From positions 1,922,001 to 1,986,000 of the forward strand of contig NZ_CP114052.1 in assembly GCF_027125355.1 (NCBI RefSeq): a stretch of 64,000 bases of DNA, given 5' to 3'. The translations under genes were made by a program, and so were the position numbers. The notes beneath the pieces are model-generated. The model saw nothing but the letters and a program-made list of their open reading frames with translations. It made no database searches and was not told where the DNA came from. The stretch is from Peptostreptococcus equinus. Its GTDB lineage: Bacteria; Bacillota; Clostridia; Peptostreptococcales; Peptostreptococcaceae. Positions 1 to 64,000 of this stretch are shown in pieces. How positions within the stretch are numbered: position 1 is the first letter of the stretch; every line of letters starts with the position of its first letter.

Positions 1-39
1 CACTGTCTACGGCAAATCTATTCTTTTTTAACATTGACA

Positions 40-68
40 ATTATATACTATTTGTCAACCTGTGTCAA
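40..68 (-). promoter_or_regulatory. Promoter and start of rplJL leader
   Basis: On the minus strand TTGACA (63-68) and TATAAT (40-45) are separated by exactly 17 bases, a consensus sigma-A promoter. It lies just downstream of rplA and points off the left edge, where rplJ-rplL normally follow. The transcript soon contains GCCGTAGACAGTG (1-13), which resembles the conserved start of the L10 autoregulatory leader. The leader itself is cut off, so that assignment is inference. Confidence 0.8.
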
Positions 69-98
69 CAGTAATTCGATTATTAATTCAATCGATTA

Positions 99-797
99 TT
101 AATCAGCATACTTAACTGGGTTAATCTTAACGCCAGGTCCCATAGTTGAAGATACTGTTATAGACTTCAAATACTGTCCTTTAGCAGCTGATGGCTTGGC
201 CTTAACTATAGCTTCCATTAAAACCTTGAAGTTATCAAATAACTTTTCCTGTCCGAATGAAGCTTTACCGATTGTAGTATGAATAATGTTAGTCTTATCT
301 AATCTATATTCAACCTTACCAGCCTTAATTTCTTCAATAGCCTTTGCTACATCAAATGTAACTGTTCCAGACTTTGGATTTGGCATTAATCCCTTAGGTC
401 CTAATACTCTACCTAGTCTACCAACTACACCCATCATATCAGGAGTAGCAACTACTATATCAAATTCAAACCAGTTTTCTCCCTGGATTTTCTTTACTAA
501 TTCGTCAGCTCCTACAAAATCTGCTCCTGCAGCTTCTGCTTCCTTAGCCTTTTCACCCTTAGCGAAAACTAATACTCTCTTCGTCTTACCTGTTCCGTGT
601 GGTAATACCACAGCACCTCTAACCTGCTGATCAGCATGTCTAGAGTCAACACCCAACTTAATGTGAGCTTCTATTGTTTCATCAAATTTTGCAGCTGCAG
701 TGTCTACTGATAACTGTAGAGCCTGAGATGCATCATAGTAAACACTTCTGTCTACTTTTGCAGATACTTCTGCATATCTCTTACCTTTTTTTGCCAT
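99..797 (-). CDS. rplA: 50S ribosomal protein L1
   Basis: Ribosomal protein L1 forms the mobile L1 stalk of the 50S subunit near the E site; in many bacteria it also represses its own operon by binding leader mRNA. The 232-residue product has the usual length and the family signature around residues 120-140 ([17 protein letters not shown]). The start follows AAGGAGGAAAG at good spacing. It is last in the rpmG-secE-nusG-rplK-rplA series, with 94 bases between it and rplK. A separate strong promoter directly downstream serves the next operon. Confidence 0.98.
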
Positions 798-891
798 TTT
801 CTTTCCTCCTTGTGGTAATACGGTTTTAAACCTCCCACTAATAGCGAACGACTTGTCCTCTATAGCGAATAAAAATAAATATTAGTAGTTA

Positions 892-1317
892 TTAGTCAAC
901 TACTTCAACACCCATACTTCTAGCTGTTCCAGCTATCATTTTCATTGCTGATTCAACTGAAGAAGCGTTAAGGTCTTTCAACTTTAATTCAGCAATTTCT
1001 CTTACCTGAGCTGAAGTTATTTTACCAACTTTCTTCTTGTTTGGTTCTCCTGAACCTGACTGAAGGTTGATTTTCTTCTTGATAAGAACTGCAGCTGGTG
1101 GAGTTTTAGTTATAAAACTGAATGATCTATCCTGGTATACTGATATTACTACTGGTATTATCATACCTGCCTGATCTGCTGTCTTAGCATTGAATTCCTT
1201 TGTGAACGCCATAATGTTAACACCGTGCTGTCCTAGTGCTGGTCCAACTGGTGGAGCTGGAGTTGCCTTTCCTGCAGGTATCTGTAATTTAATCTGTCCA
1301 ATAATTTTCTTAGCCAT
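892..1317 (-). CDS. rplK: 50S ribosomal protein L11
   Basis: L11 binds the GTPase-associated region of 23S rRNA and supports factor binding and the stringent response. The 141-residue protein starts [20 protein letters not shown] and has the proline-rich N-terminal domain and the C-terminal rRNA-binding domain of the family, at normal length. The ribosome binding site AAGGAGGTGC is well placed. It lies 14 bases after nusG and ahead of rplA, the standard order. Confidence 0.98.
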
Positions 1318-1331
1318 TTTATTGCACCTCC

Positions 1332-1874
1332 TTATACTTTTTCTATATTTTCAAGCCCTAATGTTACTAGAGCCTTCCTACCAAATGCATTTACATAGAC
1401 TTTTACTTCTCTTTTTTCAATGTTTACGTCGTCAACTTCTCCTACATTATCGACAAAAGCACCACTGATTACTTTTACTGTATCGCCCTTGTGTAAATCA
1501 ATTTCTCCACTGACAATCTTTGATTCAGGTAATTCTATTCCCATAGCCTTAACTTCATCTACTGTCAATGATACTGGTTTAGACCCAGGACCTACAAATC
1601 CAGTAACACCCTTAGTGTTTCTGACAATATACCATGATTCATCTGTCATTTCCATTTTGATAATAACATAGCTTGGAAATACTTTTCTCTGACTAATTTT
1701 TTCTTTACCAGTCTTAGTAGTTGTCACTACCTCTTCAGTAGGAACTATTACCTGTTGGATAATATCTTCCATACCTCTATTTTTTACAGTATTTTCAATT
1801 GTAGTTTTTACTTTATTTTCATGTCCTGAGTATGTGTGAACGACATACCAATTTAAATCTCTTTCTTCTGACAT
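1332..1874 (-). CDS. nusG: Transcription termination/antitermination factor NusG
   Basis: NusG binds RNA polymerase and modulates pausing, Rho action and transcription-translation coupling. The NGN domain (residues about 6-110, beginning [16 protein letters not shown]) is followed by a C-terminal KOW domain (about 125-178, with [19 protein letters not shown]). I place the start at MSEERD (1874) because AAAGGATG lies 8 bases upstream; the ATG three codons earlier overlaps that ribosome binding site. The product is 180 residues, normal for the family. Neighbours are secE upstream and rplK downstream. Confidence 0.97.
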
Positions 1875-1899
1875 CAAAATCATCCTTTCAACGTAGCCA

Positions 1900-2106
1900 T
1901 TATTTAACTATCAAACTTAGCAGCTTGGATAGCCCCGTATCTACTAACCATACAAATAAAGTAGATACTATTACAACTCCTAGTACGACTGTTGTCTTAC
2001 CAGCAAGTTCGCCTTTTGTCGGCCAAGTAACTTGTTTAAGTTCTTTAACTGTTCCTTTTATAAAGCCAACTTTCTGTTCTGAAACTTCTACATTTTCTTT
2101 AGCCAT
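1900..2106 (-). CDS. secE: Preprotein translocase subunit SecE
   Basis: SecE is the small essential clamp subunit of the SecYEG protein-export channel. The 68-residue protein has a short cytoplasmic amphipathic region (GFIKGTVKELKQVTWPTKGEL, with the typical VTWP motif) and one C-terminal membrane helix (about residues 38-60), the short one-TM form found in Firmicutes. AGGAAG precedes the start at 7 bases. It lies between rpmG and nusG, the universal arrangement. Confidence 0.97.
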   Translation of the reverse strand: MAKENVEVSEQKVGFIKGTVKELKQVTWPTKGELAGKTTVVLGVVIVSTLFVWLVDTGLSKLLSLIVK

Positions 2107-2131
2107 ATACTCACTTCCTTAAAAAATCTAA

Positions 2132-2281
2132 TTACTTAGTTTCCTTATGAGTTGTGTGCTTCTTACAGAACTTACAGTATTTCTGTAATTCTATTCTGTC
2201 AGGATTGTTTTTCTTATTCTTTGTAGTATTGTAGTTTCTCTGACCGCATTCTGTACATGCTAATGTTACTTTCACTCTCAT
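2132..2281 (-). CDS. rpmG: 50S ribosomal protein L33
   Basis: This 49-residue protein reads [20 protein letters not shown] and ends in HKETK. Two CxxC pairs (ACTEC and YCKFC) mark the zinc-binding form of L33, a small 50S protein. GGAGGTG lies 6 bases before the ATG. It is the first gene of the operon with secE, nusG, rplK and rplA. Promoter and leader hairpins are seen immediately upstream. Confidence 0.97.
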
Positions 2282-2318
2282 CTGTTACACCTCCAAAAAA
2301 ATTTATATATGATGATAT

Positions 2319-2396
2319 AGCTCCTGAAAAAATCAAGTAACTATTACCTTCCAAAAATAAATATTAAACTTGAAAAAAACGGAACAGACAGGAGCT
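2319..2396 (-). repeat. Nested inverted repeats in rpmG leader
   Basis: The 5' leader of the rpmG operon holds an outer inverted repeat, AGCTCCTG (2319-2326) with CAGGAGCT (2389-2396). Inside it is a second one, TCAAGT (2333-2338) with ACTTGA (2368-2373). In RNA these could form a long interrupted stem. No U-run follows, so it is not an ordinary terminator. Role unknown; it could be a regulatory leader structure. Confidence 0.5.
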
Positions 2397-2432
2397 TTTA
2401 CAAAGCATGTAGCCTATTTTTTCCAAATTAAA

Positions 2433-2491
2433 CTAAGACGACCATAGAAAGCCGTCTTAGATAATTTACCATAAATAGTATATAAAGTCAA
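2433..2491 (-). promoter_or_regulatory. Promoter of rpmG-secE-nusG-rplK-rplA and 5' hairpin
   Basis: TTGACT (2486-2491) and TAAATT (2463-2468) are separated by 17 bases on the minus strand. Immediately after the -10 comes a hairpin with 8-bp arms, CTAAGACG (2433-2440) and CGTCTTAG (2453-2460). It either sits at the very 5' end of the transcript or acts as a weak terminator for the upstream permease gene; only a short TTTAATTT tract follows it. Confidence 0.75.
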
Positions 2492-2552
2492 TCTATTTTT
2501 CTATATAAAAAGCTATTTAAGCTTTGAATTTAAAATATTTTTTGTCTATATA

Positions 2553-3890
2553 CTATATATTATTATTTTTTACTTTTTTAGATCCCCATTTATAAATAGG
2601 CACTCCTAAAAGTAATATTATTATACTACCCAATGATAATAATGTGCTAGTTATGAGCTGAACTCCTAATACAAATGCTCCACCTAATATAGCTAATATA
2701 GGAACAAGTGGATATGCTGGTACTCTAAATGCAAAAGTTTTTGGATCCTTTAGCTTTCTGTTTTTAAATACAGCAAAAAATGTCAGTACAATAAATATCC
2801 AAATAGAGAATATAGCAAAGTCGGATAATAAGTTAAATTGTCCACTCATAGCATATATAAAAGATATTATACCAATTACTATAATTGAATTTCCTGGTAC
2901 ACCATTTTTATTTAATTTAGAAAGTTTATCACTTTTAGGAAGCACATCATCCTGGGCTATTGCATATAATACTCTTGATCCAGTAAAACTAAATGCACTA
3001 GCGCATCCAAATACTGATATCATTATTCCAGCTCCTATAATTAGTCCACCTATGTCTCCAAATATAGCTTTAGCTACATCTAAACCAGGAGAAGCTGAGC
3101 CCCCCAGTGTTTTAGCTGGTAAAACTCTTAAGTAAGCTATATTTACTATCACATAAATAGCAAGTACTATTAATATTCCACCTACTATTGCCTTAGATAA
3201 ATCTTTAGCTGGGTTTTTCATTTCACCTGCTAATGCACAAACATTAATCCAACCATCAAATACAAAAAAAAGTGCAAGTAATACCTGTCCACCAGCCACA
3301 ACTGGATTTACGCCTTCACCTATAAAAGGTTGCGTTATCGAGGCATTATTCTTTCCTAATATAAATCCTGCTATTATAATTATAAAAAGAACCAATACTT
3401 TACTTACAGTAGATATATTACCTATAGCTGCACTTTGTTTTCCACCTTGCAAATGAAAGAAGAATACTATTATCAACATTAATACTGTAATCGGCATCTT
3501 CATTGATGGCATTCCAGACAAGGCTACAAATTGATCTGCAAATACTACTGCAAGCGCCGCTATCATAGCAGGGAAGTACAAAAATACTTGGACCCAACCT
3601 GCAAGAAACCCAAACATATCTCCATACATTTCCTTTATATAAATAGCCATACCACCTGTTTTAGGTATTGATGTAGCCAATTCTGATACTGTCAGTCCTG
3701 CACAAATTGTCACTAATCCAGCAATTAACCAACAGAGCATCGCTATTCCCGGCGCACCACCTGTTGCTGTATATATAGCTTGAGGTTTAAAGAAAACACC
3801 TGCACCTATAATAGAACCTACCACTGTAAAAGTCGCCGTAGCAAGCCCTACCGTTTTAACTAATTCTTTTGAGTTTTTATTTTCTTCCAT
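2553..3890 (-). CDS. APC-family amino acid permease (SteT-like)
   Basis: This is a 12-helix amino-acid/polyamine/organocation permease of about 445 residues. The first helix contains the APC motif GSIIGAGVFFKP and the fold continues with GGMAIYIKEMYG. It resembles serine/threonine exchangers and L-type amino-acid antiporters, but the substrate cannot be read from sequence. I prefer the ATG over an in-frame GTG three codons earlier because AAGGTG lies 6 bases before that ATG. It follows preA on the same strand after a hairpin. A link to products of pyrimidine breakdown, such as beta-alanine, is possible but only inferred from position. Confidence 0.85.
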   Translation of the reverse strand: MEENKNSKELVKTVGLATATFTVVGSIIGAGVFFKPQAIYTATGGAPGIAMLCWLIAGLVTICAGLTVSELATSIPKTGGMAIYIKEMYGDMFGFLAGWVQVFLYFPAMIAALAVVFADQFVALSGMPSMKMPITVLMLIIVFFFHLQGGKQSAAIGNISTVSKVLVLFIIIIAGFILGKNNASITQPFIGEGVNPVVAGGQVLLALFFVFDGWINVCALAGEMKNPAKDLSKAIVGGILIVLAIYVIVNIAYLRVLPAKTLGGSASPGLDVAKAIFGDIGGLIIGAGIMISVFGCASAFSFTGSRVLYAIAQDDVLPKSDKLSKLNKNGVPGNSIIVIGIISFIYAMSGQFNLLSDFAIFSIWIFIVLTFFAVFKNRKLKDPKTFAFRVPAYPLVPILAILGGAFVLGVQLITSTLLSLGSIIILLLGVPIYKWGSKKVKNNNI

Positions 3891-3928
3891 AATACTCACC
3901 TTTTAAAATACAATAATTCCTATTTTAT

Positions 3929-3953
3929 AAAGGGATGGATAAATCCACCCCTT
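3929..3953 (-). terminator. Hairpin after preA
   Basis: Two arms, AAAGGG-A-TGGAT and ATCCA-C-CCCTTT, form an 11-bp stem with one mismatch and a 2-base loop between preA and the permease gene. The T tract on the minus side is short, so termination may be partial and some read-through into the permease gene is plausible. Confidence 0.5.
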
Positions 3954-4027
3954 TATATTTTATATAACTTACATCATAATAATTTTTCTTCTATATAATA
4001 TGAAAAATGCTAAATTTTTATAAATCT

Positions 4028-5281
4028 TTATATATATTTATGCTTCATTTCTATTTCATGTTCTTGTCTACCTTCTTTAAATTTAACTTCTCCTGGTAGA
4101 ATACAATCTAAGACTGGACATACATTTAAACATAAGTGACAGCCTACACACTTATCATTTATAATTGGCTTTCTGTTTTCCTTATCCCAGTCAATAGCCT
4201 GATGAGCTGCATCAAAGCAAGATACATAACATCTTCCACAACCTACGCACTTGTCATAATCAATCTTTGGTATGATTTTAAATGATCTATCAAGATCTTC
4301 TGCTGGTACTATATTTGGAAGTGCCAATCCCACCATATCTTCTAGTTTATCAAAGCCCTTTTCTTCCATAAAGTGAGATAAACCACTTATCATATCTTCA
4401 ACTATTCTATAACCATATTGCATTACAGAAGTTGTAACCTGTAAGTTGCTTGCTCCTACTAATAGGAATTCTAAAGCATCATTCCAAGTTTCTATACCAC
4501 CCATACCAGTGATAGGAATATCTGTTAGACCTTCATGTTGCTTCATCTGAGTGATAAATCTAAGAGCTATAGGCTTTACAGCTGCTCCAGAATAGCCTGA
4601 AATAGATGATTTTGCATTAACAACTGGCATTGCAGTTAGGTTTTCTATATCTATATTAGTGATTGATTTGATTGTATTTATTGCCGCTATACCTTTTGCT
4701 CCACCTTTTACAGCTGCTAGAGCAGGAACTTCCATGTTACCGATATTTGGAGTCATCTTTGCTATTACTGGAAGATGAGTAGATTCAACAACTGCTCTAG
4801 TATATTTTTCTACTAATTCTGGATTTTGGCCAACATCTGATCCCATAGCATGGCTTGTCATCTGTGGACATGAGAAGTTACATTCAATAAGATCTGCGCC
4901 TGCTTCAGTTACTTTCTTCGCAAGTATTCTCCATTCTTCTTCATCACTACCCATTATACTTACGGCCATAACTTTAGTTGGAAATTCTTCTTTTAATCTT
5001 TTTATATATTCTAAGTTCTTTTCTAAAGGTTTGTCTGAAATCATTTCCATATTTTTGAATCCAGTCCAAACTGCACCTTCTTTTCTTGTTATGTCAAATC
5101 TTGGTGAACATTCGTCAGGTATAAATATACCTATTGTCTTATAATATACTCCTGCCCAACCAGCTTCAAAAGCTTTTTTTATCATTTCATAATTACTACA
5201 TACTGGAGATGAAGACAAGAAGAAAGGATTCTCGCACTTTACTCCTAAAAATTCTATTGAAAGATCTTTTACTAATGCCAT
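4028..5281 (-). CDS. preA: NAD-dependent dihydropyrimidine dehydrogenase subunit PreA
   Basis: PreA is the catalytic FMN/Fe-S subunit of bacterial dihydropyrimidine dehydrogenase, which reduces uracil and thymine to the 5,6-dihydro forms. Residues about 5-310 form a dihydroorotate-dehydrogenase-like FMN barrel (ECNFSCPQM, with the active-site Cys region, and later [20 protein letters not shown]). The C-terminus has two [4Fe-4S] motifs, [11 protein letters not shown] and [16 protein letters not shown]. At 417 residues it has full length. The start follows AAGGGGG. It lies 17 bases after preT, whose product would pass electrons from NAD(P)H. The operon is read from the sigma-54 promoter near 7170. 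Confidence 0.95.
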
Positions 5282-5298
5282 ATGATTTTCCCCCTTAA

Positions 5299-6516
5299 TT
5301 AAGCTAAATAATTCAAAATTTCTTCTGCAGATTGTTTTCCATCAGCAACTGCCTGAACTACTGTTAAACCACCATTTACTATATCTCCATTTACAAATAC
5401 TCCCTTAGGATATTCTACATCCTTGTAATCTTCTGATGGCTTTTGTCCAATAGCGAATACTACAGTATCTGCCTTCATAGTCATTTCAGAAACATTGTCC
5501 CATGATTTAAATAGCATTTTTTCTACATTTCCATTTGAATCAGCCAATATTTCTTCAGGGGCAAATCTAGTGTGAATTGGAATACCCATTGATTGAACAT
5601 ATCTTATTTCTTCATAATAAGATGGTGCTTCTTCTATAGTTCTTCTATATACTATAGCCACGTTCTTTGCACCTACCTGCTTTGAAGTAGAAGCACAATC
5701 CATAGCAACGTCTCCACCACCTATGATTAGAACATCTTCTCCAATTTCTATATCTCCATTATTTTCTCTAGCTTTCTTTAAAAACTCTTGAGCTGAATAA
5801 ACTCCCTTAGAGTCTTTTCCTTTTATATCAGGAATAGATCCAGACCATAAACCAACACCTACAAATACAGCATCATATTCCTTTAATAAGTTTTCTATAC
5901 CTTCTTTTCCTTCTATTCTAGTATTAAACTTAAATTCAACACCCAAGTTTCTTACTTGGTCTATATCATGTTCGATTACTTCTTGAGGTAATCTAGATGG
6001 TGTAATTCCGTAAGTTAATACACCGCCTGCTTTTTCAAACTGTTCAAATATTGTTACATCTACACCTTCTTGAGCTAATTTCGCTGCACATGCAAGTGAA
6101 GCAGGCCCTGAACCTATACAAGCAACTTTCTTACCTAATTTCTTTTCAGATGCTTTTAAAATTTGCATACCACTTTCTTTTTCATGGTCAATTGCAAACT
6201 TCTGTAACTTACCTATTTTTATTGGTTCATCTATACCACATCTTGCACATTCTTTTTCGCAAAGATTTCCGTATGGACAGACTAATGAACAACAACCACC
6301 TAAAATATTATTTTCTCTGATAGTTTCTGCTGCACCTTTAAAGTTTCTAAGTCTGATAGATCTTATAAACTTTCCAGGGTTTGTTCCTGCTGGACATCCT
6401 TTACTACAAGGAGCATCTTCACACAACAGACATCTAGTGGCTTCTTCCATAGCAGTTCTTATATCGTAATCTTTTTCTGCTTTTTCTCCATATTTAATTT
6501 TTTCTACATAGCTCAT
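5299..6516 (-). CDS. preT: NAD(P)-dependent dihydropyrimidine dehydrogenase subunit PreT
   Basis: PreT is the flavin and Fe-S partner of PreA that takes electrons from NAD(P)H. The 405-residue protein has an N-terminal GltD-like cysteine-rich domain ([19 protein letters not shown] and [18 protein letters not shown]). It also has an FAD-binding [13 protein letters not shown] and an NAD-binding [11 protein letters not shown] start at MSYVEKI (6516) because GGGGGG lies 6 bases upstream. A longer in-frame reading adds 33 residues that do not resemble the family and overlap the upstream gene. It is the middle gene of a DUF1097-preT-preA operon. Confidence 0.95.
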
Positions 6517-6562
6517 AGTAAACCCCCCATTAATATTAGTAATTTGCTTTTTGATTTGAGTA

Positions 6563-7057
6563 TTACACTTCTTCTTTTCCAAAGTGTTTAAATAATAATC
6601 CTGCTCCTTTATCACAAGATACAGCTAAAATAGTACCAAGAGACAAAGACAGAATGTGTGTGATTATATCTGGACCGAAAAGATTTGCTCCAGAAGATAA
6701 AAACGCAAAGGTTGAAAAACAACCTATGAAGGCTCCTGGTATAAACCAAAGAGGTTTTGCTACAGACTGCAGACACATAGTACCTGATATTACTCCAGTC
6801 ATTAAAATAGCAACTGCCCCTATCTCAGGAAATCTCCCACTAATCCAGACAGCTATTATGGCTGAAAGAACTCCGGACATAAGTGCAAAAAAGGCTGATT
6901 TTATTCCGTCTAAACCATGTCGACCTGAAGCAAAATATGCTGTACAACCAGCAAAACCAATCCAAGTAACTAAGTGTAGCGACGTAAAAGACGCAATAAG
7001 AGCCCATATACCACAGCATATCCCTGTAGATAAAGACAGAGCAACAATAAAACTCAT
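6563..7057 (-). CDS. DUF1097 family membrane protein
   Basis: This 164-residue, very hydrophobic protein has about five to six predicted membrane helices and resembles the DUF1097/YcdZ family, whose function is not established. It is the first gene downstream of the sigma-54 promoter and lies 46 bases ahead of preT, so it is probably co-expressed with dihydropyrimidine dehydrogenase. A role in moving uracil, thymine or a breakdown product is a fair guess from context, but nothing in the sequence proves it. GGAGGTG precedes the start. Confidence 0.8.
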   Translation of the reverse strand: MSFIVALSLSTGICCGIWALIASFTSLHLVTWIGFAGCTAYFASGRHGLDGIKSAFFALMSGVLSAIIAVWISGRFPEIGAVAILMTGVISGTMCLQSVAKPLWFIPGAFIGCFSTFAFLSSGANLFGPDIITHILSLSLGTILAVSCDKGAGLLFKHFGKEEV

Positions 7058-7084
7058 CAGAACACCTCCAAATATTTAATTTTT

Positions 7085-7128
7085 CAATCAAATCATGCTA
7101 AGTAAACTCGGTTCAAATCAATCAAATC
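7085..7128. promoter_or_regulatory. AATCAAATC repeats in preT operon leader
   Basis: The 15-base string CAAATCAATCAAATC (7114-7128) occurs here and again at 9048-9062 in front of dihydropyrimidinase; a shorter copy, CAATCAAATC, is at 7085-7094. Relative to transcription the two long copies face opposite ways, which argues for a DNA-binding site rather than an RNA element. No regulator has been assigned. Confidence 0.4.
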
Positions 7129-7159
7129 TAACTTTCAATTCACTCACACTTAGTACTAT

Positions 7160-7176
7160 TGCAAATTCCATGCCAA
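7160..7176 (-). promoter_or_regulatory. Sigma-54 (-24/-12) promoter
   Basis: On the minus strand TTGGCATGGAATTTGCA places GG and GC exactly 10 bases apart, matching the sigma-54 consensus TTGGCAC-N5-TTGCA closely. It lies about 100 bases before the DUF1097-preT-preA operon and points to it. The divergent neighbour is a sigma-54-dependent activator, which supports its use. Confidence 0.9.
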
Positions 7177-7232
7177 AATCATAAAACAACTATTTATGTT
7201 GAATTTTACACATTTTAAAAATTCATTAATGC

Positions 7233-7253
7233 TAGTGTTTATCATTCGCACTA
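7233..7253. promoter_or_regulatory. Candidate upstream activator site
   Basis: TAGTG (7233-7237) and CACTA (7249-7253) form an inverted repeat with an 11-base spacer, about 60-80 bases upstream of the -24 element. That is the usual location for the dyad bound by an enhancer-binding protein. The assignment rests on position and symmetry only. The rest of the gap 7058-7387 holds the operon leader and the activator promoter. Confidence 0.45.
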
Positions 7254-7321
7254 TCAATAATTCATTTTTGACTCACTATAACACTTTGACAAGTCTTTTT
7301 TGACTTAAAAAAATATTTTTG

Positions 7322-7350
7322 TTGATTATTTTACATTTTTTTGCTAGAAT
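7322..7350 (+). promoter_or_regulatory. Promoter of sigma-54 activator gene
   Basis: TTGATT (7322-7327) and TAGAAT (7345-7350) with a 17-base spacer form a plausible sigma-A promoter 37 bases before the activator start. Confidence 0.6.
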
Positions 7351-7387
7351 ATGATTCATAAATGACTTAATGCTTAAGGAGAATTAT

Positions 7388-8818
7388 ATGTTAGATAAAA
7401 AAACTGGGGAATATATGGATGTAGGGCAGTTGCTTCCTAAAAATAAAGCAGAATTTTTTCAAAAAATAATTGATTACTCTTACGACGAAATTTTTGTGGC
7501 TAATGGTGATGGTATTTGTATATATTGCAATAACACATTTGAAAAAAATTATGGTGTAAAAAGATCTGATATATTGGGCCAACATATATCCTATATTATT
7601 GATAATAATTATGTAGATATATTACTATTCGATGATGTTTTAAAAAATAAAAAAGAAATCACATATAAACAAAAAACAGCCAAAGGACGCATTATATTAA
7701 ATACATCTGTACCAGTTCTAAACTCAGATGGAGATGTTTTATATGTAGTGGAAAACTGCAGAGATATAACAGAGTATGAAATTCTACACAACACTCTTGA
7801 TCAAACTCAAAAGCAACTTAGTAAAGAAAAAATTATATCCAACAGAAAAGACAGTATAAAAAATACTTTCTCTTATTTTAAAAGTAAGAATATGCAAGAA
7901 ACTTTGGTAAAGACGCTTAGATTTGCGAGCAAAGATGTAAACCTAATAATTACAGGTAAATCTGGTACTGGTAAAACTTCACTTGCTAAATTTATACATG
8001 ATAATAGCGATAGAAAAAATAAACCATTTATAAATATAAACTGTACTACTATACCAGAAAATCTTATAGAGTCAGAATTATTCGGCTATAAAAAAGGTGC
8101 TTTCACTGGTGCCCTAAGCAGTGGTAAAAAAGGTCTTGTTGAACAAGCAGAGGGTGGGACTTTATTTTTGGATGAGGTAAGTGAAATCCCAATGGCAACA
8201 CAAGCAAAGCTTTTAGAATTAGTTCAAGAAAAGCAATTTCTACCTATCGGCTCTGATAAAAAATTTATTGCAGACATTAGAATAATAACTGCGACAAATA
8301 AAAATCTAGAAGATGCAGTAAAAAACAAAAAATTTAGAGAGGATTTATATTACAGATTAAATGTAGTTCAATTAAATATGCCTGCACTTAAAGATAGATC
8401 AGAAGATATTAGCGTATTAATAAGTCATTTTTTACTGTATTACAATAATAAATATGATTCCAAAGTAAAAATGCCAGCACAAATATACGATATACTTAAC
8501 AACTATGATTGGCCAGGTAATATAAGAGAACTTGAGCATTTGATTGAATTTTTGGTAATAAACTGCCAAAATGGAGTCATTTCAATCAATGAACTTCCGG
8601 TAAATATTTTAAATAATGAAAATGAATCAATTATGGAAGAACATCAAATTAATATAAATATTCCCGAAAAAGCTGATTACAAAATTATATTGGAAGAAAC
8701 TGAAGGAAAAATAATTAGAAAATACTATTCTACTTACCCTTCTTCATACAAGTTGGCAGAAGCTTTAAATTTGTCTCAAAGTACTGCAAATAGACTAATT
8801 AATAAGTACTGTAAATAA
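7388..8818 (+). CDS. PAS-domain sigma-54-dependent transcriptional activator
   Basis: This enhancer-binding protein remodels RNA polymerase carrying sigma-54. Residues about 20-130 form a PAS sensory domain. The AAA+ domain has Walker [10 protein letters not shown] (190-198), the sigma-54 contact loop GAFTGA (237-242), Walker [10 protein letters not shown] (256-264) and the R-finger region. The C-terminus (about 445-470, [21 protein letters not shown]) is a helix-turn-helix. No receiver domain is present, so it probably senses a small molecule through PAS. I start at MLDKK because AAGGAG lies 6 bases upstream; an earlier ATG overlaps that site. It sits between the two arms of the pyrimidine genes and is their likely regulator. 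Confidence 0.93.
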
Positions 8819-8930
8819 ATTTATAATATAAAATTATATTTAATACATAAAATAAAAACTAAATATTATATACTAAAGATTGTTAAATAATATTTTCTTT
8901 ATAATACAAAGTATAATCATATTAAAGTCA

Positions 8931-8990
8931 AAATATCTATATAAATACCCTAATATTCAAACTTTATTAGAATTTATATAGATATTTTTT
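8931..8990 (+). terminator. Terminator of sigma-54 activator gene
   Basis: A perfect 16-bp inverted repeat (8931-8946 and 8972-8987) encloses a loop that contains a second stem, CTAATA/TATTAG. The right arm runs into a T tract. It ends the activator transcript about 120 bases past the stop. Confidence 0.75.
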
Positions 8991-9009
8991 GAATTTTTAA
9001 ACTTTTTTA

Positions 9010-9062
9010 TTGACTTTTTAGAATGGTAGTGATATTCTCATTTTAAACAAATCAATCAAATC
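9010..9062 (+). promoter_or_regulatory. Promoter of dihydropyrimidinase gene with shared motif
   Basis: TTGACT (9010-9015) and TATTCT (9033-9038) are spaced by 17 bases. Right after the -10 lies CAAATCAATCAAATC (9048-9062), identical to the string at 7114-7128 before preT. I found no -24/-12 element in 8819-9186, so this arm appears to use the housekeeping sigma factor. The rest of that 368-base gap is AT-rich leader. Confidence 0.6.
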
Positions 9063-9186
9063 AAATCTAAATAAAATCGAATAATACTTTCTTTTTTTAA
9101 TTTACTTTAAAAATTCAGCCAAAAATTTTAATAATTAAATATTATTTTTGTGTTCTAAAACACAACACACATAAGGAGGTTTTTAT

Positions 9187-10566
9187 ATGTCTAATTATGA
9201 TTTAGTAATTAAAAATGCCAATGTTTTAACAAGTTCTGATAATTATACCGCTGATATAGGTATAAAGGACGGAAAGATAGTAGAAATAGCTAGCTCTATT
9301 GATGGTGATAATGTCTACGATGCAGGTGGAAAATATGTAATTCCTGGAGGTATTGATGTACATACACATATGGATATGCCTTTTGGTGGTACATTCTCAA
9401 GTGATGACTTTGAAACAGGAACAAAAGCTGCCGCTATAGGTGGTACTACTGCAATTATTGACTATGCTGTTCAACCACAAGGAAAATCATTAAATGAAAC
9501 TATAGAAATATGGAGCCAAAAAGCTGAAGGAAAAGCTGTAATTGACTATGGATTCCATTTAGGTGTTACAAAATTAAATGACCAAACAAGAGAAGAACTT
9601 CCTGTTCTATTAAAGAACGGCTTCCCTACATTCAAAGTATTTATGGTTTACGATGGTATGAGACTTACTGACAAGGAACTATTAGAAATACTTCAAATAG
9701 CAAAAGACCATGATGGTTTAGTATGTGTACATGCTGAAAACTACGATTCAATCAACTATAATATCAATAAATTATTAAATGATGGTAAAACAGAACCTCT
9801 ATATCATGCAATTTCAAGACCTCAAAAATGCGAGGCTGAAGCTACAAATAGAGCTGTTAAATTAGCAGAAATGTTAGACGCTCCTATTTACATAGTACAT
9901 GTAAGTAATCAAGAAGCAGCTGATGTAATAGCAAAATCTAGAAAGAACGGATTTAAGACTATGGGTGAAACTTGTCCACAGTACTTACTTTTATCAATAG
10001 AAAACTACAAAGAAGAAAATTTCAACGGAGCTAAATATGTAATGAGTCCTCCATTAAGAGATGGATTTAATAATGAATTATTATGGCAGTCTCTAAGATT
10101 AGGAAAACTACAGACAGTAGCAACAGACCATTGTCCTTTCTTTATGGAACAAAAGAGAATGGGTATCGATAATTTCACAAAGATACCAAATGGTGCACCA
10201 GGAGTTGAACCAAGAATGGCTCTAATATACAATTACGGTGTAAATGAAGGCAAAATTTCTTTAGGAAAATTTGTAGAACTTACATCTACTAACCCAGCAA
10301 AGATATTTGGTATGTATCCAAAGAAAGGTACAATCGCTGTAAATTCTGATGCTGACCTAGTAGTATTCGATCCAAATAAGGAAGTTACACTTTCTGTAGA
10401 TAATCTACATGAAAACGTTGACTATACTCCATATGAAGGCTATAAAGTTAAAGGCTATCCAGTGGCTACATTCTCTAGAGGTGAATTAATAGCTGAAAAT
10501 GGAGAATATGTGGGTAAGGATTCTAGAGGACAACTATTAAAGAGAGAAAAGCCGGAGGTTTTATAA
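9187..10566 (+). CDS. hydA: Dihydropyrimidinase (D-hydantoinase)
   Basis: This zinc amidohydrolase opens dihydrouracil or dihydrothymine to N-carbamoyl-beta-alanine or the methyl analogue; related enzymes accept hydantoins. The 459-residue protein has the metal-binding HTHMD (about residues 58-62), the carboxylated Lys in TFKVFMVYDG, His in HAEN and HVSN, and Asp in ATDHCPF, in normal order. AAGGAGG precedes the start. It is followed after 244 bases by the third-step amidohydrolase and faces the PreTA operon across the activator gene, which makes the reductive pyrimidine pathway the natural assignment. Confidence 0.95.
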   Translation: MSNYDLVIKNANVLTSSDNYTADIGIKDGKIVEIASSIDGDNVYDAGGKYVIPGGIDVHTHMDMPFGGTFSSDDFETGTKAAAIGGTTAIIDYAVQPQGKSLNETIEIWSQKAEGKAVIDYGFHLGVTKLNDQTREELPVLLKNGFPTFKVFMVYDGMRLTDKELLEILQIAKDHDGLVCVHAENYDSINYNINKLLNDGKTEPLYHAISRPQKCEAEATNRAVKLAEMLDAPIYIVHVSNQEAADVIAKSRKNGFKTMGETCPQYLLLSIENYKEENFNGAKYVMSPPLRDGFNNELLWQSLRLGKLQTVATDHCPFFMEQKRMGIDNFTKIPNGAPGVEPRMALIYNYGVNEGKISLGKFVELTSTNPAKIFGMYPKKGTIAVNSDADLVVFDPNKEVTLSVDNLHENVDYTPYEGYKVKGYPVATFSRGELIAENGEYVGKDSRGQLLKREKPEVL

Positions 10567-10751
10567 TATAAAAAATTAAATTAATATATAAACAAAAGTA
10601 AATAAAATACAATTAATACTCAAATAATATAATTATAAAAATAAATACATAAAGAAAATATAAACAAATATATAAACAATTTTTTGTGGAAAACAAAATA
10701 ATAGTCCATGTATTTTTAATAAAAATAATATCAAATAAAAATACATATTTT

Positions 10752-10788
10752 ACTAATGTAAAACTTAGTGCGAGAGTTTTATATTAGT
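10752..10788 (+). repeat. Long hairpin before the amidohydrolase gene
   Basis: ACTAAT-G-TAAAACT (10752-10765) pairs with AGTTTTA-T-ATTAGT (10775-10788): 14 positions, the only non-Watson-Crick pair being G-T, around the loop TAGTGCGAG. It ends a few bases before the ribosome binding site of the next gene and has no T tract. It may stabilise or separate the downstream mRNA, or be an operator. Confidence 0.6.
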
Positions 10789-10810
10789 TATAAAGAAAGG
10801 AGATTTTTAA

Positions 10811-12088
10811 ATGTACAAATGTAATTTAGAAAGAATGTCAGAAAAAATACATACATTTTCAAAATTTGGAGATGCTGGTCACGGAGGTATTACTAGATAC
10901 TCTCTAAGCCCTGAAGCAATACAAGCTAGAGATTACTTTAAAGAGAGAATGGAAAAAATAGGTGCTATAATCACATATGATGATTTAGCTAATATGTATG
11001 CAACTCTACCTGGTTCTGAACCTGGTTTAAAGAAAATAGTTACAGGATCTCACTGTGACTCAGTTAAAAATGGTGGTAACTACGACGGTATCTTAGGTGT
11101 TATGGGTGCTATGGAAGTACTAGAAACAATAGTAGCAGAAAATATACCACACAGACATGATATAGTTGCAATGATATGGACAAACGAAGAAGGTTCTCTA
11201 TATCCACCAGCAATGATGTCTTCTGGTATAGTATGTAATGACTATTTACCTCCAGAAATTGCTAAAAACTTCAAATATGAAAATATGATGAATTCTAAGA
11301 GTGTTGAAGATGGAGAAACAACTTTTGGAAGCAAGCTTGAAAACTTTAAATATAAGGGAGACAAGAAAAACAGATTAAATCCTGATGAATATATGTGTGA
11401 TTTTGAATTACATATTGAACAAGGTCCAATCCTAGAAGATAACAATAAAACAGTAGGTATTGTCGACTGTGTACTTGGTATGTTCAACTATAGAATCAAT
11501 TTCACAGGCCAGGCAGCCCACGCAGGTACTTTCCCTATGAATAAGAGAAAAGATGCTTTATTTGCTGCTTCTCAGGCTCTTTGTTATCTACATGAAGAAA
11601 TTGATAAATTAAATAGACCAGAATTGGTATATACTACAGGAGAAATCGTATGTCATCCATGTGTACATACTGTAATTCCAGATTTCGTAGAGTTTTCACT
11701 AGATGTGAGACATGAAGATCCAAAAGTTCTAGAAGCTGTTAGAGAAATAGTAAAATCTCTACCAGAAAAAGAATGGGCTGGTTGTAAATGTGAAATAAAG
11801 CTAGCTTGGGAAAGAGATACAGTTTATTGGAACAAACAGTTAGTTGAATTTGTTCAAGAATCAGCTGATGAACTTCAAATAGCTAATATGCCAATACATT
11901 CAGGCGCAGGTCATGATGCTCAGTTCGTAGCTTATATGATACCGACTACAATGATATTCGTAGTTACAAAAGACGGACTATCTCATTGCGAACCTGAATT
12001 TGCATCAGACGAACAATGTACAGAAGGTGCATCAGTACTTCTAAATGCAATATTAAAAGCAGATAAAGAAGACGATATAAAAAGATAA
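10811..12088 (+). CDS. Zn-dependent N-carbamoyl amidohydrolase (beta-ureidopropionase/allantoate amidohydrolase family)
   Basis: This M20/M28-type di-zinc hydrolase belongs to the hydantoinase/carbamoylase family, which removes the carbamoyl group from N-carbamoyl amino acids. Metal ligands are visible in GSHCDSV (His), NGGNYDGILG (Asp), TNEEGS (Glu), FELHIEQGP (His) and SGAGHDAQ (His). The 425-residue length is normal. Family members also act on allantoate, but next to dihydropyrimidinase and PreTA the likely substrate is N-carbamoyl-beta-alanine, giving beta-alanine, ammonia and CO2. AAAGGAG precedes the start, just after a strong hairpin. Confidence 0.88.
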   Translation: MYKCNLERMSEKIHTFSKFGDAGHGGITRYSLSPEAIQARDYFKERMEKIGAIITYDDLANMYATLPGSEPGLKKIVTGSHCDSVKNGGNYDGILGVMGAMEVLETIVAENIPHRHDIVAMIWTNEEGSLYPPAMMSSGIVCNDYLPPEIAKNFKYENMMNSKSVEDGETTFGSKLENFKYKGDKKNRLNPDEYMCDFELHIEQGPILEDNNKTVGIVDCVLGMFNYRINFTGQAAHAGTFPMNKRKDALFAASQALCYLHEEIDKLNRPELVYTTGEIVCHPCVHTVIPDFVEFSLDVRHEDPKVLEAVREIVKSLPEKEWAGCKCEIKLAWERDTVYWNKQLVEFVQESADELQIANMPIHSGAGHDAQFVAYMIPTTMIFVVTKDGLSHCEPEFASDEQCTEGASVLLNAILKADKEDDIKR

Positions 12089-12139
12089 ATTTCGAGAATA
12101 ACTCTTGTTATTTTAAATAAACATTTTTAAAATAAAAAT

Positions 12140-12168
12140 AGCGCTGGCTAAAAGCCAGCGTTATTTTT
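12140..12168. terminator. Bidirectional terminator between amidohydrolase gene and iorB
   Basis: CGCTGGCT and AGCCAGCG form a GC-rich stem with a 3-base loop and T tracts on both strands, between two convergent genes. Confidence 0.92.
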
Positions 12169-12190
12169 TATGTAAATATAATCAGAGAAC

Positions 12191-12775
12191 CTATTTTGCT
12201 AATTTTCTCCCTAATGCAAAAGCTTCTTTATTAAGCTCTACAAATTTTGGAGGAACACTTTTCACTATACTTTCAACCCATTTTTCTTCTGGAATATCTT
12301 TTACATATACAGAACATGCACCTAATAGAACTATATTAGCTGCTGCTTTATTACCTAGTTCCACAGCTTTTTGAGTAAAATCTTCATAGATAAGTTTTCC
12401 TGCATATTTATTCAATTCTTCTTCTATATCAGTTGCATATTCTTCTTTTCCTTGCTGAACAAGAGTTGGAACCATCTGATATTTATTTACTATAGCCACT
12501 GAAGAATCTTTCTTTAACTCTTTCCTAAATCTTCTACCTTCTAGAGCTTCAAATCCCAACAATATATCAACTTCTCCTGGTCTTACATTAGGTGAGAATA
12601 CTTTTTCACCCAATCTAACACTACCCCATACCTTACCACCTCTTTGTGATAAACCTACAACATCGTTAGTCTTTACATCAAGTCCTGATAAGTATGCTGC
12701 CTCAGCTATTATCTTTGTAGTCATTACAAGACCTTGACCACCTACACCTGCTAAAATTATATTAGTATTTACCAT
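12191..12775 (-). CDS. iorB: Indolepyruvate ferredoxin oxidoreductase beta subunit
   Basis: IorB is the small (gamma-domain) subunit of indolepyruvate:ferredoxin oxidoreductase, which converts aryl-pyruvates from aromatic amino acids to aryl-acetyl-CoA and reduces ferredoxin. The N-terminus NIILAGVGGQGLVMTTKII is the family signature. I take MVNTN as the start because GGGAGG lies about 10 bases upstream; a TTG two codons earlier is less likely. The product is 194 residues. It lies 21 bases after iorA. Confidence 0.94.
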   Translation of the reverse strand: MVNTNIILAGVGGQGLVMTTKIIAEAAYLSGLDVKTNDVVGLSQRGGKVWGSVRLGEKVFSPNVRPGEVDILLGFEALEGRRFRKELKKDSSVAIVNKYQMVPTLVQQGKEEYATDIEEELNKYAGKLIYEDFTQKAVELGNKAAANIVLLGACSVYVKDIPEEKWVESIVKSVPPKFVELNKEAFALGRKLAK

Positions 12776-12796
12776 TTTCAATCAACCTCCCTATGC

Positions 12797-14584
12797 CTAC
12801 TTAGATTCTTTTTTTCTCTTTATTGCGCCTACTGGACAAACCTGAGCACAAATTCCACATCCAACACACTGGTTTGGATCGATAGATGATTTTTCTTTAT
12901 CAAATCCTTCGTACTTCTTCATTCTTAGAGGAGGACAATTTGTCTTTATACAAGTCTTACAACCTATACAAATGCTTGGATCTACTTCAAATGGAGTTTC
13001 CTTTATCTTATATCTTAATGCACAAGGTCTAGTTGTAATAATAACCGACACACCTTTTCTCTTAGTTGCATCCACTATAGCTTTTTTAGCTTCTTTGTAA
13101 TTAAACTGATCTACTCTTTGTATATCATCATACCCCATAGTTCTTATGATATCTTCTACTGACATATCTTGACCCATGTTATCCATATGGTAAGATTCTC
13201 CTGTTGGTTGACCTCCAGTCATCGCAGTTGTAGCATTGTCTAAAACTATCATAGTGATGTTCTCTTCACCTGTTAATTGGTATTTTAAATTTGCAAAACC
13301 TGGCAAACCACTATGGAAGAATGTACCATCACCTATAACTCCTACTATTGGCTTCTGATCATCTCCTTGTTTATCCATAGCTAATCTCATTCCCTTTATT
13401 ATACCAAGTGATGAGCCCATACTAATATTAGCATTTAATACTTCCCATGGATATAATAGTCCCATAGTATAACATCCTATATCACCAATTACATTTACTT
13501 TTGCTTTCTTTAATATATCAAATACTGGTCTATGAGGACATCCTGCACAGAATAATGGTCCTCTTGCTGTAGTATCATCTTTTGAAGTATCTTTTAGCTG
13601 TCTTTCTTTTATAACACCTAATTTTACTAATCCTTCTTCAATTACTTCTGAATGTAATTCACCTGTGAAACTAAAGAATTCTTTACCTACACAATCAATA
13701 CCATGTAATTTTAATTCATTTTCAATAAATGGCATCATTTCTTCTATAACTATTATTTTAGAATATTTTTCAGATAATTTTTTTATCTTATCTATAGGAA
13801 GTGGGTAAACCATACCTAATTTAAATACATCTACATCTGGACATACTTCTTTAAAATTGTAATAACATATACCTGAAGTTATTACTAGTACATCGCTTCC
13901 TTTTTCTTCCAATTTATTTATTTCTAAATCATTTGCACGTTCCTGTAACTTTTCAATTCTTTCTTTCATTGTATACTGGTGCTTAAAAGTATGAGGCGGA
14001 AGCATACAATATTTTGATGGATCTGGCTCAAACTTTGGACCCATATGTTCTTCTCTTTCACCTAGTTCTACTGTTGATCTAGCATGACAAATTCTGCTTG
14101 TGATTCTTAACATTACAGGTGTCTTATATTCTTCACTTAACTCTAACCCTTTTATAACAAAATCCTTTGCATCTTGGGAATCAGATGGATCAAATATAGG
14201 CATGTTTGCAAACTTACCTAATATTCTGTTATCCTGTTCATTTTGAGAACTCGCCATTCCAGGGTCATCACCTGTAACAAGCATGAAACCAGCATCTACA
14301 GGAGATTGCGTAAAACTCATCAATGGATCCATACATATATTTACACCTACATGCTTCATAGTTACCATAGTCCTCAAACCACCGTAACATGCACCTATAC
14401 CAACTTCTAATGCAACTTTTTCATTCATAGAAAACTCTGAATATATATCCTCATGATATTCTTTCATTGTTTCAATAACTTCTACAGTTGGTGATCCAGG
14501 ATATGCTGTTGCAACCCCACCACCAGCTTCGTAAAAACCTCTAGCAATACTCTGATTACCGCTTAAAATTTCTTTTTTGCTCAT
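12797..14584 (-). CDS. iorA: Indolepyruvate ferredoxin oxidoreductase alpha subunit
   Basis: IorA is the large subunit that holds thiamine diphosphate and the iron-sulfur clusters. The N-terminal pyrimidine-binding region includes AYPGSPTVEVIE. The thiamine diphosphate region has GDIGCYTMG and GDGTFFHSG (about residues 375-430). The C-terminal ferredoxin-like domain carries CIGCKTCIKTNCPP and CVGCGICAQVCPVGA. At 595 residues it is full length. AAAGGAG precedes the start. With iorB it forms a two-gene operon used in anaerobic aromatic amino-acid oxidation. Confidence 0.96.
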   Translation of the reverse strand: MSKKEILSGNQSIARGFYEAGGGVATAYPGSPTVEVIETMKEYHEDIYSEFSMNEKVALEVGIGACYGGLRTMVTMKHVGVNICMDPLMSFTQSPVDAGFMLVTGDDPGMASSQNEQDNRILGKFANMPIFDPSDSQDAKDFVIKGLELSEEYKTPVMLRITSRICHARSTVELGEREEHMGPKFEPDPSKYCMLPPHTFKHQYTMKERIEKLQERANDLEINKLEEKGSDVLVITSGICYYNFKEVCPDVDVFKLGMVYPLPIDKIKKLSEKYSKIIVIEEMMPFIENELKLHGIDCVGKEFFSFTGELHSEVIEEGLVKLGVIKERQLKDTSKDDTTARGPLFCAGCPHRPVFDILKKAKVNVIGDIGCYTMGLLYPWEVLNANISMGSSLGIIKGMRLAMDKQGDDQKPIVGVIGDGTFFHSGLPGFANLKYQLTGEENITMIVLDNATTAMTGGQPTGESYHMDNMGQDMSVEDIIRTMGYDDIQRVDQFNYKEAKKAIVDATKRKGVSVIITTRPCALRYKIKETPFEVDPSICIGCKTCIKTNCPPLRMKKYEGFDKEKSSIDPNQCVGCGICAQVCPVGAIKRKKESK

Positions 14585-14741
14585 TTTTTGTTCTCCTTTA
14601 TTAATACTTTGCTTAAATAAATTTAAATCTTATATTATCCTTTTTAGGAAATCGATATACCTATAATATACCCATTTATATTTTTATTAATATTTATTTT
14701 ATATTAGATTTAAAATTTTTTGATTTAGTTATAAAAATAAA

Positions 14742-14790
14742 AAAAGAGATTGTTAATATAAATTATTAATTTATATTAACAATCTCTTTT
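14742..14790 (-). terminator. Long palindromic terminator after the M24B peptidase
   Basis: A 24-bp perfect inverted repeat (14742-14765 and 14767-14790) is followed on the minus strand by a long T-rich tract. It ends the M24B peptidase transcript, which also separates it from the iorAB start at 14584. Its length is above normal for a terminator. Confidence 0.85.
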
Positions 14791-14839
14791 AAGATAATTT
14801 ATGTTATTCTATTTATTTCTATATAATATTTAGACCAAG

Positions 14840-16633
14840 CTATATAGATCTTGTAGCTTCTCTTAACCAAGATCTTTCATCTTCACTTAAGTATGGGCTA
14901 ATTGTTTCATATACACGCGCATGGTAATTGTTAAGCTCTTTTCTATCCTCTTCTGTTAGCATAGACATATTTATGGCCTCTAAATCAAAGGGGCAATATG
15001 TCAGTACTTCAAATCTCATGAACTGTCCATATTCATTATTTACTGTCTTATGCACTAACATTTCATTTTCTAGTCTAACCCCATGGGAGCCTGAAATATA
15101 TATCCCTGGTTCATTAGTTATAACCATTCCTTCTTCGAAAGGATGTACTTCATGCTTTCTAAACTGCCATCTAATACTTGATGGTGGCTCATGAATGTTT
15201 CCTAAATATCCTACACCGTGCCCTGTACCATGATTAAAGTTTCTTGCATTTTCCCAGAATGGCTGTCTGGCTAATATATCTAGATTCATACCAGTACATC
15301 CATACATAAATATTGCTTTTGCTAATCTTAGATTAGCTTGAAGAACTGTAGTATAATCATCTTTCATCTCTTGGCTAATTTCACCTAATGCTGTAGTTCT
15401 AGTTATATCAGTAGATCCTTGTAAGTAGTTAGCTCCTGTGTCAGTAAGGAATAAATTATTCATTGCTAACCTTTTATTAGTTTCTTCTGTAGCTGCATAG
15501 TGAACTATAGCTCCATGTTCTGCAAAACCTGCTATAGGCTCAAAACTAGGGCAGATAAAATCACCTTGCTCTTTTCTCAACTCCTCCAATTTATCTGAGG
15601 CTGAAATTTCTGTTTCCTGATTAATTTTTCCTTCTTTTACCAGTTTTTTCATCCAATATATGAATTTTGTATGTGCAATACCATCCTTAATGTGCGCTTT
15701 TCTTATATTTGATATTTCTGTTTCATTCTTCATGGCTTTCATAAGTATAGTTGGATTCATAGCTTCCACAATTTTCACTGAATCTGGAATATTTTTATAC
15801 ATAGCATAATTCAATCTATCTGGATCAACTAATACACTCATACTTAGTGATTTCACATCTTCATATATATCATTATACGGTTTAACTTCTACATTATTAT
15901 TTTTTATAATGGTTTTTATATCTTCTGGAATTTTTTCATCATCTATATATAAAACTACTTTATCTTTATACACTACTGTATATGATAGCACTAGTGGAAA
16001 ATATTCAACATCCTTACCTCTAATATTAAATAACCATCCAGTATCATCTAAAGTAGTGATTATATGTGAATCTACTTTTAGTTTTTTCATTTTTTCTCTA
16101 AGTCTAGAGATTTTACTATGAGTTGATTCCCCCGAGAAGCTTTCTTCTAAATAAAATATCTTTTCCTTAGAAAGCTCTGGTCTATCAGTCCATATTTTAT
16201 CTATTAAATCAATATTATAAATTATACTACCATTTTTTGATTTTACAATTTCTTCTAGAAACATTCCTTGACCAAATGAAATAGATCTACCATCAAAGGC
16301 TACAGTTTGTCCCGGCTCTAAGTTACTTTCTATAAACTCTTCCAATGTAGGCACTCCTGCTTCTCCCATCTTCATAAGATCTACATCACTACCCTCAAGC
16401 TGCTGAGTAGCTTGTAAGAAGTATCTACCATCTGTCCAAAGCTTTGCACCACTATCCTTCAATATAAGAGCTGTTCCAGCAGATCCTGTAAATCCTGTAA
16501 TAAACGCTCTTTCTTTAAAATGTTCGCCTACATACTCACTATCGTGATAGTCAGCCGTAGGTACTATATACATGTCTATATTATTTTGATTCATCAAATT
16601 TCTAAGTTCTTCAATTCTCTGACTTACCTTCAT
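14840..16633 (-). CDS. Xaa-Pro aminopeptidase, M24B family
   Basis: This metallo-aminopeptidase removes an N-terminal residue that precedes proline. At 597 residues it is the three-domain form: two creatinase-like N-terminal domains (about 1-300), then the M24 pita-bread catalytic domain. Metal ligands are in LTDTGANYLQGSTDITRT (two Asp), HGTGHGVG (His), TNEPGIY (Glu) and GVRLENE (Glu). AAGGAAGG precedes the start. It stands in a row with prolyl iminopeptidase, a second M24 peptidase and a peptide transporter, indicating use of proline-rich peptides. Confidence 0.93.
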   Translation of the reverse strand: MKVSQRIEELRNLMNQNNIDMYIVPTADYHDSEYVGEHFKERAFITGFTGSAGTALILKDSGAKLWTDGRYFLQATQQLEGSDVDLMKMGEAGVPTLEEFIESNLEPGQTVAFDGRSISFGQGMFLEEIVKSKNGSIIYNIDLIDKIWTDRPELSKEKIFYLEESFSGESTHSKISRLREKMKKLKVDSHIITTLDDTGWLFNIRGKDVEYFPLVLSYTVVYKDKVVLYIDDEKIPEDIKTIIKNNNVEVKPYNDIYEDVKSLSMSVLVDPDRLNYAMYKNIPDSVKIVEAMNPTILMKAMKNETEISNIRKAHIKDGIAHTKFIYWMKKLVKEGKINQETEISASDKLEELRKEQGDFICPSFEPIAGFAEHGAIVHYAATEETNKRLAMNNLFLTDTGANYLQGSTDITRTTALGEISQEMKDDYTTVLQANLRLAKAIFMYGCTGMNLDILARQPFWENARNFNHGTGHGVGYLGNIHEPPSSIRWQFRKHEVHPFEEGMVITNEPGIYISGSHGVRLENEMLVHKTVNNEYGQFMRFEVLTYCPFDLEAINMSMLTEEDRKELNNYHARVYETISPYLSEDERSWLREATRSI

Positions 16634-16734
16634 AAATTACCTTCCTTTTTACGTTTTTGATTATAAATTAAAATAAATTATATAAATTAAATATGTCTAC
16701 TTTGTTGTTTGTATTATTTTATAACAGATATTAG

Positions 16735-17694
16735 TTAAAATAGTTTTTTAAACTCATCTGTAGCCCTAACCAAACTATCAACTATCTTAGGCTCTCCTGA
16801 TGAATGACCAGATACAGTTATATCTAGCTTTACATTGTTTAATTTCTTACTCAATAGGTATGCTCCTATGAATCTACAATCCATATCATATCTTCCATGC
16901 ACTATATGAGTAGGTATATCTTTTATTATATCTGCTTCATCCAATATATAATTCATATTTTTTCTAAACATATTATTCATCCAGAAGTGACACTCTATAG
17001 TGGCCATAGAAATAGCATAATCTTCATCACCAAAATCCTCTACTAGTTCATCATTAGGCTCTAAAGTTACTAGACTACCTTCCCACATAGACCATGCTCT
17101 TGCAGCCTCCACTCTAGTAGATCTATCTTCACTTGTTAGTCTTTTGTAATAAGCACTGACCATATCATTTCTCTCTTCTTCAGGTATAATTTTCTCAAAA
17201 TTTTCCCATTTATCTGGAAATATATTTGATACTCCACCCTTTTGGTATATCCAATCTATATCTTCTTGACGCCCTAGGAATATGCCTCTCAATATAAGTC
17301 CTATTGTTTTATCAGGATGTTTTAGTGCATAAGAAAGTGCTAGAGTGGAGCCCCAACTTCCTCCAAATACCAACCATTTATCTATTTTTAGCTTTTCTCT
17401 AATCTTTTCCATATCACAAATAATACTATCAGTATCATTATTCTGTAAATTAGCATGAGGAGTTGATTTTCCACTTCCCCTCTGATCGAAAAGTATTATT
17501 CTATAAAATTTTGGATCAAAAAATTGTCTGCACGATGGTGCGGTTCCACATCCAGGTCCACCATGTAAAAAAACAACTGGTTTTCCCTCAGGATTTCCTG
17601 ATTCTTCATAGTAAATTGTATGAATATCATCTACCTTTATAAAATCCGTAAAATTTGCTTCGATAGCTGGATAAAGTTCCCTCAATTTTTCCAT
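16735..17694 (-). CDS. pip: Proline iminopeptidase (S33 family)
   Basis: This alpha/beta hydrolase releases N-terminal proline from peptides. The 319-residue protein shows the oxyanion motif HGGPGCG (about 44-50), DQRGSGKS, the nucleophile elbow GGSWGS (Ser about 112), the Asp in HGRYD and the His in SGHSSG. AAGGAGAC precedes the start. It is about 100 bases upstream of the M24B peptidase gene on the same strand. Confidence 0.94.
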   Translation of the reverse strand: MEKLRELYPAIEANFTDFIKVDDIHTIYYEESGNPEGKPVVFLHGGPGCGTAPSCRQFFDPKFYRIILFDQRGSGKSTPHANLQNNDTDSIICDMEKIREKLKIDKWLVFGGSWGSTLALSYALKHPDKTIGLILRGIFLGRQEDIDWIYQKGGVSNIFPDKWENFEKIIPEEERNDMVSAYYKRLTSEDRSTRVEAARAWSMWEGSLVTLEPNDELVEDFGDEDYAISMATIECHFWMNNMFRKNMNYILDEADIIKDIPTHIVHGRYDMDCRFIGAYLLSKKLNNVKLDITVSGHSSGEPKIVDSLVRATDEFKKLF

Positions 17695-17871
17695 TTTAAA
17701 GTCTCCTTTTCATTCATAAAAATTTTAGAATTTTCAAAAATACTTAATTTTATTATATCATAATATTTTGATGATTCGTTTAATTTTATTCAGTTGAGTG
17801 ATATAATATATATTAATTGAATAGCTATTCTCACTCTATTCAAAATATAAGAATTAAAGGGGAATCTTATT

Positions 17872-18954
17872 ATGAAGGAAAACAGAGTAAGTCGTGTATT
17901 GAAAAAAATGAAAGAGGATAATATACCACAATTTCTGGTAAGCGATCCACTTTCAATATTCTATCTTACAGGTTATTTTTTAAATCCTGGTGAAAGACTT
18001 TTCGCCTTGTATTTAAGTGAAAAAGGTGACCACAAATTATTTGTAAATGCACTTTTTCCAATTGAAGAGGATTTAGGGGTTGAAAAGATAATATTTACCG
18101 ACACTGATGACTCTATTGAAATAGTTTCAAAATACGTTGATAAAAATGCTCCTATGGGGGTAGATAAAAACTGGCCTGCTAGATTTTTATTGTCCCTGAT
18201 GGAAAAATGTGGTAAAAGTAAATTTATAAACGCATCATACATTGTGGATACACTTAGAATGTATAAAGATGAAGAAGAAAAAAATCTTATGAAAAAAGTT
18301 TCTAAGATGAATGATGAAGCTTGCGAAAAAATCATAGGAAAGATAACAGACGATAAGACAGAAAAACAGATAGCTAGTGAACTGATTAAAATGTACGAAG
18401 AAATGGGTGCTGAAGGCTTATCTTTTGACCCTATTATAGGTATGGCAGCCAATGGAGCTAATCCACACGGAGAACCAGGGGATAGATATGCAAAACCAGG
18501 AGATGCTATTATAATAGATATTGGTTGTAAAAAAGACATGTATTGCTCAGACATGACTAGAACAGTATTTTGGAAGGAAGTAAGCCCAAAGGCAAAGGAA
18601 GTATTTGAAATCGTTTTAGAAGCCAATAAAAGAGGTATAGAGGCTTCTAAACCTGGTGCTAGATTCTGCGATATAGATGCAGCTTGTAGAGATTATATCA
18701 CTGAAAAAGGATATGGAGAATTCTTTACTCATAGAACTGGACATCACATCGGTTTAGAAGATCATGATTACGGCGATGTTTCTTCTATAAATACAGATAT
18801 TGCCCAACCTGGTATGATATTTTCTATAGAGCCAGGTATTTATTTACCCGGAGAATTTGGTGTAAGAATAGAAGATTTGGTTTTAATTACTGAAGATGGT
18901 TGCGAAGTATTAAATAATTTTAATAAAGAACTAACTATAATAGGTAATGACTAA
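17872..18954 (+). CDS. Xaa-Pro peptidase, short M24 family
   Basis: This 360-residue M24 metallopeptidase is the short form with one N-terminal creatinase domain and a catalytic domain, like PepQ (prolidase) or short aminopeptidase P. Metal ligands lie in DIGCKKDMYCSDMTRT (Asp, Asp), HRTGHHIG (His), SIEPGIY (Glu) and GVRIEDL (Glu). AAGGGG precedes the start. It is divergent from pip. Prolidase and aminopeptidase P activities cannot be told apart from sequence alone. Confidence 0.92.
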   Translation: MKENRVSRVLKKMKEDNIPQFLVSDPLSIFYLTGYFLNPGERLFALYLSEKGDHKLFVNALFPIEEDLGVEKIIFTDTDDSIEIVSKYVDKNAPMGVDKNWPARFLLSLMEKCGKSKFINASYIVDTLRMYKDEEEKNLMKKVSKMNDEACEKIIGKITDDKTEKQIASELIKMYEEMGAEGLSFDPIIGMAANGANPHGEPGDRYAKPGDAIIIDIGCKKDMYCSDMTRTVFWKEVSPKAKEVFEIVLEANKRGIEASKPGARFCDIDAACRDYITEKGYGEFFTHRTGHHIGLEDHDYGDVSSINTDIAQPGMIFSIEPGIYLPGEFGVRIEDLVLITEDGCEVLNNFNKELTIIGND

Positions 18955-18991
18955 CCATATATATTTAATAGATATTAAAAAATTAAAAAAC

Positions 18992-19024
18992 AAAAAGGTA
19001 TTCGATTAATCGAATACCTTTTTT
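18992..19024. terminator. Bidirectional terminator between the short M24 gene and the POT gene
   Basis: A near-perfect palindrome centred on TTCGATTAATCGAA has A/T tracts at both ends, between two convergent genes. Confidence 0.9.
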
Positions 19025-19044
19025 GAAATTAAAATTTAAAATTT

Positions 19045-20436
19045 TTATTCTTGATCTAATAATTTTGTCAATCTGTTGCTTAATACAAACATTATTGCTG
19101 CAGTTATAAATGATACTATAGTGAACGTAATAAATATATTCATTATACCTAATTTTACAATAAATCCTTCAACATAACCACTTAACTTATTAGCTGCAAA
19201 TGTAGCAAATAGCCATACACCTAATAATAGTGATAAATATTTCTTTGGTGCATACTTACTTACAAATGAGTTTCCAAGTGGAGAGAAACAGATTTCTCCA
19301 AGTGTTAAAACAAATCCAAAAGCAAATAACCAAAGTACACTTGTCTTAACTGTCTCTGGAGCCCCTACACCTCTTGACATTTCCATAAATACAAGTATTA
19401 AATAAGAAAGTCCAAGGAATACAAATGACCAAGTTACCTTATGGAACATAGACATATCTCCCTGAGGTCTCTTAGCAAGTCTTGCCCATAATTTAGCTGC
19501 TGCTAAACTTAGGAATACACATAATAGACCATTCCAAGTAGTTGAAACATGTGCTTCTGAGAATCTAAAACCACCTACAGTCATATCTACATATTTAGAC
19601 ATATATATAGTCAAAGATACTGATTGCTGTTCATAGAACAACCAGAATATTATTGATACAAAAGATATAAATACTATAAGAGCGACTCTATTCTTTTCTA
19701 ATTTAGTAAGAGGTGCTGCGGCCTCTTCCTTTATTTCTTCTTTTGTTTCATTTGGTTCTTCTCCTATTATTTTTCCATTTACATCTGTAAAATATTTAAA
19801 TGGCTTAATACCTTGACCTCTTAAAGTCTTGTAACTTAGTGTAAAGAATATACCTCCTAAAAATACAAGTATAGCACACACTAGAAATACTGTTCTAAAC
19901 CCAAGCATTTTACCATCCATAAATGCTGTCATATAAAGGTATCCCATTAATGCCGAACCTAACATAGCACCAATATTAACAAATGAATACTGTACTGAGA
20001 AAGCGGTATCCAAAATTTCAGGATCATCAAACAATCTACCAATAATACCTGCAAGATTTCCCTTAAATAAACCTGTACCTACAGATACAACCGCTATCAT
20101 CATATTTACCATAGTTACAGAATCAGCTTTCCAACCTATTAAGTATCCTAGCCCCATTAACAAACAGCCTATTGAAACTGCATATCTAGCACCTAACCAC
20201 TTATCACAAATAAAACCACCAACAACTGGTGCTATATAAGTCCATGCAGTAAAGTTAACTGTAATTATTGCTGCCTCAGCTTCATTAATACCTAAACCAC
20301 CCTTCGCTACGGCTGTTATTAGAAATAAAATTAATAATGGCTTGCTTCCGTAGAAAGCGAATCTTTCAAACGTATAAGTCAAACATGAAATATAGAACCC
20401 TAAAGGGTACTTCGTTTTTTTTACACTAGTCTCCAT
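19045..20436 (-). CDS. POT family peptide/proton symporter
   Basis: This 463-residue membrane protein belongs to the proton-dependent oligopeptide transporter family (PTR2/Dtp). Early helices carry FERFAFYGSKPLLILFL, matching the ExxERFxYYG proton-coupling motif, followed by VGGFICDKWLGARY. About 14 helices are predicted, with a charged cytoplasmic insert near residues 210-240. GGGGG precedes the start. Next to three proline-directed peptidases it is likely to import the di- and tripeptides they digest. Confidence 0.93.
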   Translation of the reverse strand: METSVKKTKYPLGFYISCLTYTFERFAFYGSKPLLILFLITAVAKGGLGINEAEAAIITVNFTAWTYIAPVVGGFICDKWLGARYAVSIGCLLMGLGYLIGWKADSVTMVNMMIAVVSVGTGLFKGNLAGIIGRLFDDPEILDTAFSVQYSFVNIGAMLGSALMGYLYMTAFMDGKMLGFRTVFLVCAILVFLGGIFFTLSYKTLRGQGIKPFKYFTDVNGKIIGEEPNETKEEIKEEAAAPLTKLEKNRVALIVFISFVSIIFWLFYEQQSVSLTIYMSKYVDMTVGGFRFSEAHVSTTWNGLLCVFLSLAAAKLWARLAKRPQGDMSMFHKVTWSFVFLGLSYLILVFMEMSRGVGAPETVKTSVLWLFAFGFVLTLGEICFSPLGNSFVSKYAPKKYLSLLLGVWLFATFAANKLSGYVEGFIVKLGIMNIFITFTIVSFITAAIMFVLSNRLTKLLDQE

Positions 20437-20824
20437 GACTAACCCCCTTAAAATTATTTGTCACTGATAATAAATAAGTGATAAAAGCAACTAACTATCA
20501 GAGACATGATGTGATTAATTAAATATTTTAATTACAAGTCCAGTTTATATTTTTATCAAGTTTTAGTCAAGGTATTTCATACAAATAATTAAATTTTCTT
20601 AATTTTTATATATAATATTTAAATTTATAAATATTATGCTAAAATAAATAAAGTTTTTTATTTTTATACACTATTTGGAAGATAGTAATATATTTCTTGC
20701 TTTATATTTTTACTTGCATCTTTTGATGTATATATAATAAAATTAAGAAAAGATAGTATACTATATAATTCATTATAATTTGTTGAAAACTTTTTTAATT
20801 TTTTTAATTTAATGGAGGTAAAAT
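20437..20824. other. AT-rich divergent intergenic region
   Basis: These 388 bases between the transporter and the NimA-like gene hold no credible gene. TCACT...AGTGA forms a small inverted repeat just upstream of the transporter start (about 20461-20482). A perfect 12-base palindrome ATAGTATACTAT lies at 20753-20764, about 60 bases before the NimA-like gene, and could be an operator. Several TATAAT-like boxes exist but none with a convincing -35. Confidence 0.4.
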
Positions 20825-21295
20825 ATGAGAAGACGAGATAGACAAATCACCGATATATACAAAATATCACAAATTATGGAAAAATGCCAAGTAACGAGAA
20901 TCGCTTTTAACCACGAAAATGGTCCCTACATACTTCCACTTAATTTCGGCTTTTATGAGCATAATTCAAAATTTACTCTTTATTTTCACGGTGCTAAAGA
21001 AGGTAGAAAGGCTATATTAATATCTCAAAATCCATGCGTTGGTTTCGAGATGGATACTAATGGAAAGCTTGAGGAGAATGATACGGCATGTGGTCACTCA
21101 TATTTCTACCAATCAATCATAGGAACGGGCAAAGTATCTCCTATCGAAGATATTAATGATAAAAAACATGCCTTAAAGCTTATTATGAAACATGCTACAG
21201 GAAAAGACAATTGGGATTTTCCAAACAGTATATTATCACGCACTGGCGTGTTCAAATTAGAAGTAACTGAATTAAGTGCAAAGGAGCATTTATAA
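20825..21295 (+). CDS. NimA-like pyridoxamine 5'-phosphate oxidase family flavoprotein
   Basis: This 156-residue protein has the split-barrel FMN-binding fold of the pyridoxamine-phosphate-oxidase/nitroimidazole-resistance (Nim) group. It starts MRRRDRQI, followed by VTRIAFNHENGPYILPLNFGF and FHGAKEGRKA, features common in this family of anaerobes. Such proteins may reduce nitro-compounds or act as general FMN/heme-binding proteins; no resistance can be claimed from sequence. AATGGAGG precedes the start. Confidence 0.85.
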   Translation: MRRRDRQITDIYKISQIMEKCQVTRIAFNHENGPYILPLNFGFYEHNSKFTLYFHGAKEGRKAILISQNPCVGFEMDTNGKLEENDTACGHSYFYQSIIGTGKVSPIEDINDKKHALKLIMKHATGKDNWDFPNSILSRTGVFKLEVTELSAKEHL

Positions 21296-21315
21296 GATAT
21301 ATGTATAAAAAATAG

Positions 21316-21356
21316 ACCTCCAATCGTTAAATTATTAGTTTTAACTTTTGGAGGTT
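21316..21356 (-). terminator. Terminator between NimA-like and NifX-like genes
   Basis: ACCTCCAA and TTGGAGGT with an inner GTTAAA/TTTAAC form a hairpin followed by a T-rich tract on the minus strand. It may serve both convergent genes. Confidence 0.75.
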
Positions 21357-21409
21357 TAAATATTTTATATTGATTGTAAATAAAATACAACTCAGTATTT
21401 TATTTAAAT

Positions 21410-21784
21410 TTAGTGTTTACATACCTTACCATCTTCATTTTCATGTTCAAATGCGTGACCAATACAGTTTGCACCCGCATCTCCTAGCCTGCCATCAATA
21501 TATTTTTGTACAGCTTCCTCTGGATTACCTTCTGCACCGGAAAAAGATTTTATTCCCTTTTCTTTTAAGCTATCGACAGCACCTTGTCCCATACCTGCAG
21601 TAATTACAACGTCTATATCATTCTCCTTTATAAATTCCGGCATTGAAGAACAATGGTTACCTTCAGGATTTAATTCATATTTAGAGATGATTTCACCACC
21701 TGCTACTGTAAATACTGTAAAGTTCTTAGCGTGCCCAAAATGTCCACAAATCACATCTTTTTCTGTCGTTACTGCTATTTTCAT
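21410..21784 (-). CDS. NifX/NifB-type iron-molybdenum cluster-binding domain protein
   Basis: This 124-residue protein has the dinitrogenase iron-molybdenum cofactor-binding fold (MKIAVTTEKDVICGHFGHAKNFTVF, and later VVITAGMGQGAVDSL). Stand-alone members are common in anaerobes without nitrogenase and are thought to bind Fe-S or metal clusters. No nif genes are near. The C-terminus (CIGHAFEHENEDGKVCKH) is rich in Cys and His and could bind metal. AGGAGG precedes the start at about 11 bases. Confidence 0.85.
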   Translation of the reverse strand: MKIAVTTEKDVICGHFGHAKNFTVFTVAGGEIISKYELNPEGNHCSSMPEFIKENDIDVVITAGMGQGAVDSLKEKGIKSFSGAEGNPEEAVQKYIDGRLGDAGANCIGHAFEHENEDGKVCKH

Positions 21785-21899
21785 AATATATAAACCTCCT
21801 AAATTACTAATATATTAGATATTTTATTGATTAATATCCTTAATACTATTCTACCCCATTTGTTATACAAATCAAATAGTCTATTAAATTTCTATTGTA

Positions 21900-21931
21900 A
21901 TAAAAAAGGCCAGAAAATTAATTTTCCGACC
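21900..21931 (-). terminator. Terminator after rubrerythrin-like gene
   Basis: A 12-bp stem with two G-T pairs (21908-21931) is followed by TTTTTTATTA on the minus strand. Confidence 0.8.
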
Positions 21932-21973
21932 CATACACGAAACCTGTATTATTATCTTATATTTTATTAATAT

Positions 21974-22480
21974 TTAAAATGGTGCAAAACTATTATTAAA
22001 CCAAGAATTTTGAGTTGCTAGTTTGATTTCTTCATCAAATGAATCTCTGTGCTTTATTTCCCAATCAGCTAATACCTCTAACAACTTCTTAGCATTTGGA
22101 TCATCTGCTGATTTTGCAGCTTCTGTATAGAATTTAGCAAAGTCACTTTCCATAGCATAAGCCATCCTCAATATAGGTAAATCTTCTACAACCTTTGAAA
22201 AATCTATATTTTTTATATCTCTTTCATTAGTTTTAAAAATATCTTCTCCACCTTTAAGTGCGCTAGTGTCTATATCATTGAATTTACCATCTGCCTTAAT
22301 CTTATCTAATTCTTTTTTAAGGATTTCATAATGGTCATCTTCCATTTCTGCTAATTCTTTAAATATTTCTTTGTTTGACTCCGCTTGTACCTTGTTTAAA
22401 TACATACCATAAAATTCTTCAGCTTTCTTTTCCATATTCATTGCATACTTCAAAATTTCTACATAATTATTGTTTGACAT
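21974..22480 (-). CDS. Ferritin-like/rubrerythrin-type di-iron protein
   Basis: This 168-residue all-helical protein has ferritin-like repeats with iron-ligand candidates: EKKAEEFY and EMEDDHYE in the first half, MESDFAKFY and ADWEIKHRDSFDEE in the second. It lacks the C-terminal rubredoxin domain of classical rubrerythrin. Such proteins reduce peroxide or store iron in anaerobes; a separate rubredoxin gene lies at 38903. AGGAGGTAGAG precedes the start. A small hairpin, ACCG/CGGT, is in its leader near 22518. Confidence 0.85.
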   Translation of the reverse strand: MSNNNYVEILKYAMNMEKKAEEFYGMYLNKVQAESNKEIFKELAEMEDDHYEILKKELDKIKADGKFNDIDTSALKGGEDIFKTNERDIKNIDFSKVVEDLPILRMAYAMESDFAKFYTEAAKSADDPNAKKLLEVLADWEIKHRDSFDEEIKLATQNSWFNNSFAPF

Positions 22481-22544
22481 AATCTCTACCTCCTAAAATA
22501 TTAATTCTATTTGTACCGTTTTCCGGTTATGATAAATATATACC

Positions 22545-22582
22545 AAAAAATCAGATAATCTAAACAAATTATCTGATTTTTT
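22545..22582. terminator. Terminator after antiporter gene
   Basis: A 15-bp inverted repeat (22545-22559 and 22568-22582) containing ATCAGATAAT/ATTATCTGAT is flanked by A and T tracts, so it can work on either strand. It mainly ends the antiporter transcript. Confidence 0.88.
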
Positions 22583-22604
22583 TAAAATATTTGATTTTAA
22601 AACA

Positions 22605-23783
22605 TTAAGTCCTAGTCAATAATTTTTTGTATGTCTTATCTATAATAAATGCTCCAAATGGTGCAGTAAGTAATATAGATACTACAGCCACAGTCAATAC
22701 TACTTGACCGCAAGGCAATCCCATAGATAGCGGTATTGCACCTATAGCAGCCTGGACAGTTGCCTTTGGTGTATACGCAAGCATACAAAATGCTCTTTCA
22801 TTTTTCCTTACCTTTGTTTTTACTAGACAAAGTAGAACTCCTACCATTCTAAATAATAATGCTCCTACTACTAATATACAAGCTAGTCCACCTGATGCCA
22901 TTACATATTTCATATCGACTGTTGCTCCTACTAGTACAAATAACATTACATCTGCGCCGACCCATATTTTATTATATTTGTTGGCTAATTTGCTAGCTAG
23001 ATTTGGATTTTTTCTATTTATTACCATACCCATACTCATAATTGCAAGTAAAGCTGAGATTGGAACAACCTTTGATGCTACATGTTCTAATTCTAATAGT
23101 AAAAATGATACACATAACATTACAATCAATTCAACTGTATTTCTTAATTTTAATTCGCTGTAAAATCTATTGATTATAATACCCACTAAAATACCTATGG
23201 CTATACCAGTTCCTATAGAAATTGGTATCTGTGCAAAACTTGATGCTGATACAGATCCACTTACTTCTAATGATATAAATGCTGTGAACATTACTATTAC
23301 AAATATATCATCCATTGAAGATCCAGCTAAAATCATCTGGGGAATTCTGTGCTCTTTTCCATATCCCTCTTCTAGTAATTTTAACATTCTTGGTACTACT
23401 ACTGCTGGAGAAACTGCAGCTATTACAGCTCCCATTATGGCAGCTTCAACTACTGATATTCCGAATATTGGTGGCGCAAGAACAACTACTCCCAATATCT
23501 CAGCACACGCTGGCAAAAAGCATAGTAAAACAGCTGGTCTACCAGCTTTTAATAAATCTTCTACATCCAAAGACAAACCTGCTCTTGTAAGTATTATTAT
23601 AAGTGCAAACTGCCTAAGGTCACCCGATACATCAATTAACGGCTTACTCAATAAATTTAAACCATGTGGTCCTACGATAATACCTGCTATTATCATTCCA
23701 ACTAAACTAGGTAGACGAAGTTTGTCAAAAATTCCTCCCAAAAACATACCTAGTAATAATATAACTGCAAGACTAGTTAACAT
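22605..23783 (-). CDS. Cation:proton antiporter (CPA family)
   Basis: This 392-residue protein has about 11-13 membrane helices and the sodium/hydrogen exchanger fold (LPSLVGMIIAGIIVGPHGLNLL; ISPAVVVPRML-type helix with AVSPAVVVP; DDIFVIVMF). No C-terminal TrkA-N nucleotide-binding domain is present, unlike Kef systems. The exported ion (Na+, K+ or Li+) cannot be read from sequence. GGGGAGG precedes the start. The transcript begins with a terminator-like leader described separately. Confidence 0.9.
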   Translation of the reverse strand: MLTSLAVILLLGMFLGGIFDKLRLPSLVGMIIAGIIVGPHGLNLLSKPLIDVSGDLRQFALIIILTRAGLSLDVEDLLKAGRPAVLLCFLPACAEILGVVVLAPPIFGISVVEAAIMGAVIAAVSPAVVVPRMLKLLEEGYGKEHRIPQMILAGSSMDDIFVIVMFTAFISLEVSGSVSASSFAQIPISIGTGIAIGILVGIIINRFYSELKLRNTVELIVMLCVSFLLLELEHVASKVVPISALLAIMSMGMVINRKNPNLASKLANKYNKIWVGADVMLFVLVGATVDMKYVMASGGLACILVVGALLFRMVGVLLCLVKTKVRKNERAFCMLAYTPKATVQAAIGAIPLSMGLPCGQVVLTVAVVSILLTAPFGAFIIDKTYKKLLTRT

Positions 23784-23811
23784 AAGGTCCTCCCCTAATA
23801 TAAATTTTCAT

Positions 23812-23846
23812 AAAAAAACTGATCACTCCTATCTGAAAGTCATCAG
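23812..23846 (-). promoter_or_regulatory. Attenuator-like hairpin in antiporter leader
   Basis: In the roughly 105-base leader, CTGAT-G-ACT (23838-23846) pairs with AGT-G-ATCAG (23819-23827), directly followed by seven Ts (23812-23818). This is an intrinsic terminator placed before, not after, a gene. An overlapping small stem, CTGA/TCAG, would exclude it. Attenuation or a riboswitch is inferred; no known class was recognised. Confidence 0.6.
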
Positions 23847-23894
23847 CGAATTGTCGTTGAATTGGCTTCAATAAGAATACCGTTTTCATATTAA

Positions 23895-23923
23895 AGTCTA
23901 GCACCCTTCATTTTAATTTGCAA
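23895..23923 (-). promoter_or_regulatory. Promoter of antiporter gene
   Basis: TTGCAA (23918-23923) and TAGACT (23895-23900), spaced by 17 bases, give a transcript start near 23888 and a leader of about 105 bases. Confidence 0.55.
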
Positions 23924-24035
23924 TTGATTTTTTGTTCATATAAACTTCACATTAATTCTACATATTGTTGACTTTTTTTTATCAATATAATCCAATATAC
24001 AGATATTGATATCTAATTACTTTTATTTTTATATT

Positions 24036-24066
24036 AAAAAAGTCAGTAGTAAAAACTACTGACTTT
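24036..24066 (-). terminator. Terminator of tuf
   Basis: AAAGTCAGTAGT and ACTACTGACTTT form a 12-bp stem followed by TTTTTTAATAT on the minus strand. Confidence 0.9.
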
Positions 24067-24081
24067 ATATAATTAAATTAA

Positions 24082-25275
24082 TTATTCAATTATTGATGCC
24101 ACAACTCCTGAAGCTACCGTTCTACCACCTTCTCTTATGGCAAATCTTAAACCTTCTTCAACACATATTGAGTTGATTAGGTCTACTTCTATTGTTACGT
24201 TATCTCCTGGCATTACCATTTCTATTCCTTCTGGTAATTTACACTCACCTGTTACGTCTGTTGTTCTGAAATAGAACTGTGGTCTATATCCATCAAAGAA
24301 TGGAGTATGTCTACCACCTTCTTCTTTCTTTAACACATATATTTCTGCTGTAAACTTTGTATGTGCATGTACTGAACCTGGCTTTGCTAATACCTGGCCT
24401 CTTTCTATTTCATCTCTTTGGATTCCTCTTAGTAGTGCTCCTATATTATCTCCAGCTTCTGCCTGATCTAGTAACTTTCTAAACATTTCTACTCCTGTTA
24501 CTACTACCTTTCTTGGCTGTTCTGATAATCCTACTAATTCTACTTCATCAGATACCTTTAATACTCCTCTTTCTACTCTACCTGTAGCTACTGTTCCTCT
24601 TCCTGTGATTGAGAAGATGTCTTCTACTGGCATTAAGAAGTCCTTGTCTACTGCTCTTTCTGGTGCTGGAATATATTCATCTATTTCTTCGAAGAAATCT
24701 ACTATTATATCTGACCACTTTGATCCTGGCTCTTCTAATGCCATTAATGCTGATCCTCTTACTATTGGAGTATCATCTCCTGGGAATTCATATTCGTTTA
24801 GTAATTCTCTTACTTCCATTTCTACTAATTCTAATAGTTCTTCATCATCTACCATATCGCACTTGTTTAGGAATACTACTATATATGGTACACCTACCTG
24901 TCTTGATAGTAGGATATGTTCTCTTGTCTGAGGCATTGGTCCATCTGTTGCTGCAACTACTAGGATTGCACCGTCCATCTGTGCTGCTCCTGTTATCATG
25001 TTCTTTACATAATCCGCATGGCCTGGGCAGTCTACGTGTGCGTAGTGTCTGTTTGGTGTTTCATATTCAACATGCGCTGTTGATATTGTGATTCCTCTTT
25101 CTCTTTCTTCTGGTGCCTTATCTATGTTAGCGAAGTCTACTGCTTCACCTAACTGATACTTATCAAATAAAGTCTTTGTTATTGCTGCTGTTAATGTTGT
25201 TTTACCATGGTCTACGTGACCTATTGTTCCAATGTTAACATGTGGCTTGTTTCTTTCAAATTTAGCTTTTGCCAT
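24082..25275 (-). CDS. tuf: Translation elongation factor Tu
   Basis: EF-Tu delivers aminoacyl-tRNA to the ribosome as a GTP complex. The 397-residue protein has G1 GHVDHGKT, G2 RGITI, G3 DCPGH and G4 NKCD, and the full three-domain length. A strong ribosome binding site precedes it. It lies 48 bases after sigH on the same strand. In many Clostridia rpmG-secE-nusG would follow, but here they are about 22 kb away, at the left end of the window. Confidence 0.99.
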
Positions 25276-25323
25276 TTTAATTCCTCCTAATAAAATAATT
25301 TTAAACTTGGTTGTATTTTACTA

Positions 25324-25971
25324 TTAATCCAAGCTATTTTCAAGATATTTATCCAATTTTCTTTTTATTCTCTGTATTGCATTATCGACTGCCTTAACTG
25401 TTTTTTCAAGTTTTTCTGCTATATTTTGATAACTTTTATCCTGTAAATATAAATTCAGTACTTCTTCTTCAAATGGACTCAAAAGTTTCATTATATTTTT
25501 CTCTGTATTTATATAGCTCTCTTTTCCCAATAACAGTTTTTCAGGATCTTGGTCCAACTCATCTCTTATTATCTCATGAAGTGTCTTTTCTGAGTCATCT
25601 TCAAATACTGGTTTACTAAGAGAAATATAAGTATTGAGAGGCATGTGCTTTTGCCTATTAGATGTCTTTACTGCTGTGATCATCTGCCTTGTTATACACA
25701 TATCTGCAAAACTCTTAAATGCAGATGTTTTTACAGCATCATAGTCTCTAATGGCTTTGTACAATCCAATCATCCCCTCTTGTATTATGTCATCTCTATC
25801 TGCTCCAGCCAAAAAATATAGTCTGGCCTTAGATTTTACCATAGGAGAATATTTATCTATCAAAAAATCTATCGAATCTTTATCTCCTTCTTTAGCTTTC
25901 TTTAAGTAACTGATATCCAAATCATTTTGCCCATTATCGATTGAGAGCATATCGTTGTCTAATCTAGACAT
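25324..25971 (-). CDS. sigH: RNA polymerase sigma-H factor
   Basis: This 215-residue sigma-70-family protein matches SigH (Spo0H), the early stationary-phase and sporulation sigma factor. Region 2 spans about residues 30-95 (YSPMVKSKARLYFLAGADRDDIIQEGMIGLYKAI), and region 4 is near the C-terminus (LYLQDKSYQNIAEKLEKTVKAVDNAIQRIKRKL). GGAGG precedes the start. Its place between the yacP-like gene and tuf is standard in Firmicutes. Presence of sigH does not by itself show that the organism sporulates. Confidence 0.95.
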   Translation of the reverse strand: MSRLDNDMLSIDNGQNDLDISYLKKAKEGDKDSIDFLIDKYSPMVKSKARLYFLAGADRDDIIQEGMIGLYKAIRDYDAVKTSAFKSFADMCITRQMITAVKTSNRQKHMPLNTYISLSKPVFEDDSEKTLHEIIRDELDQDPEKLLLGKESYINTEKNIMKLLSPFEEEVLNLYLQDKSYQNIAEKLEKTVKAVDNAIQRIKRKLDKYLENSLD

Positions 25972-25996
25972 AAAACCTCCAAACCTTATGATGCTA

Positions 25997-26536
25997 CTAC
26001 TTGTTTCTTCTTATTTTTTCTAGTTTTTCTAAAACTGAACTATCTATCTTATTTTCTAAACGGTTCATACTATTATATTCTTTTGACTTAAAAGAACTTT
26101 TCTTACGTAAAGCTTCCTTTGCATTTGATACATCACTTATTAATTCTCTAGCAGGTATTCTATAACATCCCTTACCTAAAGCTATCTGCTGTTCTGCATA
26201 ATCACTAGTTGCTACATATATTTCATCATACTTTGATAAAGATGATATAAACTTTTCTATATATGAATCTGCAGTTTGATTCTCTTTTGTGAATACAATA
26301 GTAATCTCATGATACTTTTGAATATTTTCTTCAGAGTTTTTTACCCTATAAGCATCAAAGATTATATATGCTTCTAAACCTTTAATTTTTGAATATTCTA
26401 GTACATGATTAACCAACATTTCTCTTGAAGTTTGTAGATCTTCTTCGGATATAGTCTTTAGCTTGGACCAGGCATTTATTATATTATATCCATCTACTAT
26501 CAAAATTTTTCGAGATTTATATAAAACCCTAGTCAT
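25997..26536 (-). CDS. NYN-domain ribonuclease (YacP/Rae1-like)
   Basis: This protein of about 179 residues belongs to the NYN (PIN-like) nuclease group, like Bacillus YacP/Rae1, a ribosome-associated mRNA endonuclease. The core has ILIVDGYNIINAW with its acidic residue, IIFDAY and VATSDYAEQ. I prefer the ATG at 26536, which overlaps the rlmB stop as ATGACTAG and suggests translational coupling. A longer start seven codons upstream is possible but has no ribosome binding site. Confidence 0.85.
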   Translation of the reverse strand: MTRVLYKSRKILIVDGYNIINAWSKLKTISEEDLQTSREMLVNHVLEYSKIKGLEAYIIFDAYRVKNSEENIQKYHEITIVFTKENQTADSYIEKFISSLSKYDEIYVATSDYAEQQIALGKGCYRIPARELISDVSNAKEALRKKSSFKSKEYNSMNRLENKIDSSVLEKLEKIRRNK

Positions 26537-27257
26537 TTCTTTGTCTATAGATTTCATATAAAATAATACTAGCTGCTACAGAAGCATTTAAAGAGCTGAC
26601 GTTTCCAGACATTGGCATTGATACTGTAAAATCACAGTTTTCCTTTACTAATCTAGATATACCCGATCCTTCTGCTCCAATTACAAGTGCTAGTGGTCCT
26701 CTTAAGTTCTGCTGATAAAATGCTTGTCCACCCATATCTACAGCAGCTACCCATATTCCATTTTCTTTTAACATGTTTATTGTACTTACTATATTTGTGA
26801 CTTTACAAACAGGCATATACTCTACTGCACCTGCTGATGCTTTTGCTACTATTGGAGTTATATGTACACTTCTTCTCTTTGGAATTATTACCGCACTTGC
26901 TCCTACCGCATCTGCAGTTCTTATTATAGAACCTAAATTATGAGGATCTGTAATTCCATCTAATATTATGTATAGAGAATCTGTATCTTTAGTTTTTCCT
27001 TGCTCTATTATATCTTCTATTTCGTAGTATTTATATTCACTACAGATAGCTATTACTCCTTGGTGGGCATGACTTTCAGATAGTTCATCTAGCTTATGTC
27101 TATCAACTTGTTGAATTACAATATTATTATCTTTTGCCATTCCAATAATCTTTTTGATAGATCCTTCTTTTGAAGTTTTATTTACTAAAATTTTGTCTAT
27201 CTCTCTATTATTTTTTAGAGCCTCTATTACTGGATTTCTGCCTTCTATTAGAGCCAC
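26529..27257 (-). CDS. rlmB: 23S rRNA (guanosine-2'-O-)-methyltransferase RlmB
   Basis: This SpoU-type SPOUT methyltransferase modifies G2251-type sites of 23S rRNA. It shows an N-terminal substrate-binding domain, then NLGSIIRTADAVGA, VIGAEGSGISRL and NVSSLNASVAASI, the three motifs of the knot. The start is probably the GTG of VALIEGRNPV, with AAGGTGG 8 bases upstream overlapping the mrnC stop; two further GTG codons lie just before. The product is about 242 residues. It is in the conserved cysS-mrnC-rlmB-yacP-sigH series. Confidence 0.95.
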   Translation of the reverse strand: MALIEGRNPVIEALKNNREIDKILVNKTSKEGSIKKIIGMAKDNNIVIQQVDRHKLDELSESHAHQGVIAICSEYKYYEIEDIIEQGKTKDTDSLYIILDGITDPHNLGSIIRTADAVGASAVIIPKRRSVHITPIVAKASAGAVEYMPVCKVTNIVSTINMLKENGIWVAAVDMGGQAFYQQNLRGPLALVIGAEGSGISRLVKENCDFTVSMPMSGNVSSLNASVAASIILYEIYRQRND

Positions 27258-27270
27258 TTTATTCACCACC

Positions 27271-27696
27271 TTATTTTTCTTCTATTATCTCTATACTTTT
27301 TTGAATAATATAGTTTAATCTATGAGTATTCCCTTTTAGATAAATATATCCAATTACTGCCTCAAAACCCGTAGCGTGCCTATAATCAACTATACTAGCA
27401 TTTTTAGCCGCTGTGTTTTTCTTATGATTTCTTCCTCTTTTAAATATACTCAACTCATCCTCTTCTAGTATATCTATCTCTAAGAATTTTATTGCCTTTG
27501 ATTGGGCATTTGCATTCACATATTTTATAGCATATTTATGAAGATCATTTATCTTCATAAATATATTTTTTCTAATCAAGTACTCTCTTATATATGATTC
27601 ATAAACTGTATCTCCTAAGTAAGCAAGAGTTAGCGGGGAAATCCTAGCCAACTCTTGTTCACTTATTTGTGAGTATTTTTTTATATTCTCTTCCAT
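27271..27696 (-). CDS. mrnC: Mini-ribonuclease III
   Basis: MrnC is a dimeric RNase III-type enzyme lacking the double-strand RNA-binding domain; it matures 23S rRNA. The 141-residue protein has LAYLGDTVYESYIREYL (signature) and a C-terminal acidic segment, FEAVIGYIYL. It overlaps the end of cysS by 16 bases, suggesting coupled translation, and is followed by rlmB. Confidence 0.95.
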   Translation of the reverse strand: MEENIKKYSQISEQELARISPLTLAYLGDTVYESYIREYLIRKNIFMKINDLHKYAIKYVNANAQSKAIKFLEIDILEEDELSIFKRGRNHKKNTAAKNASIVDYRHATGFEAVIGYIYLKGNTHRLNYIIQKSIEIIEEK

Positions 27697-29084
27697 TTTA
27701 CACCCTGTCTTGTATCTTCTATAGAGATTCCCATATTAATTAGTTTATCTCGTATTTGATCAGCAAGTTCAAAGTCCTTATTTTTTTTAGCTTGTGTTCT
27801 TTCTTCAATCAATTCTTCTACCTTTGTCTTCAGCTCTTCATCATTGTCTTCAGATTTACCTGCTATATTAAGAACTCCAGTAAGTTCATTAAACATATCT
27901 AGATTTTTCTGAGCAAATTCCTTTGATGAATTTTGATTTACATTAGTATTCATAAATTTGGCTAGTTCAAATATTACACTAATTGCATCTGCTGTATTTA
28001 AATCATCATCCATCGACTCTATAAACTTATCTCTATAGGATTCTAAAGCCTTTATTAAATCCTTTTCTTCTTCTTTTATTGTAGACTCTTCTAATTTTGA
28101 TAATATGAATTCTACATTATCTCTAGAATTTGTAAGTCTTTCTAGGCCTGCTTTTGACTGTTCTAAAACGGTGTCACTGAAATTAACTGGATTTCTATAA
28201 TGAGTAGAAAGCAAGAAGAATCTTACTAGACCCAAGTCATATTTCTTTGATATATCTCTTACAGTGAAAAAATTTCCTAATGATTTAGACATCTTTTCTC
28301 CGTCAACATTTATATAACCATTGTGCATCCAATATTTTACATATTGATGACCATTTCTACATTCACTTTGAGCTATTTCATTTTCATGATGTGGAAATTG
28401 TAAGTCTTGACCACCTGCATGTATATCTAAGGTATCACCAAGGTATCTGTTAGACATTACTGAGCACTCGATATGCCATCCTGGTCTGCCTTCTCCCCAT
28501 GGACTCTTCCATCCTGGTTCACCTTCCTTCTTTGCCTTCCACAATACAAAATCTAGTGGGTCTTCTTTTTTATCATCTACATCTATTCTTGCGCCAAGCT
28601 CTAATTCTTCAATGTTTTGATGAGATAATTTTCCATACTCTTCAAATTTTCTTGTTCTAAATAGAACATCACCATTTGTTTCATATGCATATCCCTTGTT
28701 TATTAAATCTTGTACAAACTCTATTATCTGCTTGATATTATCAGTTACCTGCGGATGGACATCAGCTCTTTTTATACCTAGACCATCACAATCTATAAAA
28801 TATTCTTTTATATATTTTTCAGCAACTTCTTCAGGAGAGATTCCTTCTTCATGGCTTCTCTTTATTATTTTATCATCTACATCTGTAAAGTTCTGAACAT
28901 AGGTTACATCATATCCTCTGTATTCAAAATATCTTCTAAGTGAATCAAATACAGTAAATGGTCTCGCATTGCCTAAATGTATAAAGTTATATACTGTTGG
29001 TCCACAAACGTACATCTTTACCTTTCCAGGCTCAGTAGGCACAAATTCTTCTTTTCTTCTTGTCATTGTATTATATATTTTCAT
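27681..29084 (-). CDS. cysS: Cysteinyl-tRNA synthetase
   Basis: This class I synthetase charges tRNA-Cys. The 467-residue protein has the HIGH-type motif HLGNARPF (about 36-43), zinc-binding Cys and His residues (CGPTVY, GWHIECSVM, HHENEIAQSE) and KMSKSLGN (about 265-272). GGAGGTG precedes the start. The upstream gene is a surface protease ending only 31 bases away, and I see no promoter in that space, so cysS may rely on a promoter inside the protease gene or on read-through. Confidence 0.98.
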   Translation of the reverse strand: MKIYNTMTRRKEEFVPTEPGKVKMYVCGPTVYNFIHLGNARPFTVFDSLRRYFEYRGYDVTYVQNFTDVDDKIIKRSHEEGISPEEVAEKYIKEYFIDCDGLGIKRADVHPQVTDNIKQIIEFVQDLINKGYAYETNGDVLFRTRKFEEYGKLSHQNIEELELGARIDVDDKKEDPLDFVLWKAKKEGEPGWKSPWGEGRPGWHIECSVMSNRYLGDTLDIHAGGQDLQFPHHENEIAQSECRNGHQYVKYWMHNGYINVDGEKMSKSLGNFFTVRDISKKYDLGLVRFFLLSTHYRNPVNFSDTVLEQSKAGLERLTNSRDNVEFILSKLEESTIKEEEKDLIKALESYRDKFIESMDDDLNTADAISVIFELAKFMNTNVNQNSSKEFAQKNLDMFNELTGVLNIAGKSEDNDEELKTKVEELIEERTQAKKNKDFELADQIRDKLINMGISIEDTRQGVKWKRI

Positions 29085-29115
29085 ATGACACCTCCACTTT
29101 ATATTTATATATACT

Positions 29116-31494
29116 TTAGTTCATATTTAAAATCTCTGTTACAGATTGACTGTGTTCTCCTGATCCAACTTGAATTATATTCTTAAAAGTTTTTGATTTT
29201 AACACTCTTACTTGTTCAGAACTTAGGCTTCCATGACTTATAACTAAAGGTGATTTTGTTTTCGCAGCGTATACTCCTACCGCTAATCCATCTACTAATG
29301 AATCTAAATTTGGATAGCCATCCTTTGCGACAAAAACATTATCTAATTGAGCCATAGGATAGAATTTCTCAATAATTTTAGCATTTGTGTCATTTCTAGT
29401 ATCTCCGCTCAATCTAGTAACTCCAGCTAATTGCCTATCTACATCTATAGGAACATTAGAAGTTCCTCCTAGCACATACGATTCAACTAACTTTGATTTA
29501 TCAATAAAGCTAGGTAAACTAAATGTTCCATTTTTGCTAGTAAGTAAAATTGGTATATTTTTTTCTCCAGATATTGGAGAAAAACTTATTGCATCTGGTA
29601 GTCCATTGTATCCATTCACTACAGATACCTTTGTTATATCCCCACTCATACTTCTCACTTGATCTGCTATTTTTTCGCTAGTTTCAATTCTTGAGTTTCC
29701 TGCTAATCTATCCACCTTGTAAGTTTTTCTCAATTCATCTTCAATCGATTTTGAAACAGAAGATTCTCCACCAATTATAGTTATATTTTTTGCATTTAAA
29801 TTTTTAATTTCTTGATATGTATTTGAATTTAAACTTGTGCTACCTGTAAGCAATATAGGAGCATCCTTTAACTTTGCAAGAGATGTAGCTGTAAGTGCAT
29901 CCGCTATTGCAGACGAATTAACTAGTATTACATTATCACTTCCTTTAGGAAATGCTTCTTTTGCTATTTCTATAGCAGTTTCGAATCTAGTATTTCCTGA
30001 TAATAATTTAGTATTTGTACTCAAATTCGCTTTATCTGTAATAGCCTTTATCGACAGATTAGTAGGTTTAAATTCTTTTATTGTATTAAGATCCACAAAA
30101 TACCCATTTTCATATGTATAACTTTCTCCTAAAGATGCTTTTGGCACAAATAAGGAACTATTATTTAAAGCATCCTCTGCCCCTAAAGATGGCAATCTTC
30201 CAGAGCTATTACTAATCTTAACAGCAATAGAACCATATCCACTTGGCAATTTATAGTCATTTATATCTATTGTAGTATAGCCTGAATGATCTACTATACC
30301 TGATTTTAGAAAAGTTTTCTGTGTATTACTTGGAACTCCATTTGGAGATGGCACAAAGTATAACTCATATTTTGCGCCTACAGTATCAGTATAAAACATA
30401 ACGCTCTTTAATATTTCATTATTTCCAAATTTAAATTTATTAGCTCCCATTATTTGCCCATCATTTGAAAAAATAGTTGCTAATAATGAGTATTCATGCT
30501 GATATATTTTTTGATTTTTAGAATCCCTAGCATTCATTATTGCAAAATTATCATCAGAAGACATTATGTTGGTATCTTCGTATGAAATCCAATAATATCC
30601 ATTTTCTCCTTCTTCAGATCCCCAGCTACTTTTTACAAGCCATGCTCCATTACTATTAGGCATACGATTATATCCATCAAAGTTAAAACGTGGATAATTG
30701 TTATTCCATCCTACTATATCTATTGCGTGATTTTGACCATCAGATTCCCCTGAGTAAATTGATTTTCTATCTGTACCTATGTACTTCTCACTGTGCATAT
30801 ATCCTGACGTCACCGAACCATATTTTAATATAGCATTTTTTATAGAAGTGGCATTATTAGATACCTTCATTACATCAGTAACCTTGTATGGAGACAAAGG
30901 TGCACTATCAAAATTAGTTGGTTTTGTTGCTCCTTCTGTATCTTTTACAGTTCCATTATATGGTATATCTTTTTCCATTTTTGGACCTGACCATGAAGTA
31001 AAATATCCTACTGCTGTATCATTATAAGACCCTTCTTCATCTGAAATATCCCAGTTATATATACCACCTTTAGCCCACCATCTCATATGTTCTTCACTAA
31101 AATCATTATATCCCATATTATTTTTTAATAAATATGTCTCAAATGCAGATATTCCTGCAAATGCCCAACATATACCTAAATTTTGCTGATTTTTTACGGA
31201 AGTCATATAGTTTAGAGGCCTTGGATCATATGATGTTGACGCTGATGTATAAGTCCCAGTAGTAGCTCTTTTTATATAATTTCTAAGTTCCGTTCCCTTT
31301 TCATTTTTATTTGTAATACTTAAATTACCACTAGTAACTGTTTGATTATTAGTCTTTCCAGGTACAAAGTAAGGTTTTAAATTTTTATTATCTTCACCAT
31401 ATACACTAAAAATACTACCTGATAATATTGTTAATGTTAATACAGATGTTATTGCTTTTTTTACTAGAATTCCTTTATAATTTCTATTTGCCAT
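29116..31494 (-). CDS. Cell-surface papain-like cysteine protease with three CWB2 repeats (Cwp84-like)
   Basis: This secreted protein of about 792 residues has a signal peptide (1-33), a C1 peptidase domain (about 90-310) and, after a linker, three cell-wall-binding type 2 repeats (about 500-600, 600-697, 697-792). The layout resembles Clostridioides difficile Cwp84, which matures the S-layer precursor. Catalytic Cys109 (LGICWAFAG) and His256 (GQNHAIDIVGW) are present, but the position of the expected Asn reads Ser289 (VKSSWG instead of VKNSWG). I start at MANRNYK with GAAAGG 7 bases upstream. It would sit on the wall bound to a secondary polymer. Confidence 0.9.
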   Translation of the reverse strand: MANRNYKGILVKKAITSVLTLTILSGSIFSVYGEDNKNLKPYFVPGKTNNQTVTSGNLSITNKNEKGTELRNYIKRATTGTYTSASTSYDPRPLNYMTSVKNQQNLGICWAFAGISAFETYLLKNNMGYNDFSEEHMRWWAKGGIYNWDISDEEGSYNDTAVGYFTSWSGPKMEKDIPYNGTVKDTEGATKPTNFDSAPLSPYKVTDVMKVSNNATSIKNAILKYGSVTSGYMHSEKYIGTDRKSIYSGESDGQNHAIDIVGWNNNYPRFNFDGYNRMPNSNGAWLVKSSWGSEEGENGYYWISYEDTNIMSSDDNFAIMNARDSKNQKIYQHEYSLLATIFSNDGQIMGANKFKFGNNEILKSVMFYTDTVGAKYELYFVPSPNGVPSNTQKTFLKSGIVDHSGYTTIDINDYKLPSGYGSIAVKISNSSGRLPSLGAEDALNNSSLFVPKASLGESYTYENGYFVDLNTIKEFKPTNLSIKAITDKANLSTNTKLLSGNTRFETAIEIAKEAFPKGSDNVILVNSSAIADALTATSLAKLKDAPILLTGSTSLNSNTYQEIKNLNAKNITIIGGESSVSKSIEDELRKTYKVDRLAGNSRIETSEKIADQVRSMSGDITKVSVVNGYNGLPDAISFSPISGEKNIPILLTSKNGTFSLPSFIDKSKLVESYVLGGTSNVPIDVDRQLAGVTRLSGDTRNDTNAKIIEKFYPMAQLDNVFVAKDGYPNLDSLVDGLAVGVYAAKTKSPLVISHGSLSSEQVRVLKSKTFKNIIQVGSGEHSQSVTEILNMN

Positions 31495-31648
31495 AAATTT
31501 ACCTTTCTTCAAATAAAATATATAAATTTATATATTTTTGTATAAAATTCTTCAATTATATACTATCATTAAATAGCAATATTTTCAAGCTATTAGCCAG
31601 TTTACAGCTATTTTTTTAAATATAAAACTGCTTTTTCTTTTTAATATA

Positions 31649-31681
31649 AAAGGATAAAAATTGAAACAATCTTTATCCTTT
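31649..31681 (-). terminator. Terminator of the DUF1980 gene
   Basis: AAAGGATAAA and TTTATCCTTT pair around a short loop, followed by a moderate T-rich tract on the minus strand. It separates the zinc cluster from the protease gene. Confidence 0.7.
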
Positions 31682-31707
31682 GTTTAAATATTTATTTATA
31701 CCCATTT

Positions 31708-32466
31708 TTATCTTAAATATACATACTCATCTTTTGGTTTTTTAACCCTTTCAAATTCTACATCATACATAATAGGTAAGGTCTCTAAATTATAAGTTAT
31801 ATCATGATTATCTTTTATTTTTCCCTTTACCAAATACCATTGATTATTTTGTAATTTTTCAAATCCTGAATCTTTATATATAAAACCACATGGCTGTAAA
31901 TCTGCCATACAACACACCATTCCTAACCTACCCAAAACAATAAACTTTTCATTTTGACTAGAATCTTTAAATACTCTTACCAAAAATTTAAATTCTACAT
32001 CCTTATATGGTTCAAGGTTAAATACCGTCTCATAATACCATTTGACATACATGTCATCATTAACATCAATATAGTCTTTTCCATCTTTAGCAACATATAG
32101 CTTTTTGTTTGTCTTTTGAATATCTACATTTTTATTATTGTTTTTTGTGCTTATTTTTATAGATGTATTTTCTATATTTTGACTAAATTTAAATGCATTA
32201 TCATTTATATAAAAAGTACAGATTAATGGTATTGCTAGCACAAAGTAAGTAGCTATATTATTTATATGTTTTGCTTTTTCCATACTTTTAAATGACATAT
32301 ATGATAAAAATATTAAAAATATAGAACTTATTAATAATAAACCATTAAATTTGGGATGTACAAAACTGTTGATTTTTTTACTCTCTATTGCAAATAAAAT
32401 TGCAATAGCAAGTGATAGTTCTATTAATCCTTGTATTAGCATTTCTAAATTGATTCTTTTAAACAT
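31708..32466 (-). CDS. DUF1980 / TIGR03943-type membrane protein
   Basis: This 252-residue protein has about four N-terminal membrane helices (to residue about 95) and a soluble C-terminal domain ending in a motif like GMVCCMADLQPCGFIYKD, where CC..C could bind metal. It fits the DUF1980/YcgQ family, which is nearly always paired with a DUF318-type permease and is often zinc-regulated. Its ATG overlaps the stop of the upstream fusion gene by 8 bases (ATGTTTAA), so the two are translationally coupled and probably form one transporter. Confidence 0.85.
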   Translation of the reverse strand: MFKRINLEMLIQGLIELSLAIAILFAIESKKINSFVHPKFNGLLLISSIFLIFLSYMSFKSMEKAKHINNIATYFVLAIPLICTFYINDNAFKFSQNIENTSIKISTKNNNKNVDIQKTNKKLYVAKDGKDYIDVNDDMYVKWYYETVFNLEPYKDVEFKFLVRVFKDSSQNEKFIVLGRLGMVCCMADLQPCGFIYKDSGFEKLQNNQWYLVKGKIKDNHDITYNLETLPIMYDVEFERVKKPKDEYVYLR

Positions 32467-34033
32467 TCAGTATACCACCTCCGACTGAAGAAAATATAAC
32501 TAACGATACTATAGTCAGAAATAATATCATTTTAAATATGAACTTTTTATTGAATGTAGCTAACATCAAGGATACATTTGTAATATCTAACATAGGTCCC
32601 ATTACTAAAAAAGCCAATATAGCATTACTTGGCATTAAATTATAAAAACTTCTAGCCACAAAAGCATTAGAATTGCTACATACAGATATAAAAAATGCAG
32701 CAAATATCATGCTCAAAACAGATAAATAATTAATTTGATTTAAACTTATAAATACATATTTGGGGACAAAAACCTGTATGGATGCAGATATAAATGCACC
32801 TATTACCACATAGAATCCTATTTTATATAATTCATTTTTTGTGTGAAGGCTTATTGCTTCTAATTTTCCTACATCACTCCTATAATTGTAACTAATGCTT
32901 GATTCAGTTAACGTATACTTGTTTATATAGTCTTTTACCACTTCTTCTTTATCTCTTGCAAGCAATATAGTAATTATCCCTGCAAATACAGCTATACAAA
33001 TACCGAAACCAATTCTATAAAATACAAACATCGGTTGGTTAGGAAATGCATAATATGTTGATAATATTACTATTGGGTTGATTGCTGGAGCTGCTAATAG
33101 AAAAGTTATAGCAACGGGGATTGAATATCCCTTTTTAACTATAGAACTAGCTATAGGCACCATTGTGCAATCACAAACAGGGAAAAATAATCCTGCAAAC
33201 ATAGCAAATAACATAGATTTTACACTGGTTTTTTCAAATATTTTATCAAATTTCTCTTTCGGTATCAGCATCTGTATTAAACTTGATATTATTACTCCTA
33301 GTATTAAAAATGGTAATATTTGAATTAATATACTCAAAAATATAGCTAATATCCTTTCCACTTTGTTATTATAAAATTCATTAAAAAATACCTGACAAAA
33401 CATAACAAAAAAGTTAATAAATATAAATCCCAAAGCAAATTTTATTATTTGCTTATCAGATAGACTAATATTATTATTTATTATTAAGTTTCTATCATGT
33501 TCATCAAATTCACTCTTTAAATAAATTTTAGATGATTTGTTTATAGATTTTAATTTTGCTTTAATTAATTCTAATTCTTTTCTATTTTCAACATTATCTT
33601 CATCAAATTTTGTGATTATTATATAGTCACTATTATGAACTTTATCCAAAATAATATTTTCCATATTTTTTATATAATTTTCAAAACTATTATAATCAAT
33701 TGTATTTATTATATTTCTTATTTCATACCCTTTAGCTAATCTTCTTTTTAATAAATCTGATATCTCCCATACACCATTATATTCTATAATTACATAATCT
33801 GGATTGATATCATTTAATTTTTTATTGATAATGTCATCTTCTAATTGTCTTTTATTATTTATATTTATAACATTTATTTTATCTTTAAACAGATATTCCT
33901 CAAATCCCTCTTCACACTTTATTATTAATACTTTTTCTCTTTCTATATCCACTTCATTTAACAACATAGAGTTAATAAAAGATGTCTTTCCAGATTCAAA
34001 AAAACCAACAATTATATCAATATACTTTGTCAT
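32459..34033 (-). CDS. GTPase-like domain fused to DUF318-type permease
   Basis: This protein of about 524 residues joins two parts. Residues about 1-190 resemble a COG0523/CobW P-loop protein: Walker A GFFESGKTSF (8-17), DYVIIEYNGVW in place of the EPSG loop, and ITKFDE in place of NKxD. The CxCC metal motif of COG0523 proteins is absent. Residues about 200-524 form a permease of 8-10 helices with FFPVCDCTMVPIA and SVCSNSNAFVARS, typical of DUF318/YcgR-type permeases. In Bacillus these families are separate neighbouring zinc-regulated genes. GAGG lies 6 bases before the chosen ATG. Confidence 0.85.
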   Translation of the reverse strand: MTKYIDIIVGFFESGKTSFINSMLLNEVDIEREKVLIIKCEEGFEEYLFKDKINVININNKRQLEDDIINKKLNDINPDYVIIEYNGVWEISDLLKRRLAKGYEIRNIINTIDYNSFENYIKNMENIILDKVHNSDYIIITKFDEDNVENRKELELIKAKLKSINKSSKIYLKSEFDEHDRNLIINNNISLSDKQIIKFALGFIFINFFVMFCQVFFNEFYNNKVERILAIFLSILIQILPFLILGVIISSLIQMLIPKEKFDKIFEKTSVKSMLFAMFAGLFFPVCDCTMVPIASSIVKKGYSIPVAITFLLAAPAINPIVILSTYYAFPNQPMFVFYRIGFGICIAVFAGIITILLARDKEEVVKDYINKYTLTESSISYNYRSDVGKLEAISLHTKNELYKIGFYVVIGAFISASIQVFVPKYVFISLNQINYLSVLSMIFAAFFISVCSNSNAFVARSFYNLMPSNAILAFLVMGPMLDITNVSLMLATFNKKFIFKMILFLTIVSLVIFSSVGGGILNV

Positions 34034-34233
34034 GTCCATCCTCGCTTTCTTTTTAAAATATATTGTAATTATATTATAATACTATTAATGCAAATAACTC
34101 TCAAGTTTATTTGATATTTATTACTTAAATTATTGCTTATTGTTAATAAATCTTAATTAATTCTTATTTTCTTCTTTAAGTAAACTTTAGAAATACATTG
34201 TATACTGTTATTAGGTTTATAAAGGAGATACTC

Positions 34234-35178
34234 ATGACTAAAACAAAAATCAACATAATATCAGGTTTTTTAGGCGCTGGTAAAACTAGCTTTATAAAAA
34301 AAATTATCGACGAATCTAAAGATTTTAATAAAATAGCTATTATAGAAAATGAATTTGGTGAGGTAAGCATTGATGGACCTATACTTGAAGCTATTGGTGT
34401 AAATGTAAAAGAGATAAACGCTGGTTGTATATGTTGCTCTGTAGCAGGAAATTTTTCAAAAAGTCTTTTGGACATTAAAAAGAATTACGCACCAGAAAAT
34501 ATTCTTGTAGAACCCTCTGGTATTGCTAAATTATCAGATATTAAAGATATTTGTATGGAAAAAAAAGATCTGTTTGAATTTGGTATAATAGTTACAGTAG
34601 TAGATATTAGCAAATTTGATATGTATTTAAAAAATTTTGGCGAATTTTATGAAAATCAAATAAAAAACTCAAATACTATTGTTTTCAGTCGTTATCAAAA
34701 AGCTATTGAAAAAAAATTAGATATAGATAAAATTCTTGAAAAAATAAGAATTATAAACCCTAAATTAAATATTGTAAATAGTGAGTGGGATAACTTTGAG
34801 ATTTCTTCCATACTTCCATGCAATAAATTGAGTATGTTTTCTCCTAATATACACACTCATTACCATGAACCTGGAGAGTCTTGCTCTTGCCATGAAAATC
34901 ATGATCTTAATAGCGATTTTGAAAGTATAACACTAAATACAGATTTAGAAATGGATGAAAATAAACTCGAAAACATATTTAATGAAATAGAGAACTCTAG
35001 CGATTTAGGTAATTTATTAAGATCCAAGGGAAGTTTTAAATCTAATAATAAATCCCTAAGTTATGACTATAATTCTGGCGAACTAGAATTTAGATTTACA
35101 GACAAGAAAACAGAACACTATGTTATACTCATTGGTGAAAATTTAAATGAAGAAAAATTATCATCGATGTTTATATAA
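34234..35178 (+). CDS. COG0523 (CobW/YciC-like) metallochaperone GTPase
   Basis: This 314-residue G3E-family GTPase has Walker A GFLGAGKTSF (8-17), ENEFGEVSIDG, the metal-binding CICC motif, and VEPSG. The C-terminal part includes a metal-binding stretch with HTHYHEPGESCSCHENH. Such proteins supply zinc to enzymes under zinc starvation. I start at MTKTKIN because AAGGAG lies 7 bases upstream. It is divergent from the GTPase-permease fusion and close to znuABC, supporting a zinc role over cobalamin or nitrile hydratase roles. Confidence 0.9.
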   Translation: MTKTKINIISGFLGAGKTSFIKKIIDESKDFNKIAIIENEFGEVSIDGPILEAIGVNVKEINAGCICCSVAGNFSKSLLDIKKNYAPENILVEPSGIAKLSDIKDICMEKKDLFEFGIIVTVVDISKFDMYLKNFGEFYENQIKNSNTIVFSRYQKAIEKKLDIDKILEKIRIINPKLNIVNSEWDNFEISSILPCNKLSMFSPNIHTHYHEPGESCSCHENHDLNSDFESITLNTDLEMDENKLENIFNEIENSSDLGNLLRSKGSFKSNNKSLSYDYNSGELEFRFTDKKTEHYVILIGENLNEEKLSSMFI

Positions 35179-35226
35179 ATAATTGCATTGCAGAACTATA
35201 TGAGCAAAAAGCAATCACACAAAATA

Positions 35227-35299
35227 AAAAAAGTACTTACATTTAATTATTTCATTGTATCCCATACTGTATATGAATATTAAAGGTAAGTACTTTTTT
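35227..35299. terminator. Bidirectional long-loop terminator
   Basis: A perfect 14-bp inverted repeat (35227-35240 and 35286-35299) containing AGTACTTAC/GTAAGTACT and A/T tracts encloses a 45-base loop, between two convergent genes (COG0523 GTPase and znuB). The large loop is odd for a terminator. Confidence 0.7.
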
Positions 35300-35405
35300 G
35301 TTATGATAATAGTTATTAATATTATTTATTACTAATTAAACTTTTTTATTTTAAATAAGATATATTTGTTAACTCTAAGTTTGAGAATATTTACATATAT
35401 TTCAC

Positions 35406-36188
35406 TTATCTTTTTACTATCATAGATAGTATTAGTGTAAGCACTCCTAGGAGTACAATTGTTCCTCCTGGTTTTAAGCCAAAATAATATGATAAACTTA
35501 AACCTACTATTGTAAATATTATAGCTAATATTATTGATATTATTACCGTTAGTTTATAACTTTTTGTAAATCTCATAGCACATGCCACTGGTATTACCAT
35601 TATTGATGATACAATTAGTGCACCTACAGTCCTAGATGCTATTGATACTGTCAAAGCTGTAAGTATGGTAAATACAAAATTTACTGCTCTTACAGGAACC
35701 CCAGACAACCTTGCTCCATTTTCGTCAAAGGCAATATGCATCAATTCCTTGTACAATAATATAAAAACAAGCATAACTATTATAGATAATGCTATTACTA
35801 AGTAAAGTTCAAAATCTGTAATAGCAACTATACTACCAAATAAAAAACTTGTAAATCCAGCTGAATTTGAAGTAAATCCAGATAGCACACCTGCTAGACC
35901 TACACCGGCAGACATTATTATAGCTATAGAAATTTCTGAGTACTTTGGAAACTTTTTTCTAATAAAGTCTATTCCAAAACCAGCAAAAACTGTTATTATT
36001 ACGGCTCCCAAAACTGGATTTATTCCTAATAATAAACCTCCTGCTACACCCGCCAAAGATGTATGGGAAAGTGCATCACCAAGCATTGATAGTCTCTTTA
36101 ATACAATTGTAACACCAATACAAGGAATAATAGCCGCCAGTAATATTCCAACCAAGAAGGCTTTTCTCATAAATTCATACTCTAACAT
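35406..36188 (-). CDS. znuB: Zinc ABC transporter permease ZnuB
   Basis: This 260-residue ABC-3 family permease has about eight helices (AFLVGILLAAIIPCIGVTIVLKRLSMLGDALSHTSLAG is the family N-terminus). It is the channel for zinc or manganese import. GAGGAGG lies ahead of the start, inside the end of znuC; the ATG overlaps the znuC stop by 7 bases (ATGTTAG), implying coupled translation. Zinc rather than manganese is inferred from the His-rich binding protein nearby. Confidence 0.92.
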   Translation of the reverse strand: MLEYEFMRKAFLVGILLAAIIPCIGVTIVLKRLSMLGDALSHTSLAGVAGGLLLGINPVLGAVIITVFAGFGIDFIRKKFPKYSEISIAIIMSAGVGLAGVLSGFTSNSAGFTSFLFGSIVAITDFELYLVIALSIIVMLVFILLYKELMHIAFDENGARLSGVPVRAVNFVFTILTALTVSIASRTVGALIVSSIMVIPVACAMRFTKSYKLTVIISIILAIIFTIVGLSLSYYFGLKPGGTIVLLGVLTLILSMIVKR

Positions 36189-36856
36189 CCTATAACCTCC
36201 TCAGAAAAATCATCTAATTCCAATATCTTTGTTGCATGACTTTTAATCTTTTTTATATCATGTGAAATCATAACAATACTAATATTCTTATTTTTGTGAA
36301 GATTGTCGAGTAAAGAGTATAGTGATTCTACCGACTTATGATCAATACCAGTAGTAGGTTCATCTAATATCAACAATTCTGGATTGTTTACTATAGCCTT
36401 TGCAATCATAACTCTTTGTTGTTGACCACCTGATAAATCCGAAAACTTACTTTTTTCATAGTCAAGCATATCCACTGTTTGAAGAGCTTTTTTTACCATT
36501 TCTTTATGTTTTACTTTTGAAAATTTAAATAAACCAATTTCTCTGTATAGATTCATCATAACAATTTCTCTAACCGTAGCAGGAAAATCAATACCTGTAG
36601 ATAATCCGACCTGGGATACATATCCTATATTAGAGGTAAATTTTCCTATTGCAGGATTTTTTCCATACAACAAAATTTCCCCTTTGCTTGGTTTTAATAT
36701 TCCCAACATAAGTTTAATGAGAGTACTTTTTCCACTACCATTTGATCCTATTATTCCTAAATAATCTCCACTATATATATCCAAATCTAAATTTTCTATT
36801 ACATACTCTTTATCATATTTAAAATACATATTTTTAATTTCTATAAGTTTTTTCAT
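36182..36856 (-). CDS. znuC: Zinc ABC transporter ATP-binding protein ZnuC
   Basis: This 224-residue ATPase powers the ZnuB channel. It has Walker A GSNGSGKST (37-45), signature LSGGQQQRV, Walker B LLILDEPTTG and the switch His in MISHD. GAGAGGAAAT precedes the start. It is 159 bases from znuA on the same strand; a hairpin and a 7-bp inverted repeat in that gap suggest partial separation of the two transcripts. Confidence 0.95.
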   Translation of the reverse strand: MKKLIEIKNMYFKYDKEYVIENLDLDIYSGDYLGIIGSNGSGKSTLIKLMLGILKPSKGEILLYGKNPAIGKFTSNIGYVSQVGLSTGIDFPATVREIVMMNLYREIGLFKFSKVKHKEMVKKALQTVDMLDYEKSKFSDLSGGQQQRVMIAKAIVNNPELLILDEPTTGIDHKSVESLYSLLDNLHKNKNISIVMISHDIKKIKSHATKILELDDFSEEVIGC

Positions 36857-36902
36857 TTATTTCCTCTCCAAAAATGCTATTTTATATAATTATAAATAAT
36901 AG

Positions 36903-36934
36903 AGATAATTACAATCTTAAAATTATGATTATCT
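36903..36934. promoter_or_regulatory. Inverted repeat upstream of znuC
   Basis: AGATAAT (36903-36909) and ATTATCT (36928-36934) are separated by 18 bases, between znuA and znuC. It could be an operator for a second znuCB promoter; it is AT-rich, so chance is possible. Confidence 0.35.
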
Positions 36935-36956
36935 ATATTATTTATCCTATACTTAA

Positions 36957-36990
36957 CAAAATGTCTACCCATAAATTGGATAGACATTTT
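36957..36990 (-). terminator. Hairpin after znuA
   Basis: AAAATGTCTA and TAGACATTTT, extended by CC/GG, form a stem after the znuA stop. The T tract is short, so read-through into znuCB is likely. Confidence 0.6.
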
Positions 36991-37015
36991 AATTAAGAAA
37001 CTACATTAGCATTTA

Positions 37016-38044
37016 TTATTTCAAAGCTTTTAATAATACATTTAGATTATTTTCCATTATAGAGAAATAATCTTCTCCCTTATCTAACTGGTCTTTTGTC
37101 AACCCTTCTAGCGGATTTAATACTTCTGTTTGAGCTCCTACTTCCTTTGCTATTGTCTTTGATACCTTTGGGCTCACTAGTTCTTCAAAAAATATATATT
37201 TAACATTATTTTCTTTTGCGAACTTTGTAATTTCAGCCATTCTTGATGCATCAGGCTCAGAATCCGGTGATAGGCCTTCAATTCCTATCTGCTTTAAACC
37301 ATAAGCATTTGCTAAATAACCAAAAGCTTCATGAGATACTATTATATCCTTTTTCTGAGTTTTTGACAATTCAGTCTTAAATTTGTTGTCAAGCTTATCC
37401 ATTTTTTCTGAATTCATTTTAAAATTTTCCTCGTAGTATGCCTTATTCTTAGGATCAGCCTTTATAAAAGCATCTTTAATATTCTTCATTTCTATTTTAG
37501 CATTTTGAGGATTTAGCCAAACATGAGGATCATATTCCCCATAATCATGTTCATGTTTGTCCTCATCTTTTTCATGATCATTGTGGTCCTTATCTCCTTT
37601 TTCATGATCATCTTTGTCTTTTGCATCGTCATGATCGTGATCATGATCTTCTTCAGATTTTAATAAACTTATCCCCTTTGAAGCTTCTACCTGCACTAAT
37701 TTATTATTTTTAACATTATCAGATACTTTATCTGCCCATGCTTCCATTCCTGCACCGCTGTATATAAAGACATCTGATTCACCAATTTTAGCTAAATCTT
37801 GCGGACTTGGCTCCCAATCATGCGGCTCTGTACCAGCTGGCACGAGATTTTTGACTTCTATCTTATCCCCACCTATTTTTTTTGCAAAATCATACATTGG
37901 ATAGAAGCTAGTATATACTTTTATCTTTTCACCGCTTTTGCGTGTATTCTTAACATCTCCTGACGTATTATTTGAGCTACATCCTGACAGAGCTATGGCT
38001 GATACTGTTAGTAGAGCTACTAATTTTTTTGAAATTTTTTTCAT
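37016..38044 (-). CDS. znuA: Zinc-binding lipoprotein ZnuA/AdcA
   Basis: This 342-residue substrate-binding protein delivers zinc to ZnuBC. A signal peptide ends in lipobox ALSGC (Cys at about 21). The metal-binding cluster A-1 fold follows, with His in GTEPHDWEPS, a His/Asp-rich loop near residues 125-165 (DHDHDHDD and HEHDYGEYDPHVW), HEAFGYL and DSEPDASR. The long His-rich loop is typical of zinc-specific members. It stands divergent from the Fur-family gene, with a strong promoter and perfect palindrome between them. Confidence 0.95.
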   Translation of the reverse strand: MKKISKKLVALLTVSAIALSGCSSNNTSGDVKNTRKSGEKIKVYTSFYPMYDFAKKIGGDKIEVKNLVPAGTEPHDWEPSPQDLAKIGESDVFIYSGAGMEAWADKVSDNVKNNKLVQVEASKGISLLKSEEDHDHDHDDAKDKDDHEKGDKDHNDHEKDEDKHEHDYGEYDPHVWLNPQNAKIEMKNIKDAFIKADPKNKAYYEENFKMNSEKMDKLDNKFKTELSKTQKKDIIVSHEAFGYLANAYGLKQIGIEGLSPDSEPDASRMAEITKFAKENNVKYIFFEELVSPKVSKTIAKEVGAQTEVLNPLEGLTKDQLDKGEDYFSIMENNLNVLLKALK

Positions 38045-38122
38045 AACTGCTATTATACCTCCTATAAAAATGTATTTTAAAAATATCTTTAAATTAAATA
38101 TTTTTCAAAATCGCTAATGAAA

Positions 38123-38140
38123 ATGCATTTGCAAATGCAT
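38123..38140. promoter_or_regulatory. Perfect 18-bp palindrome, candidate Zur box
   Basis: ATGCATTTGCAAATGCAT is a perfect palindrome just downstream of the znuA -10 box, with a related half, TTTTGCATTTT, at 38144-38154. A repressor bound here would block znuA transcription. Assignment to Zur is inference from the adjacent Fur-family gene. Confidence 0.6.
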
Positions 38141-38160
38141 AACTTTTGCATTTTATTATG

Positions 38161-38189
38161 AGTATATTACCCTTAATAATTTTTGTCAA
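38161..38189 (-). promoter_or_regulatory. Promoter of znuA
   Basis: TTGACA (38184-38189) and TATACT (38161-38166) have a 17-base spacer on the minus strand, an excellent sigma-A match. Confidence 0.85.
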
Positions 38190-38289
38190 ACAGTTTTTAC
38201 TTACAAATACAATAATTTTAGGAAATATTTTTATACAAAAATATTTTGTTAAAATTATGTTATTTCTATCATATTATTTAATTAAATGT

Positions 38290-38311
38290 TATAATGAATA
38301 TTATCATTCAT
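38290..38311 (+). promoter_or_regulatory. -10 box and inverted repeat before the Fur-family gene
   Basis: TATAAT (38290-38295) overlaps ATGAAT-N6-ATTCAT (38294-38311), a 6-6-6 inverted repeat. This could allow autoregulation. No clear -35 is seen. Confidence 0.45.
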
Positions 38312-38342
38312 GAAAATTTAAATTACGATAGGAAGTGATTTT

Positions 38343-38798
38343 TTGGAAAATAATTATTATAATAAACAGAAAGAGATATTCACAAAAGAAAATGCTAATT
38401 TATTAAAGTCAGCTAATCTTAAAACAACTAAAAAAAGACTATTTTTAATAGACTGCCTAAAAAAATCCGAAGGTCCATTAACCGCTGAAGAAATACATAG
38501 AAAATTAAGACAAGATATAAATATAAATTTGTCAACTGTATATAGAGCCTTAAGTTCCCTAACTGAAGCTAATATAATAATAAGACAGGTTTTATCTGAT
38601 GGAAACAGTGTCTTTCAGTTAAATTCTGACCAACATAGACATATACTTACATGCAAAGATTGTGGTAAAATAACATATATAGATGTATGTCCTATTGATT
38701 CAGTACACAAAGAAATTGAAGATGCTACTGGATATGATATATTATCCCATAATCTTGAATTTATAGGAGTTTGTCCTGAATGCAAAAATAAAAAATAA
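38343..38798 (+). CDS. Fur family transcriptional regulator, probably Zur
   Basis: This 151-residue protein has a winged helix (LTAEEIHRKLRQDININLSTVYRALSSL) and a dimerisation domain with HRHILTCKDCG and CPECKN, two CxxC pairs for structural zinc. The start is TTG (38343) with AGGAAGTGA upstream; no early ATG exists. It lies next to znuA, divergent from it, so a zinc-uptake repressor is the best guess; PerR or Fur cannot be fully excluded. Confidence 0.88.
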   Translation: MENNYYNKQKEIFTKENANLLKSANLKTTKKRLFLIDCLKKSEGPLTAEEIHRKLRQDININLSTVYRALSSLTEANIIIRQVLSDGNSVFQLNSDQHRHILTCKDCGKITYIDVCPIDSVHKEIEDATGYDILSHNLEFIGVCPECKNKK

Positions 38799-38902
38799 AA
38801 ATACGTTTTTTATGTTAGGGTTTTAAAATGCTGGGTATATTATTACCATAGCAATTTAATATAAAAATTATTAATACTTAATAAAACAAGGAGGAAATTA
38901 TT

Positions 38903-39067
38903 ATGAAAAAATATGTATGTGATGTATGTGGTTATGTTTATGATCCAGAGGTAGGAGATCCAGATTCAGGAATCAAACCAGGAACTGCTTTTGAAGATAT
39001 TCCAGACGATTGGGAATGTCCAGACTGTGGTGTAACTAAGGAAGATTTCTCACCAGTAGAAGACTAA
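38903..39067 (+). CDS. Rubredoxin
   Basis: This 54-residue protein begins [15 protein letters not shown] and ends [16 protein letters not shown]. The two CxxCG motifs bind a single iron, the hallmark of rubredoxin, an electron carrier for oxygen- and peroxide-reducing systems such as rubrerythrin. AAGGAGG precedes the start. It has its own terminator. Confidence 0.97.
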
Positions 39068-39080
39068 TTAAGAATTCTTG

Positions 39081-39110
39081 AAGCTAGGGCTTAGCCCTAG
39101 CTTTTTTATT
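39081..39110 (+). terminator. Terminator of rubredoxin gene
   Basis: GCTAGGGC and GCCCTAGC form a GC-rich stem followed by TTTTTTATTT. Confidence 0.93.
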
Positions 39111-39183
39111 TAAATAAAAAGATGAAATTAATACACATATGCTTTATAATAATATTAATAAAGCAAGAGTGAAAGGAGATTAT

Positions 39184-39984
39184 ATGTTAAAGTACTGTTC
39201 TATAGGGAGTGGCAGTAGTGGAAATTGTCACTATGTAGGATATAAAAATACAAATATACTAATAGATGCTGGTCTGAGTGGTAAAAAGATTACTAATGGA
39301 CTAAGTGATATTGATATAGATTCAAATAAATTAGATGGAATTTTCATTACACATGAACACTCAGATCATATAAAAGGAGTAGGTATACTTTCTAGAAAAT
39401 TTGACCTTCCAATTTTTACAAACTATAATACATGGATGGCAATAAAGAATAAAATTGGCAAGGTAAATGAAGATAATGTTGTTATTTTTGAAAATGATAA
39501 AATTTATAGTGTTGGAGACATCGCTATAAAGCCATTTTCTATTAACCATGATGCTGCAGATCCAGTTGGTTTTAGTATTGTAAATGAAAAAGAACAAAAA
39601 ATTTCTATAGCTACTGATATAGGTTTTGTCTCAGATGATATAAAGCAAAATATAATGGGTTCTGATCTCGTAATCTTAGAATCTAATTATGATAAAGAAA
39701 TGTTATTGATGGGCTCTTATACTTATTCACTAAAAAAGAGAGTAATGTCTAATATAGGACACTTATCTAATGAAGATTCTGCAAAATTTCAAGCAGAACT
39801 AATAGAAAATGGGACAGAAAATATCCTGCTTGCTCACTTGAGTAGAGAGAATAATTTTCCTCAACTTGCATTTGAAACATCAAATCATATATTGTCAGAA
39901 AAAGGTATAAAAATAGGAAAAGATGTCAATCTAAATATTCTAATGAGAGATACAGTATCAAATATATTCGAGGTAAAAAAATAA
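39184..39984 (+). CDS. MBL-fold metallohydrolase (WalJ/YycJ-like)
   Basis: This 266-residue metallo-beta-lactamase-fold protein has FITHEHSDHIKG, the HxHxDH metal site (about residues 55-64), and SINHDAADPVGF. Its best relatives are YycJ/WalJ, a putative nuclease near the origin in Firmicutes linked to replication or cell-wall control. I start at MLKYCS because AAAGGAG lies 6 bases upstream. It runs directly into rlmH. Confidence 0.9.
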   Translation: MLKYCSIGSGSSGNCHYVGYKNTNILIDAGLSGKKITNGLSDIDIDSNKLDGIFITHEHSDHIKGVGILSRKFDLPIFTNYNTWMAIKNKIGKVNEDNVVIFENDKIYSVGDIAIKPFSINHDAADPVGFSIVNEKEQKISIATDIGFVSDDIKQNIMGSDLVILESNYDKEMLLMGSYTYSLKKRVMSNIGHLSNEDSAKFQAELIENGTENILLAHLSRENNFPQLAFETSNHILSEKGIKIGKDVNLNILMRDTVSNIFEVKK

Positions 39985-40467
39985 ATGCTAAAGATAAGTA
40001 TAATTTCAGTAGGTAAGATAAAAGAAAAATATATCAAAATGGGCATTGACGAATTCACAAAGAGATTGTCAAAGTATTGTAAACTCGAGATAATAGAAAT
40101 TCCAGATGAAAAAGCTCCAGAAAATCTGAGTTCTAGGGAAATGGAATTAATAAAAGACAAGGAAGCAAATGGTATAATTTCTAAAATAAAGGATAACTCA
40201 TTTGTTATTTCACTTGCAATTGATGGTAAAAAAATGACTTCTGAGAATTTGGCTAAAAAAATAAATCAAATTTCCTTAAGTGGTCAAAGTCATATATATT
40301 TTATAATAGGTGGATCCTTAGGTCTCTCTGATATGGTTTTAAGTTCTTCCGATTTGAAACTTTCTTTTTCAGATATGACATTTCCACACCAATTGATGAG
40401 ACTGATATTATTAGAACAAATATATAGAACTTTTAGAATAAATAATAAAGAGCCATATCACAAATAA
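39985..40467 (+). CDS. rlmH: 23S rRNA pseudouridine-1915 N3-methyltransferase RlmH
   Basis: RlmH methylates pseudouridine 1915 in helix 69 of 23S rRNA on the assembled ribosome. The 160-residue SPOUT protein has the family signature FIIGGSLGLSD and ends in FRINNKEPYHK. Its ATG starts immediately after the stop of the WalJ-like gene, with GAGG in the end of that gene. Confidence 0.97.
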   Translation: MLKISIISVGKIKEKYIKMGIDEFTKRLSKYCKLEIIEIPDEKAPENLSSREMELIKDKEANGIISKIKDNSFVISLAIDGKKMTSENLAKKINQISLSGQSHIYFIIGGSLGLSDMVLSSSDLKLSFSDMTFPHQLMRLILLEQIYRTFRINNKEPYHK

Positions 40468-40510
40468 CATATTTGTCTATGGTTTTATATGTTAAAGGGG
40501 GGATATTTTT

Positions 40511-41581
40511 ATGTTTTTCAGGTCAAAAACAAAAGAACTTTACAATGATATATTAGTCCCTAGTTTATTTTTAGATATGTACTTACCTATATGTACGGGT
40601 AATCAATTAAAGGTATACTTATTAGGTTATAGAGAAGCTTTATTTTTCAATGGTATTAACAACAGGAATATAGATAATAAAGAAATTTCAAAAATACTAA
40701 ATATTTCTATAGATGAAGTCCTAGAAGCTTGGATATTTTGGGAGAGAATGGGTGTAATAAAAATACACGATAAAGACCAAAAAAATATAATTGAATTCAT
40801 AGACTTAAAAACAGAGTATTTAAAAAGCCATAATAATGATGGTATTTCTGATGAAGATGATAACATAAATAAATCAAATGATATAGATTCGTCTATTGAA
40901 ACCTACTCTTCTCAAAATTTAGTCAATATGTATGAAAACATAGAAGCTATTAGCGCAAGACCACTTACTCCTAATGAAAGACTTGATTTATTAAATGCTA
41001 TAGAAAAATACAATATAGATTCTCAACTTGTTGTACACGCTTTTGAAAGTGTTGCTCGTGAAACTGGTAGAATTAAGTCTATAAAATATATTATAGCTAT
41101 TTTAAAATCTTGGTTTGATAATTCTATCAAGACTAAAGAAGATTTAATGATATATGAAAAAAATAGATCAGAAAAAAATGATATATATAGAGTTATATTC
41201 TCAAATTTAGGATTTAATAGAATGCCTACAAGCTATGAAAAAGAGACTATAGACACATGGTTCGAAGATTATCATATGAGTATGGAAATGGTAATGAAGG
41301 CTTGTTCAAAATCTATAAATACACCAAATCCTAATATAAAATATTTAGATAAGATAATTTCTAACTGGTATAATTCTGGAATTAGAACTTTAGAGGATGT
41401 AGAAAAAGAAGATATTGCTTATGCAAAGAAAAAGGCTGAAAAAACTCAATATAAAGCAAATCCATCTAAATCTTCTTCCTCCCAGAAAAGAACTAAATTC
41501 CACAATTTTAAGCCTAGCCTAACAGGAAAATATTCAAATGAAGAACTAAATAATCTTATTAAAAATCTAAATAAAAAATAG
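40511..41581 (+). CDS. DnaD/DnaB-domain replication protein
   Basis: This 356-residue protein has an N-terminal winged-helix-like part (about 1-100), an acidic linker and two DnaD-like (DnaB_2) helical domains (about 130-220 and 220-300, each with a pattern like IKSIKYIIAILKSWFDN). Such proteins help load the replicative helicase at the origin or at restart sites. GGGGGGA precedes the start. It is 11 bases upstream of the DnaI-like gene, consistent with a helicase-loading pair. Confidence 0.88.
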   Translation: MFFRSKTKELYNDILVPSLFLDMYLPICTGNQLKVYLLGYREALFFNGINNRNIDNKEISKILNISIDEVLEAWIFWERMGVIKIHDKDQKNIIEFIDLKTEYLKSHNNDGISDEDDNINKSNDIDSSIETYSSQNLVNMYENIEAISARPLTPNERLDLLNAIEKYNIDSQLVVHAFESVARETGRIKSIKYIIAILKSWFDNSIKTKEDLMIYEKNRSEKNDIYRVIFSNLGFNRMPTSYEKETIDTWFEDYHMSMEMVMKACSKSINTPNPNIKYLDKIISNWYNSGIRTLEDVEKEDIAYAKKKAEKTQYKANPSKSSSSQKRTKFHNFKPSLTGKYSNEELNNLIKNLNKK

Positions 41582-41592
41582 TAGGTGATATT

Positions 41593-42579
41593 ATGAATGC
41601 TGAAAAAATACGTGATATTATGCTGGAATATCAGCATAGACAAGACTATAACAAAGAAATATTAGAAAATAAAATAAAGGAAATACATGAAAAAATACCT
41701 CAGATAAAATTAATTGATCAAAATATTAATAGACTTGGACTAGACATTACTCGTTCTATAATTATGGACAAATCAGAAGAAGAAATAAAACATCTTGAAG
41801 AGCAACAAGCTGCTTACATAGATGAAAAAACATTAACGCTACTTAAAAATGGCATTGATCCCTCTTATTTAGAAATGGACTATTCATGCAATTCTTGTAA
41901 GGATACTGGTTTTTTAGAAAATGGTGAGAAATGTAATTGTTTAATACAAAGATTGCTTAATGATTCCTACAAAATGTCTAATCTAGGAGAGTTATTGAAG
42001 GAAGATAATTTTAATAATTTTTCTTTTGACATATATTCAGACAAAATAGAAGAACATATGGAAGTATCTCCTAGAGAAAATATGAAAGATATCATGTTCA
42101 ATGTGGATAATTTTATCTATAACTTTGATGAATATCCAGTAAATCAAAAAAATAATTTAGTATTTTGGGGATCACCTGGTATTGGAAAAACTTTTATGTG
42201 TAGTTGTATAGCTGAAACTATATTAAATATGGGTTATACAGTTATTTATCAGACCGCCTTTAACTTAATGGATATAATCAACAAATATAAATTTAAAACT
42301 GAATCATTTTCTGATATAGACGAAGAAAATTTTAATAATCTATTTGAATCTGATTTATTGATAATAGATGACTTAGGAACTGAAATGGTAAATTCATTCA
42401 CAGTATCAGAGTTATTTAATATAATTAATTCTAGATTAAACTCCAAAAAGAAAACCATAATTTCTACCAATCTAGATATGGCATCTATTGGCGAAATTTA
42501 TTCAGATAGGATTTTATCAAGATTAGTTGGTAATTTCAGATTTTTCGAATTTTATGGCGACGACTTAAGATTCAGATAA
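41593..42579 (+). CDS. DnaC/DnaI-like helicase loader ATPase
   Basis: This 328-residue AAA+ protein has an N-terminal coiled helix, a zinc-type CNSCKDTGFLENGEKCNC (about residues 97-114), Walker A GSPGIGKTF (about 196-204) and Walker B LLIIDDLGTE. It matches DnaI/DnaC loaders that place the hexameric helicase on DNA. Its 3' end faces the replicative helicase gene across the DnaA-box cluster. Confidence 0.93.
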   Translation: MNAEKIRDIMLEYQHRQDYNKEILENKIKEIHEKIPQIKLIDQNINRLGLDITRSIIMDKSEEEIKHLEEQQAAYIDEKTLTLLKNGIDPSYLEMDYSCNSCKDTGFLENGEKCNCLIQRLLNDSYKMSNLGELLKEDNFNNFSFDIYSDKIEEHMEVSPRENMKDIMFNVDNFIYNFDEYPVNQKNNLVFWGSPGIGKTFMCSCIAETILNMGYTVIYQTAFNLMDIINKYKFKTESFSDIDEENFNNLFESDLLIIDDLGTEMVNSFTVSELFNIINSRLNSKKKTIISTNLDMASIGEIYSDRILSRLVGNFRFFEFYGDDLRFR

Positions 42580-42594
42580 TTTTTATACACACAC

Positions 42595-42725
42595 TTATCA
42601 ACAGTATTTGTGGATAAACTTGTGGATTATGTGAATAATGAAAACTGCTAAAATCAAGTTATTAACATATTATTAAAGAGTTATCCACAGATTTCTGTTG
42701 AAAAGAACATATTTTCTGTTGATAA
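42595..42725. promoter_or_regulatory. Cluster of six DnaA boxes
   Basis: Within 131 bases lie TTATCAACA (42595), TGTGGATAA (42609), TGTGGATTA (42621), TGTGAATAA (42630), TTATCCACA (42681) and TGTTGATAA (42717). Two are exact consensus boxes (TTATCCACA, one on each strand); the others match closely. A weaker TTATTAACA is at 42659. The flanking genes converge, so these are not promoter elements. The adjacent 42737-42867 is almost pure A/T and could unwind. Confidence 0.85.
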
Positions 42726-42736
42726 CTCTTTTTTTT
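42676..42736 (+). terminator. Terminator after DnaI-like gene, containing DnaA boxes
   Basis: AAGAGTTATC-C-ACAGA (42676-42691) pairs with TCTGT-T-GATAACTCTT (42715-42730), followed by six Ts. Two of the DnaA boxes form part of its arms. Confidence 0.75.
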
Positions 42737-42867
42737 GCTACCATTTTTGAATAATATTCATTAATTTGGTTCATAATATATACTTATAATTTTTTTAATT
42801 ATATAATATGTATTATATAAAATAATAAGTAATTTTCTATTTCTAATTAAATCTATATATTGATTAT

Positions 42868-44202
42868 TTAATTTATTTCTTTTATCTTATCAACGAACTT
42901 TTGTATACTTCCCAACCAAACTAATTCCACATCACAAAGCTCTCCGTGTCTATTTTTTGCTATCTTTATATCTGCTAAATTTTTCTTTTTAGTTTCAATC
43001 TTAGTATAATATTCGTCCCTATATATAAACATTACTATATCAGCATCCTGTTCTATCGCTCCTGAATCTCTAAGGTCAGATAACTTTGGTACATGGTCTT
43101 TACCACTTTCAGTATTTCTAGATAACTGAGAAAGTGCAACTACTGGACAATCCATTTCTTTTGCCAGTATCTTCATAGCTCTAGATATCTTTGCAACTTC
43201 TTGTTGCCTACTTTCAGCTCTTCCATCAGCCTCCATAAGCTGTAAATAATCTATCATTATCATATCCAAACCAGAATCCATTTTAAGTTTTCTACACTTG
43301 GATCTAATTTCGGACATCTTTATACCTGGAGTATCATCAATAAATATCTTTGATCTAGACAAAATCTTCATAGCCTCTGCTATTTTTTTCCACTCATTAT
43401 CTGCTATTTTACCTTTAGATATATCTGAAATCCCAACTGTAGACAGTGACGATATCAGTCTTTGTACCAACTGCTCTTTTGACATCTCTAAACTAAATAC
43501 AGCTACACTAGCCTTTGATTTTATGGCCGCATTAGCAACTAAGTTTAATGCAAATGCTGTCTTGCCCATACCAGGCCTAGCTGCAATTAATATAAGGTCA
43601 CTCTTATGTAATCCACCTAATTTCTTGTTCAAATCTGCAAATCCAGTGTCTAATCCAGTGATATCACTGCCACTGCTATAAACCTCTTCTAGAGTTCTAT
43701 AAACATCATCTAAAACATCACCTACGACCTTAAAATCTGATTTATTTCTTTCCTGAGATATCTCAAATATTTTCTTCTCAGCTATATTTAAAATATCTTC
43801 TATACTATCTTCTCCCTGAAAACTACTATTTATTATTTGATTAGATGCAGATATCAATTGTCTTAAAACTGATTTTTGCTTTACAATCTCTGCATACGTT
43901 TTTGCATTTGAAGATGTAGGAGTAATTGAAGTTGTGCTAGTTAGGTAATTTATACCACCTATTTTATCCAAATATCCCTTATTTCTTAATTTTTCGGATA
44001 CTGTAACAATATCTATAGGATTATTCTCTTTTTCTAATTCTACCATAGCATCAAATATTACTTTATGAGAATCCATATAAAAATCGTCTCTGTCCATAAA
44101 TTCTTTTACGGTAAATAAAGCATCCTCATCCATTAATATAGAACCTATTATACACTGCTCTGACTCTAAGCTATGTGGTGGAACTTTTATAATTTCAGCC
44201 AT
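42868..44202 (-). CDS. dnaB: Replicative DNA helicase (DnaB type; DnaC in Bacillus naming)
   Basis: This hexameric RecA-fold helicase unwinds DNA at the replication fork. The 444-residue protein has the N-terminal primase-interacting domain (EQCIIGSILMDEDALF), Walker A ARPGMGKTAF (about 205-214), Walker B MIMIDYLQLM and the DnaB motif DLRDSGAIEQDADIVMFIYRDEYY. No intein is present. AAAGGGGTG precedes the start. It follows rplI, as in many Firmicutes. Confidence 0.97.
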   Translation of the reverse strand: MAEIIKVPPHSLESEQCIIGSILMDEDALFTVKEFMDRDDFYMDSHKVIFDAMVELEKENNPIDIVTVSEKLRNKGYLDKIGGINYLTSTTSITPTSSNAKTYAEIVKQKSVLRQLISASNQIINSSFQGEDSIEDILNIAEKKIFEISQERNKSDFKVVGDVLDDVYRTLEEVYSSGSDITGLDTGFADLNKKLGGLHKSDLILIAARPGMGKTAFALNLVANAAIKSKASVAVFSLEMSKEQLVQRLISSLSTVGISDISKGKIADNEWKKIAEAMKILSRSKIFIDDTPGIKMSEIRSKCRKLKMDSGLDMIMIDYLQLMEADGRAESRQQEVAKISRAMKILAKEMDCPVVALSQLSRNTESGKDHVPKLSDLRDSGAIEQDADIVMFIYRDEYYTKIETKKKNLADIKIAKNRHGELCDVELVWLGSIQKFVDKIKEIN

Positions 44203-44254
44203 ATTTTCACCCCTTTAAATTAAAGAATAGGCGAGGTAAAAACCTCGCCCAATA

Positions 44255-44704
44255 TTAGTTTTGTTCTTTAACATCAACCCTAATCTTAGTAGTTACCTTT
44301 TGATGTATTTTTATTTCTACAAATCTTGAACCCAATGTTCTGATTGGTTCATCTAAAAGTATCTTTCTCTTATCTACTTCTACTTTCTTTTGTTTTTTTA
44401 GCTGTTCTGCTATTTCTTTAGAAGTTATAGAACCAAATAACCTTCCACCTTCTCCAGACTTAGCAAATATTTCTATATTTATATCTTCCATTTGCTTACC
44501 CAATAATACAGCTTCTTCATACTCTATCTGTTCTTTTCTTTCCTTAGATTTATTTTTTTCATCTAGTTCTTTTATATTAGAATTTGTAGCCTCTACAGCA
44601 TTACCTTTCTTTATTAAGAAGTTTCTAGCATAACCATCGCTAACTTCCTTTATTTCTCCTTTTTTACCAGTTCCCTTTACATCTTTTAATAATATAACTT
44701 TCAT
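44255..44704 (-). CDS. rplI: 50S ribosomal protein L9
   Basis: L9 bridges ribosome domains and affects frame maintenance. The 149-residue protein starts [30 protein letters not shown], the L9 signature, followed by the long helix and C-terminal domain. Its ATG follows the gdpP stop directly (TAGATG), with AGGAG in the end of gdpP. Confidence 0.98.
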
Positions 44705-46726
44705 CTATTTTTTCTCCTCTTCAATGTAGTTTTCTATTATTTCTTTAACCATATTATATGCATCATCAATATCTATATTTTTAAGTTGGGCACCAGCGAT
44801 ATCCATATGACCGCCACCGCCTATTTTTTCCATCATTATATGTACATTTATGTCCCCAAGAGATCTAGCACTTACAAATATAGTATCTCCCTTTTTTCCC
44901 AAAACAAAAGAAGCCTTTATATTTTTTATATTTAATAGCTCATCTGCTGCCTTTGCAATTACTATATTTACATTGTCAATTTCTTCATAAGAATAAGATA
45001 TACAAATTGTCTGATCAATAATCTCTGTTCTCTTTATTATATCTGCCTTTACCAAGAAATCTTCAGCATAAGAATTAAAAAATTGCTTTACTAATATTGT
45101 ATCTGCACCCATATTTCTTAGGAATGACGCTGCCTCAAAAGTTCTAACACCTGTCTTAAACTCAAAGTTCTTTGTATCCAGATATATACCACCCAGTAAA
45201 CCTTCAGCTGTTAGTTTATTTATCTTCATATCACTATCATTGTCAGTATACTGTATAAGTTCAGTTACCATTTCACAAGTAGATGATACATATATAGCAT
45301 GGAATAATAATACCGTATCGTTAATATAATCTACTCCTCTTCTATGGTGATCTATTACTACCACCCTATCAGATAAGTCTAACAATCCTTCATATTCGGT
45401 ATAAGCAGGTCTATGTGTATCAACCACTATTACTAGAGTATCTCTATCACAGATTCTCTCAGCCTTTTCATGATCAACAAACATATTTTCATAATATGGA
45501 TTTTCTTTTAGTCTATTTATAAATATTTCTACAGACTCTCCAATATTTTCCAATACCACATTTGCTTCTTTTCCATAATTTTTACATAAATCATATACAC
45601 CTACTGCAGCGCCCATAGCATCCATATCTGGATATTTATGACCCATAATAAGTATTTTTTCACTTTGATTAATAAGCTCTTTTAATGCTAGTCCAATCAA
45701 TCTAGATTTGACCTTTGTCTTTCTTTCAAATCCTTTTGACTTACCTCCATAAAAATTAAAACCTTTTTTATTTTTTATAGCAGCCTGGTCTCCACCTCTA
45801 CCTAAAGCCATATCAAGAGCTCCAGATGCAAAGTCACCAGTTTCCTCTATTGTGTCTCCATCATATCCACCACCTATACTAAATGTTATTGGTAGCTTAT
45901 TTCCATATTCTATTTCTTTAGCCTTATCTAATATAGAGAACTTAGTATTTTCAAGCTCTAGTACACTCTTTCTTCTCATAAAAAGAATATACTTGTCTGT
46001 AGCTATTTTTTCCACCAATGACCCAGTCTGATCTCCTAAGTTAGCTATCAATGTTTCTATTTCCATGGCTAGCAAAGGTCTCTTTTCTTCTGGTGTACTC
46101 TTAAGAACTTCTTCATAACCATCTATTTCTACTATTAATACTGCCTCTTTAGTATCATCACAATCTTGTCTAGCCTTTATAAGTTCAGTTTGATCAATCC
46201 AATACATTATTACTCTATAATCTGCACTTCCATCAGATTCGTCATCCATTTTTGTAAATGAATATTTAAGAAGATATCTTCTTCCTTTAAATTCAAAATC
46301 TTCCTCAATTACTTTATTTTCATCTAGAACTTTTCTCAGAGTAATATTACCTATTAAATTTTCAATATTAAGACCTACAGAGCTTGTATTATCTTCAATT
46401 CCAACCATTCTATTAAAAGATTTATTTGCCCATGTTATTTCACCATTCAACTCTAAAAAACAAAGAGGCAATGGTACGCTTAACAGAGTTTTTCTAGTTA
46501 GTTTATTACAGTTAAGCGATAAATTTTGTATTTTATCTTTTAAAATTTCTTCATCAGACTTTTTCTTCTTTATAATTAAAAATACCATTAGTATACATAA
46601 AATAATTCCTATAATACCAACGTTATTTTTACTATAAAGAGCATAAACACTGAATAAGAACACGGCTAAAATACATAAGTAATCTCCGTAGTAAAGTATA
46701 TTCTTGTTTTTGTCTTTGTTATTCAT
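44705..46726 (-). CDS. gdpP: Cyclic-di-AMP phosphodiesterase GdpP
   Basis: GdpP hydrolyses the second messenger c-di-AMP, which controls potassium, osmotic and wall homeostasis. The roughly 673-residue membrane protein has two N-terminal helices, a degenerate PAS domain, a degenerate GGDEF domain, then DHH (VVIDHHRRGVDY) and DHHA1 (GGGGHMDIAGAQL) domains. I start at MNNKDK, with GGAGG 5 bases upstream; an earlier TTG is less likely. It sits between a DUF2232 gene and rplI, a classic arrangement. Confidence 0.95.
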   Translation of the reverse strand: MNNKDKNKNILYYGDYLCILAVFLFSVYALYSKNNVGIIGIILCILMVFLIIKKKKSDEEILKDKIQNLSLNCNKLTRKTLLSVPLPLCFLELNGEITWANKSFNRMVGIEDNTSSVGLNIENLIGNITLRKVLDENKVIEEDFEFKGRRYLLKYSFTKMDDESDGSADYRVIMYWIDQTELIKARQDCDDTKEAVLIVEIDGYEEVLKSTPEEKRPLLAMEIETLIANLGDQTGSLVEKIATDKYILFMRRKSVLELENTKFSILDKAKEIEYGNKLPITFSIGGGYDGDTIEETGDFASGALDMALGRGGDQAAIKNKKGFNFYGGKSKGFERKTKVKSRLIGLALKELINQSEKILIMGHKYPDMDAMGAAVGVYDLCKNYGKEANVVLENIGESVEIFINRLKENPYYENMFVDHEKAERICDRDTLVIVVDTHRPAYTEYEGLLDLSDRVVVIDHHRRGVDYINDTVLLFHAIYVSSTCEMVTELIQYTDNDSDMKINKLTAEGLLGGIYLDTKNFEFKTGVRTFEAASFLRNMGADTILVKQFFNSYAEDFLVKADIIKRTEIIDQTICISYSYEEIDNVNIVIAKAADELLNIKNIKASFVLGKKGDTIFVSARSLGDINVHIMMEKIGGGGHMDIAGAQLKNIDIDDAYNMVKEIIENYIEEEKK

Positions 46727-46738
46727 TAAGTCCTCCAA

Positions 46739-47758
46739 CTATTTATCTACAGATAACCATCTATCCCTATAACCCATTGTATTGTCCAACATACCAATAA
46801 TAGCTAGACCAGGAGCTATACCCATAAATAAAATTATCAAAATAAAAAGTATCCAATTTACAGCTTTTTTTGTTTGAGACCAGTTTTTTACTATATAAAT
46901 AAATAAAGAAATACCTTGTAGTAAAAATAGTATGCTCATTACTGCTATATAATTACCAATTATAAATTCAGTATTTATTTCTTTATTGTAATATCCTACA
47001 AAAAATAATATCAAAATTGAAATAAATAAAACATATACTGGTTTTCCTGGTAGAACAAAGTTGTCTACTCCTATATGTTCAATTTTATTTGAATATACAT
47101 AATTTGATAGTCGAATTGCGACAAAGTAGCAAATTATTGAATATAATACAGCTTTAGCAAATATAAGAACTGCAAATATAGATCCTATATTTGATACTTT
47201 ACCCAATACACCAGTATCTTCAATCCTTTTTAAGTCTTGTGGACTCAAATTTTGTCTGTATATCGCAACGACTTTGTCAAGAATGCCCTGTAAGTTTTTT
47301 ATAATATCATTATCAAAAATATATTTCATAACAATATAATATAATGCTATACCTACAGCAAATACTAATATTGATAATAAAAATGTAGATATTGAAGCAT
47401 ATTGATTCTGCTTTACTTTTATCTTTTTAGATTCTTTTTCTTTTATTATATATATCTTTCTAATTCTTGAACCATTTATTATTATTCCACACAATAAACT
47501 TGGTATATAATATATCAAGGCTATTTTAATAGCCGCAATTTCTCCTCCCAACAGATATGTAATTGCTACACCCAACACAGTAAATGATATTGATATTAGA
47601 ATATGAGCCTGTATACTCACAATCATCAATACTAATGAGGCTAAAATTGATAAAAAATATATTTTTTCACCTATAAAAAATGTTAATATTGAAAAAACTA
47701 CAAATAATATAAGCGTAATTATATTTTTTCTAAATAATATACTTTCTTTAATTTCCAA
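46739..47758 (-). CDS. DUF2232 (YybS-like) membrane protein
   Basis: This protein of about 340 residues has eight or so membrane helices and matches the DUF2232/YybS family that usually precedes gdpP. Function is not established. I place the start at the TTG (47758) preceding EIKESILFRKN, because GGAGGTGG lies about 10 bases upstream; a longer reading adds residues with no membrane-protein character. It is 12 bases upstream of gdpP. Confidence 0.82.
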   Translation of the reverse strand: MEIKESILFRKNIITLILFVVFSILTFFIGEKIYFLSILASLVLMIVSIQAHILISISFTVLGVAITYLLGGEIAAIKIALIYYIPSLLCGIIINGSRIRKIYIIKEKESKKIKVKQNQYASISTFLLSILVFAVGIALYYIVMKYIFDNDIIKNLQGILDKVVAIYRQNLSPQDLKRIEDTGVLGKVSNIGSIFAVLIFAKAVLYSIICYFVAIRLSNYVYSNKIEHIGVDNFVLPGKPVYVLFISILILFFVGYYNKEINTEFIIGNYIAVMSILFLLQGISLFIYIVKNWSQTKKAVNWILFILIILFMGIAPGLAIIGMLDNTMGYRDRWLSVDK

Positions 47759-48004
47759 AAAGCTACCACCTCCTAAATTTACATTATATTTTATTATATC
47801 ATTTTTTAATAGTAATGTAAATTTAAGCACACAAGTTGTACTCAACTATTCTCAATAATTTCAAGTATCTGATTAAAAGTTTTGGAAATAATCATATAAT
47901 ATATCTTATTTTTCTTAAATGTATAAAAAAAGTAACTGAATTATAAAATTCAGTTACTTATATTCCAAAGATTTATAAATATATAAAGGGGTGAATTTTA
48001 TATA

Positions 48005-48772
48005 TTAATCTAAGTTTAATTTTTTATCTAATATATATACTGTTCCAATAAAGAACACTATTGATAATACTATTTCATAGATATTGTAGAATATTATTTT
48101 TTTTGTAATAGATTCTATCAACAAAATAGCACTTGTATTACTGCTATTTTCAATGAATGAATTTCCAAATAACATCTGTGACGACATTGATATTATATAT
48201 GCTGTTACAAAATAGAATATTATTGAAAATATATTCTTGTGTTTCTTAAGCTTTCCTATTTGTCCAAAAGAAAGAGCTAAATATATAAGCATTACACTTG
48301 AGAATGATGATATTAATGTATAAATAATAATATTAATGGCTAATGAGAAAGTCATATATTTGGCTACTTGGTCAAGTACCTTTATAAGCCCTTCCATATT
48401 TCCTTCATTTAAAAACAATCCAATACAAAAACAAGCTAATAGAACTACCAATGTGGTAAATATAGAAAAGAATACTATTGTAAAGGCTTTTGATAATACT
48501 ATTGTGCTTGTCTTAGCTGGTACTGTAAACATCAAATAACCTTCATCACTCAATAAAGACTTATTGAATCTAGTAATTGTGAATACCAATACCATTATAA
48601 ATGTTGTTACTATTACTACTACAAAGAAAAACATTGCCGTTCCTGATAATACACTGTCTACATTTTTGATAGTGGTAGCTAAAAGTATTGATGCTATAAT
48701 CATTAATAAGTAAGCTATTGAAAAAGTTTTAAATAATGACTTAAATTCGTATTTCATTAATTTTCCTAACAT
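48005..48772 (-). CDS. ABC transporter permease (YtrC/D-like)
   Basis: This 255-residue protein has about six membrane helices (MLGKLMKYEFKSLFKTFSIAYLLMIIASILL at the start) and no ATPase domain. It is the membrane partner of the ATP-binding protein directly upstream; its ATG overlaps that gene by 7 bases. The cargo is unknown; similar YtrA-controlled transporters respond to wall antibiotics or are linked to stress. Confidence 0.85.
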   Translation of the reverse strand: MLGKLMKYEFKSLFKTFSIAYLLMIIASILLATTIKNVDSVLSGTAMFFFVVVIVTTFIMVLVFTITRFNKSLLSDEGYLMFTVPAKTSTIVLSKAFTIVFFSIFTTLVVLLACFCIGLFLNEGNMEGLIKVLDQVAKYMTFSLAINIIIYTLISSFSSVMLIYLALSFGQIGKLKKHKNIFSIIFYFVTAYIISMSSQMLFGNSFIENSSNTSAILLIESITKKIIFYNIYEIVLSIVFFIGTVYILDKKLNLD

Positions 48773-49485
48773 CTGTATTCCTCCCTAAATATTGAATCTA
48801 TTGATTTTCCATATTTTTCTCTTAATTTATCTGTCTCTTCTTGAAGTAATATTTTTCCATCATTTATAAATATAACTTCATCACATATAGTTTCTATGTC
48901 ACTTATAAGGTGAGTAACTATCAGTAAACTAGAATCCTGAGGTAGATTAGTAAGTATAGTCTTCATAATATATGTTCTCGCAGCTGGATCAACACCTGCT
49001 ATAGGTTCATCTAAAATATAAAGATCTGCATTTCTCGACATTACTAAAATTAATTGTACTTTTTCCTTTGTTCCTTTAGATAATATTTTTAATTTTGAAT
49101 CTAATTTTATATTCATATCGCTAAACATATTCTCTGCCTTAAACCTATCAAAATCCTCATAAAAATCTTCAAAGAAATCGATAAGATCTTTTACCTTCAT
49201 CCAACTATTTAAATAGGTTCTTTCTGGCAAATAAGATATTTTTTTCTTAGTTTCTACTCCTATGGAATATCCATCTACTAATATTTGCCCAGAATCTATT
49301 GTAGTAAGTCCATTAATCATTTTAACAAGTGTAGATTTACCACAACCATTTGGTCCCAGAAAGGCAACTATTTTTCCCTTATCTATTGAAAAATCCATTC
49401 CATTTAAAACATTATTTTTGTCGTATGACTTGTAAACATCATTTACTACTAGTATTGAATCTTTGCATAAATCCTTATTAGTCAT
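48766..49485 (-). CDS. ABC transporter ATP-binding protein (YtrB-like)
   Basis: This ATPase of about 239 residues has Walker A GPNGCGKST, a modified signature LSKGTKEKV in place of LSGGQ, and Walker B LYILDEPIAGVDPAAR. The altered signature is common in the YtrB/EcsA type. I start at MTNKDL because GGAGG lies 8 bases upstream; that ATG overlaps the GntR gene stop as ATGACTAA, implying coupled translation. Confidence 0.9.
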   Translation of the reverse strand: MTNKDLCKDSILVVNDVYKSYDKNNVLNGMDFSIDKGKIVAFLGPNGCGKSTLVKMINGLTTIDSGQILVDGYSIGVETKKKISYLPERTYLNSWMKVKDLIDFFEDFYEDFDRFKAENMFSDMNIKLDSKLKILSKGTKEKVQLILVMSRNADLYILDEPIAGVDPAARTYIMKTILTNLPQDSSLLIVTHLISDIETICDEVIFINDGKILLQEETDKLREKYGKSIDSIFREEYRC

Positions 49486-49855
49486 TTGAAATACCTCCAT
49501 CTATTAATTCTATGAATATTTCTTTGATTTCCATTTTCTTGAATCCCATTTTCTCTAAAGTTTTTATAGTTTTTTCTAACTCTTCAATTACCATCTTGTT
49601 TCTTAATTTTTTAATCAATGTAACATCCTCCGTAACGAATCTTCCCTTGGTTCTTTGTGAATGTAATAGACCTTGATTTTCTAATTCACCTAAAGCTCTT
49701 TGTATTGTATTTGGGTTAATTTCAAATTCTGCTGCTAAAGTTCTTACGGGTTCTAATTGTTGTCCCGGTTCATAATGTCCTGATATTATTTTTGTTTTTA
49801 TAATATCTATAATCTGTATATATAGCGGAACATTATTATCAAAATTGTATTGCAT
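49478..49855 (-). CDS. GntR-family repressor, YtrA subfamily
   Basis: This 125-residue protein has a GntR winged helix (PLYIQIIDIIKTKIISGHYEPGQQLEPVRTLAAEFEINPNTIQRALGELENQGL) and only a short C-terminal helical tail, as in YtrA-type regulators of ABC operons. AAAGGAGG precedes the start. It is the first gene of the repressor-ATPase-permease operon. A near-consensus promoter overlapped by an 18-bp inverted repeat lies upstream, suggesting autorepression. Confidence 0.92.
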   Translation of the reverse strand: MQYNFDNNVPLYIQIIDIIKTKIISGHYEPGQQLEPVRTLAAEFEINPNTIQRALGELENQGLLHSQRTKGRFVTEDVTLIKKLRNKMVIEELEKTIKTLEKMGFKKMEIKEIFIELIDGGISND

Positions 49856-49867
49856 AATATAATCCTC

Positions 49868-49919
49868 CTTTTGTATAATTGTATTGCTGTGTTACTTCTT
49901 TAATACAATTATACAAAAG
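49868..49919. promoter_or_regulatory. Operator: 18-bp perfect inverted repeat
   Basis: CTTTTGTATAATTGTATT (49868-49885) and its exact reverse complement (49902-49919) flank a 16-base spacer. One arm contains the -10 box and the other abuts the ribosome binding site of the GntR gene, so a bound repressor would shut the operon. Confidence 0.82.
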
Positions 49920-49936
49920 CGGATATATAATGTCAA
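49908..49936 (-). promoter_or_regulatory. Promoter of GntR-ABC operon
   Basis: TTGACA (49931-49936) and TATAAT (49908-49913) with a 17-base spacer form a consensus promoter. The -10 is inside the operator. Confidence 0.9.
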
Positions 49937-49946
49937 CAATAAATTT

Positions 49947-50001
49947 TATATATAGTAAAAAAATCACGTTTTTTTATCACGTGATTTTTTTACTATATAT
50001 A
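49947..50001. terminator. Long terminator after the YeeE/YedE gene
   Basis: A perfect 23-bp inverted repeat (49947-49969 and 49979-50001), with ATCACGT/ACGTGAT at its tip and runs of seven A and seven T inside the arms, ends the YeeE/YedE transcript before the GntR promoter. Confidence 0.82.
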
Positions 50002-50043
50002 AGCTTTATTGATTCTATTAGTTGCTTAACCTATATTACAAAA

Positions 50044-51318
50044 TTATAAATTTACTTTCTTGGCTAAAATATTTCCTAATATACCACCTATAGCGAGAAA
50101 CACCAAGAATATCCATCCAGACAAAGAAAAATTGGCAATAGGTGTATATAAGGCTCCTACATTGCATCCATTAGATAACCTTGTACCAAATCCCATAGAA
50201 AATCCGCCTAATACATAGAATAGTGCTTCTTTTGAATTTATCTTTAGTTCAGAATAAAAAGTCTGCTTAAATATTCCCGCTGTTAGTAAATACATTGCTG
50301 TTCCCACAACAATTCCAAAATTCTGTACATTTATAGGATGTGAGAAAAATGGCATAGAAAAAGCTACATCAGGCATCAAAGTAAAATTAGATAGTGACTT
50401 TGAACTTACACCAAATAACATTAAGAATTTACCAAACCATAAACCATATGGAGTAGAGGCCCCCCAACCGGCCTTTGTAACACCCATTAAGATTGTAAAT
50501 ATTACCGCTATAATTATAGCTGCAGTTTTTAGAGTCCATGAACGTACAAAAATTCTCTTATACATCTCTTCTGAAAATATACTGTGTTTTACTGTATCAA
50601 ATTCACCAATATTATTTTCTACTAGCTGCATTTCTTCACTGGCATGCCCAAAATAAGTATTATTTTTCTTTCTATTACTTTCATATTTATAAGATATATA
50701 TACTACTAAAAAGCAAAAACATCCTGTCAAAATCATAGCTCCCAAATAACCTTCCAAGCCATCAAACTTAAATAAATCAGGTAGGTATATTCCTCCATAT
50801 CCTATCTTTGTTCCTGTGGGTGAAGATATTATGGATTTATTTACCCACGCTTGGCTATTTTGTATAGGAAAACCTATAAATACTCCAAAACAGAAGAAAA
50901 TCAAAGTTATAATAGCTCTAGGTAGACCTGTAACTAAGTCTGTAAGCACGCCTGAAGCACAACATGATGAAAATGCCATTCCAAATCCAAATAGTATACC
51001 ACCCAACAACAATCCAGTATTTATAGGATTTATCCAAAGATCAAATTTACTTGGATCATGTTTAAATAAAACTGCCGTACTCATTAAAGCAGTTATGAAA
51101 AACATAAACATCATAGTTCTAAGTAGCCTAGTAGATCCTGTTCTAAAAGACCTATTTATAGATCCTGCAAAACCACTATAACCTCTAGTCAATGTATATC
51201 CAAGACCTATACCAATGACCAATCTAAAAAATAATATATCACTTTCCAAATAGAATCTTCCAAATACTAAACTAAGTAGTATTAAAATAAACCCTATTAT
51301 TCTTTCTCTTTTGTTCAT
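50044..51318 (-). CDS. YeeE/YedE-family sulfur (thiosulfate or selenium) transporter
   Basis: This 424-residue membrane protein has two YeeE/YedE-type halves. Conserved Cys lie in AFSSCCASGVLTDL (first half) and RLSNGCNVGALYTPIANFSLSGW (second half), the positions that relay thiosulfate in characterised members. Related YedE proteins are linked to selenium metabolism. It is 15 bases downstream of a CoA-disulfide reductase-rhodanese fusion, so uptake of reduced sulfur or selenium coupled to reduction is likely. Confidence 0.87.
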   Translation of the reverse strand: MNKRERIIGFILILLSLVFGRFYLESDILFFRLVIGIGLGYTLTRGYSGFAGSINRSFRTGSTRLLRTMMFMFFITALMSTAVLFKHDPSKFDLWINPINTGLLLGGILFGFGMAFSSCCASGVLTDLVTGLPRAIITLIFFCFGVFIGFPIQNSQAWVNKSIISSPTGTKIGYGGIYLPDLFKFDGLEGYLGAMILTGCFCFLVVYISYKYESNRKKNNTYFGHASEEMQLVENNIGEFDTVKHSIFSEEMYKRIFVRSWTLKTAAIIIAVIFTILMGVTKAGWGASTPYGLWFGKFLMLFGVSSKSLSNFTLMPDVAFSMPFFSHPINVQNFGIVVGTAMYLLTAGIFKQTFYSELKINSKEALFYVLGGFSMGFGTRLSNGCNVGALYTPIANFSLSGWIFLVFLAIGGILGNILAKKVNL

Positions 51319-51332
51319 TTTTCCTCCTATTT

Positions 51333-53030
51333 TTACTCAAAATTATATCCTGTCAGTATAGATTTTCTATCACTAGTCATATCATTAAAGTATTCATAAT
51401 AGCTAAGTGCTAAAAATGATCCTTGTATATTCACTATATTATAAAAACCATATCCTTTTAGAGCCTGTATTACATAATAACTATTCCAAGATGTCCTACA
51501 GTGAACGTATACAGTCTTATCTCTAGGTATTTCTTCTATCCTATTTCTTATCTCTTCAATTGGAATATTCTTTGCACCTATAATATGAGATTTTTCGTAA
51601 GCATCCCTTCCTCTAACATCTATTATGTATTCACCATTTTCTACTAAATCCCTAACCTTTGTATGTGAAATTTGTTTGTATTCGCCATTTAAATAATTAA
51701 GTCCTGCCAAAGCCGCAAAATTTACAGCATCCTTTGCAGTAGAAAATGCGGGTGCATAGCAAAGTTCTAATTCTTTCATATCTTCCAACTTGGCATTCAT
51801 AGATATTAAGGTTGCTATCACATTTACTCTTTGAATTACATTACCTTTACCTATTGCCTGAGAACCCAATATCTTACCACTTGGATATTGATATATTACC
51901 TTTAAATGTATAGGATTTGCATCTGGCATAAGACCAACTTTATCATTTGGCATTACAAAAGATGTTCTATAATCAATATTATTTTTAATACACTGACTTT
52001 CATTTAATCCTGTAGAAGCCGCATTCATATCAAACAACCTAATACATGATGAACCTATTACACCAGTATTTGATATACTTTTCCCAAATAATGCGTCCGC
52101 GACATTTCTAGCCTGCTTTTGAGCAGGACCTGCTAGAGCAAGTTTCATTTTTTCATTTGTAATTGAATTAAATGTTTCTATGCAATCACCTATTGCATAT
52201 ACGTCTTGTAGATTGGTCATATAATTATGATTCACTAATATAGCTCCTGTTTGTCCGGTTTTTATACCAGATTTTATAGCAAAATCAATACTTGGTTTTA
52301 CACCTATAGCAAGAATTACTGCCTGAGCTTCTATCACTTTACCGCTTTTTAAAAGTATACTTGAATCATTAATTTCAACTAGTGAATCCGATAAAATAAG
52401 TTTTATACCATTATCATATAGTTCTTTATGGAGCATCTGTATCATATCATAGTCAAAATTGTTTAATATTTGGTTTGATGCCTCAACTAAACTTATATTT
52501 TTACCTGATTTTCTCATACATTCTGCAACTTCAACTCCTATAAATCCACCACCTATTACAGCCACATCTTTTACATTTTTTTTATTTAAATACTCATCAA
52601 TCATTCTAATATCATTTACATTTTTAACTGTAAAAACATTATTGCTATCTACATTTTTTATTGAAGAAGGCTTAATAGCGTGCGCTCCCGGAGATAATAT
52701 TAAATAGTCATATGTATCTTCAAACTCCTTCATAGTAAGCAAATTTCTTACTATTATTTTATGTTGATCTGCCTTAATTTCTATTACTTCATGATTTGTT
52801 AAAGCATCCAAATTAAATGTTTCTTTAAAAGATTGTGGATTATGTAAAATTAAATCATCTGTATTTTTAATTTCCCCACTGAAAAAATTAGGTAAACAGC
52901 AGTTCGAAAAAGAAATATCCGGTCCTTTATCATAAATCTGTATGTCTGCATTTTCATCCAAACGTCTAATTCTAGCTGCAGCAGATGCTCCTCCAGCTAC
53001 ACCACCTATTACTATATATCTTTTTTTCAT
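51333..53030 (-). CDS. CoA-disulfide reductase/NADH oxidase family flavoprotein with rhodanese domain
   Basis: This 565-residue protein has an FAD/NAD pyridine-nucleotide-disulfide oxidoreductase core (GGVAGGASAAARIRR; VIGGGFIGVEVAECM; VYAIGDCIE) and a C-terminal rhodanese domain (about 460-550) with active site HCRTSWNSYY. The redox Cys region reads FSNCCLPN where relatives have NCGLPY. Such fusions reduce polysulfide or CoA persulfide. I start at MKKRYIV with AAAGGGAG upstream. It is the first gene of an operon with the YeeE/YedE transporter. Confidence 0.9.
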   Translation of the reverse strand: MKKRYIVIGGVAGGASAAARIRRLDENADIQIYDKGPDISFSNCCLPNFFSGEIKNTDDLILHNPQSFKETFNLDALTNHEVIEIKADQHKIIVRNLLTMKEFEDTYDYLILSPGAHAIKPSSIKNVDSNNVFTVKNVNDIRMIDEYLNKKNVKDVAVIGGGFIGVEVAECMRKSGKNISLVEASNQILNNFDYDMIQMLHKELYDNGIKLILSDSLVEINDSSILLKSGKVIEAQAVILAIGVKPSIDFAIKSGIKTGQTGAILVNHNYMTNLQDVYAIGDCIETFNSITNEKMKLALAGPAQKQARNVADALFGKSISNTGVIGSSCIRLFDMNAASTGLNESQCIKNNIDYRTSFVMPNDKVGLMPDANPIHLKVIYQYPSGKILGSQAIGKGNVIQRVNVIATLISMNAKLEDMKELELCYAPAFSTAKDAVNFAALAGLNYLNGEYKQISHTKVRDLVENGEYIIDVRGRDAYEKSHIIGAKNIPIEEIRNRIEEIPRDKTVYVHCRTSWNSYYVIQALKGYGFYNIVNIQGSFLALSYYEYFNDMTSDRKSILTGYNFE

Positions 53031-53220
53031 AGCACACTCCCTTTCTACGTTTTTAAACATGTGAACATTATAAATTAAAAAATATTAATTTTCAATATCA
53101 ATTATTAAATTTCACTTAAAATATTCTATTTATATTAGTTTTTAGTTTTTTTATTATATAAAATAAATGTTTTATATAACTTATTTGAAAAATAATATAT
53201 CCCAAAATTAGTAAACAAAA

Positions 53221-53247
53221 AAATCGCTGCATAATATGCAGCGATTT
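53221..53247 (-). terminator. Terminator of rpsF-ssb-rpsR
   Basis: AAATCGCTGCAT and ATGCAGCGATTT form a 12-bp stem followed on the minus strand by seven Ts. Confidence 0.93.
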
Positions 53248-53269
53248 GTTATGTTTACTAATTTAGATA

Positions 53270-53497
53270 TTATTCTACTGTGTATGGTAATAAAGCTACG
53301 TTTCTAGCAAGCTTTATAGCCTTTGTAAGCTCTCTCTGGTGCTTTGCACAAACGCCAGTTATTCTTCTAGGAAGTATTTTACCTCTTTCAGTAACATACT
53401 TTTCTAGTCTCTGATAGTTCTTGTAATCTATAACTATATTTTTATCAGCACAGAACTGACAAACTCTTTTCTTCTTACGTCTTTTCTTGTTTATCAT
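53270..53497 (-). CDS. rpsR: 30S ribosomal protein S18
   Basis: S18 binds the platform of the 30S subunit with S6. The 75-residue protein starts [19 protein letters not shown] and contains [28 protein letters not shown], the S18 signature. GAGGAG precedes the start. It ends the rpsF-ssb-rpsR operon. Confidence 0.98.
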
Positions 53498-53522
53498 TAC
53501 TTAGTTTCTCCTCTCCATTAGA

Positions 53523-53966
53523 TTAAAATGGTACGTCATCGTCATCTACGGCAGAAAACTCTGATGGGCTCACTACACCGCTTGGTTCAAACTTTGGAGC
53601 TTCATAATTTGAATCCCCTGTATTTGGCATAGCAGCGGGAGCTGTTCCCTTGCTTTCAAGAGCCTGTATATTACGACCTGATACCTTAGTGAAGTTTCTT
53701 TTTTCTCCATTAGGAGTTTCATATCTATCTACTCTGATAGAACCTTGAACACCCACTAATCTTCCTTTTGTAATATAGTTTGCACAAAATTCAGCTGGCT
53801 TACCCATTATCTCAACTGGTATAAAATCAGTTGTTGTAGAGCCATCTCTATTTTTATATTCTCTATCAATAGCTAATGTAAAAGTAGCCACTGGTGTACC
53901 AGAACCTGGAATATATCTTAATTCTGGATCTTTAGTTAATCTTCCAACTAATACAACATTATTCAT
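53523..53966 (-). CDS. ssb: Single-stranded DNA-binding protein
   Basis: SSB coats single-stranded DNA and recruits repair and replication enzymes. The 147-residue protein has the OB fold (MNNVVLVGRLTKDPELRYIPGSGTPVATFTLA) and the acidic C-terminal tip DDDDVPF that binds partners. It lies between rpsF and rpsR, the standard position near the origin in Firmicutes. Confidence 0.98.
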   Translation of the reverse strand: MNNVVLVGRLTKDPELRYIPGSGTPVATFTLAIDREYKNRDGSTTTDFIPVEIMGKPAEFCANYITKGRLVGVQGSIRVDRYETPNGEKRNFTKVSGRNIQALESKGTAPAAMPNTGDSNYEAPKFEPSGVVSPSEFSAVDDDDVPF

Positions 53967-53980
53967 ATTAACACCACCTA

Positions 53981-54271
53981 TTATTTTTCTTCTTGCGCAA
54001 CTATGACATGTCTTATTACATCTTCACTTATCTTTAATCTTCTGTCTAATTCTTTTGGTAATTCAACAGTTGCCTTGAAGTTTACTAGTGTATAAACACC
54101 ATCTCTAAACTTCTGGATTGGATAAGCTAATTTTCTACTTCCCCAAACATCTACTTCACCAACTTCACCGTTAGCTTCAGTTATTATGTTCTTGATTGAG
54201 TTTAGTACAGCTTCTCTAGCTTCATCATCTAGAGTTGGCTTTACTATATAAAGTACTTCATAAGCTTTCAT
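53981..54271 (-). CDS. rpsF: 30S ribosomal protein S6
   Basis: S6 pairs with S18 in the 30S platform. The 96-residue protein reads MKAYEVLYIVKPTLDDEAREAV, with RKLAYPIQKFRDGVYTLVNF, as expected. Of two nearby ATGs I take the second, with GGGAGG 8 bases upstream. A hairpin leader precedes it. Confidence 0.98.
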   Translation of the reverse strand: MKAYEVLYIVKPTLDDEAREAVLNSIKNIITEANGEVGEVDVWGSRKLAYPIQKFRDGVYTLVNFKATVELPKELDRRLKISEDVIRHVIVAQEEK

Positions 54272-54298
54272 TCATTTCACCTCCCTTTGGACTATACG

Positions 54299-54318
54299 GC
54301 TCCGATCCTACTCGGAGC
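54299..54318 (-). promoter_or_regulatory. S6/S18-type leader hairpin
   Basis: In the rpsF leader GCTCCGA and TCGGAGC form a 7-bp stem with loop GTAGGA, followed by CCG. It resembles the conserved leader to which the S6-S18 complex binds for autoregulation. The match is by eye, not covariance. Confidence 0.65.
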
Positions 54319-54351
54319 AGAGACAAGAATTTCAAATTCTCATACCAAAAT

Positions 54352-54380
54352 ATTTTACTACAAAAGATGTAATAAGTCAA
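54352..54380 (-). promoter_or_regulatory. Promoter of rpsF-ssb-rpsR
   Basis: TTGACT (54375-54380) and TAAAAT (54352-54357) with a 17-base spacer lie about 80 bases before rpsF. Confidence 0.82.
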
Positions 54381-54426
54381 TAGTTTGCACTTTTATTGTA
54401 TTATATTATTCTACCTATTATAAAAA

Positions 54427-54467
54427 ATACCCATATTAGGATTTTCTACTTATCCTAATATAGGCAT
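54427..54467 (-). terminator. Terminator of radical SAM gene
   Basis: A 16-bp stem with ATATTAGGAT/ATCCTAATAT at its tip is followed by TTTTTTAT on the minus strand. Confidence 0.88.
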
Positions 54468-54488
54468 TTATTTTTCTTGTTCAACTAT

Positions 54489-55388
54489 TTAAATCAAAAT
54501 ATTTTTTCTATCAATCCACTCCTGCATTTCTTCAGGAGAAGCCTCGTTTAATATCCTATCTATCTGCTTGAGCAATCTATCCTTATCCGGTGGTACTATC
54601 CCCTTTATATACATTGTATTTGAATTATGCGCTGATGATATTAAAGCTGTTTTTTCTGGATTTAAATTCTCTATTATCTGCCTAAGTTCTATTAATCTGT
54701 CATATTCACTAGCCTCTTCATATTCACCGTCTCTACACATCTGCCAAAGCTCTGTACCAGGAACTAGCGTTACCGACATAGGAAAAATTCCTCTAGCATT
54801 TACCTTACTAAGCATCTGACCAGTAAGTTTTCCATTTTCTATAGCCTTATCTACACCTTTTCCCATAAGTCCTGTTAGAACCATAGCATAATAGTTGTAT
54901 TCAAATTTATCCAACCTTTTCATTTCTCTTATAGCTTCATCTACAGTATTTCCCTTATTTATAAATTCCAAAGCCTCTTGATTTCCACTTTCTATTCCTA
55001 GATAAAGATCATTATATCCAGCATTTTTTAATATTTTTAACTCTTCATCAGTTTTTCTCTCTATGTCCTTTATTGAAGAATATGTTGTAATAACATTAAC
55101 CCAAGGCAGGTATTTATGTATCATTTCTGCTATTTTTAATAATCTATCTGTTTGCATTACAAAAGGATTTCCATTTAATAAAAAAACTCTGTCCGTAGAC
55201 CTATAATAAGGTGTTTTACTTGCTTCTATTATATCTTTTTCTACCTGCTCCAAAGTTTCCATCTTGAAATTAGTATATCTATACATACCGCAAAATCTAC
55301 ACTTATTATGAGTACATCCACTGGTTACTTGAAGTAATATTGATCTATATTCTTTTGGTGGTCTATATATTTGTGCATCGTATTTCAT
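54489..55388 (-). CDS. Radical SAM protein of unknown function
   Basis: This 299-residue protein has an Fe-S motif CTHNKCRFC (residues about 25-33), with four residues between the first two Cys instead of the usual three. It continues with a SAM-barrel pattern (VFLLNGNPF, LYLGIESGNQEALEFINKG). A related group is widespread in anaerobic Firmicutes with no assigned reaction. It stands alone with its own terminator. AAGGGGA precedes the start. Confidence 0.85.
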   Translation of the reverse strand: MKYDAQIYRPPKEYRSILLQVTSGCTHNKCRFCGMYRYTNFKMETLEQVEKDIIEASKTPYYRSTDRVFLLNGNPFVMQTDRLLKIAEMIHKYLPWVNVITTYSSIKDIERKTDEELKILKNAGYNDLYLGIESGNQEALEFINKGNTVDEAIREMKRLDKFEYNYYAMVLTGLMGKGVDKAIENGKLTGQMLSKVNARGIFPMSVTLVPGTELWQMCRDGEYEEASEYDRLIELRQIIENLNPEKTALISSAHNSNTMYIKGIVPPDKDRLLKQIDRILNEASPEEMQEWIDRKNILI

Positions 55389-55484
55389 ATCTAGTATCCC
55401 CTTTCATGTCTTCTATACGCTTAGTATAACAAATTTAAAACATTTTATCGACAATGTAATCTAAATAATATTATATAAGTAAAA

Positions 55485-55513
55485 ACGTAGTAGTTCTATA
55501 AGAACTACTACGT
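55485..55513 (-). terminator. Terminator of aminotransferase gene
   Basis: ACGTAGTAGTTCT and AGAACTACTACGT form a perfect 13-bp stem with a 3-base loop and T-rich flanks. Confidence 0.9.
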
Positions 55514-55542
55514 AAAAATTTATTTCACAAATTTTTAATTAT

Positions 55543-56742
55543 TTATTTAGCATCAGCTATTGCTTCTTTTATAGCTTCACCAAGAGACTTGATACCTTCA
55601 ATAATCTTTTCATCTGGCATACAAGAATAATTCATTCTGAATGTATTTTCTCCACCGCCGTTTGGGAAGAATGGTGCTCCTGGAACGAAGGCAACATTAC
55701 GTGGAAGAGCTTTTTCTTTCTGTAATTCAGTAGCATTGATGTTTTCTGGTAATATTACCCAAGTAAATAGACCACCGTTTGGATAAGTCCAAGTTACACC
55801 TTCTGGGAAATATTCTTTCATAGCATCCATCATTACAGTTCTTCTGTGTCCATATACTTCTCTTATTTTCTTAACATGCGCATCTACATCATACATATCG
55901 AAGAATTTAGCCATTTCCATCTGAGATATAGTAGAAGCCTGTAAATCTGCTCCCTGCTTAATTACATTGAATTTCTGAAGTATTTCTGGAGAAGCTGCCA
56001 AGTATCCTAGTCTATATCCTGGGCAAAGTATCTTAGAAAGTGTTCCTAAGAACATTACAAGTCCCTTAGTATCCATAGACTTTAATGATGGTAAAAATTC
56101 ACCTTCAAATCTTAATTCACCATATGGATTATCTTCTGCTACTGGTATTTCATATTTATTTATGATTTCCATAAATTTCTTTCTTCTTTCTAGAGGCCAA
56201 GTTCTACCACTTGGATTTTGGAAATCCGGAATAACATATATGAATTTAACATTTTCATTTTCAGCTAATATTTTTTCTAGTTCTTCCATTATCATACCGT
56301 CTTCATCAGTTGGAACGTCGATGAATTTTGGCTGATATGCCTTAAATGCATTTAAGGCTCCTAGGTAAGATGGACTTTCGCAAAGAACTATATCATCCTT
56401 ATCTAAGAATACCTTTCCTAAAAAGTCAAGTATCTGCTGAGATCCATTAGTTATTAATAAATCATCAGCTGTTACATTAGTGTTTAACTTATCATTCATT
56501 CTCTTAGCTAAATGAGCTCTAAGATTTGGATCTCCTTCAGTTGTTGAATACTGCATAGCTGCTTGTCCTTTTTCTTCTAAAACAGCTTTTGATACTTCTA
56601 TCATTTCCTTAACTGGGAAAAGTTCTGGAGCTGGTAAACCACCAGCAAATGATATAACTTCTGGTTTCTGAGTAAGTTTTAGAAGTTCACGTATAGCTGA
56701 ACCTTCTAAATGTTCAGTTCTTTCTGCAAATTTAATTGCCAT
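55543..56742 (-). CDS. PLP-dependent class I/II aminotransferase (2-aminoadipate/MocR-like)
   Basis: This 399-residue fold-type I aminotransferase shows the substrate motif SFAGGLPAPELFP, the nucleotide loop TNGSQQILDFLG, YVIPDFQNPSG, the PLP lysine in GTLSKILCPGYRLGY, and FRMNYS near the end. Close families act on 2-aminoadipate, aromatic or branched amino acids; the exact substrate cannot be told. It could feed keto acids to IorAB, but that is inference. GGAGGTGC precedes the start. Confidence 0.9.
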   Translation of the reverse strand: MAIKFAERTEHLEGSAIRELLKLTQKPEVISFAGGLPAPELFPVKEMIEVSKAVLEEKGQAAMQYSTTEGDPNLRAHLAKRMNDKLNTNVTADDLLITNGSQQILDFLGKVFLDKDDIVLCESPSYLGALNAFKAYQPKFIDVPTDEDGMIMEELEKILAENENVKFIYVIPDFQNPSGRTWPLERRKKFMEIINKYEIPVAEDNPYGELRFEGEFLPSLKSMDTKGLVMFLGTLSKILCPGYRLGYLAASPEILQKFNVIKQGADLQASTISQMEMAKFFDMYDVDAHVKKIREVYGHRRTVMMDAMKEYFPEGVTWTYPNGGLFTWVILPENINATELQKEKALPRNVAFVPGAPFFPNGGGENTFRMNYSCMPDEKIIEGIKSLGEAIKEAIADAK

Positions 56743-56818
56743 TTTAAAGCACCTCCATTAATTAAAAACAAAATATTATTTATATTAATCCGAATATTGG
56801 GGATTCGAATTATTCACA

Positions 56819-56998
56819 TTATTTATTTAATAATTTCTTAATTCTTTTTTCTGCTGTTTCTCTATCCAACATAATTATTCTATTGCACTTATTACACTTA
56901 AATTTTACATCTGCACCCGTTCTAGTGATAGTAAATTCATCACAACCGCACGGATGAACTTTTTTAAGTTGAACAATATCTCCAATATTTAAATCCAT
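56819..56998 (-). CDS. DUF951 family small zinc-ribbon protein
   Basis: This 59-residue protein begins MDLNIGDIVQLKKVHPCGCD and ends KRIKKLLNK. Cys in HPCGCD and CNKCN suggest a metal site. DUF951 proteins are widespread in Firmicutes, often close to rsmG/parB or ychF, and have no known role. AGGAGG precedes the start at 10 bases. It lies 14 bases after the DUF3343 gene on the same strand. Confidence 0.9.
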   Translation of the reverse strand: MDLNIGDIVQLKKVHPCGCDEFTITRTGADVKFKCNKCNRIIMLDRETAEKRIKKLLNK

Positions 56999-57012
56999 TG
57001 GTATTTGTCCTC

Positions 57013-57279
57013 CTAGTCTTCAATCTTTATAGCTTTTCTATTTTCTTGGTCATCTCTAACTATCTTAAATATACCTCTTCTTTCAAGAGAATTTTCTTTC
57101 ATTATTTTGTTTATCTGATCAATCTGGCTTATATCAAATTTAATAGATAAACCACAACTCGCAGCTATCTCTCTTGGGGTTGGCATAGTGGTAATAGTTA
57201 TACCATTTTTCTCCAATAACTTTTCTGTTCTAATAGCATGATGAGTAGAATTGAAAGACACTACATAAAAATTATCCAT
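57013..57279 (-). CDS. DUF3343 family protein (putative Se/S carrier-like)
   Basis: This 88-residue protein (MDNFYVVSFNSTHHAIRTEKLLEKNG...) matches the DUF3343 family, with conserved PTPREIAASCGLSIKF holding one Cys. It accompanies YedF and class V aminotransferases in many anaerobes, often in selenium-associated clusters. I start at MDNFY because AGGAGAAA lies upstream; a longer start is unsupported. It follows yedF by 8 bases. Confidence 0.85.
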   Translation of the reverse strand: MDNFYVVSFNSTHHAIRTEKLLEKNGITITTMPTPREIAASCGLSIKFDISQIDQINKIMKENSLERRGIFKIVRDDQENRKAIKIED

Positions 57280-57287
57280 AGTTTCTC

Positions 57288-57899
57288 CTATCCTAATGTT
57301 ATTACTTTTGAACAATCGTTCATTTTTTCTATTATTGTATACATGTTAGTTATTGAACCTACTTTTAAGGCTTGTTTTAATTCATAATAATCTAAACATG
57401 TACCACAAGAAAGGATTTCTACTCCCTTTTCCTCTAAAATCTTAATATTCTCTACTGTAGCATTATTTATAGTGGTAAGTTCAACACCACCATTTAGGAA
57501 TAATATTGATTTTGGTAATGGATTTGTTTCAGTCAATGCAAATAAATATGATTTTATTAATACATGACCTAATTCTTCATTACCATTTCCTAATTTGTTG
57601 CTCATTATTGCAACTATATATGAATTATCAGAGGAAATATCACATTTGATGTCCTCATCCTTAATATCTATTTTAGTATCTTTAGATTTTGTGATTTTTA
57701 TTGTTACATCCATTCCATTTTCGCTAATTATTTCAGCTTGGCAATTTATTGATTTAGCAAACTTGATAACATTTTCCTTTGGAGCAAGATCATCCACTCT
57801 TACTTCAACAACACCCTCATCTATTGACTCTAAAGCTTTTTTCGTATTAATTACTGGTAAAGGACAAGCTTGCCCTCTAGCATCTACCTTTATACTCAT
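57288..57899 (-). CDS. yedF: YedF family sulfurtransferase-like protein
   Basis: This 203-residue protein joins a TusA-like N-terminal domain (VDARGQACPLPVINTKKAL, with the CPxP Cys at about 12) to a DsrE-like C-terminal domain (AIMSNKLGNGNEELGHVLIKSYLFALTE; GVEILSCGTCLDYYEL). This is the layout of the selenium-metabolism protein YedF. No selD is present here, so selenium use is not shown. I start at MSIKVD with GGAGG upstream. Confidence 0.9.
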   Translation of the reverse strand: MSIKVDARGQACPLPVINTKKALESIDEGVVEVRVDDLAPKENVIKFAKSINCQAEIISENGMDVTIKITKSKDTKIDIKDEDIKCDISSDNSYIVAIMSNKLGNGNEELGHVLIKSYLFALTETNPLPKSILFLNGGVELTTINNATVENIKILEEKGVEILSCGTCLDYYELKQALKVGSITNMYTIIEKMNDCSKVITLG

Positions 57900-58021
57900 A
57901 ATCACACCTCCAAAATTTTAGGAACATTACAAATATATAATAACATATTATTAATAATATTAATATATAAGTTTGTATAATTTTTTTTATTCCTATATAT
58001 TTTTGTCTTATTTTTGAATGC

Positions 58022-58069
58022 GAAGAGTAACATATATTATATATACTCTTCATAAAATTATGCTATAAT
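58022..58069 (+). promoter_or_regulatory. Extended -10 promoter with upstream inverted repeat
   Basis: GAAGAGTA (58022-58029) and TACTCTTC (58044-58051) form a perfect 8-bp inverted repeat just upstream of TGCTATAAT (58061-58069), an extended -10. No good -35 exists, so an activator or repressor at the repeat is plausible. It lies in the divergent gap between yedF and the GerMN gene. Confidence 0.55.
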
Positions 58070-58105
58070 AAAAATATATATTAAATATTAAAGGAGGTTG
58101 TAAAT

Positions 58106-58735
58106 ATGATAAATAGAAAATTATTTAAAGTACTATTATATGTTGGTATATTGTCAATTTCAACTATGGGACTAAGTGCATGTACAAGCTCAAAAGAAAG
58201 CTCTAGTAAAAATGAACAAACACAGAACCAAGAAAGTACAAATAAAGATAGTAAAAAAGATGAAGAAAAATCTTCATCGGATATAGATACAAGCAGTGCT
58301 ACAAAAAAAGAAGATAATGCTTATAAAGAAAATAAAGAAGATACAAAGTCTATTTCTAAAAAAACATCGATAATATATTATACTATTGATAAAAATGCAG
58401 AAAATCTAATAGAAAAAAGAATGTCAGTTGATGAAGTAAGCGTTGGTAATATTACAAGAGCAATGATAAAAGAAGGTGTTTTACAAAAAGGAACAGATGT
58501 AAACAAAGCAAAAGTAAAGGATATAGATGGAATTAGAACTCTAGTCGTTGACATGAATTCTAAATTTATAAATCCAAATCAAGGTTCTGGAACAGAATCT
58601 TTAATGCTTAGAGCCTTTGCAAATAGTATGATAAAATCATTCCATGTAAAACAGGTGAAATTAACTGTCGATGGTGAACCTTATTCAGGTGGACATATAA
58701 TCCTAAACGACAATCAATTTTTAACTTATAAATAA
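58106..58735 (+). CDS. GerMN-domain lipoprotein
   Basis: This 209-residue protein has a signal peptide and lipobox LSACTSS (Cys about 27), then a Ser/Lys/Glu-rich linker (about 30-85), then a GerMN domain (about 90-205) with VTRAMIKEGVL-like and SLMLRAFANSMIKSF segments. GerMN proteins occur in spore germination and in vegetative envelope proteins; the role here is unknown. AAGGAGG precedes the start. It is 23 bases upstream of the aminotransferase gene. Confidence 0.88.
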   Translation: MINRKLFKVLLYVGILSISTMGLSACTSSKESSSKNEQTQNQESTNKDSKKDEEKSSSDIDTSSATKKEDNAYKENKEDTKSISKKTSIIYYTIDKNAENLIEKRMSVDEVSVGNITRAMIKEGVLQKGTDVNKAKVKDIDGIRTLVVDMNSKFINPNQGSGTESLMLRAFANSMIKSFHVKQVKLTVDGEPYSGGHIILNDNQFLTYK

Positions 58736-58758
58736 TAATTTTCAAAGGAGCCAAATAA

Positions 58759-59904
58759 ATGATTTATTTAGATAATGCAGCTACAACTTTTCCAAAACCA
58801 GAATCAGTATACAAGGCAATTGAAAACTGTATGAGAATTTATTGTGCAAACCCTGGCAGATCTGGACACAAAATGGCATATAAATCAGCCTTGGTAGTTG
58901 AAGATAGTAGAGATTCTATAGCAAAACTTTTCAATATAAAAAATCCTATGAATGTAGTTTATACATTTAATGCTACGGATTCTTTGAACTTAGCAATTAA
59001 AGGATTACTAAAATCAGGTGATCATGTAATAACTACTAGTATGGAACATAATTCTGTATTAAGACCTATAATGGAACTTGAAAAAATTGGAGTAGAACAT
59101 ACCTTTGTACAAGCAGATAAAGAAGGAAAAATAAAACCTTCTACTATAGAAAATGCTATAAAAGAAAATACTAAACTAATAGTAACTACCCATGCTTCTA
59201 ATGTAGTTGGTACTATTGTAGACATTGAATCTATTGGATTAATTGCAAAAAAACATAGTATTATATATTTAGTAGATGCATCCCAATCAGCTGGAGTCTG
59301 CCCTATAGATGTTGAAAAAATGAATATTGATATGTTGGCAATGCCAGGTCATAAATGTTTACTTGGTCCTCAGGGGACAGGAGTTTTGTATGTAAATGAT
59401 AAAATAAAACTAAAAAGCCAAAGAGAAGGTGGTACTGGTAGTAATTCAGAAGAAATTGTTCAACCTGATTTATATCCAGATAAGTATGAATCAGGAACTC
59501 ACAATACACCTGGTATAGCTGGATTAGGGGCTGGTGTAGAATTTATTTTAGAAACTGGTACCGAAAAAATATTAGAACATGAAAGACAACTTACACAGTA
59601 TTTTATAGATGAATTATCGAAAATAGAAAATGTAATAATTTATGGTCCAAAAGATGCTAGAGAAAGATTAGCTGTTATTGCTATTAACATATCTAATGTT
59701 GATTCTGGAGAGATAACATTTAAACTTGATAAAAATTATGATATAGCAACAAGATCTGGAATACATTGTGCTCCACTTGCTCATAAGACATTAGGTACCT
59801 TAAATCAGGGTGCTGTAAGGTTTAGCTTTGGATATTTTAATACAATGGATGATATAAAAATTGCTATTGATGCAATAAAAGATATTGCAAAAGAATATAA
59901 ATAA
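58759..59904 (+). CDS. Class V aminotransferase (cysteine desulfurase-like)
   Basis: This 381-residue PLP enzyme starts MIYLDNAATTFPKPESV and has GRSGH, THASNVVG, the PLP lysine in MPGHKCLLGPQGTG and a C-terminal RSGIHCAPLAHKTLGT, where Cys is the likely persulfide carrier. It fits the cysteine desulfurase-like subfamily often found with YedF and DUF3343. It might mobilise sulfur or selenium from cysteine or selenocysteine. AAAGGAG precedes the start. Confidence 0.88.
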   Translation: MIYLDNAATTFPKPESVYKAIENCMRIYCANPGRSGHKMAYKSALVVEDSRDSIAKLFNIKNPMNVVYTFNATDSLNLAIKGLLKSGDHVITTSMEHNSVLRPIMELEKIGVEHTFVQADKEGKIKPSTIENAIKENTKLIVTTHASNVVGTIVDIESIGLIAKKHSIIYLVDASQSAGVCPIDVEKMNIDMLAMPGHKCLLGPQGTGVLYVNDKIKLKSQREGGTGSNSEEIVQPDLYPDKYESGTHNTPGIAGLGAGVEFILETGTEKILEHERQLTQYFIDELSKIENVIIYGPKDARERLAVIAINISNVDSGEITFKLDKNYDIATRSGIHCAPLAHKTLGTLNQGAVRFSFGYFNTMDDIKIAIDAIKDIAKEYK

Positions 59905-59913
59905 AATAATATA

Positions 59914-59970
59914 AAAACGTCTAGGATATATGAGTATCAAATAAACTCAACTTTCTTAGACGTTTTATTT
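59914..59970 (+). terminator. Terminator of class V aminotransferase gene
   Basis: AAAACGTCTAGGA (59914-59926) and TCTTAGACGTTTT (59954-59966) pair with one G-T wobble around a 27-base loop and run into ATTTTT. Confidence 0.8.
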
Positions 59971-60074
59971 TTAATTTAATAATATATATTTTTATTATAT
60001 TTTTAAATTACTTAAATTTATTTTTTATGTTTTATATTTAATCATTAATCTTTTTATAAATATATTAGTACTGT

Positions 60075-60797
60075 TTATAATGGTTTTCTATTTGGAGTTC
60101 CAGCTTTTCTTGGATATTTTTTATCAGTATTTTCTAGCTTTTTGAATACTAATATATTGTGGTGTAATTCTTCGTCTGGAAGCTTTACATCTAATATTTC
60201 AAGTAATTCCACTCCAAGTATTTTTATAGCATTTTTAGCATCTTCAATTTCTTTTTTGGCATTTGGTCCTTTTAAACATATAAAAAGTCCTCCCTTTTTC
60301 ACAAAAGGTATACATAATTCTAATAATACTGGAAGATTAGCAACTGCTCTAGCAGTCGCTATATCAAATTTTTCTCTATAATTTTTATTCTGTGCTCCAT
60401 CCTCTGCTCTTGCATGCACATATTCTACATCATTAAAACCAATTGATTGGCACACTTCCCTTAAAAAATTTATTCTTTTATTCAAAGAATCCAGTAAGGT
60501 TAGTTCAATATTGGGATTACAAATTTTAAAAGGTATACCTGGGAAACCTGCACCTGTTCCTACATCTATTATTTTTTGTCCACTTTGTATATAATTTTTT
60601 TCAAAAATTGAAGCAGAATCCAAAAAATGTTTTATAAATACTTCTCTTTCTTCTGTAATAGCTGTAAGATTCATGACTTTATTGTATTCTACTAATATTT
60701 CCCTATATTTTACAAATCTGTCAATCATTTCATCTTTAGGATTTAAACCATAACTAGCTAAACCTTTTTTTAATATCTCAATATTTTCTAATGACAT
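60075..60797 (-). CDS. rsmG: 16S rRNA (guanine-527-N7)-methyltransferase RsmG
   Basis: RsmG methylates G527 in the decoding region of 16S rRNA. The 240-residue protein has the SAM motif DVGTGAGFPGIPFKI (about 75-90) and LTLLDSLNKRINFL. AAGGAGG precedes the start. It lies 12 bases after mnmG, the usual origin-proximal order. Confidence 0.97.
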   Translation of the reverse strand: MSLENIEILKKGLASYGLNPKDEMIDRFVKYREILVEYNKVMNLTAITEEREVFIKHFLDSASIFEKNYIQSGQKIIDVGTGAGFPGIPFKICNPNIELTLLDSLNKRINFLREVCQSIGFNDVEYVHARAEDGAQNKNYREKFDIATARAVANLPVLLELCIPFVKKGGLFICLKGPNAKKEIEDAKNAIKILGVELLEILDVKLPDEELHHNILVFKKLENTDKKYPRKAGTPNRKPL

Positions 60798-60809
60798 ATT
60801 CCCTCCTTG

Positions 60810-62705
60810 TTAATCTTCTTTATTTTCTCTATTTTTTCTTCTATTCTGTTCCAAATATATTAAAAGTACAGAAATATCTGAAGGTGATACTCCCGATATT
60901 CTAGATGCCTGACCTATTGATGAAGGCTGTATGTCATTTAACTTTTGCCTTGCTTCTATTCTAAGGCCTTCTATAGCATTATAATCTATATTATTAAGCT
61001 TTCTTTTTTCCAATTTTCTAAACTGGTCTATTTGTTTCATTTGCTTAGCTATATAACCTTCATACTTTATCATTATGACAGCTTGTTCTATTACTTCATC
61101 AGATAGATGTTGAGCTTTTCCCTTACCTACCTCTTCTAAAATATCATAATTAATTTCTGGTCTTTTTAAGAATTCATATAAAGATAAACCATTATTTAAA
61201 GTTTGTAATCCTTTTGAATTCAATAGATCGTTTACTTCATTTGGAGTTATTCTTTCTTTCTTTAATCTGTCAATTTCTTCTTCTATATTTTTCTTTTTTT
61301 CTATAAATCTATCATATCTTTCTTGACTTGCTAGACCTATCTCATAACCCTTTTGAGTTAAACGCATATCTGCATTATCCTGTCTTAAATATAATCTATA
61401 TTCTGCTCTAGACGTCATCATTCTATATGGTTCATTAGTTCCCTTTGTAACCAAATCATCTATTAAAACACCTATATATCCTTCTGATCTGTCAATTATT
61501 AGTGGATTAAGTCCCTTAATTTTTTGAACGGCATTTATACCTGCAATTAAACCTTGAGCTGCTGCTTCTTCATAACCAGAAGTACCGTTAAACTGACCAG
61601 CAGAGAATAAATTTTCTACTCCTTTTACTTCTAGGCTAAGATTAAGTTGTGTAGGATCTATACAGTCATATTCTATAGCATATGCCGGTCTCATAATTTT
61701 CACATTTTCGAGTCCTTTTATAGTTCTGTACATCTTCAACTGCATATCTACAGGAAAACTAGTAGATACTCCCTGTACATACATTTCTTTAGTATCTAAT
61801 CCCTCTGGCTCAATAAACAATTGATGCGTTTCCTTATCATTGAACTTTACTATCTTATCTTCTATTGATGGACAGTATCTCGGACCTACCCCCTCTATAT
61901 TTCCACTATACATAGCACTTTTACTTATATTATCTTCTATTAATTTCTTTGTATCAGGAGTAGTTCTAGTCAAATAACATAGAACTTGATTTCTTTCTAT
62001 ATTTTCATGCATAAAAGAGAAAGGAATCACTTTTTCATCTCCTGCCTGAGGCTCCATAACTGAGAAATCAATACTATCTCTATGAACTCTAGCTGGAGTA
62101 CCTGTTTTGAATCTTCTCATCCTAAGACCTATATCTATTAAATTATCTGTAAGTTTCTTTGCATAAGACAACCCATTTGGACCTTCTTTATATGTATCAT
62201 GTCCAATAAATATAGTTGATTGAAGATAAACACCAGTACATAATATTACAGCCTTTGACTTATATACAGCACCTAGCCTAGTTATTAGTCCTGTAATTGC
62301 ATCTCCCTCTTTTATTAACTCCTCAACTTCATCCATCACCACTTCAAGATTTTCTTGATTTTCTATAGTTTCTTTCATCACTCTATGATACAAATTTTTA
62401 TCAGTCTGGGCTCTAAGTGAGTGTACAGCTGGTCCTTTTGCTGTATTTAACATCCTACTCTGTATATATGTATCATCTATATTTATTCCCATCTGACCAC
62501 CAAGGGCATCTATTTCCTTTACTAACTGTCCTTTCCCTGTTCCTCCTACTGAAGGATTACATGGAAGTGCTGCAATTGAATCAAGAGATAGAGTTATCAT
62601 AAGAGTACTCATTCCCATTCTTGCCGAAGCTAGTGCAGCTTCACATCCTGCATGTCCAGCACCTATAACGATAATATCATAAGTACCTGCATCATATCTA
62701 TTCAT
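60810..62705 (-). CDS. mnmG: tRNA uridine-5-carboxymethylaminomethyl modification enzyme MnmG (GidA)
   Basis: MnmG works with MnmE to modify wobble uridine 34 of several tRNAs. The 631-residue protein has the N-terminal FAD motif [33 protein letters not shown] and [19 protein letters not shown], and the C-terminal helical domain. AAAGGAAT precedes the start. It lies 24 bases after mnmE. Confidence 0.98.
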
Positions 62706-62729
62706 TAAATTATTCCTTTCTATTTTAAA

Positions 62730-64000
62730 TTACTTACCTATACAGAAATTCTTGAATATATTATCTAACAATTCATCTGATACTGTATCTCCATTTATAT
62801 AGCCTAGGCTATCCCAAGCATCCTTTAAATCTACTTCTACAAAATCATATGACATATGATCTTCTAGTGATTTCATAGCATCATCAATTGATTTCATTGC
62901 TTTATAAATAGCATCTTTATGTCTTGAGTTAGATATTATTAATTCTGAATCATTTGATATTTTCCCCTTAAATACCATCTCTTTAATTTTTTCCATAATA
63001 GAATCCAGACCTTGATTTTTAAGCGCTGATATTTCAATTATATTTTCTTTATCCATATACTTTTCAATCTGACTTAAGTCCATTTTTCTCTCTAAATCAT
63101 TCTTGTTAATAATTGCTAGTGTCTTATTTTTATCTATATTCTCAAGTATATCTAAATCTTCTCTCTCTAAATCTCTTGAAGAATCCAGCACTACTAATAT
63201 TAAATCAGAACTTTCCATATGTTGGCGAGATTTTTCTACGCCTATTTTTTCCACTATATCTTCGGTATCTCTAATACCTGCAGTATCTACTAGTTTAATA
63301 GGTATTCCACCAATATTTACATATTCTTCTATTACATCTCTAGTAGTACCTGCTATTTCAGTAACTATAGCCCTATTTTCTCCTAATATTAGATTAAGTA
63401 AAGAAGATTTTCCTACATTAGGCTTACCTAATATAGCTGTTTTTATTCCTTCTCTAAGTATTTTACCAGTATCAGCTGTTTCATATAATTTTATTACCTC
63501 ATCTTGCACTGCTTTTGTCTTATCAATCAGTTCTTTATATGTTATAAATTCAATATCCTCTTCTGGATAATCTATTGCAACTTCAACTTGAGTAATCACT
63601 TCTGTAATATTTTTTCTTAATGATTTTATCTTTTTGGATAAAGATCCTTCTAACTGACTCTGTGCAATCTCATGAGATTTTTCAGTCTTGGCATTAATAA
63701 TATCTATTACAGCCTCAGCCTGAGACAAGTCTATCCTACCATTTAAAAATGCTCTTTTAGTAAATTCACCAGGCTCAGCCATCCTAGCTCCACTTTTTAA
63801 CACTAATTCTAGTATTTTCTTTACAGAAATAAATCCGCCATGACAATTTATTTCTATGATATCTTCAGCCGTATAAGAATTTGGTCCCTTCATAAAAGCT
63901 AGCAAAACTTCATCTATTATTTCATCTTTATCTATTATATTTCCATATATTAAAGTTCTATTTGAATAATCTGCTATAGAATTTTTATAAAAAGGCTTAA
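62730..64000 (-). CDS. mnmE: tRNA modification GTPase MnmE (5' end cut by window)
   Basis: MnmE is a GTPase that acts with MnmG. The reading frame is open to the last base of the window, so about 30-40 N-terminal residues lie beyond it. Visible are the folate-binding domain (MKGPNSYTAEDIIEINCHGG), GKPNVGKSSLLN (G1), DTAG (G3), NKND (G4) and the C-terminal CIGK with the catalytic Cys. The ATG-like starts inside the window are not the true start. Confidence 0.97.
   Translation of the reverse strand, partial: KPFYKNSIADYSNRTLIYGNIIDKDEIIDEVLLAFMKGPNSYTAEDIIEINCHGGFISVKKILELVLKSGARMAEPGEFTKRAFLNGRIDLSQAEAVIDIINAKTEKSHEIAQSQLEGSLSKKIKSLRKNITEVITQVEVAIDYPEEDIEFITYKELIDKTKAVQDEVIKLYETADTGKILREGIKTAILGKPNVGKSSLLNLILGENRAIVTEIAGTTRDVIEEYVNIGGIPIKLVDTAGIRDTEDIVEKIGVEKSRQHMESSDLILVVLDSSRDLEREDLDILENIDKNKTLAIINKNDLERKMDLSQIEKYMDKENIIEISALKNQGLDSIMEKIKEMVFKGKISNDSELIISNSRHKDAIYKAMKSIDDAMKSLEDHMSYDFVEVDLKDAWDSLGYINGDTVSDELLDNIFKNFCIGK

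Follow-up and report, generated by a model that had tools for sequence, protein, structure and literature searches.

An ArsP_1 permease fused to a G3E-like P-loop domain in a zinc cluster of Peptostreptococcus equinus

How COG0523 GTPases receive their zinc, and which membrane partners they have, is to our knowledge an open question. A sequence-only reading of the window, the whole stretch of 64,000 nucleotides from Peptostreptococcus equinus analysed here, had placed a divergent CobW/YciC-type P-loop GTPase and a permease in one protein within a zinc cluster, and had proposed that this protein is a nucleotide-gated transporter of a metal or metal complex. A conserved sister G3E domain physically joined to a permease makes the zinc-supply question directly testable. 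The locus thus raises the question of whether the fusion is real, what its two domains are and what it could do.

The fusion gene and its two domains

The fusion gene occupies 32459..34039 on the minus strand and was identified from the ORF list, Pfam, AlphaFold and 79 homologous fusions as an ExNG-class G3E/CobW-like P-loop domain joined to an ArsP_1 permease. Its ORF is uninterrupted and encodes 526 aa counted from the first ATG, the form in which residues are numbered here. The span of 32459..34033 given earlier has the right reading frame and starts at the second ATG, which would yield 524 aa and has GAGG six bases upstream; the first ATG lies at 34039. Both PF02492 (cobW; residues 9-172, 36.2 bits against a cut-off of 20.7) and PF03773 (ArsP_1; residues 228-516, 200.8 bits against 32.3) were above cut-off in this single frame, confirming that a GTPase-like domain and a permease share one protein. 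AlphaFold, asked for as a check of the P-loop fold in the N-terminal ~190 residues, gave a confident model with two domains (pLDDT 88.5, pTM 0.82); the G3E/CobW-like domain spans residues about 3-190 and the permease about 193-526. The window's genome has a single ArsP_1 match; cobW domains are matched five times, twice within the zinc cluster.

The NTPase-like domain (residues 1-190, 33470..34039, minus strand) carries a Walker A motif GFFESGKT at 12-19, E43 and G45, IEYNG at 85-89 and TKFD at 143-146. Besides PF02492, which was matched by 71/72 scanned fusions at E 1e-3, the PDB sequence search gave a profile match to YjiA over residues 3-178 (E 7e-17), and the predicted G domain is HypB/YjiA-like. 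The G3E fold is present with an intact Walker A, and in the 80 fusions compared (79 from the named-genome scan and that of the window) no variation occurs at the K and T of Walker A or at E43, G45 and E86 (80/80). The fused domains form a distinct class, here termed ExNG, with ExNG in place of EPSG. CxCC is absent from the N domain of all 80 fusions, as had been seen for the window. No Pfam match to CobW_C (PF07683) was found in the fusion, the match being in the neighbouring ORF 34198-35178, and the residues E37, C66 and C67 of YjiA that are mutated in PDB 4ixn have no counterparts in the fused domain, that of E37 being missing in 80/80. Lacking CxCC and CobW_C, the fusion is no canonical COG0523 protein: it holds a G3E domain, yet by the defining CxCC motif it is no COG0523 metallochaperone. 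The claim that most of NKxD is lost holds across the family, where the G4 motif [NT]KxD is retained in 5/80 fusions, and is too strong for the window's own protein, which keeps TKFD. With G4 kept in so few, GTP use by the fused domain is uncertain. Loss of NKxD does not set this domain apart, since the motif is also missing in 51 compared CxCC proteins, which have S in 48 and R in 39 cases at its first two positions.

In an N-domain tree of 107 rows (44 fusions, namely the window's, 40 of the 79, L128, L134 and L135; 51 CxCC proteins; 10 proteins in which ExNG is joined to DUF1980_C; 2 split), the CxCC proteins hold together (100/100), as do the ExNG-DUF1980_C proteins (99/90), and the window's protein clusters with the other Peptostreptococcus fusions (100/97). 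Three label changes are required for 'fused', which is compatible both with one fusion followed by splits and with several fusions. A 596-aa version of the fusion (L128:6943-8733) has a longer middle part and sits on a very long branch.

The permease domain with its leading helix (residues 192-526, 32462..33466, minus strand) was delimited by Pfam, motifs and AlphaFold and contains an internal repeat. Its motifs are PVCDC at 287-291, NP at 321-322, CS at 454-455, D485 and N488, and PF03773 was matched by 72/72 scanned fusions at E 1e-3. The model, with its internal repeat and broken helices, resembles ArsB/DASS/AbgT elevator transporters in overall fold, the best fold match being the arsenite exporter ArsB; Foldseek itself gave no match at E 1e-3, and the PDB search found no solved relative of the permease by sequence up to E 0.1. 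Both NCBIfam models that match the permease are exporter models and are matched by 72/72 fusions: SO_0444 Cu/Zn efflux (NF033936) scored 82.3 bits against an equivalog cut-off of 300, and SaoE efflux (NF040736) 63.8 bits against 325. With scores below cut-off, identity with either efflux equivalog was rejected. A CxC loop, found in many homologues, is absent from the window's protein and from six other Peptostreptococcus fusions. One 600-aa ArsP_1 protein followed by DUF1980 (L161:3019-4821) has an N-terminal extension of roughly 300 residues that matched neither the ExNG nor the CxCC profile.

Distribution of the fusion and composition of its cassette

A set of 61 genomes, made up of the window's own and 60 sampled relatives, contained the fusion in 7/9 members of the genus, counting the window's, and outside it in a single further genus of the same family, where identity is 37%. 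An earlier scan of named genomes with a single protein as query found no relative. Scanning with alignment A1 and keeping the best 80 of 138 relatives, a selection by which full-length fusions are favoured in the named-genome set, gave the same fusion in one frame in 79/80, most of 510-550 aa. These fusions are mostly from Clostridia and recur in many anaerobic bacteria; some come from MAGs labelled as Anaerolineaceae (2), Synergistaceae (3), Desulfocapsaceae (1) and Paenibacillaceae (2). Even sampling showed the fusion to be less common, a full-length form being present in at least 8/196 genomes of the class, 4 of them of the window's genus, and in at least 5/398 of the phylum; these are lower bounds because no more than 7 and 3 candidates, respectively, were scored in each genome. 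A ninth class genome (G083) has a longer fusion. In 23 more of the 398 phylum genomes a strong match (E 1e-60 or better) did not span both domains, and all but one of these matches lie in 302-381 aa frames, that is, they are mostly free permeases. That a sequencing or assembly frameshift has united two adjacent genes, or that one strain has fused them by chance, is hardly credible and was ruled out as an artefact, because 79/80 kept loci, taken from many named genomes spread over several phyla, have both domains in one frame, as do seven Peptostreptococcus genomes, and the two-domain model is confident, even if the parts are separate adjacent genes at two loci (L123, L124).

In the window the fusion gene is flanked by the further members of the zinc cluster. 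The DUF1980/TIGR03943 gene (31708..32466, minus strand; Pfam, NCBIfam) overlaps it by 8 nt, in line with the coupling proposed downstream of the fusion, and its product scored 100.6 bits for TIGR03943 against a cut-off of 88.8. The DUF1980 protein has three hydrophobic stretches; nothing convincing was found for it among PDB sequences, and in 49 aligned sequences R180, M183, C185, C186, D189, G194 and W210 are invariant. Divergent on the plus strand lies the free COG0523 GTPase at 34234..35178, which was found to have both CxCC and CobW_C (ORF list, Pfam); its start was placed at ATG 34234 after AAAGGAG, the listed ORF beginning at TTG 34198. Pfam matches likewise agree with the znuABC and Fur-family genes named earlier, in the form of a znuB-like ABC-3 permease gene (35406..36188), a znuC-like ABC ATPase gene (36182..36856) and a znuA-like gene for the zinc-binding component A (37016..38044), all on the minus strand, and a regulator gene of the PerR/Fur/Zur kind on the plus strand (38343..38798; Pfam, NCBIfam), whose product has its highest scores for the PerR and Fur models, all of them under the NCBIfam cut-offs shown. 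On the far side of DUF1980 a cell-wall protein (29116-31512, minus strand) has a C1 papain-type protease, a Lectin_like domain and three CWB2 stretches, and the same protein adjoins DUF1980 in all six examined Peptostreptococcus relatives. In another Peptostreptococcus locus (L037:3658-5400), two additional transporter-like genes lie between znuA and znuC, one for a membrane-type protein of 313 aa and one for a protein like an ABC ATPase.

The cassette is conserved across genomes. Within 9 kb in 80 loci (79 fused, one free), DUF1980 was present in 80, CxCC COG0523 in 70, znuA or znuB in 52 and fur in 46. Two orders recur in whole or in part, znuA-znuC-znuB-fur-COG0523-fusion-DUF1980 and fur-znuA-znuC-znuB-COG0523-fusion-DUF1980. 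The cassette and its REARRANGEMENTS also include a separate ExNG gene adjoining the permease gene (L123, L124) or downstream of DUF1980 (L162), and a free permease with DUF1980 only. For comparison of classes within 6 kb, the non-fused loci were hand-picked from sample matches (18 + 14 regions) and are no random draw; the 18 free loci include one cut by a contig end (L040) and the extended L161, whereas a distant permease below the class score (L136) was placed in no class. With two duplicates (L135 = L076, L157 = L096), the 82 fused and 18 free loci correspond to 81 and 17 distinct ones. A CxCC COG0523 gene was found in 73/82 fused, 2/3 split, 11/11 ExNG-DUF1980_C and 2/18 free permease loci (Fisher, fused against free, p = 1.9e-10, with close strains included and shared descent uncorrected), indicating that the CxCC GTPase accompanies the ExNG domain rather than the permease. 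The znuA/B genes were found in 50/82 fused, 4/18 free, 0/3 split and 0/11 ExNG-DUF1980_C loci, so the znu link holds for the permease fusion and not for the whole ExNG class; they were absent from 32/82 fused loci. The DUF1980 partner was present in 81/82 fused loci. The nine fused loci with no CxCC gene within 6 kb are L044, L057, L065, L067, L071, L110, L111, L116 and L118; in L065 such a gene starts 6.2 kb away, L110 has an adjacent COG0523 gene with no CxCC match, and in L071, L111 and L116 the sequence ends within 2.4 kb of the fusion gene.

In 11 loci (L041:404-1366, L125, L129-L133, L137-L140) ExNG is fused to DUF1980_C with no permease, and these genes directly adjoin a CxCC COG0523 gene. 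Such a protein might represent a soluble counterpart of the permease-fusion machine. Two observations point to different sides of the membrane for DUF1980_C. A S. aureus DUF1980 protein is entered as a lipoprotein in one paper's table, by which DUF1980_C would sit outside, while the ExNG-DUF1980_C fusions favour the inside.

A candidate zinc-regulator box

Palindromes of the 9-1-9 form with 8/9 pairs were found in 15/75 regions upstream of cassettes (shuffle mean 6.5), and none with 9/9 pairs occurred in the 75. Among these 15 regions the form GCAAATG...CATTTGC recurred, and it was then tested with spacing 5. The 80 loci hold 13 exact copies of GCAAATGN5CATTTGC (shuffle mean 0) and 18 copies with one mismatch (shuffle mean 0.55), an enrichment that is no independent test because the motif was discovered in the same loci as counted. 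For 30 of these 31 sites, a cassette, znu or fur gene lies no more than 350 nt downstream. At two mismatches 26 sites were found against 9.5 expected, and at three mismatches 76 against 91.95, which is no better than chance. Sites of one mismatch or fewer occur in 26/80 loci and nowhere in the other 54/80. L065 has an exact box that starts 57 nt ahead of the fusion ORF and a second exact copy before znuA, and in L067 an exact box starts 123 nt ahead of the fusion ORF. In the window the candidate box GCAAATGCATAACTTTTGC (38131..38149, no strand assigned) has one mismatch and lies between znuA and fur (shuffle mean 0.01); the intergenic region between the fusion and COG0523 genes holds no box with four or fewer mismatches. 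The only other one-mismatch site in the genome, at 258807 inside a MerR-like reading frame, looks like chance. The box may be the operator of a Zur-type regulator. A study of B. anthracis describes two Zur boxes at a separate ArsP_1 permease gene and in vitro binding of Zur to the region upstream of that gene; the boxes lie upstream of -35, which the authors read as activation by Zur (PMC6336718).

Possible function and comparison with known systems

These findings speak for a permease that is linked to zinc, has a conserved P-loop domain and is accompanied by a sister GTPase that binds metal. In the likeliest reading, which is tentative but quite possible, the fusion permease would import zinc or a small zinc complex under nucleotide control and hand it over. 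The protein would be made under zinc shortage, and the cytoplasmic N-terminal G3E-like NTPase domain would regulate the permease and dock the soluble CxCC COG0523 metallochaperone. The elevator-type permease would move the metal to the cytoplasmic side via C289/D290/C291 and the C454 region, thiol sites (the CxC loop in many homologues and the CC motif of DUF1980) may relay it to the CxCC GTPase, and its release could be timed by nucleotide turnover at the paired G domains. Such a machine would be FeoB-like in layout and working principle, with both halves taken from other families. The proposal of a nucleotide-gated transporter is partly supported: the fusion, the predicted folds, the motif pattern and the cassette are shown, while substrate, direction, nucleotide binding, the pairing of the two GTPases and the hand-over are what we infer. 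Against this reading stand the missing box before the window's fusion gene and in 54/80 loci, the 32/82 loci with no znuA/B, the lack of a CxC loop in the window and the retention of G4 in 5/80. A rather doubtful proposal is that the soluble CxCC GTPase is the zinc carrier and the ExNG NTPase on the permease its membrane receptor, like SRP (Ffh) and FtsY, with joint nucleotide turnover driving the hand-over between the elevator permease and the chaperone. If true, this would be an independently arisen zinc analogue of FeoB, and the G3E proteins would include an entire class of 'receptors' that carry no cargo.

Precedent within the family does not point to import, because the matching NCBIfam models (below cut-off) and the ArsB fold match are exporters. 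The same precedents, the efflux proteins SO_0444 and SaoE and the arsenite exporter ArsB, are what could make the fusion an exporter of a metal or metal complex, in which the NTPase domain would control leak and the protein would protect from mismetalation in zinc shortage; activation by Zur, as read by the authors for B. anthracis (PMC6336718), would also suit it. The cargo might be a wrong metal that has come in through ZnuABC (Cu, Cd or Co, for example), an adduct of metal and thiol, or a ligand that scavenges zinc. This is somewhat unlikely, given a cassette that often lies beside uptake genes, with the candidate box common to both in some loci, and a usual partner that is a chaperone-type CxCC GTPase. 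Fairly improbable is a dead or structural P-loop domain serving as a membrane anchor and docking platform that recruits CxCC COG0523 by G3E-type pairing. The loss of G4 in all but 5/80, the lack of counterparts to the three YjiA residues changed in 4ixn and the close coupling to the CxCC GTPase even with no permease (11/11 ExNG-DUF1980_C loci) agree with it, whereas the invariant Walker A K/T, E43, G45 and E86 (80/80) are unneeded by a pure scaffold, and CxCC proteins, from a family with known GTPases, also lack NKxD. The import, export and docking-platform readings overlap in part. The fusion would also be a second, independent invention of the FeoB-type layout of nucleotide domain and metal permease, and ArsP_1/DUF1980 pairs, described as of unknown function, would gain a functional context through it.

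No description of the fusion was found in titles or abstract openings among the matches listed, where COG0523 and ArsP_1 occur together only in the B. anthracis paper (PMC6336718), and in the main text of Haas et al. 2009 the words 'permease', 'fused' and 'fusion' never occur. The nearest pairs are ScfA/YcgR and ScfB/YcgQ, which share the ArsP_1 permease family and the DUF1980/TIGR03943 partner (present in 18/18 free-permease loci, 17 of them distinct), but have no NTPase domain, and free permeases are seldom beside a CxCC GTPase (2/18). Section 11 of PMC5584981 gives the function of the scfAB/ycgRQ pair as unknown and describes the streptococcal and B. subtilis pairs with no zinc role. With the COG0523/G3E metallochaperones (YjiA, ZagA/YciC, ZigA, CobW), which a review characterises by CxCC within a family it calls poorly understood (PMC9164220), the fusion shares the G domain fold and Walker A, but it lacks CxCC, the E37 counterpart and CobW_C, has ExNG for EPSG and has a permease attached. 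ArsB, DASS and AbgT proteins resemble the permease model in overall fold, with no sequence match in the PDB search. The ExNG-DUF1980_C fusions of other Clostridia share the NTPase class, the CxCC neighbour and DUF1980_C, and differ in that the NTPase is joined to DUF1980_C in place of a permease and in having znuA/B within 6 kb in 0/11.

FeoB has the G domain first and the permease after, a layout that the fusion shares. The same review describes FeoB as a nucleotide-hydrolysing protein that serves the Feo system as its permease for iron, GTP or ATP use being reported for different species (PMC9164220). The four Pfam matches obtained up to E 1 include no FeoB domain for the fusion, whose G domain is HypB/YjiA-like and whose membrane part is ArsB/DASS-like. 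The fusion resembles FeoB in layout, yet it is no FeoB.
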